NCBI GenBank assembly: GCA_903929035.1
Contig: CAIYTF010000198.1
Coordinates: forward strand, 1 to 48,042
From: an uncultured Ignavibacteriales bacterium
GTDB taxonomy: Bacteria > Bacteroidota > Ignavibacteria > Ignavibacteriales > Ignavibacteriaceae
Length of the DNA: 48,042 bases
Direction of reading: 5' to 3'
Numbering within the stretch: the first letter of the stretch is position 1; every line of letters starts with the position of its first letter. Of the stretch, positions 1 through 48,042 are shown one piece after another. The position numbers and the translations under genes are program-made. A model generated the notes under the pieces. The model was not told the DNA's origin. It saw only the letters and a list, made by a program, of their open reading frames with translations, and made no database searches.

Positions 1-52
1 CCGTTGGGACAAATTCTACAACAGGCTGAGTAGTTACATCAAAGGCAAATAA
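1..52 (+). CDS. 3' end of an unidentified protein gene (partial)
   Basis: In the second reading frame sixteen codons run from the window edge to a TAA at 50-52, giving a basic tail that ends ...SSYIKGK. The other two plus frames close within 35 bases with less gene-like sequence. An A-rich, gene-free stretch follows, as expected after a gene end. No family can be assigned from so few residues, and a non-coding reading is possible. Confidence 0.3.
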   Translation, partial: RWDKFYNRLSSYIKGK

Positions 53-97
53 AAAATAAAACACTATATTTTTTAATAATTTCGAATGTGTGTAACT

Positions 98-136
98 ATT
101 TAATTTATAAACAGTTAGACCGGATGATTAGTCGCA
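98..136 (+). repeat. 39-base dispersed direct repeat, copy 1
   Basis: This stretch aligns without gaps to 14439-14477, with 31 of 39 positions identical and seven of the eight differences being transitions. The shared core is AAACAGTTAG, three variable bases, GG, then TGAT(T/C)AGTCGCA. The two copies are in the same orientation and lie 14.3 kb apart, one before the stress operon and one between the IS200-type element and the GTPase genes. The bias to transitions suggests common descent. Nature unknown. Confidence 0.5.
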
Positions 137-305
137 TTATTTATTGGTTATGGATATTAAAGTTGTAAAATGGCAAAACGTGCTGAAAAAGAAAAATATT
201 ATTGCAAACTTCAAAAATTAATTATCATATTGTTTTTAACGTGACTAATCGCTATTATTTGATATTCAGTTAACAGCAATATTTAGGTATGGCGGTTTTT
301 CTGTC

Positions 306-321
306 TTGGTTATGATTTAGC
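306..321 (+). promoter_or_regulatory. Candidate sigma-54 (-24/-12) promoter for the PrkA operon
   Basis: The sequence TTGGTTATGATTTAGC has the GG and GC pairs of a -24/-12 promoter 12 bases apart (consensus TTGGCAC-N5-TTGC), but only part of the flanking consensus. Transcription would start near 333, leaving about 33 bases before the ATG at 367. In E. coli the homologous yeaGH operon is known to be sigma-54 controlled, which makes the site more believable. Confidence 0.4.
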
Positions 322-366
322 AATTAGAAATTAGATAAATATTAAATATCCTTATGGAGTTTGTTT

Positions 367-2430
367 ATGCAAAAGGATGGTAAGACGCTCGCGGTTTACT
401 TGAATGAATTGAAAACAGGGCAGCATCATTTTGAAAACGCGTTCGAATCAATCGCGCGTATGATTTTCGATAACCCTGCCGGTATTAAGCCCATAATTGT
501 CAACGGGAAAAACACCTATGATTTTATGCGGTTCCGCACAGGAAAGAAACATATTATCGGGTTATATGATGTAATCAACAATTTTGTTGCTTTCATTAAG
601 GATGCCGCTGAAAACGGGGAAAGTAAAGAGATGGCTTTCGTGCTTGTCGGGGAACCCGGCAACGGTAAAACTTTTTTTGTTGATTATCTTTCCGCTATGT
701 ATCGGGATTTTGTCAGCCTGCCGGAGAATAATAAATATACTTTCAGGTTTAAAATACCTGCATCGGCTGAAGGATACGGAAACATTCGCGAAATTGAATC
801 GCAGACTTATGAAGACCCTGTTGTACTTGCTATGAATCTTCACGAGGACATTGAAAAAAGCAAAGAAGAATTTCTTAAATACGGATTTTCTGAAGTTCAG
901 TTAGAAAAATTCTATAATAACTACCGTTCACTTGGTGCTGATTCTGAATATATACTTAATGATATCAGAGAATACTGCGATGGTGATATCAATGAAATTC
1001 TAAAGTGTATTGAAGTGGTCAGGGTACCGATAAGTTCCACGCTGGGAACTATAACGGGGAAGTATCCTGCAAAAGATAAACTAACAAGTTCCGGTGTTGA
1101 TTTGGTTGGCGAGGAGAGCATTCAACGCCTGCTGCATATCACCAATACCAATAATCCTTTCCGATTTGATTTGCGGCGCGGCGCGCTTGCCAGGGTTGGC
1201 GGAGGCGGTATTCACTTCGCCGATGAAATATTTAAAAATAAAACCGATTTGATGAAAATATACTTAGGTGTCATTCAGAATCGCGTGATTGAAATCGATG
1301 CCTTTAAATGGCCCATAGATACTTTTATAATAGCAACCAGCAATAATACGGATGTGCAGAATTACCGTATGAATGGTGAAGAAAAGCCAATACTTGATAG
1401 ATGCCGCTTTTGCTATGTTTCGCATAATACCAACTACAAACTGCAGGAGCAGCTTACCCGCTATGCGCTTGGTGAAGGCGTGAAGACCACCTTTACCGGT
1501 GAGAAACTGCATTTAGACCCGAATCTTATGTATGTAATGTCGATATTCATCACGCTTACAAGGCTTCCGCGGTTTGATGATAAACTTACCCCCATAGAGA
1601 TGATGAAACTTGCCGCCGGCGAAGTTGCGGGCGAAAAGAGTATGAAAGCTCTCGCTGAAATTGTAGAGGAGCTTGAACACGAGTCTGATACCACGAAACG
1701 GTTTGGGCAAAAAGGGCTCGGGCAGCGTGATCTCGCGCGTATTAATAATATCCTGCGCGGTTTCCCTGAAACTAACGAGGGGCAGTGTATGTTCGCGCTT
1801 GATGTGTTCAAAGCAGGTGAAGACATTATTCTTGATTATGTTCAGGACAATACCGAGCGGGCAAAGTATTTTGAAGATATGAAAATAGCCAAGGGATTAT
1901 ATAGGAAACGTATCAGAACGGAGATGTTTAACGCGTTTATGGATGAACCCGCGGCAATTACAAAAGACGTGATGATGTACGTGAATATGATTGTAGGGAT
2001 GGGGCGTTCTGATCTAGGCAGCGATAAGATTATTACTTATAAGGACCCGCAAACCGGCAAAACAATGCCGATAAAGATAGATGAACGATTTGTGAACGCG
2101 GTTGAGAATGAACTTGAAATGAAAACCTCTGAGCAAAAAGAATCTTTCCGCAGCCAAGTGCGCAAGATATACGCCCAAAAATTGCAGACAGATAAGAATT
2201 ATGATTTTATGGATAATGTCGATTTGGTTAAAGCCGTAACAGATACAAGGCTCAATTCCGATATTGCATCGGCAGGAGGTTTAGTCGGAGCTTTGGCAAA
2301 CCGTACCAATGAAGACAACGAAAAGCTTTATAACCGTATCGTTAACGCGATGACCAATAAGTTAGGATATTGCAAAACTTGTGCTGAAAAAACAATAGAG
2401 TTCTTCTGTACGCAGGATCATCAATCATAA
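367..2430 (+). CDS. prkA: PrkA/YeaG-family AAA+ serine protein kinase
   Basis: Member of the PrkA/YeaG family of AAA+ serine protein kinases linked to starvation and stress responses and, in Bacillus, to sporulation. The P-loop GEPGNGKT lies near residues 95-102, followed by long family-specific segments such as FRFDLRRGALARVGGGGIHF and the acidic motif ADEIFKN. At about 687 residues the length is close to family members. The ATG at 367 is chosen because GGAG at 356-359 is 7 bases upstream; a TTG at 361 would be too close. It is the first gene of an operon with YeaH, SpoVR and a second P-loop protein, the conserved stress module plus one gene. The family assignment is firm; substrates are unknown. 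Confidence 0.93.
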   Translation: MQKDGKTLAVYLNELKTGQHHFENAFESIARMIFDNPAGIKPIIVNGKNTYDFMRFRTGKKHIIGLYDVINNFVAFIKDAAENGESKEMAFVLVGEPGNGKTFFVDYLSAMYRDFVSLPENNKYTFRFKIPASAEGYGNIREIESQTYEDPVVLAMNLHEDIEKSKEEFLKYGFSEVQLEKFYNNYRSLGADSEYILNDIREYCDGDINEILKCIEVVRVPISSTLGTITGKYPAKDKLTSSGVDLVGEESIQRLLHITNTNNPFRFDLRRGALARVGGGGIHFADEIFKNKTDLMKIYLGVIQNRVIEIDAFKWPIDTFIIATSNNTDVQNYRMNGEEKPILDRCRFCYVSHNTNYKLQEQLTRYALGEGVKTTFTGEKLHLDPNLMYVMSIFITLTRLPRFDDKLTPIEMMKLAAGEVAGEKSMKALAEIVEELEHESDTTKRFGQKGLGQRDLARINNILRGFPETNEGQCMFALDVFKAGEDIILDYVQDNTERAKYFEDMKIAKGLYRKRIRTEMFNAFMDEPAAITKDVMMYVNMIVGMGRSDLGSDKIITYKDPQTGKTMPIKIDERFVNAVENELEMKTSEQKESFRSQVRKIYAQKLQTDKNYDFMDNVDLVKAVTDTRLNSDIASAGGLVGALANRTNEDNEKLYNRIVNAMTNKLGYCKTCAEKTIEFFCTQDHQS

Positions 2431-2453
2431 TAATGATGAATTTTGAAGTATGA

Positions 2454-3827
2454 ATGATGAAGCCGAATATGCAAGATAATATAGGCAAACCGGAAGGTAG
2501 CTCGTTTCAGCTTAGCTCAACGACCGATGATAAAGAATCGTCCATAATGAACGATTCTGATATTATGGAAGCACAAAAGAGGTGTATATTAAGACCGTTT
2601 TTGAGCTTTTACGATTACCAAGATATTAATGTAATCACGGGACTATCTCCTTTTGGCTCAGCTACCAGCAGAATATTTGACCTTGACCGCCTGCTCGAAA
2701 AGGATAAACTACGTGAAAAAGACGGATTTCCACGAAAGATAAAATTAGGAAAACTGATAAAGCCGGCTAAAAACGGCACTGATAAAACGATAATCATACC
2801 ATCGGCAACTGAAGAGAAGTTTTATCATTGGATGCGCGAACAAGATGTCGGAGAGGGAAAATCCACCGGCGGCAGCGGTGAAGGTGATGAGGGTGAAGTT
2901 ATTGGTGAACGTCAGCTCCGACCAGATGATGAAGGAGAAGGCGAGGGTGCCGGAAAAGGCGGCGCGGGAGATCACGGAATGGGTGCGGATGCTTATGAAG
3001 TAGGCAGGGTTTTGACAGAACAGTTCGAGCTTCCGAATATAAAAGAAAAGGGGAAGAAAACTTCACTGACCAAATATACTTATGATATGTCCGATAAGAA
3101 CAGGGGACACGGGCAAATCATTGATAAAAAAGCCACTTTAAAACGGGTTGTTAAATCAAACCTCGCGCTCGGAAATATCACAGGGAAGGCTGAAATTGAT
3201 TCGACAAAAATGATTATCACGCCCGGAGACAGGATTTACCGGATTCTTTCACGCGAACGTGATTATGAATCACAGGCTGTCGTGTTTTTTGTCCGCGATT
3301 ATTCAGGTTCTATGATGGGCAAACCTACCGAAGCGATTGTATCCCAGCACGTCTATATCAACAGCTGGTTAGTATTCCAATATAACCGGCAAATTAAAAG
3401 CAGGTTTATCTTGCACGATACCGAAGCGATTGAAGTACCCGACTTTTACACGTATTACAATAAAGCGGTTGCAGGGGGCACTGATGTTGCCTGCGCTTAC
3501 GCGCTAATCAATAAAATTATTGAAGACGAGAATATCGCGAGGAATTACAATGTTTATATATTCCACGGTACGGATGGCGATGACTTTGATTCTTCCGGCA
3601 CTGCCGCCATAAATGAGCTGGTAAAAATGAAGTCCTTTGCCAGCCGTATAGGAATTACTATCGCGGAAAATTCATACAATTCAAAAAATAAAACAGTTGT
3701 CGAAAATTATTTGAGAAAGTCTAAACTATTAGAAACCGCACCGGATGTCTTTCATCTGGATTCATTCAGGGCGGATGAAGCAGATGAAGAGCGAATCATT
3801 AAAAGTATTAAAATTCTCATATCCTGA
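2454..3827 (+). CDS. yeaH: YeaH/DUF444 (UPF0229) family protein with vWA domain
   Basis: UPF0229/DUF444 proteins accompany PrkA in many bacteria; YeaG and YeaH are thought to act together, but the biochemical role is unknown. The C-terminal half has a von Willebrand A fold with the metal-binding motif DYSGSM (residues 279-284), then GGTDVACAY and HGTDGDDFD. A long Gly/Glu/Asp-rich linker lies near residues 135-175 (GEGDEGE and similar), as is usual in the family. The length of 457 residues is normal. It starts 23 bases after the PrkA stop and ends 6 bases before the SpoVR start, so the genes are probably cotranscribed. Confidence 0.92.
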   Translation: MMKPNMQDNIGKPEGSSFQLSSTTDDKESSIMNDSDIMEAQKRCILRPFLSFYDYQDINVITGLSPFGSATSRIFDLDRLLEKDKLREKDGFPRKIKLGKLIKPAKNGTDKTIIIPSATEEKFYHWMREQDVGEGKSTGGSGEGDEGEVIGERQLRPDDEGEGEGAGKGGAGDHGMGADAYEVGRVLTEQFELPNIKEKGKKTSLTKYTYDMSDKNRGHGQIIDKKATLKRVVKSNLALGNITGKAEIDSTKMIITPGDRIYRILSRERDYESQAVVFFVRDYSGSMMGKPTEAIVSQHVYINSWLVFQYNRQIKSRFILHDTEAIEVPDFYTYYNKAVAGGTDVACAYALINKIIEDENIARNYNVYIFHGTDGDDFDSSGTAAINELVKMKSFASRIGITIAENSYNSKNKTVVENYLRKSKLLETAPDVFHLDSFRADEADEERIIKSIKILIS

Positions 3828-3833
3828 AATACT

Positions 3834-5474
3834 ATGGAATTAGTCAGTCAACACATCAAAAGTATAATGGAAGGCTGCAAAGAGCGGGCACTTGACGCTG
3901 GTTTGCGGTTTGACAAAGAAACACTTGAATACATAGTAACCAACACGGATATGCTGGAATTATCACCTAAAAATATGATTCCTACATTATATGATTACTG
4001 GCTGCAGGATATACAGGTTTTGCACGGGAAGGGGGAGTATGAATACTTCCCAAATAACCCTTATGAAACAGTAATCAATACACGTCCGGCAATTTCATTC
4101 TATAACGATAACAATCCGGACTGGCTGAACGTGATGATTTTTTATCACGTGTTAGGACACATAGATTTTTTTCAAAACAATCGTTTTTTTGAAAAGACTT
4201 GGGACTATGATTTCAAGCAGAAAGCGTTGACCGAAAAACGTATGATGGCACGCCTTTATTCTCAAAAAGGAAGGAAAGTTGATTATATAATAGAATTCGC
4301 CCGCGGAATCGATAATCTTTGCGGATATTTTGACTCTTTGTCGGAGGGAGGAAATTTTGACGCGCTTAATCTTCCGCCCAGAGTTGCGTATTACTTTAAT
4401 ATTTTCCTCCAGAGCGTGAAATCCGCCGGTATGAAAATGTTCTTGGAAGAGGTAGAACGCTATGATGCTATTGCCGAGAAGGACGAGAAAATCAAGGAGG
4501 ATTTGTTCTTCAATAAAATTTTATTGACAAACCCCGAGTTTGAAGAATACTTTAATAAATATACCGCTGAACATACTGTTTCCTCGAAAAGAGATTTGCT
4601 GCAGTTTATAATGGACGAGAGCAAAATGATTAATACCGCCGAAAATTCCTGGATGAAAACCGTGATAGAAATTGTTCGCGACACATCCTTATATTTCTCT
4701 CCGCAAATTAGAACAAAAACTATGAATGAAGGCTGGGCGAGTTATTGGCACGAGAAATTGTTTATGCAGGATGACCGTATTAAGGGGCACGAGGTGGCAT
4801 TCGCTCGCATAAACGCTAAAGTTACTTCAGTCAGCCGTGTTGGATTGAATCCCTACGCTATCGGATGGAGGTTGTTTATGTTCATTGAGGAAATGGCAGA
4901 GCAAGGTAAAATATCGTTCGAATATAACCGGATTGATGATATGAAGTCACGTAAAGAATTCGCCAAACCGACAGGAAAAGGCAAAGATTTTATTTTCTCT
5001 GTAAGGGAGAACTTCTGTGACTTCACGTTCCTCAACAGGTTTATTACTCAGGATTTCGTGGATAAGCACAAGTTGATGGTAGTCGGGCAGCAGGTAAATC
5101 AGCAGAGAAACACTATCGAGTATTTTGTGAAAAGCCGTAAAGCCGAAGACTATAAAAGTATGATTATTGACAGCCTGTATCACCCGCCTAAGATTCAATT
5201 CTCTGTAACAGGGGAAAACGTGCTTCATCTTGAACATAGTTTTGAGGGGAAAGAATTATACAGGGAATACATCTCCAATACACTTATTGGAATTGAATTT
5301 TTGTGGGGCAATACCGTGGAATTGGAAACCATTGAACTCGACTTGGATGAAATGAAAAAGCAGGGACAGAAATCGGGAGCGGCACAAAAGGATGTTAAGG
5401 AACAGGTCAAGCCGGTTTACGCTAAAGTGTTATACACCTCGAAATATAAAAAGATTACTAAACGAAAAATATGA
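3834..5474 (+). CDS. spoVR: SpoVR/YcgB family protein
   Basis: Homologue of Bacillus SpoVR (spore cortex formation) and E. coli YcgB. Family hallmarks are visible: FYHVLGHIDFFQNN near residue 103, MNEGWASYWHEKLF near 299, and NPYAIGWRLF near 340. The histidines and glutamates in the first two motifs look like metal ligands, though the activity is not established. The length of 546 residues is typical of the family. In many non-sporulating bacteria it is encoded with PrkA and YeaH, as here, pointing to a general stress role. Gene spacing is 6 bases upstream and 12 bases downstream. Confidence 0.93.
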   Translation: MELVSQHIKSIMEGCKERALDAGLRFDKETLEYIVTNTDMLELSPKNMIPTLYDYWLQDIQVLHGKGEYEYFPNNPYETVINTRPAISFYNDNNPDWLNVMIFYHVLGHIDFFQNNRFFEKTWDYDFKQKALTEKRMMARLYSQKGRKVDYIIEFARGIDNLCGYFDSLSEGGNFDALNLPPRVAYYFNIFLQSVKSAGMKMFLEEVERYDAIAEKDEKIKEDLFFNKILLTNPEFEEYFNKYTAEHTVSSKRDLLQFIMDESKMINTAENSWMKTVIEIVRDTSLYFSPQIRTKTMNEGWASYWHEKLFMQDDRIKGHEVAFARINAKVTSVSRVGLNPYAIGWRLFMFIEEMAEQGKISFEYNRIDDMKSRKEFAKPTGKGKDFIFSVRENFCDFTFLNRFITQDFVDKHKLMVVGQQVNQQRNTIEYFVKSRKAEDYKSMIIDSLYHPPKIQFSVTGENVLHLEHSFEGKELYREYISNTLIGIEFLWGNTVELETIELDLDEMKKQGQKSGAAQKDVKEQVKPVYAKVLYTSKYKKITKRKI

Positions 5475-5486
5475 CAGCAGTATTCT

Positions 5487-7766
5487 ATGGCCGCGAATAA
5501 AAAGATCAACGTTGATAATATATTTACTCTGCTTGATAACCGCATCGGCAAGAAAGAAGAACGAATGGTCATTCCGTTCGAGGATTTCTTAAAAAAAGCT
5601 GTTGAAAGCCCAAATCTTATTTTCCGTAACGTGTTTCAACTGTTTAGCGATATGATTTATCACTATATAACGGAGGATGACGAATACCGCGGCGACCCTG
5701 AAAATATAAATTACAAAACCATTAACTGTGACAGGCTGCTTGTAAATGATACCGATACGCCGTTCTTTGCCGATTTACCGTTAGCTAACCGCCTGTTGCA
5801 TCTGGCGGAAGCATTTAAATCCGGTTCGCAGCAAAATAAAATGTATGTTTTTATCGGACCTCAAGGGAGCGGGAAAAGTACATTTCTGAATAACCTTTTA
5901 TGGCGGCTTCAGGAGTTTACGCATTTGCCGGAAGGTATTATGTACGAGACATTCTGGCAGTTTGACGAGCGTATGCTTTCTCCTGTACTTTCTGATGTAG
6001 TGAAAGCCGCGTTAGATGATTATTATAAAACGAACAAAAAAAATCCGACTAAAGGGCATAGGCAGGTATTGAATGTTCCGTGTCCGAATCACGACCATCC
6101 TATTTTGTTAATTCCGAGAGAAAACCGCAGGGAAATTCTGGAAAATTTGCTCTCCGGCGAAATGAAAATAAAGATATTCAACAAAAAGGAATATGAATGG
6201 ATTTTCAAGGATGACCCGTGTGCTATCTGCCAGTCTTTTTTTCAGACTCTCCAAGAACGTTTAGACTCTCCATCGGCGGTATATAAAGCAATTTATGCAC
6301 GGCGGTATTATTTTAACCGGAGATTTGGAAACGGCATCAGCATCTTCAACCCGGGGGATAGAGAACCGGAAAAATTTGTTTCAACAAATGAAGCGATTCA
6401 GCACGAATTGGATATCCATTTCAGGGATAGTAATATGGTTAAATATATCTTCTCGCGGTTTGCAAAAACCAATAACGGTGTATTTGCCATAATGGATGTT
6501 AAGGGATATAATGAAAAGCGGTTCCTTGACCTGCACGGCATTATCAGCGAGGGAGTGCATAAGATTGAAGACATTGAGGAGAATGTAAATTCGATGTTCA
6601 TCGCGGTGATGAACCCTGAGGACAAAGAAAAGATAAAGATGCACGAGTCTTTCAAGGACCGCATAAAGGAAATCAATGTAAATTATAACCTGAATTATCA
6701 CGAAGAAGTGAAAATATATTTTCATTCTTTCGGCAAGCAGATACGGAACAGGTTTCTTCCCACCGTGTTAGATAACTTCGCGAAAATTATCATCAGTTCA
6801 AGGCTGCAGCTTACTTCAGATGCACTGAAGAGCTGGATTCCCGATCCGGGGAAATACAAGAAATATTGCGATGATAATTTATTGCTTCTAAAATTGAGTA
6901 TCTACAATAATAAAATACCGCGCTGGCTTTCGCAGGAAGATTATAACAGCATCACAAAAACAGTCCGTCGCAAATTTATTTCCGAATCGGAAACCGAGGG
7001 ACGTTCCGGCTTTTCCGGCAGGGAATCTGTGGCAATATTTGATGAGTTTTATAACACTGCTAAGAAAAAATATGCAGAGATCGAGGAAAATAAATCCAAA
7101 GTTCTTATAACAATGGATGACGTTAAAGAATTTTTCAATAAAAATAAACTATATAGCGACCGTGTCCCGAAAGGATTCATTGATTCTATTGTCAGGCTGT
7201 ATGATTATGATATTATTCAGCAGATAAAGGAATCGCTCTTCCACGAAAACGAGGAACGGATAAGCAGGGATATCCAAAATTATCTTTTTGCAGTGAACTA
7301 TGACATAGGCGAAAGTCTGACCAGCCCTTACACCGCCGAGAACATTGATGTTTCTGATAATTTCTTCAATATTGTTGAACAGCACCTGTTTCGGAAAAGC
7401 TTAAACCCATCTGAACGAAAAAAGCACCGTGATGAAATCGCTGCGAAATTTATCTCCAGCCTTCAGGAAATGCAGGCAAGCGGCAATAACATCGCCGAAA
7501 CAGTTGTGTATAAAGACCTGTATGAACTATATATGAAAAACCTTCGCGAAAATATCATCCGCCCGTTTATCAAGTACGCTGCGTTTGAAAGCGCGATCAA
7601 AGTATTCGGTACAGCCAAGTTTGAAGTATATGACGCTCGTACCCGCGATGAAGTGGTGTTCCTTATTAAAAACCTCGTGAGCAAATTCAGCTACACAGAG
7701 GACGGTGCCCGCCAAGTTTGCCTCTACGCGCTGCATAACAAAATTTCGGAGAAGTTTACGGATTGA
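5487..7766 (+). CDS. Second PrkA-like P-loop ATPase with a Cys/His insertion
   Basis: A 759-residue P-loop protein, last gene of the stress operon. The Walker A motif GPQGSGKST is at 124-132 and a Walker B-like strand (FAIMDVKG) is near 345. Large helical regions follow. Between them is an insertion with C199-x2-H202-x-H204 and, 40 residues on, C245-x2-C248, which could bind zinc. Its overall layout and position suggest a distant relative of PrkA, but similarity by eye is weak outside the ATPase core. It may form a mixed ring or partner with the canonical PrkA; that is inference. Calling it simply an AAA-type ATP-binding protein is safe. Confidence 0.75.
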   Translation: MAANKKINVDNIFTLLDNRIGKKEERMVIPFEDFLKKAVESPNLIFRNVFQLFSDMIYHYITEDDEYRGDPENINYKTINCDRLLVNDTDTPFFADLPLANRLLHLAEAFKSGSQQNKMYVFIGPQGSGKSTFLNNLLWRLQEFTHLPEGIMYETFWQFDERMLSPVLSDVVKAALDDYYKTNKKNPTKGHRQVLNVPCPNHDHPILLIPRENRREILENLLSGEMKIKIFNKKEYEWIFKDDPCAICQSFFQTLQERLDSPSAVYKAIYARRYYFNRRFGNGISIFNPGDREPEKFVSTNEAIQHELDIHFRDSNMVKYIFSRFAKTNNGVFAIMDVKGYNEKRFLDLHGIISEGVHKIEDIEENVNSMFIAVMNPEDKEKIKMHESFKDRIKEINVNYNLNYHEEVKIYFHSFGKQIRNRFLPTVLDNFAKIIISSRLQLTSDALKSWIPDPGKYKKYCDDNLLLLKLSIYNNKIPRWLSQEDYNSITKTVRRKFISESETEGRSGFSGRESVAIFDEFYNTAKKKYAEIEENKSKVLITMDDVKEFFNKNKLYSDRVPKGFIDSIVRLYDYDIIQQIKESLFHENEERISRDIQNYLFAVNYDIGESLTSPYTAENIDVSDNFFNIVEQHLFRKSLNPSERKKHRDEIAAKFISSLQEMQASGNNIAETVVYKDLYELYMKNLRENIIRPFIKYAAFESAIKVFGTAKFEVYDARTRDEVVFLIKNLVSKFSYTEDGARQVCLYALHNKISEKFTD

Positions 7767-7777
7767 TTAGGCATTAG

Positions 7778-7793
7778 TTGGAAGTGAATTTGC
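7778..7793 (+). promoter_or_regulatory. Candidate sigma-54 (-24/-12) promoter for the FRG-CARF genes
   Basis: TTGGAAGTGAATTTGC matches the sigma-54 consensus TTGGCAC-N5-TTGC at nine of eleven defined positions, with GG and GC exactly 12 bases apart. Transcription would begin near 7805, 50 bases before the FRG start codon. The downstream operon itself encodes a sigma-54 activator, so autoregulation is plausible. Confidence 0.5.
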
Positions 7794-7854
7794 GCCTCAG
7801 ACATTGGGTTACTTTCTTTTTGGGTATATATCACTTAGTTTGCAGGGACTAAAA

Positions 7855-8794
7855 ATGGATATGATAGTCCCAATAAATAGTCTCAATGACTTTATTTCCG
7901 AGCTCAAAAAAATACTGACAGAAAATGACGATTATTCGGTATATTTCAGAGGACAGAATAATTCATATCTAAAAAAAGAACCCATTTCTGTAACCAGTTT
8001 AATTACAAACCTGAAACCTCCTATTTATCGATATCCTCAATGGATAAAAGCGGAGGATATGATATTCAGGGATGCGATTTTAAGTAACCCTGATGAGTTT
8101 ATTTCTGAGCATTCAACTTTCGAAAAATTAGTCAAGATGCAGCATTATAAGGTACCTACCAGGTTATTGGACCTTACTACTAATGCCTTAATGGCATTGT
8201 ATTTTGCTTGTGAAGAAAGAGAAGATTAAAAAGGAATACCAAAGTGAGGATGGCTTTGTTTATGTTTTTGAAATACCGAATGAATATGTCAAATACTATG
8301 ATAGTGACACAGTTAGTGTAATTTCAAATATTGCAAGAAGACCGTACAATACAAATAGCGGCATGGATTTAACAAGTCTGACCAATTCGGAGAGAAAAGA
8401 CATTGATGCTTTTAACGATAATTTACGAATTAAGCGGTTATTGCATGAGATACAAGACGAAAAACCCTATTTTAAACCTGAAATACTTTTAGAACATCTT
8501 TCTGAAATACTTTGTGTCAAGCCGCTTATGAAAAATCGGCGAATCATTCGACAGGATGGAGCATTCCTTTTATTTGGGATAGGTAAGAAAAAAACCGAGC
8601 CCTCAAAAGTATCGGAAGAATGGGTAAAAAAAATTATAAGAGTTAATAAAAACAAAAAATCAGATATTATGAAAGATTTAGTGCTTATGGGTGTTTCAAA
8701 AGACAAGGTTTATCCTGAATTGGAACAGGTTGGTGAATATTTGAAGGAAAAATATTTGAAAACGAATAATAAGACGGATGCGAAAAATGAATAG
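7855..8794 (+). pseudogene. FRG-domain protein gene interrupted by a single-base frameshift
   Basis: FRG-domain proteins are often found in defence or toxin-like contexts; their activity is not well defined. The first part (7855-8229) carries FRG hallmarks YFRGQNN, then KMQHYKVPTRLLDLTTNALMALYF, and ends at a TAA. The continuation lies one frame later (about 8204-8794) and resumes with GFVYVFEIPNE, the strand expected directly after ALYFA in this family. Removing one base between about 8210 and 8229, for example a T in GATTAAAAAGG, would join the halves into a protein of about 310 residues. The ATG at 7855 is preceded by AGGGA at 7844-7848. It could be a true mutation, a sequencing error or, less likely, programmed frameshifting. 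The gene sits 33 bases before the CARF activator. Confidence 0.7.
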
Positions 8795-8827
8795 ATTTTT
8801 TATATTGTTAGCCGTTTTTGAGGTAAT

Positions 8828-10375
8828 ATGATTCTAATTTCTTTTATTGGGAACCACGATGCTTTTTCAGATGAAAACCAAACTTATGGAGCACTCTTAA
8901 ATATAGCGTTGCAGTATAAAGATTTAATTACGGCTGCCTATATTTTGGTGACTCCCAAAACTGGCAAGGCAAATTACTCCGAGATAGCGTCTCGGAATAT
9001 TGCTGAAATTGGTAAATTAAATCATTCGATTAAATGCGAAATGGTAGAAGTAAAAATATTTAATCCTATAGACTATGATCTTGTTTATCCTCATATGCTG
9101 GATTCTATCACAAAACTATATTCCGATAAGAAAATTGCTATAGAAGATGAAATACTGGTAAATATTACTTCCGGTACCCCAACAATGACTGCCTGTTGGA
9201 TTCTGTTATCTCAATCGGGTATTATAAAAAATGCAAAACTCATTCAATCATTTGAAAAACAGTTTGTCCGTCCAAATGGTCGAACTACACAGGTTGTAAA
9301 TTTTAATATTGATGATTTTCCAAAAATCGAAGCTCTTTCTGCCCTGAAAAGACAATTAACTATTCTTTCACGAAACAATAAAGAACTATCTAAAAGATTA
9401 AATGACGAGCTGTTGGATGCGGAATTACCGGAGTTGTTGGGCAGGTCTAACTCTATAAGAGAAATCAAAGAACAGATTATTACAGGAATAGACCAAAAAA
9501 TCCATATCTTGATAGTTGGTGAAAGAGGAACTGGAAAAGGGGTTGTCGCAAAAGCCATTTGGAAAAGATACCACAAAGAAGGCGAAGAGCAATTAGCTAA
9601 ACTGAATTGCAGTCATTTCACTCCAACTCTTTTAACATCCGAACTTTTTGGCTATACGAAAGGTTCATTTACCGGAGCGGATAAAGAGTATGAAGGTACA
9701 TTAAGTCAGAATAAAGGCAAGATGCTTTTTTTGGATGAAATTGGAAATTTGCCTTTAGAAGGACAACTGATGTTGTTGAGTGTAATAGAAGAAGGAATAT
9801 ATCGTAAGATAGGAGATAATACGAATTCTAATAAGATTGATATTCAGATATTGGCCGCCACAAATAAAGATGTGGATGATCCCGCTGTTTTTGCTCAAGA
9901 CTTAAAAGATCGTTTTCACGAGATAATTCGTCTTCCGCCGTTAAGGGAACGAAAAGATGACATTCCAATATTAATAAATCATTTTATTGGCAAATACTCT
10001 AATACGGAAAATAGTTCTTCTCCTATTATACTCGATGATGAACTAATGCGTAAATTAATAGAGTACAATTGGCCGGGGAACATACGATCTATAGAGAAAT
10101 GTATTGAGCAAATAGCAAGAAGATTTAAATCCGGTGGTATAATCAAATATAAAAATTTACCAAAGATATTTAATTTTGATACAATCAATGATGATAGTGA
10201 AGATATATATCTTCCTTCTTTGCCTCTTTCGATACCACTCCCTGAATACAACGATCAAATTATAGAAAAAGCTAGGTCGGTGGCGGGGAATAATATGTCT
10301 GAAGTTGATAGGCTGTTATGTCAAAAAATTGGCACAGAAAAACAAAGGCGACATCGAAATAAAAATAAAAATTAA
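8828..10375 (+). CDS. Sigma-54 transcriptional activator with RtcR-like CARF sensor domain
   Basis: Bacterial enhancer-binding protein. Residues 1-160 resemble the CARF sensor of RtcR and CRISPR-associated CARF proteins, with a Rossmann start (MILISFIGNHD) and the ligand-loop motif NITSGTPTM at 112-120. Residues about 203-425 form a complete AAA+ sigma-54 interaction domain: Walker A GERGTGKG 231-238, the sigma-54 contact loop GSFTGA 279-284 (GAFTGA variant), Walker B KMLFLDE 298-304, arginine-finger region DRFHE near 362, and sensor II WPGNIR 415-420. The C-terminal tail from about 480 resembles a degenerate Fis-type helix-turn-helix. It may respond to a nucleotide or RNA-end signal and switch on nearby -24/-12 promoters. 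Unlike typical rtcR, no rtcA or rtcB gene is next to it. RBS GAGG lies at 8820-8823. Confidence 0.88.
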   Translation: MILISFIGNHDAFSDENQTYGALLNIALQYKDLITAAYILVTPKTGKANYSEIASRNIAEIGKLNHSIKCEMVEVKIFNPIDYDLVYPHMLDSITKLYSDKKIAIEDEILVNITSGTPTMTACWILLSQSGIIKNAKLIQSFEKQFVRPNGRTTQVVNFNIDDFPKIEALSALKRQLTILSRNNKELSKRLNDELLDAELPELLGRSNSIREIKEQIITGIDQKIHILIVGERGTGKGVVAKAIWKRYHKEGEEQLAKLNCSHFTPTLLTSELFGYTKGSFTGADKEYEGTLSQNKGKMLFLDEIGNLPLEGQLMLLSVIEEGIYRKIGDNTNSNKIDIQILAATNKDVDDPAVFAQDLKDRFHEIIRLPPLRERKDDIPILINHFIGKYSNTENSSSPIILDDELMRKLIEYNWPGNIRSIEKCIEQIARRFKSGGIIKYKNLPKIFNFDTINDDSEDIYLPSLPLSIPLPEYNDQIIEKARSVAGNNMSEVDRLLCQKIGTEKQRRHRNKNKN

Positions 10376-10458
10376 GGAGTTGTTTCAAGAATACAGTTCC
10401 TTATACGCGTGGTATATAAAGAATTACATATAGCAAACGAACAGTAGTAACTCACTTT

Positions 10459-10493
10459 GTTATGTTCGTAACCATTAGTGTTACGAACATAAC
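10459..10493. promoter_or_regulatory. Perfect 14-bp inverted repeat, candidate activator binding site
   Basis: Arms GTTATGTTCGTAAC (10459-10472) and GTTACGAACATAAC (10480-10493) are exact reverse complements around a 7-base centre. No T-run follows, so a simple terminator is unlikely. Its centre lies about 106 bases before the transcription start expected from the sigma-54-like element at 10555, a usual distance for an enhancer-binding protein site. A stem-loop at the end of the CARF transcript is the alternative. Confidence 0.55.
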
Positions 10494-10554
10494 CATTAAT
10501 TCATTGCGAATGAATTTAGGATTTATTTTTAGCTTCAATTTATAAGAATCATTT

Positions 10555-10570
10555 TTGGCATAGTTAATGA
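10555..10570 (+). promoter_or_regulatory. Weak sigma-54-like element before the histidine kinase gene
   Basis: TTGGCATAGTTAATGA has a strong -24 box (TTGGCAT, the same as the site before the KaiC-like gene) but the -12 box reads ATGA where TTGC is expected, so the important GC pair is broken. The geometry to the ATG at 10613 is right. It may be a poor or a chance match. Confidence 0.25.
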
Positions 10571-10612
10571 CGGTATTATTTGATATTCAATTAAAAAGAA
10601 TGATAGAATGTT

Positions 10613-11992
10613 ATGCACACTATAAGAATATATAACGACACAATCACTATAGATAGTTTACAAAAACTAAAGTCAAAATTACGCAATGTTTCGTCTAAGG
10701 AAGACATAGACCGCATCATCGAAATATTAAACAAGAATGAGGAAAGAAGTCAAGACTGCGTCAAAATCGGAGATATTTATAAGGATTTCCCTGGTTCTAT
10801 GGTTCTTAACTATTTAATGGCACTCAATTTATATAAATCATTACGAGACAGTCTGCCGACCGATATTGAAAAAATAAATAATACATACAAGAAAAATGGA
10901 GGGAGGAAAGACAGACTGAAAAAATTGGAAATTCTTTATGATAAAAATAATCAAATTTATTCCTACTTAGACAAAAGCTTTGATAAGCCAGATATTTCAT
11001 CTTCTATGTACGATGATTTGTATGATGAGAGTGATGAATATGAATTTCCGCCATATATTTTTAGTTTTGAGGAATTTGAGAAATATGATACTCAAATAAA
11101 TAACCTTATAAAGGATATTGAAATACTAAATATTTATGAGAAAGAAGTTGAAAAGGAAAAGCAAAGCACTGAATCCATAATAAGTAATTTTTTGCATGCT
11201 ATTGGAAATATTATAGACCCAGGCTTCATATATGATGTCCTAAAAAAGATGCAAATGACGGATGTTAAAAAAGATGAAATATATGCGGCTATGGTCCGTG
11301 TCTATACAATGGAGACTAGTATCTTGCTTAGGAGGAACCTTGTTCAACTGAAACTTGAAAAAGGCGAAATATTTATAAAAAAGATTCTTGACGAAAAAAA
11401 AGATAAAACAAAACAGAGGAAAAATGTTTCTCAGATTATATCCTTTGCGATTGAAAGAATCCTTGCCTATACCATTTTTCATTATCGAGATGAAGATTTA
11501 CTCAACCAACTTATGGCGACTCACAATCAATCCCGTGAACTCTTAGGGAAGTCTTTTCTTGATGAAATATTTTTCTGCAAAAAACCAGACGTATTTGATT
11601 GGATGAATAAGAGTTATATCCCGTGCAAGCTTCAAATTGCAGATGTATGGCGAAATATCACTTTTAAAGATAACGGCTATTTATTTACCATGGTGGTCGA
11701 TCATCTTCAAGAATTATTTCATAATGCCATTAAATATAGGGAAGCAAATTCAGATTACTTGATGTCTATAGTATTTGACGAAAGAGTTATTGAATCCGAA
11801 GAATATTTGCAAATTACATTTTCAAATGATAGGCGGTCTAATGAAACTAGGAAGTTATCCAGCGGGCTTGGTTTTATAAACAGTGATTTAAGAAGATTAA
11901 ATGAAAATGATACTGGAGATTATTTAATTATAGAGGAAACTGTAGATAAGTTCTTAGTTAAATTATTATACAAGAAAAGCATATTTGTTTAG
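10613..11992 (+). CDS. Soluble histidine kinase (sensor of a kinase/receiver-HEPN pair)
   Basis: No membrane segment or signal peptide is visible, so this is a cytoplasmic sensor. A mostly helical, charged N-terminal part (1-190) of unknown fold precedes an H-box-like motif FLHAIGN with H195 as the likely phosphate acceptor. The C-terminal ATPase has the N-box ELFHNAIKY (367-375), a D-box-like FSNDR (403-407) and the G-box SGLGFINSD (417-425). The ATPase is compact, so the fold is that of a minimal GHKL kinase. The next gene, a receiver protein, begins 8 bases downstream with its RBS overlapping this stop codon, so the two are almost certainly a pair. What the N-terminal region senses cannot be told. 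Confidence 0.75.
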   Translation: MHTIRIYNDTITIDSLQKLKSKLRNVSSKEDIDRIIEILNKNEERSQDCVKIGDIYKDFPGSMVLNYLMALNLYKSLRDSLPTDIEKINNTYKKNGGRKDRLKKLEILYDKNNQIYSYLDKSFDKPDISSSMYDDLYDESDEYEFPPYIFSFEEFEKYDTQINNLIKDIEILNIYEKEVEKEKQSTESIISNFLHAIGNIIDPGFIYDVLKKMQMTDVKKDEIYAAMVRVYTMETSILLRRNLVQLKLEKGEIFIKKILDEKKDKTKQRKNVSQIISFAIERILAYTIFHYRDEDLLNQLMATHNQSRELLGKSFLDEIFFCKKPDVFDWMNKSYIPCKLQIADVWRNITFKDNGYLFTMVVDHLQELFHNAIKYREANSDYLMSIVFDERVIESEEYLQITFSNDRRSNETRKLSSGLGFINSDLRRLNENDTGDYLIIEETVDKFLVKLLYKKSIFV

Positions 11993-12000
11993 GAGATTAT

Positions 12001-13518
12001 ATGAATATTTTATGGATAGATGATAATTTTAGCCGCATTACAGGAGTGTTACATAAACAGCAAGAGGATATTCTCTATGATGACAACGGGGTGGAATATT
12101 TTGCAAAAGATAGTAATAAATTTTATGTTCCTCGCAATTTTGATAAATTGGATAAAGCATTGCGTAGTTGTAAAGAATTATATGATTTCTTTATTTTAGA
12201 TATTGATTTAACTGATGCAGGTTCAAGTAATGATTCAGAAAGTGGATATGGCGAAATAAGTAAGACTTGGAAAAAATGGTTAGCATCAATCAGTGAAAAG
12301 AAATTAGATGATGTTCAATTCAAAAAAAATGCGGGATTTCACATTTATAATTTCCTTTCAACAAAAGGGGTCCCTAATGATTCTATATTGTTTTATACTG
12401 GAAATCCTGATATTTACGAGCAATTTAAATCTAAATTTGAGTCTTACGAAATTCCTGCACCTATGTCTATAATAGTGCCTCACAAAGATGTGCCTTCACC
12501 AGATACAGATATTGATATCTTTACTGATACAGAAGACACATTAGCCTCTATAATGAAAATAGTAGACCCTATTCCCGATAAACAATCATACCTGAAGTTC
12601 AGGCGAATGGTAATTAATTTATGTGATGATATAATCAGAAATATTAATAAAGCAACTGATGATAATGTATTTGAAAATACTAAACTATTACAAGATAAAT
12701 ATCGATTTAAAATATTTACCGAACAAAATATTGGACAGTATAAAACAGATGATATAAACAATATATTAAACTATGAAACGCTTAATGACGAACTTGATGA
12801 TACCGAGAATGCTTGCCGGAACTGGCTATACGATATTGGAGAATATTTCAAGCGATTAAAGTTAATTCTTCCACTGGATAAAGATAACTTACATGACCAA
12901 GTTCTTTTCGGGCATTTTATTCGTGAATTATCTTCTCCGTTTGATAAAGTCAATCAACGAGAATTTAATAATGATGATTCATTCTATATCTCTTTCGCAA
13001 GCATTCTTAGGAACTGGACTGCCCATAATAGGGTTAAAGGGAAAATAGATATTACTGACTTAGAATTCTTTTTTTACATAGTTATTACGGCTATATCACG
13101 GAAAATACTTCAAAATAGTCTCACGCGTAATGAAATGAAAATAGACGAGAACGCACTTTCAAAATTGGCTATTAAAGAGTATAGTGATTTTATAAATGAA
13201 GTATTTATAAATAACAAGAATATCAAATCTCTGTCTAATTTCACTTATACAGGTATGTTAAAAGCATTTATTAATAATAATGATGTTGGAGTTGAATATT
13301 TTTATAAAGCTTTTTTGAATGAGTGTTTTCCTTACAAACTTTTCCATTATACTAAAAATATACCTGAATATTTTAAATACAAGGAACATTGGACTTCGCA
13401 AATCAGGTTTAATATAAAAATATCAAAAAGTAAGAAAATAGGTAGAATGGAGAAATATTTATTAACCATTGCTGAAAAAAAGATTGGTATAGATAAAACC
13501 GAAATCAATCCCAACTGA
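12001..13518 (+). CDS. Receiver-domain protein with C-terminal HEPN-type RNase motif
   Basis: The first ~165 residues form a receiver domain with a loop insertion (about 71-110): acidic pair D7/D8 in LWIDDN, phosphorylation site D67 in FFILDIDL, switch threonine T133 in FYTGN, and K162 in VPHKD. The C-terminal 300 residues are helical and contain SILRNWTAHNR, with R337-N338-x3-H342 matching the catalytic R-x4-6-H motif of HEPN ribonucleases. No DNA-binding domain is seen, so the output is probably RNA cleavage rather than transcription. RBS AGGAG is 6 bases before the ATG. It pairs with the kinase just upstream. The receiver call is firm; the HEPN call rests on one motif in a helical setting. 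Confidence 0.72.
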   Translation: MNILWIDDNFSRITGVLHKQQEDILYDDNGVEYFAKDSNKFYVPRNFDKLDKALRSCKELYDFFILDIDLTDAGSSNDSESGYGEISKTWKKWLASISEKKLDDVQFKKNAGFHIYNFLSTKGVPNDSILFYTGNPDIYEQFKSKFESYEIPAPMSIIVPHKDVPSPDTDIDIFTDTEDTLASIMKIVDPIPDKQSYLKFRRMVINLCDDIIRNINKATDDNVFENTKLLQDKYRFKIFTEQNIGQYKTDDINNILNYETLNDELDDTENACRNWLYDIGEYFKRLKLILPLDKDNLHDQVLFGHFIRELSSPFDKVNQREFNNDDSFYISFASILRNWTAHNRVKGKIDITDLEFFFYIVITAISRKILQNSLTRNEMKIDENALSKLAIKEYSDFINEVFINNKNIKSLSNFTYTGMLKAFINNNDVGVEYFYKAFLNECFPYKLFHYTKNIPEYFKYKEHWTSQIRFNIKISKSKKIGRMEKYLLTIAEKKIGIDKTEINPN

Positions 13519-13749
13519 TAGGATTCCCTGAAAAGGTTAAGATGTTTATTGGATGGACTCAACTTGCTTGGATAAGTTACGGATACAAACAAATAGTCAC
13601 AAAAGTAAATCCTAAAATGAGCCTTTTCTTATGTTCAAAACTTCGAACTCTCCGGAGTCCGATTGATTTATATCAAACCGACATCAGGTTAAGCTATAAT
13701 TGGATATTAACCCATAGATTCATGCCGTATTCGATTTAATCTCTTCTAA
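13519..13749. other. Gene-free spacer between the receiver-HEPN gene and the IS200-type element
   Basis: A 65-codon frame at 13542-13739 has no recognisable features, odd composition and no ribosome-binding site, so it is not called as a gene. The stretch together with the element's outer sequence leaves nearly 400 bases without a gene before the transposase stop at 13916. No promoter or terminator is seen. Confidence 0.5.
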
Positions 13750-13790
13750 AGGGTAAATTCCCCGCTTCTTGCAGCGAAGGAATTAGTTGG

Positions 13791-13903
13791 ATACCCCGTC
13801 CGCTTGCGGCGGGGTAGTTCATTTTATAGCGTGCGTGCGGAAAAACATAATGCTCACAAAGCGTACACCTAATGAACTACCCCGCCGCAAGCGGACGGGG
13901 TAT
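13791..13903. repeat. Perfect 33-bp inverted repeat made of REP-like GC-rich hairpins
   Basis: The arms at 13791-13823 and 13871-13903 are exact reverse complements with a 47-base spacer. Each arm contains its own small hairpin built on CCCCGTCCGCTTGCGGCGGG. The same CCGC(TT/AA)GCGG core occurs at 14392-14401 in the other end of the element. Paired palindromes next to a Y1 transposase recall REP/BIME units mobilised by RAYT-type enzymes. Confidence 0.8.
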
Positions 13904-13915
13904 CTATGAAGGCCC

Positions 13916-14371
13916 TTAGAATAGCATTAATTGTATTGCTTTGTACCATACTTTATATTCCTTTTCTGTTCCTTGCGCTCTCACATATCTTGTGATCGTT
14001 TCTTCATCTCCGAACTTACTCACTGTATTCACGAAATATCCATCACTCCAGAATTCTCCTCCCCACAGTTGCTTCTTTACCTCTGGATGCTGCTTGAATA
14101 TTTCTCTGGCTGTTATACTTTTTATCATTGTTACTATTTTTGTAGGACTATACATTGGAACTGATTGTACTAGAAAATGAACGTGATTTTTATCAGATCC
14201 AATCTCTAAAAAATTTATTTCGTATCGTTTCGCTATCTCTATACAGATTTCTTTTAACGTCTTTTCAACTTCTACGCTAAATACCACACGCCTATATTTT
14301 GAGGGTAGCACAAAATGGTATAGCAGAACAGATACATTATGTGATTTATGTATGTACTCGCTTTTTGTCAT
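13916..14371 (-). CDS. tnpA: IS200/IS605-family Y1 transposase
   Basis: Single-strand DNA transposase of the HUH superfamily. The metal-binding HVH motif is at 63-65 (KNHVHFLVQ) and the likely nucleophile is Y129 in TRYVRAQ. The family segments YHFVLPSKYRRVVF and GEFWSDGYFVNTV are present, and the length of 151 residues matches family members, so the gene looks intact. The ATG at 14371 is preferred to a TTG two codons upstream. No TnpB/IscB partner is present, which places it in the IS200 group. Confidence 0.9.
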   Translation of the reverse strand: MTKSEYIHKSHNVSVLLYHFVLPSKYRRVVFSVEVEKTLKEICIEIAKRYEINFLEIGSDKNHVHFLVQSVPMYSPTKIVTMIKSITAREIFKQHPEVKKQLWGGEFWSDGYFVNTVSKFGDEETITRYVRAQGTEKEYKVWYKAIQLMLF

Positions 14372-14438
14372 GCACAAAGATAATAATTTCGCCGCAAGCG
14401 GCGGGGAATTTACCCTGAGTGATTAAATTCTTGCACCC

Positions 14439-14477
14439 ATTTAATCCACAAACAGTTAGGTTGGCTGATCAGTCGCA
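14439..14477 (+). repeat. 39-base dispersed direct repeat, copy 2
   Basis: Second copy of the repeat at 98-136, same orientation, 31 of 39 positions identical. It lies between the right end of the IS200-type element and the GTPase operon, 43 bases after the end of the last GTPase gene as read on the minus strand. Confidence 0.5.
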
Positions 14478-14520
14478 AAATATCTAAATCCATTTGATCC
14501 CCTTTAGAATAAGTTCAGCC

Positions 14521-15402
14521 TTATCGGCTGAACCATCCGACAATACCTCCTATAATCCCGCCAATCCCAGCACCGACTGGACCGCCTATCTCAAACCCGA
14601 TTACGGCACCGGTCATAACACCGCCGAACACAGCTTTTACGGCTGATTTATTAACGTCCGCCGCTGCGCGTTCGCTAATAAGGGTTTTATCGATATATTT
14701 AACAATGGTAACCTTTTGTTTATCGGGAAGCGCGAAAACAATTTTGTCAACCAGGTCAACCAAATTATATCGTTCCGATGCTGAAACGGGAATAATTTTT
14801 GAAGTCGAGATGTTAAAAACACCCGCGACACTCGACACTTTATTCTCTATGTTCCTCTGCTGGTTGATGCTTGGGAGATGGTTGTCGTTGTCCCATTCTT
14901 TTTCGGGCGCGATCTTATCCGCTTGGTTAAGAACAAACAACACCGGTTTGCCTTTTTCCATATGCGGTTTCACGAAGTTTTGATAAAACTCCTGATCGGT
15001 GGCGTAAGCTCTTTCGTCCGCCTTTAACAGCCATAATACCAGATCGAGTTCCGGTAATATACTTTGATATAGCGCGCCGTATTCTTCGTCTCTTTCTCTG
15101 CTTTCTCCGATTCCGGGTACATCCAATAAAGTGATGCGGCCGTTCTCTCCCAATCCAAGTATCACCTCCTGCGGATTCCTTGTGCAAGCTTCAATATCGG
15201 ATATTTCGCATAGTTTCTCGCCAAAAAGCGCGTTTGCCAAACTTGATTTGCCGGCTCCTGTTTTTCCGAACAATCCCACTTTCGGAATATAAGTCTTAAT
15301 TTCTTGGATATTTGCCAAGATACGTTCCTTTTGACTTTGATTTAATTTTGTCCCGAATTTTTCCAATTGTTCGAAGAAGTTTCTGCTATTAAGATTTTCC
15401 AT
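14521..15402 (-). CDS. YfjP/YeeP-like GTPase with C-terminal glycine zipper
   Basis: GTP-binding protein related to the E. coli prophage GTPases YfjP, YeeP and YkfA. G1 GKTGAGKS is at 46-53, G3 DVPG at 94-97, G4 NQAD at 159-162, with an SAS motif near 205 as G5. The C-terminal 40 residues are glycine-rich and hydrophobic (GGPVGAGIGGIIGGIVGW), the pattern of a membrane-associating glycine zipper. Third gene of a minus-strand operon of three related GTPases and a close paralogue of the first. Cellular role unknown; related genes are common in prophages and accessory islands. Confidence 0.85.
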   Translation of the reverse strand: MENLNSRNFFEQLEKFGTKLNQSQKERILANIQEIKTYIPKVGLFGKTGAGKSSLANALFGEKLCEISDIEACTRNPQEVILGLGENGRITLLDVPGIGESRERDEEYGALYQSILPELDLVLWLLKADERAYATDQEFYQNFVKPHMEKGKPVLFVLNQADKIAPEKEWDNDNHLPSINQQRNIENKVSSVAGVFNISTSKIIPVSASERYNLVDLVDKIVFALPDKQKVTIVKYIDKTLISERAAADVNKSAVKAVFGGVMTGAVIGFEIGGPVGAGIGGIIGGIVGWFSR

Positions 15403-15484
15403 TTTGATATCTTTCTGTTTTTATGATTTTGATTGATTTCGATTATAAACTTTTTACGCCGTGTTTTTTGACGATTACGATGTG

Positions 15485-16213
15485 TCATTCATCGTTAATA
15501 ACATTTGTATCCAAAATGGAGACATTGTAAATTTTCTCTATCAGGCTGTCGATACGCCAATTATCGGACGCGCTAATTTCGATAATGTTGCTTTTAGACA
15601 TTTTAAACAGGGCCGCGATAATATCCTTTTTCAAATCTAAATTACGGTGCTGCTGCCCGCTTGGCTTGAAAGGAAGCATACGATTTATCGGTTCGATTTT
15701 ATCGCAAAAATTGAGTCCGATAATCATTTTGCTCCGATTGATGCTTAGAGATTCTATCGAAGCCAAATCGATGCTGTAATCTCTTTGATCCGCGCGAAGC
15801 ATATAAACTACGCAATCCGATTTCTTCAATATCTCGCTATACAGTTTCATATACTTCTTATCATTACCGAGGCTTTCTCCAATCCCGGGTAAATCGGCAA
15901 TAGAAAAGTAATGATTCTTTTTAAGGTCGATAGAGAAGTCTGCAGCTTGCGCCTGTTTGGTCGTTGACGCGATGGACGAAGTGGCAAATACACCTTTCCC
16001 GATAATCGAATTTAGCGCGCTGGATTTTCCATAGCCGGTCTTCCCGATAAATACGCACTGAATGTCGTAAGATTGAAACGTATCGCGTTCCCAAAGTCTG
16101 TGCTCGAGTTCCATATCCTCATACGAGGTTAATTTTTCCAAAACGGGGTACCTCCGCGATAGCTCGCCCAGAGTCGCCCGATAAACGTTTGTTACGGTAA
16201 GGTCGTTTACCAT
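15485..16213 (-). CDS. Small GTPase, middle gene of the tandem GTPase operon
   Basis: A 242-residue G protein. G1 GKTGYGKS is at 57-64, G3 DLPG at 107-110, and the G4 position reads NFCD (LNFCDKIEP), a departure from N/TKxD that may alter nucleotide specificity. An SAS motif follows near 219. It lacks the glycine zipper of its two neighbours, so it is probably soluble. Its start codon lies one base from the stop of the upstream GTPase, indicating translational coupling. Function unknown; possibly a partner or regulator of the other two. Confidence 0.83.
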   Translation of the reverse strand: MVNDLTVTNVYRATLGELSRRYPVLEKLTSYEDMELEHRLWERDTFQSYDIQCVFIGKTGYGKSSALNSIIGKGVFATSSIASTTKQAQAADFSIDLKKNHYFSIADLPGIGESLGNDKKYMKLYSEILKKSDCVVYMLRADQRDYSIDLASIESLSINRSKMIIGLNFCDKIEPINRMLPFKPSGQQHRNLDLKKDIIAALFKMSKSNIIEISASDNWRIDSLIEKIYNVSILDTNVINDE

Positions 16214-16214
16214 T

Positions 16215-17420
16215 TTATAATTTCTCCCTAAGTGATTTTACCATTGAGATATATGATTTTTTCGCCTTTGCGTAGTGTCCTCTCCTTATTTCTTGGACTA
16301 TGTTGCGTAAGTGATTATTCCATATATCCTCGTATAGTTTGTTGGAATCTTTACGTTTCTCTATCGCATCGACCATTTGCGGAGCAACGGAATAATACTC
16401 GCGAATCAATCTTTCACCTCCTCTTTCTTTCCTCAAAATATTATCTCTGTAAGTGCGCAACAATTGCAGTTCCTCGCACGTGTCGCTTTTCCCAAGAGTT
16501 AGCATCGTAGCCGAAGAAATAAAACATTTGCTTGCCACCCATCCGCCAAAAGCACCGACCGCACCCAATACCGCGGCACCGATGGGTCCTCCGATTAGTC
16601 CGCCAATGGCTGCTCCGATACCGGCTCCCGTGGTGACATATTGGGCAGTGGCTTTTTCTATGTGGCGCGCCGCGACGGTGGAAATGTTTTCCTTTTTCAC
16701 TTTCGCCGCAAAGGTTACCAGCTTTTCGGGCGGCAACGCGAAAATAATTTCTTCCACCAATTTTGGAAGGTTGTATTTCTCTGATGCCGAGACGCATATA
16801 ATACTTGAAGCCTGCGCGTTGAAATATTCGGCAACTATTGCCGTCTTTTCACGTAGATTTGCGGATTGCTTGCTCCCTGGCAATTTCTTCACTTCGTCCC
16901 ACTCACGAAATGGTTCGATTTTATCAGCCTGATTTATCACGAAGAAAAACGGTTTACCTTCCTTCAAGTGCGGTTTGACATTATCAAGATAAAATTTCTG
17001 ATCGACCGTAAACGCGCGATCGTCCGCTTTCAAAACCCACAAAACTAAATCCAGTTCCGGTAATAATTTTGAATAAAGTTCGGAGTACTCAGAGTCCCTT
17101 GTTGAATTTTCTCCCAGCCCGGGGACATCTAATAGAGTTATCCCTTTGGACTTCCCTATTTGCAATAATACTTCCTTCGGTTCTCTCGTGCAGGCAGCAA
17201 TATCGGAAACTTCGCATAACTGTTCGCCGAACAAGGCGTTTACCAGACTCGACTTGCCCACTCCGGTTTTACCGAACAATCCAACCTTAGGCTGATAAGT
17301 TGAGATTTTCTCAATCTGTTCGATTAATTTAGTCTGTTGAGAAGAAGTAAGTTCAATGCCTTCTTTTTTGAAAACTTCAAAAAGATCGGCCGAGATTTTG
17401 GTTTTTATTTTGTCTAACAT
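16215..17420 (-). CDS. YfjP/YeeP-like GTPase with glycine zipper and long C-terminal tail
   Basis: First gene of the GTPase operon and a clear paralogue of the last (shared VGLFGKTGxGKSSLxNALFGE, DVPG and NQAD motifs). After the G domain a glycine zipper (GAGIGAAIGGLIGGPIGA) is followed by about 100 mostly helical, charged residues not found in the shorter paralogue. The frame is open to an ATG at 17540, but the ATG at 17420 fits better: AAAGG lies just upstream, the protein then starts where its paralogue starts, and a sigma-54-like promoter falls inside the longer version. Confidence 0.85.
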   Translation of the reverse strand: MLDKIKTKISADLFEVFKKEGIELTSSQQTKLIEQIEKISTYQPKVGLFGKTGVGKSSLVNALFGEQLCEVSDIAACTREPKEVLLQIGKSKGITLLDVPGLGENSTRDSEYSELYSKLLPELDLVLWVLKADDRAFTVDQKFYLDNVKPHLKEGKPFFFVINQADKIEPFREWDEVKKLPGSKQSANLREKTAIVAEYFNAQASSIICVSASEKYNLPKLVEEIIFALPPEKLVTFAAKVKKENISTVAARHIEKATAQYVTTGAGIGAAIGGLIGGPIGAAVLGAVGAFGGWVASKCFISSATMLTLGKSDTCEELQLLRTYRDNILRKERGGERLIREYYSVAPQMVDAIEKRKDSNKLYEDIWNNHLRNIVQEIRRGHYAKAKKSYISMVKSLREKL

Positions 17421-18216
17421 AAGAGTACCTTTCAAAGATAATTTAACGAGTATTGTTTTTAGCAAAATATAATCCAATTGCGTGCCAATTCGTTTTTTGG
17501 TCAAAAACGCACTTTTATCCGATATAGTGGTTACTTTCATAACTAAATGAAGTTACCAAAATAACTTTCGTGTTCCCCTTGATTTTCGCGGTTGCGAAAT
17601 AATATGCTTCTGCAAGAACATCGAAGCGCGTCATATCTTCTCATTAATATATTTCTTGAGAATAAAATTATTATGAGTGGTGTATCATAGGGCTTATTCC
17701 AAAATAACTTGGTTATAGATATTCGGAAATTGGCGCAATAGTATATGGTCAATCAGGAATATGGAACAGGTTTTCTCGTAACAAGCTCATAGATTGAGGT
17801 GTGGAAATATTTTGAATTTTGTGGAAAAAGCGCATACGTCCAAAAGATATATACTGAAAATGGTAAAAATAATTATTTTTAGAGCAGGCTTGCTAATAGT
17901 TAAAGCCAATAAAATTATATAGTTACAGTAATATAGATGGTAAATATATAAACCATTTCGAGTATAATTTCAACGTAAAATTGCCGCATAAAATGTATGA
18001 GATATGCAGAAAAATGGGAAAAATACGCTGGGAATACTTGTCCAAATAAGACAATAATTCATATTGCAGTTAATTTGGGTCTCCTGAAAAAGTCAAAATA
18101 TCAATATAGAGCAATAAAAATGGGAATTGAATGAAATAATAGCTTTTATTAGTGCAAGGAAAATGGTATTTTGGGTTATAAAAGCGTACACTTAGTGAAA
18201 TTCGAAAAAAAAGAAA
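17421..18216. other. AT-rich gene-free region upstream of the GTPase operon
   Basis: No credible gene is seen in about 800 bases. Besides the sigma-54-like site, the word CCAAAATAACTT occurs twice (17556-17567 and 17699-17710), the first inside a small inverted repeat AAGTTA-N6-TAACTT. The rest, up to the transposase remnant, looks like decayed sequence with frequent stops in all frames. Confidence 0.5.
17461..17477 (-). promoter_or_regulatory. Candidate sigma-54 (-24/-12) promoter for the GTPase operon
   Basis: Read on the minus strand the site is TTGGATTATATTTTGCT: GG and GC are 12 bases apart and the -12 box TTGCT is perfect, although the bases after GG differ from consensus. A second TTGGCACG box lies immediately upstream. 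Transcription would start near 17450, 30 bases before the ATG at 17420. Confidence 0.45.
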
Positions 18217-18706
18217 ATGATAAGAATCCCTGACCCAAATCAAATAGCCTTTGAATCATTCAAGCCCCCTTTTGAAATCGAAATGGATCCAAATAATTGA
18301 TTGGTTCGATTGTCACACCTAATCCTATTGGAAACATTGACAAAGATCTATTCGAAGAGTATGAGCGACTTTGGCCGTACCTGAATAAACGGGCGGACAA
18401 TTATCGGAAGTGTAATTCTCAAAGTAATATTAGATCAGAGCGATGAAGAAACATTGGAGCAGATACGTGAAAATATGTATATGCAATATTTTTTGGGATA
18501 TACGGAATATAGAAACAAGTATCCATTTGACAGCTCACTGTTTGTATTGATACGCAACTGAATGAGTAAAGAGCTAATGGGCAAGATGAATATAGTGATT
18601 ATTCAACAGGGTATGAAAATAGAAGAGGAGAGAGGAAAGATACTGAAAAGATCGGATAAAGACCCACGTATCAAAGCGACACTTGAAACGGCAAACGGAA
18701 TACATA
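18217..18706 (+). pseudogene. Decayed N-terminal part of an IS1182/IS5-type transposase
   Basis: Translation in several frames gives the typical N-terminal region of this transposase group: an opening IPDPNQIAFESFKPPFE, then VRLSHLI, KIYSKSMSDFGRT, GRTIIGSVILKVIL, DQSDEETLEQIRENMYMQYF, and PFDSSLFVLIR. Stops and frameshifts interrupt it at about 18298, 18382 and 18559, and the catalytic DDE part is missing. The remnant ends about 30 bases before preA and marks the right edge of the accessory region. Confidence 0.8.
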
Positions 18707-18735
18707 ATTTCCTTAATTTATAATTTACAATTGAT

Positions 18736-20055
18736 ATGGATCTTTCAATAAATTGCGGCGGGATAAAATCGCCGAATCCTTTTTGGCTTGCATCAGGACC
18801 CCCTTCAAATTCTGCATATCAAAACTGCAAAGCATTTGAACAAGGCTGGGGCGGCACCGTTTGGAAAACTATAGGTTCACCGGTTATGAATGTTTGTAAC
18901 CGCCTGGGCGGTTTTAATTATAACGGGCAAAAACTGATGGGAATAAATAATATAGAACTCATAAGTGACCGGTCTATTGAAACAAACCTCAAGGAAATAG
19001 CGGAAACAAAAAGGCTGTGGCAAGATCGCGCGGTAGTTGTTTCGCTGATGGTTGAAGCAAGAAAAGAAGTTTGGCAAGATATAGTGAAACGCTCCATTGA
19101 TACCGGCGCGGATGGGCTTGAACTTAACTATGGTTGTCCCCACGGAATGAGCGAGCGCGGGATGGGCTCGGCAGTAGGTCAGGTTCCGGAATATTGCGAA
19201 ATGATTACTAACTGGGTAACAGAAGTTTCAACAATACCTGTATTAGTAAAACTCACACCAAATGTCAGTAATATTCAAACGCCTGCCCGTGCAGCCAAAG
19301 CTGCCGGTGCTGATGGTATCTCGCTCATTAATACTATCAACAGTATTATGGGTGTTAATCTCGATACGTTTGAATTATACCCAAGCGTAGGAGGCAAAAG
19401 CAGTCACGGCGGACTTGCAGGTCCTATCGTGAAACCTATTGCCCTGCATCTTCTTTCTCAGGTCGCGATAGACCCGAATGTAAATCTACCTATTTCCGGT
19501 ATTGGCGGAATAAGCAATTGGAAAGATGCTTTGGAATTTATATTGCTTGGAGCTGACAGCATACAGGTATGCACCGCGGTAATGCTCCACGGATTCAGGA
19601 TTGTTGAAGATATGATTGAAGGACTTTCCAATTGGATGGAAGAAAAAGGCTATACTTCTCTTGAGCAGGTGCGAGGAAAAGCACTTCCTAAATTAGATGA
19701 CTTTGGCAGCCTCAATCTATTGCACAAGACTGCTGCAAGAATCAATCAGGATAAATGTATTCAGTGCAATCTTTGCTATATTGCCTGTGAAGACGGCTCG
19801 CATCAATGTATTGATTTAAGAAAAACGTATGACAGAGAGCAGACAATTGTCCGCGAAGAAGACTGCGTAGGCTGTGGTCTATGCTCTATTGTTTGTCCTG
19901 TTGACGGGTGTATTTCAATGGTGCAATTGGATGACGGTTCTAAAGTACAAACGTGGAATGGACTGCTTCAGCAATTCAAATCACAAGGAAAGGAACTCAC
20001 TTGGGACAATCTCAGAGAGTTTCAGCAAAAAACGAGGGGTAATTGTAAATTGTAA
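18736..20055 (+). CDS. preA: Dihydropyrimidine dehydrogenase subunit PreA
   Basis: Catalytic subunit of the NAD-dependent enzyme that reduces uracil and thymine in the first step of reductive pyrimidine breakdown. The N-terminal part is a FMN-binding dihydroorotate-dehydrogenase-like barrel (NPFWLASGPPS, ELNYGCPHGMSERGMG, PVLVKLTPN, GIGGISNW). The C-terminal end carries two 4Fe-4S ferredoxin motifs, CIQCNLCYIAC and CVGCGLCSIVC. The length of 439 residues is slightly above E. coli PreA. The partner flavoprotein PreT is not in the window. The next pathway enzyme, dihydropyrimidinase, lies 2.8 kb downstream on the same strand. Confidence 0.93.
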   Translation: MDLSINCGGIKSPNPFWLASGPPSNSAYQNCKAFEQGWGGTVWKTIGSPVMNVCNRLGGFNYNGQKLMGINNIELISDRSIETNLKEIAETKRLWQDRAVVVSLMVEARKEVWQDIVKRSIDTGADGLELNYGCPHGMSERGMGSAVGQVPEYCEMITNWVTEVSTIPVLVKLTPNVSNIQTPARAAKAAGADGISLINTINSIMGVNLDTFELYPSVGGKSSHGGLAGPIVKPIALHLLSQVAIDPNVNLPISGIGGISNWKDALEFILLGADSIQVCTAVMLHGFRIVEDMIEGLSNWMEEKGYTSLEQVRGKALPKLDDFGSLNLLHKTAARINQDKCIQCNLCYIACEDGSHQCIDLRKTYDREQTIVREEDCVGCGLCSIVCPVDGCISMVQLDDGSKVQTWNGLLQQFKSQGKELTWDNLREFQQKTRGNCKL

Positions 20056-20137
20056 ATTAGTTGATACGTGATTCACATAATTTCATAGTTTTACCAGTTA
20101 ACCAGTGATTTTGATAGGGAATTGATAAAGTATTCAA

Positions 20138-20165
20138 AAGAGCCGTCCATTGAAGAACGGCTCTT
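20138..20165. terminator. Bidirectional intrinsic terminator between preA and the secreted propeller gene
   Basis: Stem AAGAGCCGT / ACGGCTCTT (9 bp) with a 10-base loop; AAATTTTT follows on the plus strand and TTGAAT on the minus strand. It lies between two convergent genes and could serve both, better for preA. Confidence 0.75.
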
Positions 20166-20176
20166 AAATTTTTACA

Positions 20177-22114
20177 TCATTTCATTAAAAGTAATTTCTT
20201 AACGGATCGGAACTTCGGGGTTTTTAATTCGTAAAAATACACTCCCGATGCCATATTACTTGCATTCCATTCAATATTGTGATAGCCGGCTTCTTTCTCG
20301 GCATTCAATAGAACGGCGACTTTCTTTCCAAGCTGATCGTAAACAGAGATAACAACTCCTGTTTTTTCAGGTAACGCGAAAACGATGGCTGTGCTTGGAT
20401 TAAACGGATTCGGGTAGTTTTGTGATAACACGTAACTTGATGGAATTGATACTATCTCAACTGCACCCGAGTATTTGAAGTCGCCGGTATTATCGACTTG
20501 TTTCAGCCGGTAAGACGCTTTGCCGGAAAAGCTTTTATCGGTGAACGAATATGATTTTGGAGAATTGCTGTTGCCCGCGCCGTGAACAAAACCAATCTTC
20601 TCATAGCCTTGAGCATTGAAATCTTTCTTTTCAATATCAAAGCCGGAGTTATTAACTTCAGTAGCGGTTTTCCATTTGAGAATGACTTTGTTGTTTTGGC
20701 TTTTACCGGTGAAAGAGGTTAGTTCGACAGGGAGCGGGGCATCGGACAATTTTGCTATGAATACATCGGAATAACCACTACTGCCACTATTAATCGTCAG
20801 TGTTGTCGAGCCAAAGACGATAGTTGGTGAAGAAAATAATCCCGTTGTGTAAACATTTCCTGCGGCATCCGCGGTTATTCCTCCCACCCCCTCGTCACCA
20901 CTTCCGCCGGCACTTTTTGCCCATAAGACATTTCCGCTTGGGTTGTATTTTACTATGAATGCATCTTGACCGCCATTATTCGTCAGTGTCGTCGTTCCAA
21001 AAGTGATGGTTGACGAAGAAAAATATCCCCCTGCGTAAGCGTTCCCCGCGATGTCCGCGGTTATTGTTGTAGCATAATCACTAACACTTCCGCCGGCACT
21101 TTTAGCCCACAAAACATCTCCGCTCGGGTTATATTTTACTACCAAAACATCGGAACCACCATTACACGTTAGTGTTGTTGCGCCAAAAGTGGCTGACGAA
21201 GTAAAGAGTCCGGTTACATAAACGTTCCCCGCGATGTCCGCGGTTATAGAATAATATCCAAATGCGCCTGCGCCTTTAGCCCACAAGACATTTCCGCTTG
21301 AGTCGTATTTTACTATGAATGAATTATAACCCCCACTATAATTCGGTAGTGTCGTAGAGCCGAAAGAGATGTCGGGATTATACCATCCAGCCATATAAGC
21401 ATTACCCGCGGCATCCGTGGTTATCGACTGAGTCTGTTCATCATTACTCCCGCCGGTGCCTTTAACCCACAAAACATTTCCGTTTGAGTCATATTTTACT
21501 ATGAATGAATCAAAATAACCGCCCGTATGCGTCAGTGTCGTAGAGCCGAAGGAGATGTGGTACGAAGTAAACCATCCCGCCACATAAACATTTCCGTAGG
21601 TATCCGCGGATATTGCTTGACCGGCATCATCAAAATCTCCGGGAGCACTTTTAGCCCACAAGACATTCCCGCTCGGGTCCAATTTTACTACGAACATATC
21701 GCCATAAGAACCGCCATTCGTCAGAGTCGTTGTGCCAAAGGCGATAGTGGCCGAATGAAAGGCTCCTGAAGCATAAACATTACCCGCGGCATCCGTTGTT
21801 ATTGAACACCCCCAATCCTGATCACTCCCGCCGAAACTTTTAGCCCACAAAACATTTCCGCTCGGGTCATATTTTACTATTAATACATCAGAAGCACCTT
21901 TATTTGTAAGCATCGTAGCACCAAAAGATATGGTGGCTGAGCGGAAATTACCTACCTCGTACACGTTACCCGCGGCATCCGTTGTAATTGAAATACAACG
22001 GTTATCAGAACTTACACCGGCACTTTTAGCCCATTCAAATATCTGTGCTTCAACTAATCGCGAAGAAATTAACAGAATGAACATTATTACAAAAATTGTT
22101 TTAATGATTTTCAT
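20177..22114 (-). CDS. Secreted beta-propeller (SBBP-repeat) protein with T9SS sorting domain
   Basis: A signal peptide (MKIIKTIFVIMFILLISS...) is followed by seven repeats of about 55-60 residues, each with a pattern like KYDPSGNVLWAKS, ITxDAAGNVYxxGxF and FGxTTLTxxGG. This suggests a seven-bladed propeller. The last 80 residues form a type IX secretion sorting domain (NYPNPFNPST, VYDQLGKKVA, ASGVYFYELKT, ending LLLMK), so the protein is exported across the outer membrane and anchored or released. Ligand and role are unknown. GGAG lies just before the ATG on the minus strand. Confidence 0.9.
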   Translation of the reverse strand: MKIIKTIFVIMFILLISSRLVEAQIFEWAKSAGVSSDNRCISITTDAAGNVYEVGNFRSATISFGATMLTNKGASDVLIVKYDPSGNVLWAKSFGGSDQDWGCSITTDAAGNVYASGAFHSATIAFGTTTLTNGGSYGDMFVVKLDPSGNVLWAKSAPGDFDDAGQAISADTYGNVYVAGWFTSYHISFGSTTLTHTGGYFDSFIVKYDSNGNVLWVKGTGGSNDEQTQSITTDAAGNAYMAGWYNPDISFGSTTLPNYSGGYNSFIVKYDSSGNVLWAKGAGAFGYYSITADIAGNVYVTGLFTSSATFGATTLTCNGGSDVLVVKYNPSGDVLWAKSAGGSVSDYATTITADIAGNAYAGGYFSSSTITFGTTTLTNNGGQDAFIVKYNPSGNVLWAKSAGGSGDEGVGGITADAAGNVYTTGLFSSPTIVFGSTTLTINSGSSGYSDVFIAKLSDAPLPVELTSFTGKSQNNKVILKWKTATEVNNSGFDIEKKDFNAQGYEKIGFVHGAGNSNSPKSYSFTDKSFSGKASYRLKQVDNTGDFKYSGAVEIVSIPSSYVLSQNYPNPFNPSTAIVFALPEKTGVVISVYDQLGKKVAVLLNAEKEAGYHNIEWNASNMASGVYFYELKTPKFRSVKKLLLMK

Positions 22115-22834
22115 TTTCGACTCCGGTTAAAATCGACAATGAATTTCTCATAACGAACAATACCGTCTTTATTTATTATCCGGCATTGTTGACTATCGCA
22201 AAACGCGAAAAATTTGTTATTTATAACCATCATATTGAACCTCTAAATAAATGTTAAAAAAAAAGGACGCAAACCTACTTTATGTCTTGTTGAGAGGTAC
22301 TGGCATACCTTGCACGAAGACAATAAAATAGGCCGCGTCCAGTTATAACTGAACGCGGTCCTACCCGCTTGTTCTCGTGCTTTTGAAAAGTGCCAGTTTT
22401 CTCTACAGAACAATGCGTAAAAGACCACGCAAAAATTTATGACAAATTAATTACTTCGTTAATTTTTCCAAGTTTTGATTTTTATTATTAACGTAATTTA
22501 AGAAAAGTATTTAGATTAACAAGCAATAATTATCCGGTTAGAGGAATTATTTTGGTTATTTTGGTTACTGCCTTCAAATCAGGCGCATTATTTTTTTGAG
22601 AGCAAAAAGAGAATACAAAAAGTATAACCACGATATAATAAAGAAATGTAATAATAGTTTTTCATAAGAGTTATGAAAGAATTTATTTTAGTCCAGCTAT
22701 TCTACAAAACTTCTATCAAAAATTATTCTTTCTTTTCTATTCTGCAAATCTTTCATCACTTTTTCAAACAAAATGTGTATTTTTGAAAGTGCCAGAGTAT
22801 TTACACATTTAACAGTTGATTATAGGAGTCAATA
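22115..22834. other. Intergenic region between divergent secreted-protein and dihydropyrimidinase genes
   Basis: Apart from the long palindromic structure at 22262-22430 this 720-base stretch shows only AT-rich sequence. A small hairpin (AAATTAA / TTAATTT) followed by T-rich bases is present near 22443-22466. The ribosome-binding site of the next gene (GGAG) is near 22823. No gene is supported. Confidence 0.5.
22262..22430. repeat. Long imperfect palindrome (MITE-like or large hairpin RNA)
   Basis: The centre, 22331-22360, is a 30-base near-perfect palindrome (GGCCGCGTCCAGTTATAACT and onward, one mismatched pair). Symmetric pieces continue outward: ACTGGCA...GCACGA on the left at 22299-22316 and its reverse complement on the right at 22374-22397, then GAGAGG and GAGA, and TTGT words, out to about 22262 and 22430. 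Read on the minus strand it ends in GCGTCC followed by a long T-run, so it could also be a structured RNA or terminator. Confidence 0.6.
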
Positions 22835-24223
22835 ATGTCACTTCTGATTAAAAACGGCAGAATAATAACCGCGGAACAAGATTATGCCGCGGACATCTAT
22901 ATTGAAAAAGACAAAATTAATTTGATTGGTCTCAATCTTTCAATGGAGGCAGATAAAGTAATTGATGCAAAAGGAAAATACGTGATTCCCGGCGGCATTG
23001 ATGTACATACTCATTTGGATATGCCGTTTGGCGGAACAAAATCCAGCGATGACTTCGAGACAGGCACCCGTGCCGCGGCATTCGGCGGCACAACAACGAT
23101 CATCGATTTTGCGGTTCAAGCCAAAGGAACAAGAATGGGCGATGCACTCGATACTTGGCGGAAAAAAGCAGAGGGTAAAGCTACAATTGATTACGGTTTC
23201 CATCTGATTATAACAGATTTGCCTGAAGCAGGCATCGTGGATATGAGTGAAATGGTTCGCGAGGGTGTAACAAGTTTCAAATTGTTTATGGCATACCCGA
23301 ATGTACTTATGGCGGACGATGACACAATTTTTCGCGCGATGAAATACGCGGGGAAAACCGGTTCACTTGTTTGTATCCACGCCGAAAATGGCAGGATTAT
23401 TGATTCAATTGTCAGGCAGTCTATTGCTGACGGAAAAACTGCACCAATTTATCACGCGCTCACCCGCCCTACAATTGCTGAAAGCGAAGCGGTCAATCGT
23501 TCAATCGCGCTTGCTCAAATAGCTGAAGTACCTGTATATATTGTTCACCTTTCTTCTAATGACGGGCTTGAAAAAGTTGCCGAGGCTCGGGACAAGGGTA
23601 TCCCTGTATTCGCGGAAACCTGTCCGCAGTATTTATTCTTATCTTTAGACGATATGGGTAAACCCGGATTTGAAGATGCAAAATTAGTATTTTCACCCCC
23701 GCTTCGCGAAAAATGGAACCAAGATAAACTTTGGGCAGGATTACAAAAGAACGATATACAGATTATTTCAACAGACCACTGCCCGTTCTTTTTCAACGGG
23801 CAAAAAGATATGGGTAAAGATGACTTCAGAAAAATTCCCAATGGCGGACCCTGCATTGAACACAGAATGCAGCTTATCTATGACGGAGGGGTAAATCAAA
23901 AACGAATTAACCTGAATCGATGGGTAGAACTTACTTCAACAAATCCGGCAAAAATGTTTGGTATGTTCCCAAAGAAAGGCACAATTGCCCCCGGCTCAGA
24001 TGCTGACATCGTAATATGGGACCCTGAAAAAGAATATACTATTTCAGTTCAGACTCACCATATACGCGTTGACTATTCAATGTTCGAAGGACACAAAGTC
24101 AAGGGGAATGCCGAAATTGTAATTTCGCGCGGTGATGTGATTGTAGAAAACAATGAATTTTGCGGCAAGCCCGGACGCGGAAACTTCCTTAAACGCGGTA
24201 TCGGTGTCGCGTATTTGTATTGA
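22835..24223 (+). CDS. hydA: Dihydropyrimidinase (D-hydantoinase)
   Basis: Cyclic amidohydrolase that opens dihydrouracil and dihydrothymine, the second step of reductive pyrimidine breakdown. Metal ligands are visible: H58 and H60 in DVHTHLDMP, the carboxylated lysine K149 in SFKLFMAYP, H182 in CIHAENG, H238 in YIVHLSS, and the aspartate of ISTDHCPF. The length of 462 residues is typical. A clear RBS (AGGAG) precedes the ATG. With preA nearby it supplies two of the three pathway steps; the beta-ureidopropionase is not in the window. A related hydantoinase or phenylhydantoinase specificity cannot be excluded. Confidence 0.93.
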   Translation: MSLLIKNGRIITAEQDYAADIYIEKDKINLIGLNLSMEADKVIDAKGKYVIPGGIDVHTHLDMPFGGTKSSDDFETGTRAAAFGGTTTIIDFAVQAKGTRMGDALDTWRKKAEGKATIDYGFHLIITDLPEAGIVDMSEMVREGVTSFKLFMAYPNVLMADDDTIFRAMKYAGKTGSLVCIHAENGRIIDSIVRQSIADGKTAPIYHALTRPTIAESEAVNRSIALAQIAEVPVYIVHLSSNDGLEKVAEARDKGIPVFAETCPQYLFLSLDDMGKPGFEDAKLVFSPPLREKWNQDKLWAGLQKNDIQIISTDHCPFFFNGQKDMGKDDFRKIPNGGPCIEHRMQLIYDGGVNQKRINLNRWVELTSTNPAKMFGMFPKKGTIAPGSDADIVIWDPEKEYTISVQTHHIRVDYSMFEGHKVKGNAEIVISRGDVIVENNEFCGKPGRGNFLKRGIGVAYLY

Positions 24224-24352
24224 TATTTTTAATATACATTAAATTATATTATTATCGTGTCAAACGATAGGGGTACGATTCAGGGTCACCAATAAATGAT
24301 TTTGTACACTTTGTGTTTTCTCCTCGTTTATTTCGGGGTTAAGTTCCTTATT

Positions 24353-24895
24353 CTATTTCAGGAGGGAATTAATTTTGTTTACGAAAACTTCTTTTTCGAC
24401 TAACCCTACGTGAAAATCAGCGATAATGCCTTTTTTATCAATCACGATTGATGTTGGTATTGCTTCAATTCCTCCATAACTTTTTACGGTTCCCGTATCC
24501 GCGTACACAACAGGATAATTGATTCCTTGTTTTTGCATAAATCCGGGCACATCAAGTTTTGTGTCACTGTCCACAGATAAGCCAATAACAACAACATCGC
24601 TGCCAAACTCTTTTTGAATGGCAATCAAGTCAGGTATACCTTTTCTGCAAGGGGGACACCAAGTTGCCCAGAAGTCCAAGATAACAATCTTATTCTTGTA
24701 ATCAGAAAGTTTGATTTTCTTTCCGGTAGTTGAATTCAAAGTGAAATCAGGGGCTTTTGTCCCAACTTTTGTTCCACTGAGCATCTCGCTTGACGATTCA
24801 TCGGCAGGCCGCGAGTCTTCTTTCTTCTGTTCAGAAGCACATCCAAAAAATGAAAAATGTGCCGCTAAAACTGCTATAATCAAAATTCTTTTCAT
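24353..24895 (-). CDS. TlpA-like thioredoxin-fold lipoprotein
   Basis: Membrane-anchored thiol-disulphide oxidoreductase of the AhpC/TSA-TlpA-ResA group, acting in the periplasm, for example in cytochrome c maturation or disulphide control. A lipoprotein signal (MKRILIIAVLAAHFSFFGC, C19) is followed by the redox motif WCPPC (C80, C83) in FWATWCPPCRKG and the cis-proline region AIPTSIVID. The ATG at 24895 is chosen over one four codons upstream because GAAGGA lies just before it. Nothing in the flanking genes fixes the partner. Confidence 0.88.
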   Translation of the reverse strand: MKRILIIAVLAAHFSFFGCASEQKKEDSRPADESSSEMLSGTKVGTKAPDFTLNSTTGKKIKLSDYKNKIVILDFWATWCPPCRKGIPDLIAIQKEFGSDVVVIGLSVDSDTKLDVPGFMQKQGINYPVVYADTGTVKSYGGIEAIPTSIVIDKKGIIADFHVGLVEKEVFVNKINSLLK

Positions 24896-24963
24896 AAAAT
24901 CCTTCATTATGTAAAATTTATAGTTGTAATATATTAAGTCTTTAACTGAAAAACTAAGAGGAA

Positions 24964-25212
24964 TTATTCCGGTTTGTTCACTAATGAATCATTACCCGAT
25001 AATTTATAGGCAGGAGGATATGGTCCGCTCTCCGGCTCTTTTCGTGTATTATTCACTATAAAAAATATTATTGCTATTATTATGAAGATAATAGTATTGA
25101 CAACGCTCTTGTAGCGCGGGTCGGAATACCAATGAAGAGGAACTTTCGGAGTATTCTTTCCTGATGCCTCATTTTTCGAACCTGTTTTTGTTGTATTATT
25201 TGTCTTTGCCAT
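24964..25212 (-). CDS. Small single-pass membrane protein, unknown function
   Basis: An 82-residue protein: a polar, Lys/Asn/Thr-rich N-terminal stretch, one hydrophobic segment (SVVNTIIFIIIAIIFFIVN, about 53-71 of the frame beginning at the upstream TTG) and a polar tail with KEPESGPYPPAYKL. The ATG at 25212 is preferred to the TTG at 25260, although the ribosome-binding site is weak in both cases. Not recognised as a family; small membrane proteins of this type are common near envelope genes. Confidence 0.6.
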   Translation of the reverse strand: MAKTNNTTKTGSKNEASGKNTPKVPLHWYSDPRYKSVVNTIIFIIIAIIFFIVNNTRKEPESGPYPPAYKLSGNDSLVNKPE

Positions 25213-25443
25213 ACCTAATGAAAACTCACCAAGATTAATAATGATCCTACTTTTAATCAAAATAGATAATTATTTAAAAATGTTAGATTAAATTTAGCAA
25301 AAAAAAGTAAATATGCACTCACTTTATGAAATTTTTACATTAGATTATGCCAAAATCTTCTCTTTTAATTGAATTTAAAATAGAATTATCCTAAATTGCG
25401 TTATTGATTACATTCCGTTATGCAATTTATTATGAGGAATAAA

Positions 25444-25902
25444 ATGAGTTCACGCGTTGTTATAAGTTTCTGTTCAATAGTTCTGGTAACTTTTCTATAT
25501 GGCTGTTCTTCTTCGGCAATAGAAAAAAAAGCAGTCGACAAGCCCGCTAAAGATTCAGTAATGGTTTTTGAGGAATCAGCACCGGATACTCTAAACAAAA
25601 ATTCTGAAATAAGGGCAGTTCTTGAGAAAAATAATCGGGCAAAAGAATCTGCCGCCAGTAGTTTCAAATTCTCAATTCAATTAGGTGCTTTTTCAACTCT
25701 CGAAAAAGCGGATAACTTCGCGATTGAAGCCAAGAAAAAATCAAAAAAAGAACTTAGCGTTGCTTTTAACGAGGCAGTAAAACTCTTCGTTGTGCAGGTT
25801 GTTCCTGCATTTGAAAACAGGGCGGATGCCGATGCACTCCGCGATCACCTGTGGAAAATAAAAGAATTCAAAGATGCGTGGATTGTGCTTGTGGATGAAT
25901 AG
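25444..25902 (+). CDS. SPOR-domain lipoprotein
   Basis: A lipoprotein signal (MSSRVVISFC...FLYGC, C21) and a low-complexity linker precede a C-terminal SPOR domain (FSIQLGAFSTLEKADNFAIEAKKK ... VQVVPAFENRADADALRDHLW). SPOR domains bind glycan strands stripped of stem peptides and often mark the division septum, so a role in cell-wall remodelling in the periplasm is likely. GAGGA at 25434-25438 is 5 bases before the ATG at 25444, favouring it over upstream ATGs. The length of 152 residues fits small SPOR proteins. Confidence 0.85.
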   Translation: MSSRVVISFCSIVLVTFLYGCSSSAIEKKAVDKPAKDSVMVFEESAPDTLNKNSEIRAVLEKNNRAKESAASSFKFSIQLGAFSTLEKADNFAIEAKKKSKKELSVAFNEAVKLFVVQVVPAFENRADADALRDHLWKIKEFKDAWIVLVDE

Positions 25903-25918
25903 AAATGCATATAGATAT

Positions 25919-25946
25919 GTAGAGACGCGATATATCACGTCTCTAC
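25919..25946. repeat. 28-base palindrome between convergent genes
   Basis: Arms GTAGAGACG (25919-25927) and CGTCTCTAC (25938-25946) are exact reverse complements, and the inner GATATATC is also self-complementary, so only one pair mismatches across the 28 bases. No T-run follows. Similar GTAGAGACG-type palindromes occur as intergenic repeats in other genomes. It may act as a transcription barrier between convergent genes. Confidence 0.6.
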
Positions 25947-25960
25947 GATTACCAGAATAA

Positions 25961-26173
25961 TTAAAAATAGAAATCGATTACCGTTACTTCTTCGGCTTCA
26001 GAATCACTCCGCTTCAGATAAGAAATAAATTCTTTCGCCACCACTTCGGTCTTTTTTGATTTATATTTCTCCAATAGTGCTTCTAATTCCTTGTGACTAA
26101 AACTGCTGATAACATAGTGCTTTTCTTCATTATCATCAAAAAAACGGTAAACTATTTTTGTCGGTTTTTTCAT
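25961..26173 (-). CDS. Small conserved-looking protein at the end of the acyl-CoA dehydrogenase operon
   Basis: A 70-residue charged protein (starts MKKPTKIVYRFFDDNEEKHY, ends EEVTVIDFYF) with no signal peptide or known motif. GGAG lies 7 bases before the ATG and the gene begins 26 bases after the acyl-CoA dehydrogenase stop on the same strand, supporting a real gene in that operon. Not recognised as a family; the composition and alternating strand-helix pattern suggest a compact alpha/beta fold. Confidence 0.6.
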   Translation of the reverse strand: MKKPTKIVYRFFDDNEEKHYVISSFSHKELEALLEKYKSKKTEVVAKEFISYLKRSDSEAEEVTVIDFYF

Positions 26174-26199
26174 CTCTGCTCCGTATAGGTTTATATCGC

Positions 26200-27924
26200 T
26201 TAAATTAAAATTGTATCTTGATGAAGAATGTCCGAATATACACCGGACCTGATAACTTCTTTATTTTTAATTGCCCTTGAATACGCGCCAAGAATATATC
26301 GGTGCGCTGTAAACAATCTCTTATTATCATCATCATTGGCTTCGCGCAATAAAAGGCATCCAAGATAAATATCGCCGTACATTTCAACAAGCTCACGCAT
26401 AGCAATATCCTGATAACTCATATCTTTCTTGTTTTTCACGAAAGATAAGCTTTCGCTGTAAATATTGCGAATATCGATTAATAATTTTAACAAGTCCTGC
26501 ATACTGCCTTTATATCCGGCACTCAGCCATTTGCTGATATATTCTCCAACCACGTCATTGAGAACTCCGCCTGCCGCTGCAACCACCTGCATCTGTGATG
26601 TTCCTTCATAGATATTGGTTATTCGCGCATCGCGATATAGCTGCTCAATTTTAAATTCTTTCATATAGCCTGTGCCGCCGTGAATTTGCATTGAATCATA
26701 AACTATTTTATTCACGCCTTCACTCAAGAAATATTTTGTAAGCGGAGTAAGGAAAGCAAGAATTTTGGATGCTTCTTTCAATTTCTCATTCATTTCCGCG
26801 AATGATTTTTTCTGTGCCTTCAGTTTTTCAATTTCGATTTCATAAGTTTCTTTTCTGTCAAGCCACAAACAAGTGTCATAAAACAAAGTGCGGTGTGCTT
26901 CTATTGTAATTCGCATTTCAATAAGCATATTTGCTATAACCGGTAAATTATAGATTGAAGTGCCAAACTGCTCACGCGCTTTTGCATATTTCAATGCTTC
27001 TTCATAAGCAGCCTGCCCAATACCAAGTGATTGCGCCCCGATCCCGACTCGCGCTCGGTTCATTAAATATATCACGTACTTTAGCAGCCCGAATCGGCGC
27101 TGTCCTACTAATTCAGCGGGTGTATCGTTAAATTGAAGCTCGCAGGTCGGGCTTCCGTGGATTCCTAACTTATGCTCAATACGGCGAATGACAACAGTAC
27201 TATCACCATTGCAGACAAACATACTTAATCCGCGGGCATCTTTCGTGCCGGCTTCTGTCCGTGCTAAAACCAGCAGAACTTCACCGTTCCCATTGGTTAT
27301 GAATCGTTTTACACCCCGCAAGAACCAATTCCCTTTTTCATCTTGGTAGGCTGTCAACTTAACTGCCTGCAAATCTGAACCGGCATCAGGTTCAGTTAAA
27401 GCCATAGCACCGGTAAAATCACCCCTGCAAAATCCGGGCAAGTATCTTTCTTTTTGATCTTCATCGCCAAATTGGGCAATCGTTCTTGCTATATCCTGCA
27501 AACCAAAAATATTCATAAGTGATGCATCAGCTCGTGAAATTATCTCGACTGACATCATATAAATTGTCGTTGGGAAATTTATCCCGCCAAATTCGCGGGG
27601 AATAATCATACCCATCAACTCGGCTTTTGAAAGTACTTCCAATGCCTTTTTTGTGCCATCGGCATAAATCACTTTACCGTTTTCCAATGTTGCACCAAAC
27701 TCATCAACAGCCGCGGCATTTGGAGCAATATAGTTTCCTGCAAGATCGCCGGTAACTTCAAGAATTTTCCTGTAGTTTTCCATAGCATCGGCATAGTCAG
27801 TCGGTGCATAAGAATATTTTTCCGATTGTGTATAACTGTCTTCAATCAGTTCAACTATCTCTTTTAGATCGAACTTATTAAAGTGGTAGAGAATATCAGG
27901 ATTTTCCGAAAAATAATTTGACAT
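26200..27924 (-). CDS. Acyl-CoA dehydrogenase
   Basis: FAD-dependent enzyme making a trans-2,3 double bond in an acyl-CoA and passing electrons to the flavoprotein encoded just upstream. Signatures are GAMALTEPDAGSDL for FAD/substrate contact, GYMKEFKIEQLYRDARI, and NIYEGTSQMQ with the probable catalytic glutamate near residue 440. At 574 residues it is longer than short-chain members, with an extra C-terminal helical part as in a group of larger bacterial enzymes. Chain-length preference is unknown. It starts 4 bases after the etfA stop. Confidence 0.92.
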   Translation of the reverse strand: MSNYFSENPDILYHFNKFDLKEIVELIEDSYTQSEKYSYAPTDYADAMENYRKILEVTGDLAGNYIAPNAAAVDEFGATLENGKVIYADGTKKALEVLSKAELMGMIIPREFGGINFPTTIYMMSVEIISRADASLMNIFGLQDIARTIAQFGDEDQKERYLPGFCRGDFTGAMALTEPDAGSDLQAVKLTAYQDEKGNWFLRGVKRFITNGNGEVLLVLARTEAGTKDARGLSMFVCNGDSTVVIRRIEHKLGIHGSPTCELQFNDTPAELVGQRRFGLLKYVIYLMNRARVGIGAQSLGIGQAAYEEALKYAKAREQFGTSIYNLPVIANMLIEMRITIEAHRTLFYDTCLWLDRKETYEIEIEKLKAQKKSFAEMNEKLKEASKILAFLTPLTKYFLSEGVNKIVYDSMQIHGGTGYMKEFKIEQLYRDARITNIYEGTSQMQVVAAAGGVLNDVVGEYISKWLSAGYKGSMQDLLKLLIDIRNIYSESLSFVKNKKDMSYQDIAMRELVEMYGDIYLGCLLLREANDDDNKRLFTAHRYILGAYSRAIKNKEVIRSGVYSDILHQDTILI

Positions 27925-27928
27925 ACTA

Positions 27929-28945
27929 TTATTTCAATTTTTGCTTGAATACATTGATAAATAAAGGGAGGATTTGTGAAGCATCTCCGACAACGCCATA
28001 ATGCGCGACACCAAAAATTGGCGCATCTGCATCGCTATTGATGGCAATAATTTTATTGGATTCCTGCATTCCCGCGCGGTGCTGAATCGCGCCGGATATT
28101 CCGACTGCAATATATAGTTTCGGTCTTACGGTAACTCCGGTCTGCCCTACTTGCCTATCAGGAGTGACAAAACCGGCATCTACTGCAGCACGGCTGCCTG
28201 CAACCTCACCGCCTATGGCGTGCGCGAGTTCTTCAACAAACCTGAAATTTTCTTTTGTCCCGACTCCGTAACCGCCCGCGACAATAATAGGAGCACTTTT
28301 CAGGTTAACTTTATTTTCCTGCCTGTGCTGCTCTATTATCTCCACTATCGAATCAAAAGCTTCCGGCAGATAAGGTATTTTTGTAATCTTTCCTATCCCG
28401 GGTTTTTCTAAAGGCTCAAGACGCATAACACCTTCACGCACGGTTGCCATTTGTGTCTGCACATCAGGCGAAATGATTGTTGCAATTATGTTACCGCCAA
28501 AAGCCGGACGAATTTGCAGCAATAAATTTTTATAATCAACGCGTAAATATTTCACATCTGAAATCTGCAGGTCAGTGCAGTCGGCTGTCAGTCCGCTTTT
28601 GCTATGTGATGCAGCTCGAGGAGCCAAATCTCTGCCCACAATCGTGGCACCAAAAAGGAAAATTCCGGGTTTATGCGCATCCACAAGCTGATTAACTATT
28701 CTGCTATATGGCATTGTACGGTAATTTGCCAGCGATTGATCATCAATCGTGTAGGCTTCAACAGCACCAAATCGAAAGGTTTCCTTGGCAAGCGATTCAA
28801 TATTGTGACCGATAACCACTGATTTTAAACTGCCTGAAAGTGTCTCTGCTAATTTTCTTCCTTTTGAAAGAAGTTCAAAACTTACATCGGAGGCTTTGCC
28901 GTTGTGCTGCTCAATAAATACCCAAACATCGTTATTTCTTTCCAT
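27929..28945 (-). CDS. etfA: Electron transfer flavoprotein alpha subunit
   Basis: The C-terminal half carries the FAD-binding signature of ETF-alpha: VAGGYGVG, GSRAAVDAGFV, RQVGQTGVTVRPKLYIAVGISGAIQH and INSDADAPIFGVAHYGVVGD. The N-terminal half (VWVFIEQHNGKASDV) is the Rossmann-like domain. It forms a heterodimer with EtfB and carries electrons from the acyl-CoA dehydrogenase to the quinone pool. The ATG at 28945 is chosen because the product then starts as family members do; an ATG at 28972 would overlap etfB by 20 bases. GGAG lies very close to the chosen start. Confidence 0.92.
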   Translation of the reverse strand: MERNNDVWVFIEQHNGKASDVSFELLSKGRKLAETLSGSLKSVVIGHNIESLAKETFRFGAVEAYTIDDQSLANYRTMPYSRIVNQLVDAHKPGIFLFGATIVGRDLAPRAASHSKSGLTADCTDLQISDVKYLRVDYKNLLLQIRPAFGGNIIATIISPDVQTQMATVREGVMRLEPLEKPGIGKITKIPYLPEAFDSIVEIIEQHRQENKVNLKSAPIIVAGGYGVGTKENFRFVEELAHAIGGEVAGSRAAVDAGFVTPDRQVGQTGVTVRPKLYIAVGISGAIQHRAGMQESNKIIAINSDADAPIFGVAHYGVVGDASQILPLFINVFKQKLK

Positions 28946-28952
28946 ACTCCGA

Positions 28953-29843
28953 TTATCCAAAAATGTGATCAACCATTAATTTATCTATCAATTCCCCAAT
29001 GCCTGCTTTTGTCGCGTGAAACATTTCTCTCTGTCCGCCGCCAAGAACAACCGATTCCACTTTGTGTACTTTTGTCGGTGAACCTGCAACCCCGCATCTT
29101 TCTGCTTCGAGCATTAAATCATCCATAGTGAATGTACGTATATATAGATTTTTTGAAAGATATTCATCTTTCAATTGATCGATATAAAGAAGCGAATTTC
29201 CTTCAACAAGTTTCTCGAGTTCCATAAGAGTTTTCGCGTTCTTATAAGTCATCACGCGGCGTGCTTTATATGGTCTTGGTGATACAGCATCTTTCAGAAC
29301 AGTAACCAATACAGGCATTCCGGATTCAACAATTTCATATCCGCCTTCTATTTTGCGCTTAATCCTAATTTTTCCGTCTTGAATGTGCAATACTTCTTCG
29401 GTGTAAGTCACTTGAGGGATATGCAATTTTTCTGCCGTCTGCGGACCAACCTGCGCGGTATCACCGTCAATTGCCTGCCGTCCGGAAAAAATAATATCGT
29501 AACGGCCAATTTTTCTAATCGCTTCGGAAAGAACATAGGAAGTTGCCAGAGTATCGGCACCTGCAAATTTGCGGTCACTAATCAGATAGGCTTCGTCTGC
29601 ACCCATATAGAGGCACTCCCTCAGAACATCGGATGCACGGGGCGGTCCCATAGTAATAACTGTAACTTTGCCGCTGTATGTATCCTGAACCTGCAAAGCC
29701 AATTCTAATGCAACTCTGTCCTCGTGATTAAAAATTGCCGGCAGCAATGCGCGGTTGACAGTGCCGTCTTCTTTCATAACCTGTCCGGAAATATTTGCCG
29801 TATCAGGGACTTGCTTAACCATAACAATGCTGTTGATTGCCAT
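28953..29843 (-). CDS. etfB: Electron transfer flavoprotein beta subunit
   Basis: The ETF-beta subunit, recognised from KQVPDTANI near the N-terminus, GPPRASDVLRECLYMGADEAYLISD, FSGRQAIDGDTAQVGPQTAEKL and the adenine-nucleotide segment. The length of 296 residues is slightly longer than most. It is first in the operon etfB-etfA-acyl-CoA dehydrogenase-small protein, all on the minus strand with very short gaps, fitting a fatty-acid or branched-acid oxidation unit. Confidence 0.92.
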   Translation of the reverse strand: MAINSIVMVKQVPDTANISGQVMKEDGTVNRALLPAIFNHEDRVALELALQVQDTYSGKVTVITMGPPRASDVLRECLYMGADEAYLISDRKFAGADTLATSYVLSEAIRKIGRYDIIFSGRQAIDGDTAQVGPQTAEKLHIPQVTYTEEVLHIQDGKIRIKRKIEGGYEIVESGMPVLVTVLKDAVSPRPYKARRVMTYKNAKTLMELEKLVEGNSLLYIDQLKDEYLSKNLYIRTFTMDDLMLEAERCGVAGSPTKVHKVESVVLGGGQREMFHATKAGIGELIDKLMVDHIFG

Positions 29844-30567
<724 letters not shown>

Positions 30568-30627
30568 TCTTGAATGAAAAATATGTTACTAACAAAATTT
30601 GAATACTAAAAAAAGAAAGATAAATAT

Positions 30628-31794
30628 ATGTTCAACTTTGATTTTTATAACCCGACACGTATTGTATTTGGCAAAGACAGGCTTGTCAGCCTCGAACAGC
30701 TTGTTCCGGCTAACGCGAATATACTCATAACATTTGGCGGAGGAAGTGCAAAAAAAAGCGGCTTGATGGATAAGGTAAAAGAAGCCCTTGGCAGCAGAAA
30801 AGTGCTTGAATTTGGCGGCATTGAACCGAATCCTCGTTACGAAACATTGATAAAAGCCGCCGATGTTGTACGTGAGGAAGGCATTGACTTTTTACTTGCT
30901 GTTGGCGGAGGTTCGGTTATTGACGGGACTAAATTCATTTCCCTTGCTTCTAACTATTCCGGTGAGCCTTCCGATCTATTAAAATTTGGATTTATTCCTA
31001 TTCCCTTAGATGTAGTGGGAAAAGCGATTCCTATTGGCACCGTCCTCACTTTGCCCGGTACAGGCTCTGAAATGAATACCGGTGCTGTCATCAGCTATGA
31101 AAATGGTAAATATCCTGTAATGAGCGGATTGACTTTCCCGAAATTTTCTATCCTTGATCCTACAATTACATATACGCTTCCTAAAATCCAGGCTGCTAAT
31201 GGAATAATCGATACCTTTGTACATACCACGGAACAATATCTTACATACCCTGTAAATGGATTATTGCAGGATCGTTTTGCAGAAGGCATTCTGCTGACAC
31301 TTATTGAAATTGGTCTAAAGTCAGTTGATGAACCCGGTAATTATGATGTACGCGCGAATCACGTTTGGTGTGCCACGCTTGCTTTGAATGGACTTATTGG
31401 TGCCGGTGTGCCGCAAGACTGGGCAACGCATATGATCGGTCACGAACTCACTGCAATGTTTGGCATTGACCACGCTCAGACGTTAGCCATTGTCTTACCA
31501 TCAATGCTTGAAGTCCGCCGCGATAAAAAGCGGGCAAAACTGCTGCAATATGCTGATCGTGTATGGAATATTCAAACAGGCAGCGAAGATGAAAAGATTG
31601 ATTTAGCAATTCAGAAAACCAGAGAATTCTTTGAAAGTCTCGGTGTAAAAACGCGTCTTTCAGAATACGGCGTTAGTGCTGATAAAATTCCGGATGTTGT
31701 TGAGCAGTTAAAGGTTCATAGGATGGCAGTTCTTTCAGAGACACAGGATCTAACTTTAAATATAAGCCAAAAAATTCTTGAAAATGCGATGTAA
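30628..31794 (+). CDS. yqhD: YqhD-like iron/zinc-containing alcohol dehydrogenase
   Basis: NADPH-linked alcohol dehydrogenase that reduces a range of short aldehydes. The nucleotide motif is AVGGGSVIDGTK (91-102). Metal ligands match E. coli YqhD with an offset of one: D195, H199, H268 and H282 in DTFVHTTEQY and THMIGHELTAMFGIDHAQ. The length of 388 residues is the family norm. It lies 60 bases after the aldo/keto reductase remnant, which suggests an older aldehyde-reduction pair. Physiological substrate unknown. Confidence 0.9.
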   Translation: MFNFDFYNPTRIVFGKDRLVSLEQLVPANANILITFGGGSAKKSGLMDKVKEALGSRKVLEFGGIEPNPRYETLIKAADVVREEGIDFLLAVGGGSVIDGTKFISLASNYSGEPSDLLKFGFIPIPLDVVGKAIPIGTVLTLPGTGSEMNTGAVISYENGKYPVMSGLTFPKFSILDPTITYTLPKIQAANGIIDTFVHTTEQYLTYPVNGLLQDRFAEGILLTLIEIGLKSVDEPGNYDVRANHVWCATLALNGLIGAGVPQDWATHMIGHELTAMFGIDHAQTLAIVLPSMLEVRRDKKRAKLLQYADRVWNIQTGSEDEKIDLAIQKTREFFESLGVKTRLSEYGVSADKIPDVVEQLKVHRMAVLSETQDLTLNISQKILENAM

Positions 31795-32107
31795 ATTATA
31801 CATCAGCAAGAAGCCCTTTTTTGAGCGTGTAAACAGCAATTTAGGTTAAATGATAGTAACTACTCAGCCACTTACAAAAGTAAAGAATTTGTTATAGAAT
31901 AGCTTGTACAATTTGCAAAAAGAAAGATGTAATGGTTAAGTTTACAAAGTAAGAACAAAGCAATACAAATATATTGTTGGGAATGTCGAAAAGAAATAGA
32001 GCTTCTTACCGCGATGAAGCATTTAATCGGCATTATTCTTTGAATTTAACAAAAATTTTTATACCTTGCTTTTGAATAGTCTCCAATATTGCTTATTTTT
32101 CCAAATT
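31795..32107. other. Intergenic region upstream of cmk
   Basis: 313 bases with no gene. The only notable feature is the Bacteroidota-type promoter candidate at 32039-32069. No terminator for the alcohol dehydrogenase gene is evident. Confidence 0.5.
32039..32069 (+). promoter_or_regulatory. Candidate Bacteroidota-type promoter for cmk-ispH-rpsA
   Basis: TTTG at 32039-32042, then exactly 19 bases, then TACCTTGC at 32062-32069 resembles the TTTG-N19-TAnnTTTG housekeeping promoter of Bacteroidota, with the last motif off by one base. Transcription would start near 32076, about 30 bases before the ATG at 32108. Confidence 0.4.
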
Positions 32108-32779
32108 ATGAAAAAAATAATCATTGCAATTGATGGACCTGCAGGTTCCGGCAAAAGTACAACCGCACGGGAATTAGCAACACGGCTTAATTATTTATAT
32201 ATTGATACCGGTGCAATGTATAGAACCGTCACTTATATGGCACTAAAGAACGGCTGCGAAAACAATCCCGTAGAAGTGATTGACCGGCTAAAGCATTCGG
32301 TTATCGGGTTAAACTATCAAGATGGCGTGACCTATGTTTCTTTTGACGGCGTTGATGTTACGGAAGAATTAAGAACTAAGGAAGTAAATGCTCTCGTCAG
32401 CACGATCAGTAAAATAAAAGAAGTACGCGAAAACCTCGTTGAGAGACAGAAAAAAATGGGGTTATCAGGCGGTGTTGTTATGGAGGGACGAGACATTGGC
32501 ACCGCGGTGTTCCCTGATGCAGGACTGAAGATTTTTTTAATCGCCGATATTCAAACACGTGCTGAGCGTCGTTTACTTGAAATAAATAGCAAAGGCAAAG
32601 TTGAATCATTTAATGATATTAAACAAAACCTCGAGTATCGGGACAATATTGATTCTTCACGGGAGGTTGACCCGTTAAAATGTGCTAAAGATGCTTACCA
32701 ATTAGATACGACAGAACTTACGATTAAAGAGCAGGTTGACTATATTTATAATCTTGCTATTCAAAAATTGAACCAATAG
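32108..32779 (+). CDS. cmk: Cytidylate kinase
   Basis: Phosphorylates CMP and dCMP to the diphosphates. The P-loop GPAGSGKST is at 10-18, followed by YIDTGAMYRTVTY, VMEGRDIGTAVFPDAGLKIFL and DNIDSSREVDPLKCAKDA, all typical of bacterial Cmk. The start is the ATG before KKIIIAIDG; a TTG 14 codons upstream would add a non-conserved extension and overlap the promoter. It leads the cmk-ispH-rpsA cluster, a known conserved order. Confidence 0.93.
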   Translation: MKKIIIAIDGPAGSGKSTTARELATRLNYLYIDTGAMYRTVTYMALKNGCENNPVEVIDRLKHSVIGLNYQDGVTYVSFDGVDVTEELRTKEVNALVSTISKIKEVRENLVERQKKMGLSGGVVMEGRDIGTAVFPDAGLKIFLIADIQTRAERRLLEINSKGKVESFNDIKQNLEYRDNIDSSREVDPLKCAKDAYQLDTTELTIKEQVDYIYNLAIQKLNQ

Positions 32780-32802
32780 CTGCTCCTAATGGTTCAAAAT
32801 TT

Positions 32803-33696
32803 ATGAATGACTTACAAGTAGAAATTGATAAACAGGCAGGATTTTGCTGGGGCGTTGTCCGTGCAATTGATTTAGCTGAAGCTGCATTAAATAATGGCGA
32901 GAAGCTATATTCTTTGGGTGATATAATTCATAACACTGCAGAGGTTGACCGCTTATCAAAACTCGGTTTGGACACAATAAGTATTGAAGATTTTAATTCC
33001 ATTCCCGCGGGAAGCAGAGTGCTGATAAGAGCGCACGGTGAACCACCTGAAACTTATAGAAAAGCCTTTGAATACGGAATTGAGCTGATTGATGCAACTT
33101 GTCCCGTAGTGGCTAAAGTACAGGAAAGAATCCGAAAATTTGTTACGCGCGGTTTTCAGATTGTTATTTTCGGGAAAAAAGATCACGCTGAGGTAATCGG
33201 ATTGCAAGGGGTGACTGCAGGAAGAGCGATTGTTGTTCTTACTATCGAAGAAGCACTTTCTAAAGTAAATTTTTCTCAATCTACAGTGTTGTTTTCGCAG
33301 ACAACAATGGATAGAGAGACCTTTTATTCAATAGCAGATGTCTTGAAAGCAAAGATAAAAAATTTTGAAGTTGGGAGCATTGAGGAAACCGCTGTAGAGT
33401 TTCACGCTAAGGATACAATTTGCGGGCAAGTTTCAGGCAGAGAAAAGAAACTGCGTGAGTTTGCCAAGACTCACGATGTAATCATCTTTTCGGCAGGGAA
33501 AAAAAGCAGCAATGGAAAAGTATTGTTTAATATTGCAAAACAGGAAAACCCGAATACCTATTTTGTTGAAGACCCCGTAGAAATAGACCTGAGCCTGCTG
33601 AAAGGAATAAATTCTATCGGTATTACCGGTGCGACATCAACGCCGTGCAGGGCAATGGAAGAAATTAAAAAAAGAATTGTTAATTATCAATGGTAA
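32803..33696 (+). CDS. ispH: 4-hydroxy-3-methylbut-2-enyl diphosphate reductase
   Basis: Last enzyme of the non-mevalonate isoprenoid pathway, making IPP and DMAPP at a 4Fe-4S cluster. The three cluster cysteines are C15 (GFCWGVVRA), C100 (DATCPVVAKV) and C207 (DTICGQVSGRE). The active-site segments HAEVIG and SQTTMDRE are present. The length of 297 residues is normal. It starts 23 bases after cmk. Confidence 0.93.
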   Translation: MNDLQVEIDKQAGFCWGVVRAIDLAEAALNNGEKLYSLGDIIHNTAEVDRLSKLGLDTISIEDFNSIPAGSRVLIRAHGEPPETYRKAFEYGIELIDATCPVVAKVQERIRKFVTRGFQIVIFGKKDHAEVIGLQGVTAGRAIVVLTIEEALSKVNFSQSTVLFSQTTMDRETFYSIADVLKAKIKNFEVGSIEETAVEFHAKDTICGQVSGREKKLREFAKTHDVIIFSAGKKSSNGKVLFNIAKQENPNTYFVEDPVEIDLSLLKGINSIGITGATSTPCRAMEEIKKRIVNYQW

Positions 33697-33852
33697 ATGA
33701 AAAGCATACAATATTATAATTTACCATTTACAATTAACAATTGATAATTATTATTTGCCATCATAAACCTATATGTATAACAAATTCCGGTTCATTATTC
33801 TTCAAAGATGGCTTGCAAGAAAAATGAATCACTGTTCATAATCGGAGGTTTA

Positions 33853-35730
33853 ATGTCCGAACAAACAAAAGTCAAACTGTCAACTGCTGAAACAGAATAC
33901 CAAAATTCAAAAAAATTTTTTGATGATGATGAGTATTCTCCGGAGGAATTTGCCGCACTTTCATCGCTGTATTCAAAATCATTTCCAGACAGCACGCAAG
34001 GTCAAATCGTAAAGGGAAGAGTTGTCAAAATTCTTGATGATTCTGTTATAGTTGATGTTGGCTTCAAATCAGAAGGCTCGATTCCCAGGGAGCAGTTCTC
34101 TAATATGAAAGATCTGAAACTTGGTCAAGAAATTGAAGTAGTGCTTGAAAGTGTTGAAGATCAAGATGGAAATCTTGTACTCAGCAAGCAGCGCGCGGAT
34201 TTCCTGCGTATATGGGAACGTGTTCTTGGAGCGCACGAAAATAATGAAACTATTAAAGGTAAAATCCTTAGACGAATTAAAGGTGGTATGGTTGTTGACC
34301 TTATCGGAATGGAATCATTCCTTCCCGGTTCACAAATTGATGTCCGCCCGATACGCGATTTTGATGCCCTTGTCGGTAAAGAAATGGATTTCCGCGTTGT
34401 TAAAGTTAACCAAGCTACCGAAAATGTCGTAGTTTCTCATAAAATTCTTGTCGAGGAAGAATATGCCGATCAAAGAAAAGCAGTTCTTGATAAACTTGAA
34501 AAAGGTCAAATACTTGAAGGAAACGTCAAAGCTATCACGGATTTTGGTGTCTTTATTGATCTTGGAGGAGTTGATGGATTGGTTCATATTACCGACTTAA
34601 GCTGGGGCAGAATTAATCACCCGAATGAAGTTGTTAAGCTTGATCAGGTTATCAATGTTGTTGTAACTGATTTTGATGAAGAAAAGAGAAGAATCTCACT
34701 TAGCTTGAAAAAACTGCTGCCGCATCCTTGGGATAATATTACCGACAAACTTAAAATTGGTGATAAAGTCACAGGACGTGTTGTATCTCTTACTGATTAC
34801 GGTGCATTTATCGAAATTGAAAAAGGTATCGAAGGCTTGATTCATAACTCTGAAATGAGCTGGATTACTCATATCAAACATCCATCGCAAATGGTTTCAA
34901 TGGGTCAAACCGTTGAAGCAATAGTTCTCTTTTTAGACAAGGATGACAAGAAAATTTCTCTTGGTATGAAGCAATTAGAGCCTGATCCTTGGCAAGAGTT
35001 TGTCCAAAAATATCCGGTTGGGTCTAAACACGAAGGTATCGCCCGCAACTTAACCACTTTTGGTGTTTTTGTTGAATTAGAACCCGGCATAGATGGATTA
35101 GTACATATATCGGACCTTTCGTGGACAAAGAAAATTCGTCACCCCGGCGAAGTTGTCAAAAAAGGCGAACGTATGGACGTTAATGTTTTGGCAGTTGATA
35201 TGGATCAAAGGAAGATTTCGCTTGGACATAAACAAATTTATGATAATCCTTGGGAAAAATTTGAAACTGTATATGCTTCCGGAACTGAAGTTAAAGGTAA
35301 AATTGTCAGAATCATTGAAAAAGGGTTGATTGTGGAATTGCCTGGGAATGTTGACGGATTTGTTCCGGCAACACAATTATCACCTTCAAGGATAAAGAAT
35401 TTATCTATCCATTTCCCTGTTGATTCAGAACTCGGGATGAAAGTTATCGAGTTTGATAAAGACGGCAAGAAAATTGTTCTTAGTTCATTACACTGGCTAA
35501 AAGAACAATCGGAAGCCGTGGTTGACGATTATATTAAGAGTCATAAACTTGAAAAAGTTTCTGTTTCCGATATAAGGGATGCAGAACCTGTTGCAGCCGA
35601 CCCAACTGATTTCCCTTCATTTGATGTCGAAATACCTGTACCAAAAAAATATGAAAGTTCTAAGAATTCTCCTTTAGCTGAAGCACCTGTTTCAGTAGAG
35701 AAAGCAGAAGAAATCTCAAAAGAATTATAG
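33853..35730 (+). CDS. rpsA: 30S ribosomal protein S1
   Basis: mRNA-binding ribosomal protein with six S1 (OB-fold) domains, opening at GQIVKGRVVKI, ETIKGKILRRI, GQILEGNVKAI, GDKVTGRVVSL, GSKHEGIARNL and EVKGKIVRII. Domains 3-5 carry the strongest consensus (DFGVFIDLGGVDGLVHITDLSW). A variable acidic tail of about 60 residues follows. GGAGG at 33844-33848 places the start at 33853 rather than at an ATG 15 codons upstream. A strong intrinsic terminator lies just downstream. Confidence 0.95.
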   Translation: MSEQTKVKLSTAETEYQNSKKFFDDDEYSPEEFAALSSLYSKSFPDSTQGQIVKGRVVKILDDSVIVDVGFKSEGSIPREQFSNMKDLKLGQEIEVVLESVEDQDGNLVLSKQRADFLRIWERVLGAHENNETIKGKILRRIKGGMVVDLIGMESFLPGSQIDVRPIRDFDALVGKEMDFRVVKVNQATENVVVSHKILVEEEYADQRKAVLDKLEKGQILEGNVKAITDFGVFIDLGGVDGLVHITDLSWGRINHPNEVVKLDQVINVVVTDFDEEKRRISLSLKKLLPHPWDNITDKLKIGDKVTGRVVSLTDYGAFIEIEKGIEGLIHNSEMSWITHIKHPSQMVSMGQTVEAIVLFLDKDDKKISLGMKQLEPDPWQEFVQKYPVGSKHEGIARNLTTFGVFVELEPGIDGLVHISDLSWTKKIRHPGEVVKKGERMDVNVLAVDMDQRKISLGHKQIYDNPWEKFETVYASGTEVKGKIVRIIEKGLIVELPGNVDGFVPATQLSPSRIKNLSIHFPVDSELGMKVIEFDKDGKKIVLSSLHWLKEQSEAVVDDYIKSHKLEKVSVSDIRDAEPVAADPTDFPSFDVEIPVPKKYESSKNSPLAEAPVSVEKAEEISKEL

Positions 35731-35750
35731 TATTTAGACTGTTATATTCA

Positions 35751-35795
35751 AAAGCGAAGCCGAATGATCAATTTCAATTTGCTTCGCTTTTTTTT
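35751..35795 (+). terminator. Intrinsic terminator of the cmk-ispH-rpsA cluster
   Basis: Perfect 10-bp stem AAAGCGAAGC (35751-35760) and GCTTCGCTTT (35781-35790) with a 20-base loop, followed directly by a T-run through 35795. It is 20 bases after the rpsA stop. Confidence 0.85.
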
Positions 35796-36010
35796 CTTCA
35801 ATTCATCACTTGACGGAGGTTTGCTGCTATTTCGTGAGTTGGACTTTAGCGTTTGCCGACAAATAACCTTTACATTTTCTCAAGATAACCTTCGCTATCT
35901 TCATTACCCCACAAAGTTACTTGAAAATTAAATCTAACTTCAATTATTTCCATATTTATTTCCTATTTTTGATTGCACTTTTTTTAATTGAATCGTAAAT
36001 AAAGCTAAAT

Positions 36011-39000
36011 ATGTCAAATCTGAAAACAATTATAGATAAATTCTTCATAACTACTGTTAGTAAAAGTGGATTTCGTTTATTCCTCACTCATAATATAACA
36101 GACCTCTCGATAGATGGAAATTCAGTATCAGTTTTCGTGGGTGAAATAAATAAAAATGTGGTTAAAGTTAAAATAGATTTTGACGATAATAAGGATGTTG
36201 TAAGGATGGAGTGCAATTGTACCTACCCGGGGAATTGTAAGCATCTTGTCGCGGTACTTTATGAAATGGAGAAAAAAGGTTTCTTCATAAAGTCGTGGTC
36301 TCTTCCTGGAACTAATGGACAAAACAAAAATCAATTAACTCCTGCAAGACTAATCAATATCCTTTCAGAAAAGCTACCTGATACAATAAGCAAAGAAGAA
36401 ACGAAAGAAAATAATAATCTTAGTAAAGATAGTTTGTCTTCTGCAACATCAAGCACGGTTAGGCAAGAAATCGACTTTAATCAATTTAAAAGTAACATTC
36501 TATTGATTGTCCCCAAAAAAGAAGCACAAACTTCAAAAGCCAGATATAAAATCGCTTTTGCTTTGGTATTGAGTGCTTCCGGAAGGTCTTCTCATTTTCA
36601 AATTCTGCGGCAGCGGCTTCTTAAGGATGGCCTAATATCGGATATGTCTTTTATTTATGATGTTAATTTCGATAATGTCGAACCCCTCTCCCTTGAAGAA
36701 AGATTGGTTATCAATTATCTGGCAAGAGTTGGCAATCTAGCGAACCCTTTCGGGACAATATACTACCAAAATGATAAAAGAACGAAACAGACCGCGAGCG
36801 ATATTTTTTGTATGCTTGCCGATAAAGAAGTTTACCTATATAATGGCAGTAACCCTCCCCGCGAAATTCATATCCTAAAAGAAAAAGGACATTGTGACAT
36901 ATTAATTGAAAATGAAGAGAGCAACCTGAATCTCCGATTAAATTATTATCTTGAAAATGTTAAAATTGAATCGGCAGTTCCTGTTCACGATGATCCGCTT
37001 TGGGTACTTTCGGAGGATAAGATTTTTCAAATACCAAATTTAACTTACACCCAGTTTCTCAAGTTTGGAGAAAATAAAAATTGCATAAAAGTTCCTCGTG
37101 CATACCTGCAATATTTCGAAGAGAGCATCCTGCCGGGTTTGTCAAATAATCTTCCTATCAATTCAACCTGTTATTCCATTGAGGAACTCGAAGTAAATCC
37201 GGTATGGAAAATATTTTTTGAAGAACAAGATTTACTCTTGCGCATCCGGTTGAAGTTTGGATATGGCGAAATAGACTTGCCTTGCAATTCACAAGAATTG
37301 GTTACATCCATTTTTAGCGACAACAAAATTTTGCGCGTCACTCGGAATAAAGAGATTGAAGCCGAAGCGTTATCAATATTAAACGGATTATCCGTGAAGG
37401 TGCTTGAAGAAGGAGTTGTGGTACCTAAGAATAACCCTCTTGACTTTCTATATAATAATATGACCTTGTTGAAAGAACAAGGGTTCGCGATATTCGGCGA
37501 AGCCGATCTGAAAAAATTTAAAGTAAATTCATCAAAACCAAAGGTCGCGTTTGCCGTCAGCTCCGGCGTGGACTGGTTCGATCTTGAAACCAATGTAAAT
37601 TTTGACGGCATCCCTGTTTCTTTCTCGGCATTAGTCAATTCTATCAAGCAAAAAAAACGTTATTTAGAACTTTCCGATGGTTCTTATGGAATTTTACCCG
37701 CTGAGTGGGTTAATAAATTTATGCAGACTATAAGTCTCGGGGAAGTTGTTAATGACGGCACAATAAGGTTTTCTAAACTGCAGGCTAATGCTCTTGACGT
37801 GTTCCTTGGCAGCGTTGACTCCGCGGAGCGCGATAAGGAATTTGAGGAGCATATAGTGAAATTAAATTCTTTCGAACGAATAAAGAAACAATCTATTCCC
37901 AAAACATTCAAAGGTGAGCTTCGGGAATACCAAAAAGCCGGTGTTGATTGGTTATATTTTCTCAGAGAATTCTCTTTTGGCGGTATCCTCGCGGATGATA
38001 TGGGACTCGGAAAAACAATACAAGTATTGGCATTACTAGCAAAAGAAAAATTGAAGAAAAAGTTACCACCGACTTTAATTGTTGCCCCGACATCGGTGGT
38101 TTTCAATTGGATAAATGAAGCTGCAAAATTCGTTCCTTCGCTTAAAATTTTAAATCACACGGGGACATCGCGGATTAAGGAAGACCATCTGCACTTTGAA
38201 GAATACGATGTCGTGTTGACAAGCTATGGAATTTTACTTCGCGATTTTGAGATTATTTTTAAACAGGCTTTCCATTATATCATCCTTGATGAATCACAAA
38301 AAGTAAAAAATCCAACCTCCAAAACAGCCCGCTTGATGAGGGAATTCAAATCAAGTTACAGGCTATGTCTTACAGGTACTCCGGTTGAAAACAACTTGAA
38401 CGAATTATGGTCACAGATGAACATACTAAACTATGGTATGCTGGGAACACTTAAAAATTTTCAAGATTCCTTTGTTAATCCTATACAACGCGAGAACGAT
38501 CAGGACAGTGTCTTGTTGTTAAGAAAAATGATATATCCCTTCATCTTAAGGAGGACGAAAGAATTGGTGGCGAAGGAACTGCCGCCAAAAACCGAAATAA
38601 CTACAATGTGTCAGATGGAACCCGAACAAGAAAAAATATATAACATCTGGAAAGAATCAATCAGAGCGGAAGTTTTTAAGGAAATTTCGAAAAAAGGCAT
38701 TAAAAGAGCGGGTTTTAAAATTATAGAAGGTTTATTGCGCTTAAGGCAAATTTGCAATCATCCTGTATTAGTAAAGAAAGACTATCTGAAAAAATCCGGC
38801 AAGTTCGAGGAATTTAAATCAATGCTTATCGAGGTTATCAGCGAGGAGCATAAAGTATTGGTTTTTTCGCAATTTGTTCAGATGCTTGAAATTATGAAAG
38901 AGTTTTTAGTTGCCGAAAATATTCCATTTGAATATCTAAGAGGGAGTACAATAAACAGAGAGGAACGGGTAAACAATTTCCAAAACAACAAGAATATAAA

Positions 39001-39301
39001 GGTATTCCTCATCAGTCTGAAAGCAGGCGGTTTCGGACTAAATCTTACAGCTGCCGACTATGTTTTTCATTACGATCCTTGGTGGAATCCGGCAGTTGAA
39101 CAGCAAGCGACAGATAGGGCACATCGTATTGGACAGGATAAAAATGTTTTCGTTTATAAGTTCATCACTAAAAATTCAGTTGAAGAAAAGATTTTACAAC
39201 TGCAAGAAAAGAAACGTACGCTTGCTAAAAATATTATCTCTACCGAAGCAGGAGTTTTGAAAAATCTGAGCAAGGAAGATATTTCTTTGTTGTTTGATTA
39301 G
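36011..39301 (+). CDS. SNF2-family helicase with N-terminal SWIM zinc finger
   Basis: Large DNA-translocating ATPase of 1096 residues. A SWIM finger C68-x-C70-x5-C76-x-H78 (ECNCTYPGNCKHLV) lies at the N-terminus. A long middle region of the type seen in bacterial SNF2 proteins follows. The motor has motif I DDMGLGKTIQ near residue 663, Ia VAPTSVVFNW, II LDESQ, III LTGTPVENN, and the C-terminal half with SLKAGGFGLNLTAADYVFHYDPWWNP and QATDRAHRIGQ. The family acts on DNA-protein complexes or RNA polymerase; a specific role here is not known. It stands alone between the rpsA terminator and the epimerase gene. Confidence 0.92.
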   Translation: MSNLKTIIDKFFITTVSKSGFRLFLTHNITDLSIDGNSVSVFVGEINKNVVKVKIDFDDNKDVVRMECNCTYPGNCKHLVAVLYEMEKKGFFIKSWSLPGTNGQNKNQLTPARLINILSEKLPDTISKEETKENNNLSKDSLSSATSSTVRQEIDFNQFKSNILLIVPKKEAQTSKARYKIAFALVLSASGRSSHFQILRQRLLKDGLISDMSFIYDVNFDNVEPLSLEERLVINYLARVGNLANPFGTIYYQNDKRTKQTASDIFCMLADKEVYLYNGSNPPREIHILKEKGHCDILIENEESNLNLRLNYYLENVKIESAVPVHDDPLWVLSEDKIFQIPNLTYTQFLKFGENKNCIKVPRAYLQYFEESILPGLSNNLPINSTCYSIEELEVNPVWKIFFEEQDLLLRIRLKFGYGEIDLPCNSQELVTSIFSDNKILRVTRNKEIEAEALSILNGLSVKVLEEGVVVPKNNPLDFLYNNMTLLKEQGFAIFGEADLKKFKVNSSKPKVAFAVSSGVDWFDLETNVNFDGIPVSFSALVNSIKQKKRYLELSDGSYGILPAEWVNKFMQTISLGEVVNDGTIRFSKLQANALDVFLGSVDSAERDKEFEEHIVKLNSFERIKKQSIPKTFKGELREYQKAGVDWLYFLREFSFGGILADDMGLGKTIQVLALLAKEKLKKKLPPTLIVAPTSVVFNWINEAAKFVPSLKILNHTGTSRIKEDHLHFEEYDVVLTSYGILLRDFEIIFKQAFHYIILDESQKVKNPTSKTARLMREFKSSYRLCLTGTPVENNLNELWSQMNILNYGMLGTLKNFQDSFVNPIQRENDQDSVLLLRKMIYPFILRRTKELVAKELPPKTEITTMCQMEPEQEKIYNIWKESIRAEVFKEISKKGIKRAGFKIIEGLLRLRQICNHPVLVKKDYLKKSGKFEEFKSMLIEVISEEHKVLVFSQFVQMLEIMKEFLVAENIPFEYLRGSTINREERVNNFQNNKNIKVFLISLKAGGFGLNLTAADYVFHYDPWWNPAVEQQATDRAHRIGQDKNVFVYKFITKNSVEEKILQLQEKKRTLAKNIISTEAGVLKNLSKEDISLLFD

Positions 39302-39442
39302 AGATTGGTTTTAAGTGCATAGTATTGAAAACATTATTATTCAAAAACAAATAATCGTTGGTTTAGTGATATTCGTTAAATTGGTATTTAACTTTTAAGA
39401 ATTACGTATTGATTACAAGCTGTCATAGTAATAATTTTTTGA

Positions 39443-40483
39443 ATGGCAAATATTTCATCTGCTAAAATGATATTGCGATATTATCCATATACGATAGCCC
39501 TTAAACATACTTTTGCCATTTCAAATAATGTAAGGACCACCAATCCGGCTATGCTGGTTGAATTAGAGTATGAAAATATTGTCGGTTATGGAGAAGCTTC
39601 TATGCCGCCATACTTGGGAGAAACTCAAGAAACAGCGGCAAAATTTTTGTCGGGTATTAATCTCGAGCAATTTAAGAATCCTTTTGAGCTTGAAACTATC
39701 CTAAGCTATGTGGATGCTGCAGCACCAGGGAACCAAGCCGCGAAAGCCGCAATTGATATTGCCTTTCACGATTTGATTGGAAAATTATTGAATAAATCGT
39801 GGGTTGATATTTGGGGATATAATAGAGAAAATACTCCCTTTACCTCATTCACGATTGGAATTGATACTCCAGAAATTGTTGAAGCAAAGGTAAAGGAAGC
39901 TGCTGAATACAAAATTCTTAAAATTAAACTTGGCAGTGAACTTGATAAAGAAATTGTTGAAACTATCATAAAGGTAACTGACAGGCCATTGATTGGTGAC
40001 GTTAATCAAGGGTGGAATGACAAACATTATGCTATTGAGATGATTGAATGGTGTGCTGAAAATGGTTTTAAATTGATTGAACAGCCTATGCCTAAAGAAC
40101 AGCTTGATGACATTGCCTGGCTGACGGAAAGAAGTTCAATTCCTATATTTGCAGATGAGTCTGTGCAGCGGCTATCGGACATTGTTAAAATCAACGGCGC
40201 GTTTGACGGCATTAATGTAAAACTAATGAAGTCAACCGGTTTGCGTGAGGCAAAAAAAATGTTAGAACTCGCGAAAAACCTTGGCTTGCGGTTGATGCTT
40301 GGATGTATGACCGAAACTTCCTGTGCAATTTCGGCTGCTTCACATCTTGCCCCTTTAGTGGAATGGGCAGACCTTGACGGGGCACTGCTTATAGAAAACG
40401 ATAAATTTAGCGGGACAACTATTCAAAACGGCAAAATAGTTATTCAAGATAAACCGGGTATTGGAGTTAAGAAACTTTTTTAA
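39443..40483 (+). CDS. Dipeptide epimerase (L-Ala-D/L-Glu type), enolase superfamily
   Basis: Muconate-lactonising subgroup enzyme that epimerises dipeptides such as those released from murein. Catalytic lysines are K160/K162 (KILKIKLG) and K260 (GINVK); metal ligands are D186 (GDVNQGW), E213 (IEQP) and D238 (FADES). The C-terminal specificity loop reads LGCMTETSCAI. The length of 346 residues is normal. It is followed after 23 bases by the M16 peptidase pair, which could place it in peptide recycling. Substrate is inferred from the family only. Confidence 0.88.
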   Translation: MANISSAKMILRYYPYTIALKHTFAISNNVRTTNPAMLVELEYENIVGYGEASMPPYLGETQETAAKFLSGINLEQFKNPFELETILSYVDAAAPGNQAAKAAIDIAFHDLIGKLLNKSWVDIWGYNRENTPFTSFTIGIDTPEIVEAKVKEAAEYKILKIKLGSELDKEIVETIIKVTDRPLIGDVNQGWNDKHYAIEMIEWCAENGFKLIEQPMPKEQLDDIAWLTERSSIPIFADESVQRLSDIVKINGAFDGINVKLMKSTGLREAKKMLELAKNLGLRLMLGCMTETSCAISAASHLAPLVEWADLDGALLIENDKFSGTTIQNGKIVIQDKPGIGVKKLF

Positions 40484-40506
40484 ACATTAATTGTCTATTA
40501 TACAAT

Positions 40507-41847
40507 ATGAAAAAATCACTATTAATTTTGTTGGTGCTTATGAGTGTTAATTTATTTGCAGAAATACCTGAAAAGGGCAAGAAAATATTCCCTTTCCCGT
40601 ATCAGAAATATTCATTGGAAAATGGGTTTAAAGTTATTCTCATTCCGTTTGATAGCCCCGGACTCGTGAGCTATTATACCGTGGTCCGTACAGGCAGCAG
40701 AGATGAGTGGGAACCAGGTAAATCGGGGTTTGCCCATTTCTTTGAGCATATAATGTTTCGAGGGACTGAAAAACATCCCGGGAATGTATATGACAGTATT
40801 GTCACAAGTATCGGTGCTGATGCAAATGCCTATACAAGTGATGACTTGACAGTCTATCATCTTAACTTTGCTTCTGAAGATTTGGAGAAAGTTATGGATA
40901 TTGAATCTGACAGGTTTCAAAATCTAAAATTCACGAAAGAACAGTTCCAAACTGAGTCGGGTGCTGTTTACGGCGAGTATAGAAAGGGGAGAACTAACCC
41001 GTGGGAAGTCGGGATTGAGGCTTTGCGTGATATGGCTTTCGAGAAACACACCTATAAACATACAACAATAGGCTTTGAGCGAGATATAAAAGATATGCCT
41101 AACCAATATGATTACAGCATTAATTTTTATAATCGGTATTATCGTCCGTCAAATTGCGTCTTGGTTGTTGTTGGCGATTTTATACCTGAAGAAGTAAAAA
41201 ACAGGGTAAAGAAATATTATGGAGATTGGAAGGGAAGTTACACACCTCCAAAAATTGATATTGAACCTGCGCAGACAGCACCACGGATGAAAGAGATTAG
41301 CTATCCCGGAAAAACATTACCTATGATTATAATGGGTTATAAATGTGACGCGTTTTCTACTTCAAATAAAGATTACTTATCAACTTTTCATCTCAATGAC
41401 CTTGCTTTCGGTGAAACGAGTGAACTCTACAAAAAGCTTGTTCTAAATGAACAGAAAGTTCAATCACTTTTTACGAATCCCGGACCATCACGCGATGCTT
41501 ATCTGTTTGAAATTTATGTTGAAGTGAAAGATGCTAAAGACATTCAATATGTAATTGAAGAAGTAAGGAAAACGCTCGAGAATTTTGCAATTGAACCGGT
41601 TAGTGTTGAAAAGCTTAACAAACTTAAAATGAGAAATAAGTATGGATTTCTTATGGGACTTGACAGTCCTAACGCGGTTGCCGGAATTTTGCCGCAGTTT
41701 ATTACTATGACCGGCGATATTGATGCAGTTGATGAGTTCTATCTGGGCTTAGATGCAATTACTCCTGACGATATTCTTCATTCCACGAAAAAATATTTTC
41801 AATCGCGAAGTGAAAATATCATTATTCTGAAAGGTGAAAGAGAATGA
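40507..41847 (+). CDS. M16-family zinc peptidase, active subunit
   Basis: Secreted or periplasmic insulinase-type peptidase with a signal peptide (MKKSLLILLVLMSVNLFA). The inverted zinc motif H77-F-F-E80-H81 (GFAHFFEHIMFRGTE) is intact, and the second metal glutamate is in ESGAVYGEYRKG. The length of 446 residues matches single-subunit members that work as pairs. The stop overlaps the next start (ATGA), pointing to a heterodimer with the following inactive homologue. Confidence 0.9.
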   Translation: MKKSLLILLVLMSVNLFAEIPEKGKKIFPFPYQKYSLENGFKVILIPFDSPGLVSYYTVVRTGSRDEWEPGKSGFAHFFEHIMFRGTEKHPGNVYDSIVTSIGADANAYTSDDLTVYHLNFASEDLEKVMDIESDRFQNLKFTKEQFQTESGAVYGEYRKGRTNPWEVGIEALRDMAFEKHTYKHTTIGFERDIKDMPNQYDYSINFYNRYYRPSNCVLVVVGDFIPEEVKNRVKKYYGDWKGSYTPPKIDIEPAQTAPRMKEISYPGKTLPMIIMGYKCDAFSTSNKDYLSTFHLNDLAFGETSELYKKLVLNEQKVQSLFTNPGPSRDAYLFEIYVEVKDAKDIQYVIEEVRKTLENFAIEPVSVEKLNKLKMRNKYGFLMGLDSPNAVAGILPQFITMTGDIDAVDEFYLGLDAITPDDILHSTKKYFQSRSENIIILKGERE

Positions 41848-43334
41848 AGACTATATTTTTAACAATATTAATAGGTGCATTCACGATGATTACTGCCCAA
41901 TCTTTAGACGAAAGTCGAATTGTAAAAGTATTTAGTCAATTCGATCCTTCCATATCAATTAGAATTGTTTTTAATGCCGGTGCTCAATATGATCCGGTTG
42001 GAAAAGAAGGACTTTCCTATCTGACAGCGCAAATGATAAGTGATGGTGCTTCTAAGGTAAACACGCGCAGCGAAATTTTAGAAAAACTTTTTCCGTTAGC
42101 AGCAAGTTTTTCGATGAATACAAGCAGGGAAGTAAGTGTTTTTTGCGGAAGAGTTCACAAGGATAATTTTAAACCGTACTATGAGCTTTTTATTCAACAG
42201 ATATTATCACCGGCTTTTAATGAAGATGACTTCAAAAGAATAAAACAAAATACTCTGAATTATCTCACAACTACTCTAAAATATTCAAGCGATGAAGAAC
42301 TTGGAAAAGCAGCTCTATATAATTTTATTTACGCGGGGACGCCATACTCTAATCCAATACAGGGAACCGAAGCAGGAATAAAATCAATATCAATTGAAGA
42401 TGTTAAAGCATTTTATGCAAAATACTATAATCGATCTAATTTCGTGCTTGGTATTGGCGGCGGATACGAAAAGGAACTCATTTCTGTTTTGTGGAACGAT
42501 CTTGAAAAACTTTCAGATGGCAATTTGGCAGCTGCTCCAAAAATTTCTGCAAAGGAAATAACCGGCAGGGAATTAGTTATTGTCGATAAAGGTGCTGCCG
42601 CGACCGCTATTTCTATCGGCTTCCCGATTAATATTGTACGCGGACAAAAAGATTGGTATGCTCTCGCGATTGCCAATTCGTGGTTAGGCGAGCATAGGAA
42701 CTCAAGTTCACATCTCTATCAGGTTATCAGGGAGATTAGAGGATTAAACTATGGCGACTACTCATATATTGAGCATTATCCTAATGGCGGCAGCCTGAAT
42801 AAACCGCCTGTCAATGTGCCAAGGCGGCAGCACATTTTCGAGATATGGATTCGCCCGGTTCCAAATGAAACGGCGCACTTCGCGTTGCGGGCGGCATTGA
42901 GAGAATTAAAACTATTAATAGACAATGGCTTAACTCAAGAGCAATTTGCAGCTACCCGTGATTTTCTAAAAAAATATATCCTGCACTATGCTCCAACTAC
43001 TAATATGAGGTTAGGTTACGCGCTGGATGATAAGTTTTATGGTTTAAATGAATCACACCTTGCAAGGTATAGAAAAGCATTAGAAACCTTAACATTATCG
43101 GATGTAAATTCGGCTATAAAGGGATATCTCCAATATGACAAATTGAAAATAGCCGTAATTACAGGAAATGGCGAATCGCTTCTAAAACAAATTTGCGAAG
43201 AGCAAGAATCGCCTATAAGTTATTCTTCTGCAAAGAATCAAGAAGTTTTGAATGAGGATAAATTTATTTCCATTTTCCCGTTAGGGATTAAAATAGATAA
43301 TGCAAAAATTCTCACTCTTGATAAACTGTTTTAG
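41844..43334 (+). CDS. M16-family peptidase, inactive partner subunit
   Basis: The fold is that of M16 peptidases (FNAGAQYDPVGKEGLSYLTAQMI), but the place of HxxEH is taken by residues that cannot bind zinc. The R/Y substrate-contact motif IREIRGLNYGDYSYIE is kept, as in non-catalytic partner subunits. A signal peptide (MKTIFLTILIGAFTMITAQ) is present. Translation is coupled to the active subunit by the ATGA overlap. Together they would form a periplasmic peptide-degrading heterodimer. Confidence 0.88.
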   Translation: MKTIFLTILIGAFTMITAQSLDESRIVKVFSQFDPSISIRIVFNAGAQYDPVGKEGLSYLTAQMISDGASKVNTRSEILEKLFPLAASFSMNTSREVSVFCGRVHKDNFKPYYELFIQQILSPAFNEDDFKRIKQNTLNYLTTTLKYSSDEELGKAALYNFIYAGTPYSNPIQGTEAGIKSISIEDVKAFYAKYYNRSNFVLGIGGGYEKELISVLWNDLEKLSDGNLAAAPKISAKEITGRELVIVDKGAAATAISIGFPINIVRGQKDWYALAIANSWLGEHRNSSSHLYQVIREIRGLNYGDYSYIEHYPNGGSLNKPPVNVPRRQHIFEIWIRPVPNETAHFALRAALRELKLLIDNGLTQEQFAATRDFLKKYILHYAPTTNMRLGYALDDKFYGLNESHLARYRKALETLTLSDVNSAIKGYLQYDKLKIAVITGNGESLLKQICEEQESPISYSSAKNQEVLNEDKFISIFPLGIKIDNAKILTLDKLF

Positions 43335-43363
43335 TAATTTTTCATTGGAATATTAATTTGGAA

Positions 43364-45049
43364 ATGAAAGTAAATTTGGTTTTTCGGAGATTTTTTGGTA
43401 ATTACATACTTTTTGCCCTCTTTTTTGTAGGAAGTCTGTCTTGCAATACGCCAACTTCTACTTTGAAAGAAGACCTTAATATTAGAATTAATCAGGTCGG
43501 ATATTTACCTGACCAGATTAAAGTTGGTATGATTTTTTCGAAAACCGCATTGAAATCAAAAGAATTTGTGCTTTTAGATGCTGCTTCAAAAAAAGAAATG
43601 TATCGGAATGAGATTTCCGAGAATAAGGGAAGCTGGGGACAATTTCCTTTTCACTATTTAGCAGATTTTTCTTCTTTTTCCAACGATGGTTCATTTATTC
43701 TGGAAATTGCAGGAAATAGAAGTTATATTTTTAAAGTTGGTAATCGTATTTATTCGCATTTGGTGGATTCCTTACTAACTTTTTTGACTGTTCAAAGATG
43801 CGGTTCAACGAATCCTAAGCTACATAAAATCTGTCATATTTATGATTCGCCTTGTGTATCTGGTGATAACTCTGTAAAAGGAGTTGATGTCACCGGGGGC
43901 TGGCACGATGCGGGGGACTATGTTAAATTCCTTAATACAACTGCATACACGACCTACGCGTTGCTGCTTGCTTATGATTTACATAAAGAAAACTTGCAAT
44001 TTGATAATAATAAAAATGGTGTTCCTGACATTCTTGAAGAAGCACGTGTTGGTATTGATTGGATTCTTAGGTGTAATTATAAAGGCTCATCCTTAATTAA
44101 TCAAGTGCAGGATAATCGCGATCACGAGCAAGGATGGCGACTTCCGGAAAATGATTCTCTAAAGTATGATCGTCCGGCATTTAAGGGAGTTGGCAAGAAT
44201 CTTATTGGTTTATGCAGCGCGAGTCTCACCCTTGGGGCAAGGATATGGCAAGAAAATTTTCACGATGAAGAATTTGTAAAGAAAATGCAATCTGCCGCCG
44301 AAAAACTTTTTGCATCGCGAAATTCCGTGCCTGATGTTGACAACACGACAAGCGGAATGTATTGTGATAGAACATACACGGGGAAATTGGCACTTGGAGC
44401 TATCGAACTCTATAAGACAACAAACCGTCCCGAATATCTTGCCGAAGCTATTGCTTTGGCTAAGCAAACAACCGCTGACTTTTGGTGGAGCTGGGGAGAC
44501 ATAAATGCTCTTTGTTTTTTCAGAATGGCTCCTTATATGAAAGAAATGAAAGACAATTTGCTGACAAATCTTACACATTTTAATAATTCCAAGAACACAA
44601 ACCTTTATGGCGAATCAACCTCGTTTAGCTGGGGAACAACCCATACTTTCTTGGGAGCTGCCTTGCATAGCATTTTGTGGAAAAACCTCACTTCAACTTC
44701 TTGGTTTGATTCTTTGGCTGCTTTCCAAGTTGATTATATTTTTGGCAGGAATCCGTGGGGAGTGTCCTTTATATATAATTTCGGAACGGCTTTTACAAAG
44801 AACTTTCATAATCAGGTTGCCTATTTTAATGGAGGATATTCCCCAGGTGCGATTGCCGCGGGACCTGCACCTCAAGAATTGCTAAAGAACTATATAATCA
44901 AACGCGAAAATTCCAAATACGCGGAATTTAACTCGAATGATGTGAAGTATTATGATGATCGAATGGACTATATTACTAACGAACCAACAATCGTGACAAA
45001 TGCCACTGCAATTTTGCTTTTTAGTGATTCATATTACCAAAGGAAATAA
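43364..45049 (+). CDS. Glycoside hydrolase family 9 lipoprotein
   Basis: Family 9 beta-glucanase-type enzyme. A lipoprotein signal ends in SLSC (C27), followed by an immunoglobulin-like CelD_N domain (INQVGYLPDQIKVGMIF) and the (alpha/alpha)6 barrel. Catalytic aspartates are D182 and D185 in GGWHDAGDYVKF; the C-terminal acid is E540 in DYITNEPT. The motif FGRNPWGVSFIYNFG is typical. The length fits this domain set with no carbohydrate-binding module. The ATG at 43364 is taken over a TTG at 43358. Suggests the organism degrades beta-glucans at its outer membrane or in the periplasm. Confidence 0.9.
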   Translation: MKVNLVFRRFFGNYILFALFFVGSLSCNTPTSTLKEDLNIRINQVGYLPDQIKVGMIFSKTALKSKEFVLLDAASKKEMYRNEISENKGSWGQFPFHYLADFSSFSNDGSFILEIAGNRSYIFKVGNRIYSHLVDSLLTFLTVQRCGSTNPKLHKICHIYDSPCVSGDNSVKGVDVTGGWHDAGDYVKFLNTTAYTTYALLLAYDLHKENLQFDNNKNGVPDILEEARVGIDWILRCNYKGSSLINQVQDNRDHEQGWRLPENDSLKYDRPAFKGVGKNLIGLCSASLTLGARIWQENFHDEEFVKKMQSAAEKLFASRNSVPDVDNTTSGMYCDRTYTGKLALGAIELYKTTNRPEYLAEAIALAKQTTADFWWSWGDINALCFFRMAPYMKEMKDNLLTNLTHFNNSKNTNLYGESTSFSWGTTHTFLGAALHSILWKNLTSTSWFDSLAAFQVDYIFGRNPWGVSFIYNFGTAFTKNFHNQVAYFNGGYSPGAIAAGPAPQELLKNYIIKRENSKYAEFNSNDVKYYDDRMDYITNEPTIVTNATAILLFSDSYYQRK

Positions 45050-45146
45050 TGTATCAAGATGTGGCACTTATTGATGTCGAGTATTATTATGAGACGAAAG
45101 TAATAAATTAAAAGTAGATATTTGATTATATATAGAAGTATTTGGA

Positions 45147-45162
45147 TTGGCATAATTGTTGC
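45147..45162 (+). promoter_or_regulatory. Sigma-54 (-24/-12) promoter before the KaiC-like gene
   Basis: TTGGCATAATTGTTGC differs from the consensus TTGGCAC-N5-TTGC by a single base, with GG and GC 12 bases apart. It is the best such match seen in the window. Transcription would start near 45174, 26 bases before the ATG at 45200. Confidence 0.6.
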
Positions 45163-45199
45163 GAAATAGAAATAAGAAATTAGATTATGAGATGATAAA

Positions 45200-46462
45200 A
45201 TGATGAAGCGTAAAGTAAACCAAGTAAAAACAGGATTAGCCCTTATCGATAAAGCGTGGGGTGGATTTTATCGCGGAGGAACGTATCTTCTGATAGGACC
45301 AAGAAAATCCGGCAGGACTTTATTGGGCTTGCATTATGCTATGGAAAGCGCGAAAAACAAGGAAGTATGTATATTCTTTACAAGTATGCGTCCGAAAGAC
45401 TTAATGATTCACGCTGCATCTATCGATTTTGATTTGCAGACCTATATGAACCAAAATCTAATTATCGTGGTGCGGGTAGCTCCTCCTACAGATATTTATG
45501 AAACTGAAAACCCTGATAATTTCCTTGTTGAATACCTTAATGATATCGTTACCGTCATTGAACAATATCAGCCGGAACGCCTTATCTTTGATGAACTAAC
45601 TCCTTTCGTTGGTTTTGAAAATCTTGGTTTATTGCAGCAAACATATCTCCAGACAATCGAGGCTATCGAGGAAAGAAATATCACGAGTTTAATGGTGCTG
45701 GCAGAACCTGCTACACCTCTTGCACAAATGATAGTCGATTCTCTTGCTCAATATTCAACGGCAATCATTTATATTCAAAAGAAAGTTGATGAAAATGGTA
45801 CGCCGGTGAGCGGCGGAAGAGCCACAATAACACCTAATATTGGACACACGGAAGGTCAATTTTCCGCTGATTTTTACATAGAACCTTATCAGGGTATTGT
45901 TTTTGAATATGATAATCAGCCGAAATTTCAAAATCCCTTTCAGGTCGATGAACCCAAAAATGAACAACCTGGATTGTTAAATGGAAATTCAAATTCTTCA
46001 AAAAAGTATAAGCCTATCACTAATGTAGATTCGCCGAATGATAAGATTTCATTTACCAACTTCTATGAACTGAGTGAGTTTAGTTTGCTGCTGAATAATC
46101 AAATTGCACTTTATAAGAGTACCGGTCAGCCGTTTACGTTGATTTCTATGAAACTTGATGCCATTGCCGAGCAGCAAAGAATACTTACAATAAATCAGCT
46201 CCAAAACGCGATAAGGCTTTCTACGGATAAGAAAGATAAATTGTGCGTAGTGAAAGATAAAATACTCATTTTAATGGGAAGAGGAGATGACAGGAACCTT
46301 AACTCCATAGTTTCAAAGATTAAATTAAATTTGCCTAACAATGATCCGAATTTCCTTGGCGTAATTATGAAATATATTTATGCATTTACTTATGAAGTGA
46401 CTGAGAGTGTAGTGAATGCGGAAACAATATTGAGTGAAATTCTCGAGGAAGAAATCCGATAA
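45200..46462 (+). CDS. KaiC-like ATPase with unusual P-loop and possible degenerate GGDEF domain
   Basis: The N-terminal 230 residues form a RecA/KaiC-like fold: TGLALIDKAWGGFYRGGTYLLIG leads into a P-loop reading GPRKSGRT (33-40), where the usual lysine is R39, and a Walker B strand RLIFDELTPF. The C-terminal part (about 285-410) has a pattern recalling a worn GGDEF cyclase: PFTLISMKLDAIAEQQ, then KDKLCVVKDKILILMGRGDD; it lacks the GGDEF active motif. The protein may bind nucleotides without hydrolysis. It has a sigma-54-type promoter and is followed after 14 bases by a TPR gene. The KaiC-like call is good; the second domain is tentative. Confidence 0.75.
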   Translation: MMKRKVNQVKTGLALIDKAWGGFYRGGTYLLIGPRKSGRTLLGLHYAMESAKNKEVCIFFTSMRPKDLMIHAASIDFDLQTYMNQNLIIVVRVAPPTDIYETENPDNFLVEYLNDIVTVIEQYQPERLIFDELTPFVGFENLGLLQQTYLQTIEAIEERNITSLMVLAEPATPLAQMIVDSLAQYSTAIIYIQKKVDENGTPVSGGRATITPNIGHTEGQFSADFYIEPYQGIVFEYDNQPKFQNPFQVDEPKNEQPGLLNGNSNSSKKYKPITNVDSPNDKISFTNFYELSEFSLLLNNQIALYKSTGQPFTLISMKLDAIAEQQRILTINQLQNAIRLSTDKKDKLCVVKDKILILMGRGDDRNLNSIVSKIKLNLPNNDPNFLGVIMKYIYAFTYEVTESVVNAETILSEILEEEIR

Positions 46463-46476
46463 TCAAAATTAAATTT

Positions 46477-48042
46477 ATGAGATTAGTCTCCCTTTTACTT
46501 CTTCTATCTTTGTCTGTTTTCGCACAAGGGGGAGGTCCGGAAGGTTTTAAAACAGAAGCTCAATCCCAAATGCAGCGCGGCAAATATGGCGAAGCTATTG
46601 ATTTGCTTAACAAATACATTTCTGCTAAACCGCAGGTAGTTGACGGATATAATTTACGCGGTTTATGCTATGAAAAAAGGAATCAACTTGAATCAGCCGT
46701 ATTTGACTTTCGTTCCGCGAGGAAAGTTGCTCCAAATAATACTGATGTGCAGAAAAATCTTGAACGAGCTACAGCAACCTGGTATAAGCAGCTAAATGAC
46801 AAAATAAGCGGTCACAAGCGCGAGATTGCTATAAATCCTAATATTCCTATTAATTATTTGGAAATAGGGAAATGCAAGAAGCAATTGGGCGAGTGGATAC
46901 CTGCTGAAGAATGGTATGATGATTATTTGAAGCGTGAGGAACCATCTGCTGATGAAGTTATACGTTACACGGAAATATTAGCAAAAAATAACCACATTGA
47001 AAAAGGCGAGAAAATACTAAAGCGGTTCGTTGAAAAATATCCTCGGGACCATCGGCTTTGGAGTCGATATGGTTATTTTACAATGTGGCTTGGAAAGAAA
47101 AAAATTGCAGTTGAGGCTTTTAAATCAGCACTCGCCCTGCGTCCTTACTTCAAAGAGGCTCAGGATGGATTGGAGCAAGCGGAAGATCGCCCATATATTT
47201 ATACATACTATGACACCACTACACATAAAGCAGGTGAGCAGATAAAAGAAAAGGCTGTAGAGGAATATGCCATTGATAAATACTATCGAATTGTTAAGCA
47301 AAATCCCGCGGATTCGGATACAAGATTTACTTTAGTTGACCAATTACTAAAAGTCAACAGAACTGAGGAAGCCTATGAGCAGTTGCAGTTTCTATCTGCT
47401 GAATTCTCAGGACAAGACAAATTCACTATTCTCTGGGATACTGTTACTGCAAGAAGGGAGCGTTCATTTCAAATCAAAGAAACTGAATATAGACAGCGTC
47501 TTGCCAAAAATCCAAATGATAAAGAAGCGGCTATGAATCTTGCTGAGATTATGGGCAGACAGATGAATTTTGACAGTGCGGTTGTTGTTTTGCAGAAATA
47601 TATGGAAGGAAAGAGTGAATCAGAAGATTTAGATGTCCGCTTTTTATTGGGACGATATGCAGCGTGGAATTATAATTTTGAAGGTGCGATCGAGCAGCTA
47701 AACATATTGCTGGCTAAGGATCCAAATAATTTGCAGTACCAATTGTTCAGGGCGCAGGTTGCTGTTTGGACAACGACTGATCAAGAATTAGCTCATCAAT
47801 ACTTGGACAATGTATTGAAATCTGATCCAAAAAATTTCTCTGCACTTCTCGCGAAAGCAACTTTATATATTCGTGAACGTAATTTTACTGAAGGGAAAGC
47901 TAAAATTGATGAAGCAACTGCTGTAAACCCCAAGAGTAAAGAAATAGAAACCATTCAAAATTTCTATGATGGAGTACTAGCCTTAGAAGATGATAGAAAG
48001 AATTATGAGATTTTGGTTGCTGCCCGTGAGCTTGCTGTTGGC
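46477..48042 (+). CDS. Exported TPR-repeat protein (partial at window end)
   Basis: The reading frame is open from an ATG at 46477 to the last base (522 codons). A signal peptide (MRLVSLLLLLSLSVFAQ) is followed by repeated helical pairs with the TPR pattern, for example GKYGEAIDLLNKYISAKP, NQLESAVFDFRSARKVAPNN, GKKKIAVEAFKSALALRP, FEGAIEQLNILLAKDPNN and AHQYLDNVLKSDPKN. It would be a periplasmic or outer-membrane-facing scaffold. It is probably cotranscribed with the KaiC-like gene 14 bases upstream. The C-terminus is outside the window, so any further domain is unknown. Confidence 0.85.
   Translation, partial: MRLVSLLLLLSLSVFAQGGGPEGFKTEAQSQMQRGKYGEAIDLLNKYISAKPQVVDGYNLRGLCYEKRNQLESAVFDFRSARKVAPNNTDVQKNLERATATWYKQLNDKISGHKREIAINPNIPINYLEIGKCKKQLGEWIPAEEWYDDYLKREEPSADEVIRYTEILAKNNHIEKGEKILKRFVEKYPRDHRLWSRYGYFTMWLGKKKIAVEAFKSALALRPYFKEAQDGLEQAEDRPYIYTYYDTTTHKAGEQIKEKAVEEYAIDKYYRIVKQNPADSDTRFTLVDQLLKVNRTEEAYEQLQFLSAEFSGQDKFTILWDTVTARRERSFQIKETEYRQRLAKNPNDKEAAMNLAEIMGRQMNFDSAVVVLQKYMEGKSESEDLDVRFLLGRYAAWNYNFEGAIEQLNILLAKDPNNLQYQLFRAQVAVWTTTDQELAHQYLDNVLKSDPKNFSALLAKATLYIRERNFTEGKAKIDEATAVNPKSKEIETIQNFYDGVLALEDDRKNYEILVAARELAVG

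Follow-up and report, generated by a model that had tools for sequence, protein, structure and literature searches.

Two-component systems nearly always terminate in gene control. DtcA of the Detocs system has TPR repeats, and PglZ, the output of PorX, is a metal-dependent alpha/beta fold. Detocs (DtcA/DtcB/DtcC) is made of three genes, including a 'buffer' DtcB, and the effector best characterised for it is a PNP that degrades ATP (PMC11728103, PMC11249213). In PorX of the PorXY system, the receiver is fused to PglZ, an enzymatic output of the phosphodiesterase/nuclease type (PMC12839542). Receivers are also found in putative effectors of the VMAP/iSTAND2 conflict systems, where they occur without a histidine kinase. 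The HEPN RNases (RiboL-PSP, DUF4145, HEPN-T and Csx1/Csm6) are effectors of conflict systems that carry an RNxxxH motif in a helical domain. The 2013 HEPN survey describes in its main text an active site in which an Rx4-6H motif closes helix 3 and its Arg is followed by a polar N, D or H; an acidic residue upstream assists, helices 2 and 3 are separated by a variable insert, and cleavage is metal-independent and leaves 2',3'-cyclic ends (PMC3710099). The same main text mentions the receiver only as a domain replacing HEPN in one membrane architecture, and no receiver-HEPN fusion appears there (PMC3710099). Our literature search, with most subscription papers outside its scope, found no receiver-HEPN system.

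The window, a stretch of 48,042 nucleotides from an uncultured Ignavibacteriales bacterium, contains a histidine kinase gene followed by a gene for a response regulator with a predicted HEPN output (Table 1). The reading frames, strand, coordinates and 8-base gap first claimed for the two genes were reproduced when re-checked on the window. We judge that the pair belongs among the enzyme-output two-component systems, Detocs- or PorX-like. The parallel with Detocs drawn in the preliminary description held in part. The layout of a TPR/Sel1 kinase with a receiver-effector is shared and, as Detocs is outlined in the reports cited above, both combine a histidine kinase with a response regulator that has a damaging enzyme output (predicted here). 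In contrast to Detocs, no DtcB-like buffer stands beside the window pair and no such third gene is conserved at the other loci; instead of the PNP effector, to which the receiver protein shows no match, there is a helical RNxxxH output in common with the HEPN RNases. The pair is not a Detocs because it has neither a second-receiver buffer gene nor a PNP, and the PADLOC models gave no sequence-level match to it. PorX likewise is a response regulator with an enzymatic output (a predicted RNase here), whereas its alpha/beta PglZ differs from the all-helical, predicted metal-independent output of the pair. Unlike the receivers of VMAP/iSTAND2, with which it shares the placement of a receiver in a putative conflict effector, the receiver-HEPN protein is almost always accompanied by an adjoining cognate kinase.

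Table 1. Features of the kinase/receiver-HEPN locus in the window
Feature	Position	Strand	Basis or remark
Soluble histidine kinase gene, 459 aa	10613..11992	+	ORF call; motif boxes
H-box FLHAIGN, kinase residues 193-199 (H195)	11189..11209	+	H195 invariant, 28 kinases
N-box ELFHNAIK, kinase residues 367-374	11711..11734	+	E367 and N371 invariant
Receiver-HEPN response regulator gene (HEPN predicted), 505 aa	12001..13518	+	ORF call; homologue conservation
Receiver domain, ~residues 1-170 (D7/D8, D67, T133, K162)	12001..12510	+	Conservation; weak PDB profile matches
D67 codon, predicted phosphorylation site	12199..12201	+	Invariant 61/61
All-helical C-terminal half, residues 194-505, predicted HEPN RNase domain	12580..13515	+	RNxxxH; low-confidence models
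RNWTAH, residues 337-342, predicted RNase active site	13009..13026	+	R337/N338/H342 61/61
Hairpin, terminator-like or transposon end	13792..13816	.	Between pair and IS200-type transposase gene
IS200-type transposase gene	13916-14377		Downstream of pair

Searches by tblastn with both window proteins against plasmids and with the receiver protein against phages returned no usable relatives, nor did pattern scans of IMG/VR, an initial GTDB scan and genome searches with single sequences, which included the window's phylum. The first two real relatives, one in a Hydrogenophilales MAG (L017) and one in Ca. Parabeggiatoa (L018), came from a pattern alignment built around the receiver and HEPN motifs, whose artificial variants were never counted as evidence. 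Both relatives have a kinase gene immediately 5' of the receiver gene. Searching with L017 in turn brought up pUP202, a plasmid of Methylomonas sp. UP202 whose annotation calls the two gene products 'hypothetical protein'. Using a four-member profile of the window, L017, L018 and pUP202 proteins, the receiver protein was found in 20 of 43 genomes of the Ca. Parabeggiatoa order, several with 2-3 copies. Profile searches matched 4 of 369 genomes in the class of Ca. Parabeggiatoa and 1 of 395 in the window's phylum, the latter being the window's own copy, which is single in its genome. With a richer profile, the receiver protein was detected in 47 of 301 genomes of the Methylomonas order, presumably Methylococcales, where one genome matches at the pUP202 coordinates. 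Altogether 65 full-length receiver relatives were collected, and the conservation counts were made on the 61 intact ones, which are about 20% identical to the window protein. The four excluded members, L068 and L069 (short, with K at R337), L074 (fused to the kinase) and L078 (damaged N-terminus), all keep H342. The kinase and receiver pair is a widespread two-gene family without a name, missing from the databases searched even though roughly one genome in two of one order and one in six of another carry it. Its patchy distribution, the reduced GC content of the window pair (29-30% versus 34-44% in the remaining window) and the plasmid copy point to horizontal transfer, which fits a conflict or stress module.

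Homologues with the same kinase partner were sought and found at dozens of loci, in bacteria only distantly related to one another. The kinase gene lies directly upstream at 32 of 32 Methylococcales loci and close upstream at about 29 of 33 others (fused in L074). The two genes mostly overlap or are separated by at most 19 bases; 24 of 28 gaps fall between -23 and +11, and many of the 28 pairs overlap by 4 bases, as is usual in translational coupling. For the same 28 pairs, the distance matrices of receivers and kinases correlate with an r of 0.85, a value reached in 0 of 2000 permutations. The pair is conserved and co-inherited, and this correlation, the adjacency and the residue invariance detailed below bear out the earlier claim of a cognate kinase and receiver with complete phosphotransfer residues. 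The kinase gene leads the pair and in many cases runs into the effector gene, an order that would also suit an antitoxin. D67 phosphorylation or kinase binding would then restrain a HEPN toxin and loss of the kinase or of its signal would free it, making the pair a toxin-antitoxin system assembled from two-component parts. In line with such an arrangement, several copies are flanked by toxin-antitoxin-like genes, and L068 and L069, which have no adjoining kinase, have also lost the catalytic Arg (R337 to K) together with D8 (to S), which looks like joint decay. However, L071 is intact at every catalytic residue although its retrieved stretch shows no kinase, and the kinases are large, mostly with sensor-type repeats, beyond the needs of an antitoxin. 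We regard the antitoxin role as rather unlikely.

The kinase motifs given in the preliminary description, H195 in FLHAIGN, the N-box ELFHNAIK (367) and the G-box SGLGF (417), are all present as quoted. H195 was upheld by the conservation check as well, since H195, E367, N371, N405 and G418 are without variation in 28 kinase homologues. In the window kinase, H195 is the predicted phospho-acceptor and N405 and G418 are predicted ATP-lid residues. The G1-box position is usually an Asp in histidine kinases and is apparently occupied here by Asn405. The window kinase matched no Pfam, NCBIfam or PADLOC family, and the HATPase family is absent from the 25 most frequent families matched by the 28 kinases. 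The assignment as a histidine kinase is made because the conserved boxes are present; a HATPase/HisKA profile match is a detection criterion rather than a mechanistic one. Sel1 repeats occur in the N-termini of 14 of the 28 kinases and TPR repeats in others, which by analogy may act as in protein-sensing scaffolds; neither type was detected in the window kinase. By its H-box, the window pair is similar to the subgroup of L018, L067, L075, L077 and L078. Three other candidates (L003, L004 and L006) were rejected as relatives, being generic LytS-type kinases.

The receiver residues D7/D8, D67, T133 and K162 are likewise as first quoted. In the 61 intact homologues, D8 and D67 are invariant, position 7 is always D or E and position 133 always S or T, and W5, D62 and G112 do not vary either. 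A Lys follows the last receiver strand in 60 of 61, and the window K162 is off-register from this column in the alignment; judged by spacing, it is likely the equivalent of the conserved Lys beside a small local insertion. The best PDB matches of the receiver-family profile are mostly response regulators, all weak, and Pfam Response_reg was matched in 3 of 29 members of the receiver-protein alignment (A5) and in L203. The window receiver protein matched no Pfam, NCBIfam or PADLOC family. Domain-profile searches found no DNA-binding domain in it or in the family members, in agreement with the preliminary description.

The C-terminal half contains RNWTAH with R337 and H342 as originally described, and R337, N338 and H342 all passed the conservation test at 61 of 61 intact homologues. 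Shuffles of residues 170-505 produced R-x4-6-H in 47% and R-N-x3-H in 2% of cases. The motif by itself is weak evidence, and RNxxxH goes beyond chance because it is conserved in all 61 homologues. Besides Y197 and R201, which are invariant too, the R/N/H residues are the sole invariant polar trio of the C-terminal half among proteins about 20% identical. RNWxAH satisfies Rx4-6H with a polar residue following the Arg. An acidic residue is found at position 315 in 26 of 29 members, although the larger alignment has gaps there in many sequences, and the segment preceding the motif helix varies in length among homologues. The low-confidence models of the window protein and of the L017 half both put the motif (RNWTSH in L017) at a helix end, with a loop and another helix after it. 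Weighed together with the structural comparisons below, the C-terminal half is quite probably a HEPN RNase.

Alternatively, the C-terminal half could be a non-catalytic helical output that binds RNA or protein, with RNxxxH playing a structural part. The structural comparisons leave room for such an output. AlphaFold gave a pLDDT of 35 for the window receiver protein (3-sequence alignment) and of 46 for the L017 C-terminal half, with about 55-60 in its core, and Foldseek with this poor L017 model found no significant match. In VIA-align, the HEPN toxin 7ae2 ranked 14 with a Z of 4.3, within the noise among unrelated helical proteins. Comparison with the RiboL-PSP HEPN profile placed RNWTAH in register on RNxxAH with a score of 23.0 versus 21.5 for the reversed control, a comparison that is powerless because two known HEPN families score even lower against each other. 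No member of alignment A5 matched the Pfam HEPN models. Against a non-catalytic output, the Arg, Asn and His are invariant at HEPN spacing in proteins this divergent, and we find it quite improbable. As a separate observation, one receiver-HEPN protein of alignment A5 matches the C-terminal model of Cas8a1/Csx13 (E 2e-5 with NCBIfam and 6e-6 with PADLOC).

Taking the two proteins together, we consider it likely that the pair is a cytosolic two-component system with a HEPN endoRNase as its output, controlled by phosphorylation of D67. The joint loss of R337, D8 and the neighbouring kinase in L068 and L069 fits this reading as well. The kinase, which in most relatives bears repeats of the Sel1/TPR type, would sense an internal signal, autophosphorylate on H195 and hand its phosphate on to the receiver at D67. 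Once D67 is phosphorylated, the HEPN domain joined to the receiver, a putative metal-independent endoRNase using R337, N338 and H342, would change in activity, and cleavage of RNA would lead to a growth stop. Both the phosphotransfer from H195 to D67 and the RNase activity of the receiver-HEPN protein are inferred. Activation by phosphorylation seems a more likely sign of control than inhibition. The role of such a system may be a cell-stress or anti-phage shut-down. If true, an RNA-cutting toxin under reversible phosphate control would tie one of the commonest signalling chemistries of bacteria directly to growth arrest, and the invariant residues of the pair are obvious targets for clean knock-out tests.

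The neighbours of the receiver-HEPN loci bear on whether the pair serves defence, and most of them are housekeeping genes. Roughly every second genome of one order has the pair, often as 2-3 copies, and a NUDIX partner is conserved in Methylococcales. Taken with the neighbours, this could mean an ordinary signalling pair whose output controls some housekeeping process of large sulfur bacteria and methanotrophs. The partner is a NUDIX-domain gene of ~560 aa, found within five genes downstream of the pair at 27 of 32 Methylococcales loci (e.g. L194:11518-13221) and in many cases separated from it by a small gene, PIN-type or other; a relative of it lies upstream of the pair in L017 (L017:92-1273). 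At about half of the Methylococcales loci (L194:5957-6520 and 14 others), and also in L019, a gene of ~190 aa with no known family is positioned just 5' of the kinase gene. Neither gene accompanies the window pair. Such a housekeeping role is harder to reconcile with the patchy occurrence within orders and the plasmid-borne copy, with the low GC and IS neighbour of the window pair, and with the defence neighbours at L018 (cmr), L058 (an Eco57I-type R-M gene) and L064 (a Csx1-like CARF gene), and we hold it to be a genuine but somewhat doubtful possibility. A phage-defence role of the pair is plausible. The chances appear evenly balanced that the family represents a widespread, undescribed class of phosphorelay-gated RNases, in which a Sel1/TPR kinase and a receiver-HEPN protein form an intracellular alarm that arrests cells in an anti-phage or RNA-damage response, one lineage adding the ~190-aa protein and the NUDIX hydrolase. 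Enrichment in defence islands was rejected as a defence argument for Methylococcales, where the neighbours include 5 PIN and 4 Uma2 per 100 versus none listed in 100 controls and are otherwise housekeeping genes, the excess being too weak. At the Ca. Parabeggiatoa locus, type III-B cmr CRISPR genes are found directly 3' of the pair (L018:5070-11284).

In the window, an operon-like series at 361-10375 precedes the pair and consists of a PrkA kinase, DUF444, SpoVR, a second PrkA, an FRG-domain gene and an RtcR/PspF-like CARF-AAA-HTH activator. This RtcR-like CARF-sigma54 activator ends the series about 240 bases from the kinase gene, and proximity is the sole link found between the series and the pair. 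No -24/-12 promoter was found 5' of the kinase gene, the best candidates having 3-4 mismatches. RtcR-type regulators respond to RNA ends with 2',3'-cyclic phosphate, the ends expected as the product of a HEPN RNase. The FRG-domain gene (7804-8794; PADLOC PDC-S15 matches) is split into overlapping frames at 7804-8229 and 8204-8794, the result of a frameshift or else of an error in the assembly. On the other side of the pair, three consecutive Era/LeoA-like dynamin-family GTPase genes occupy 14521-17540 on the minus strand, with PADLOC LeoBC/LeoA matches.
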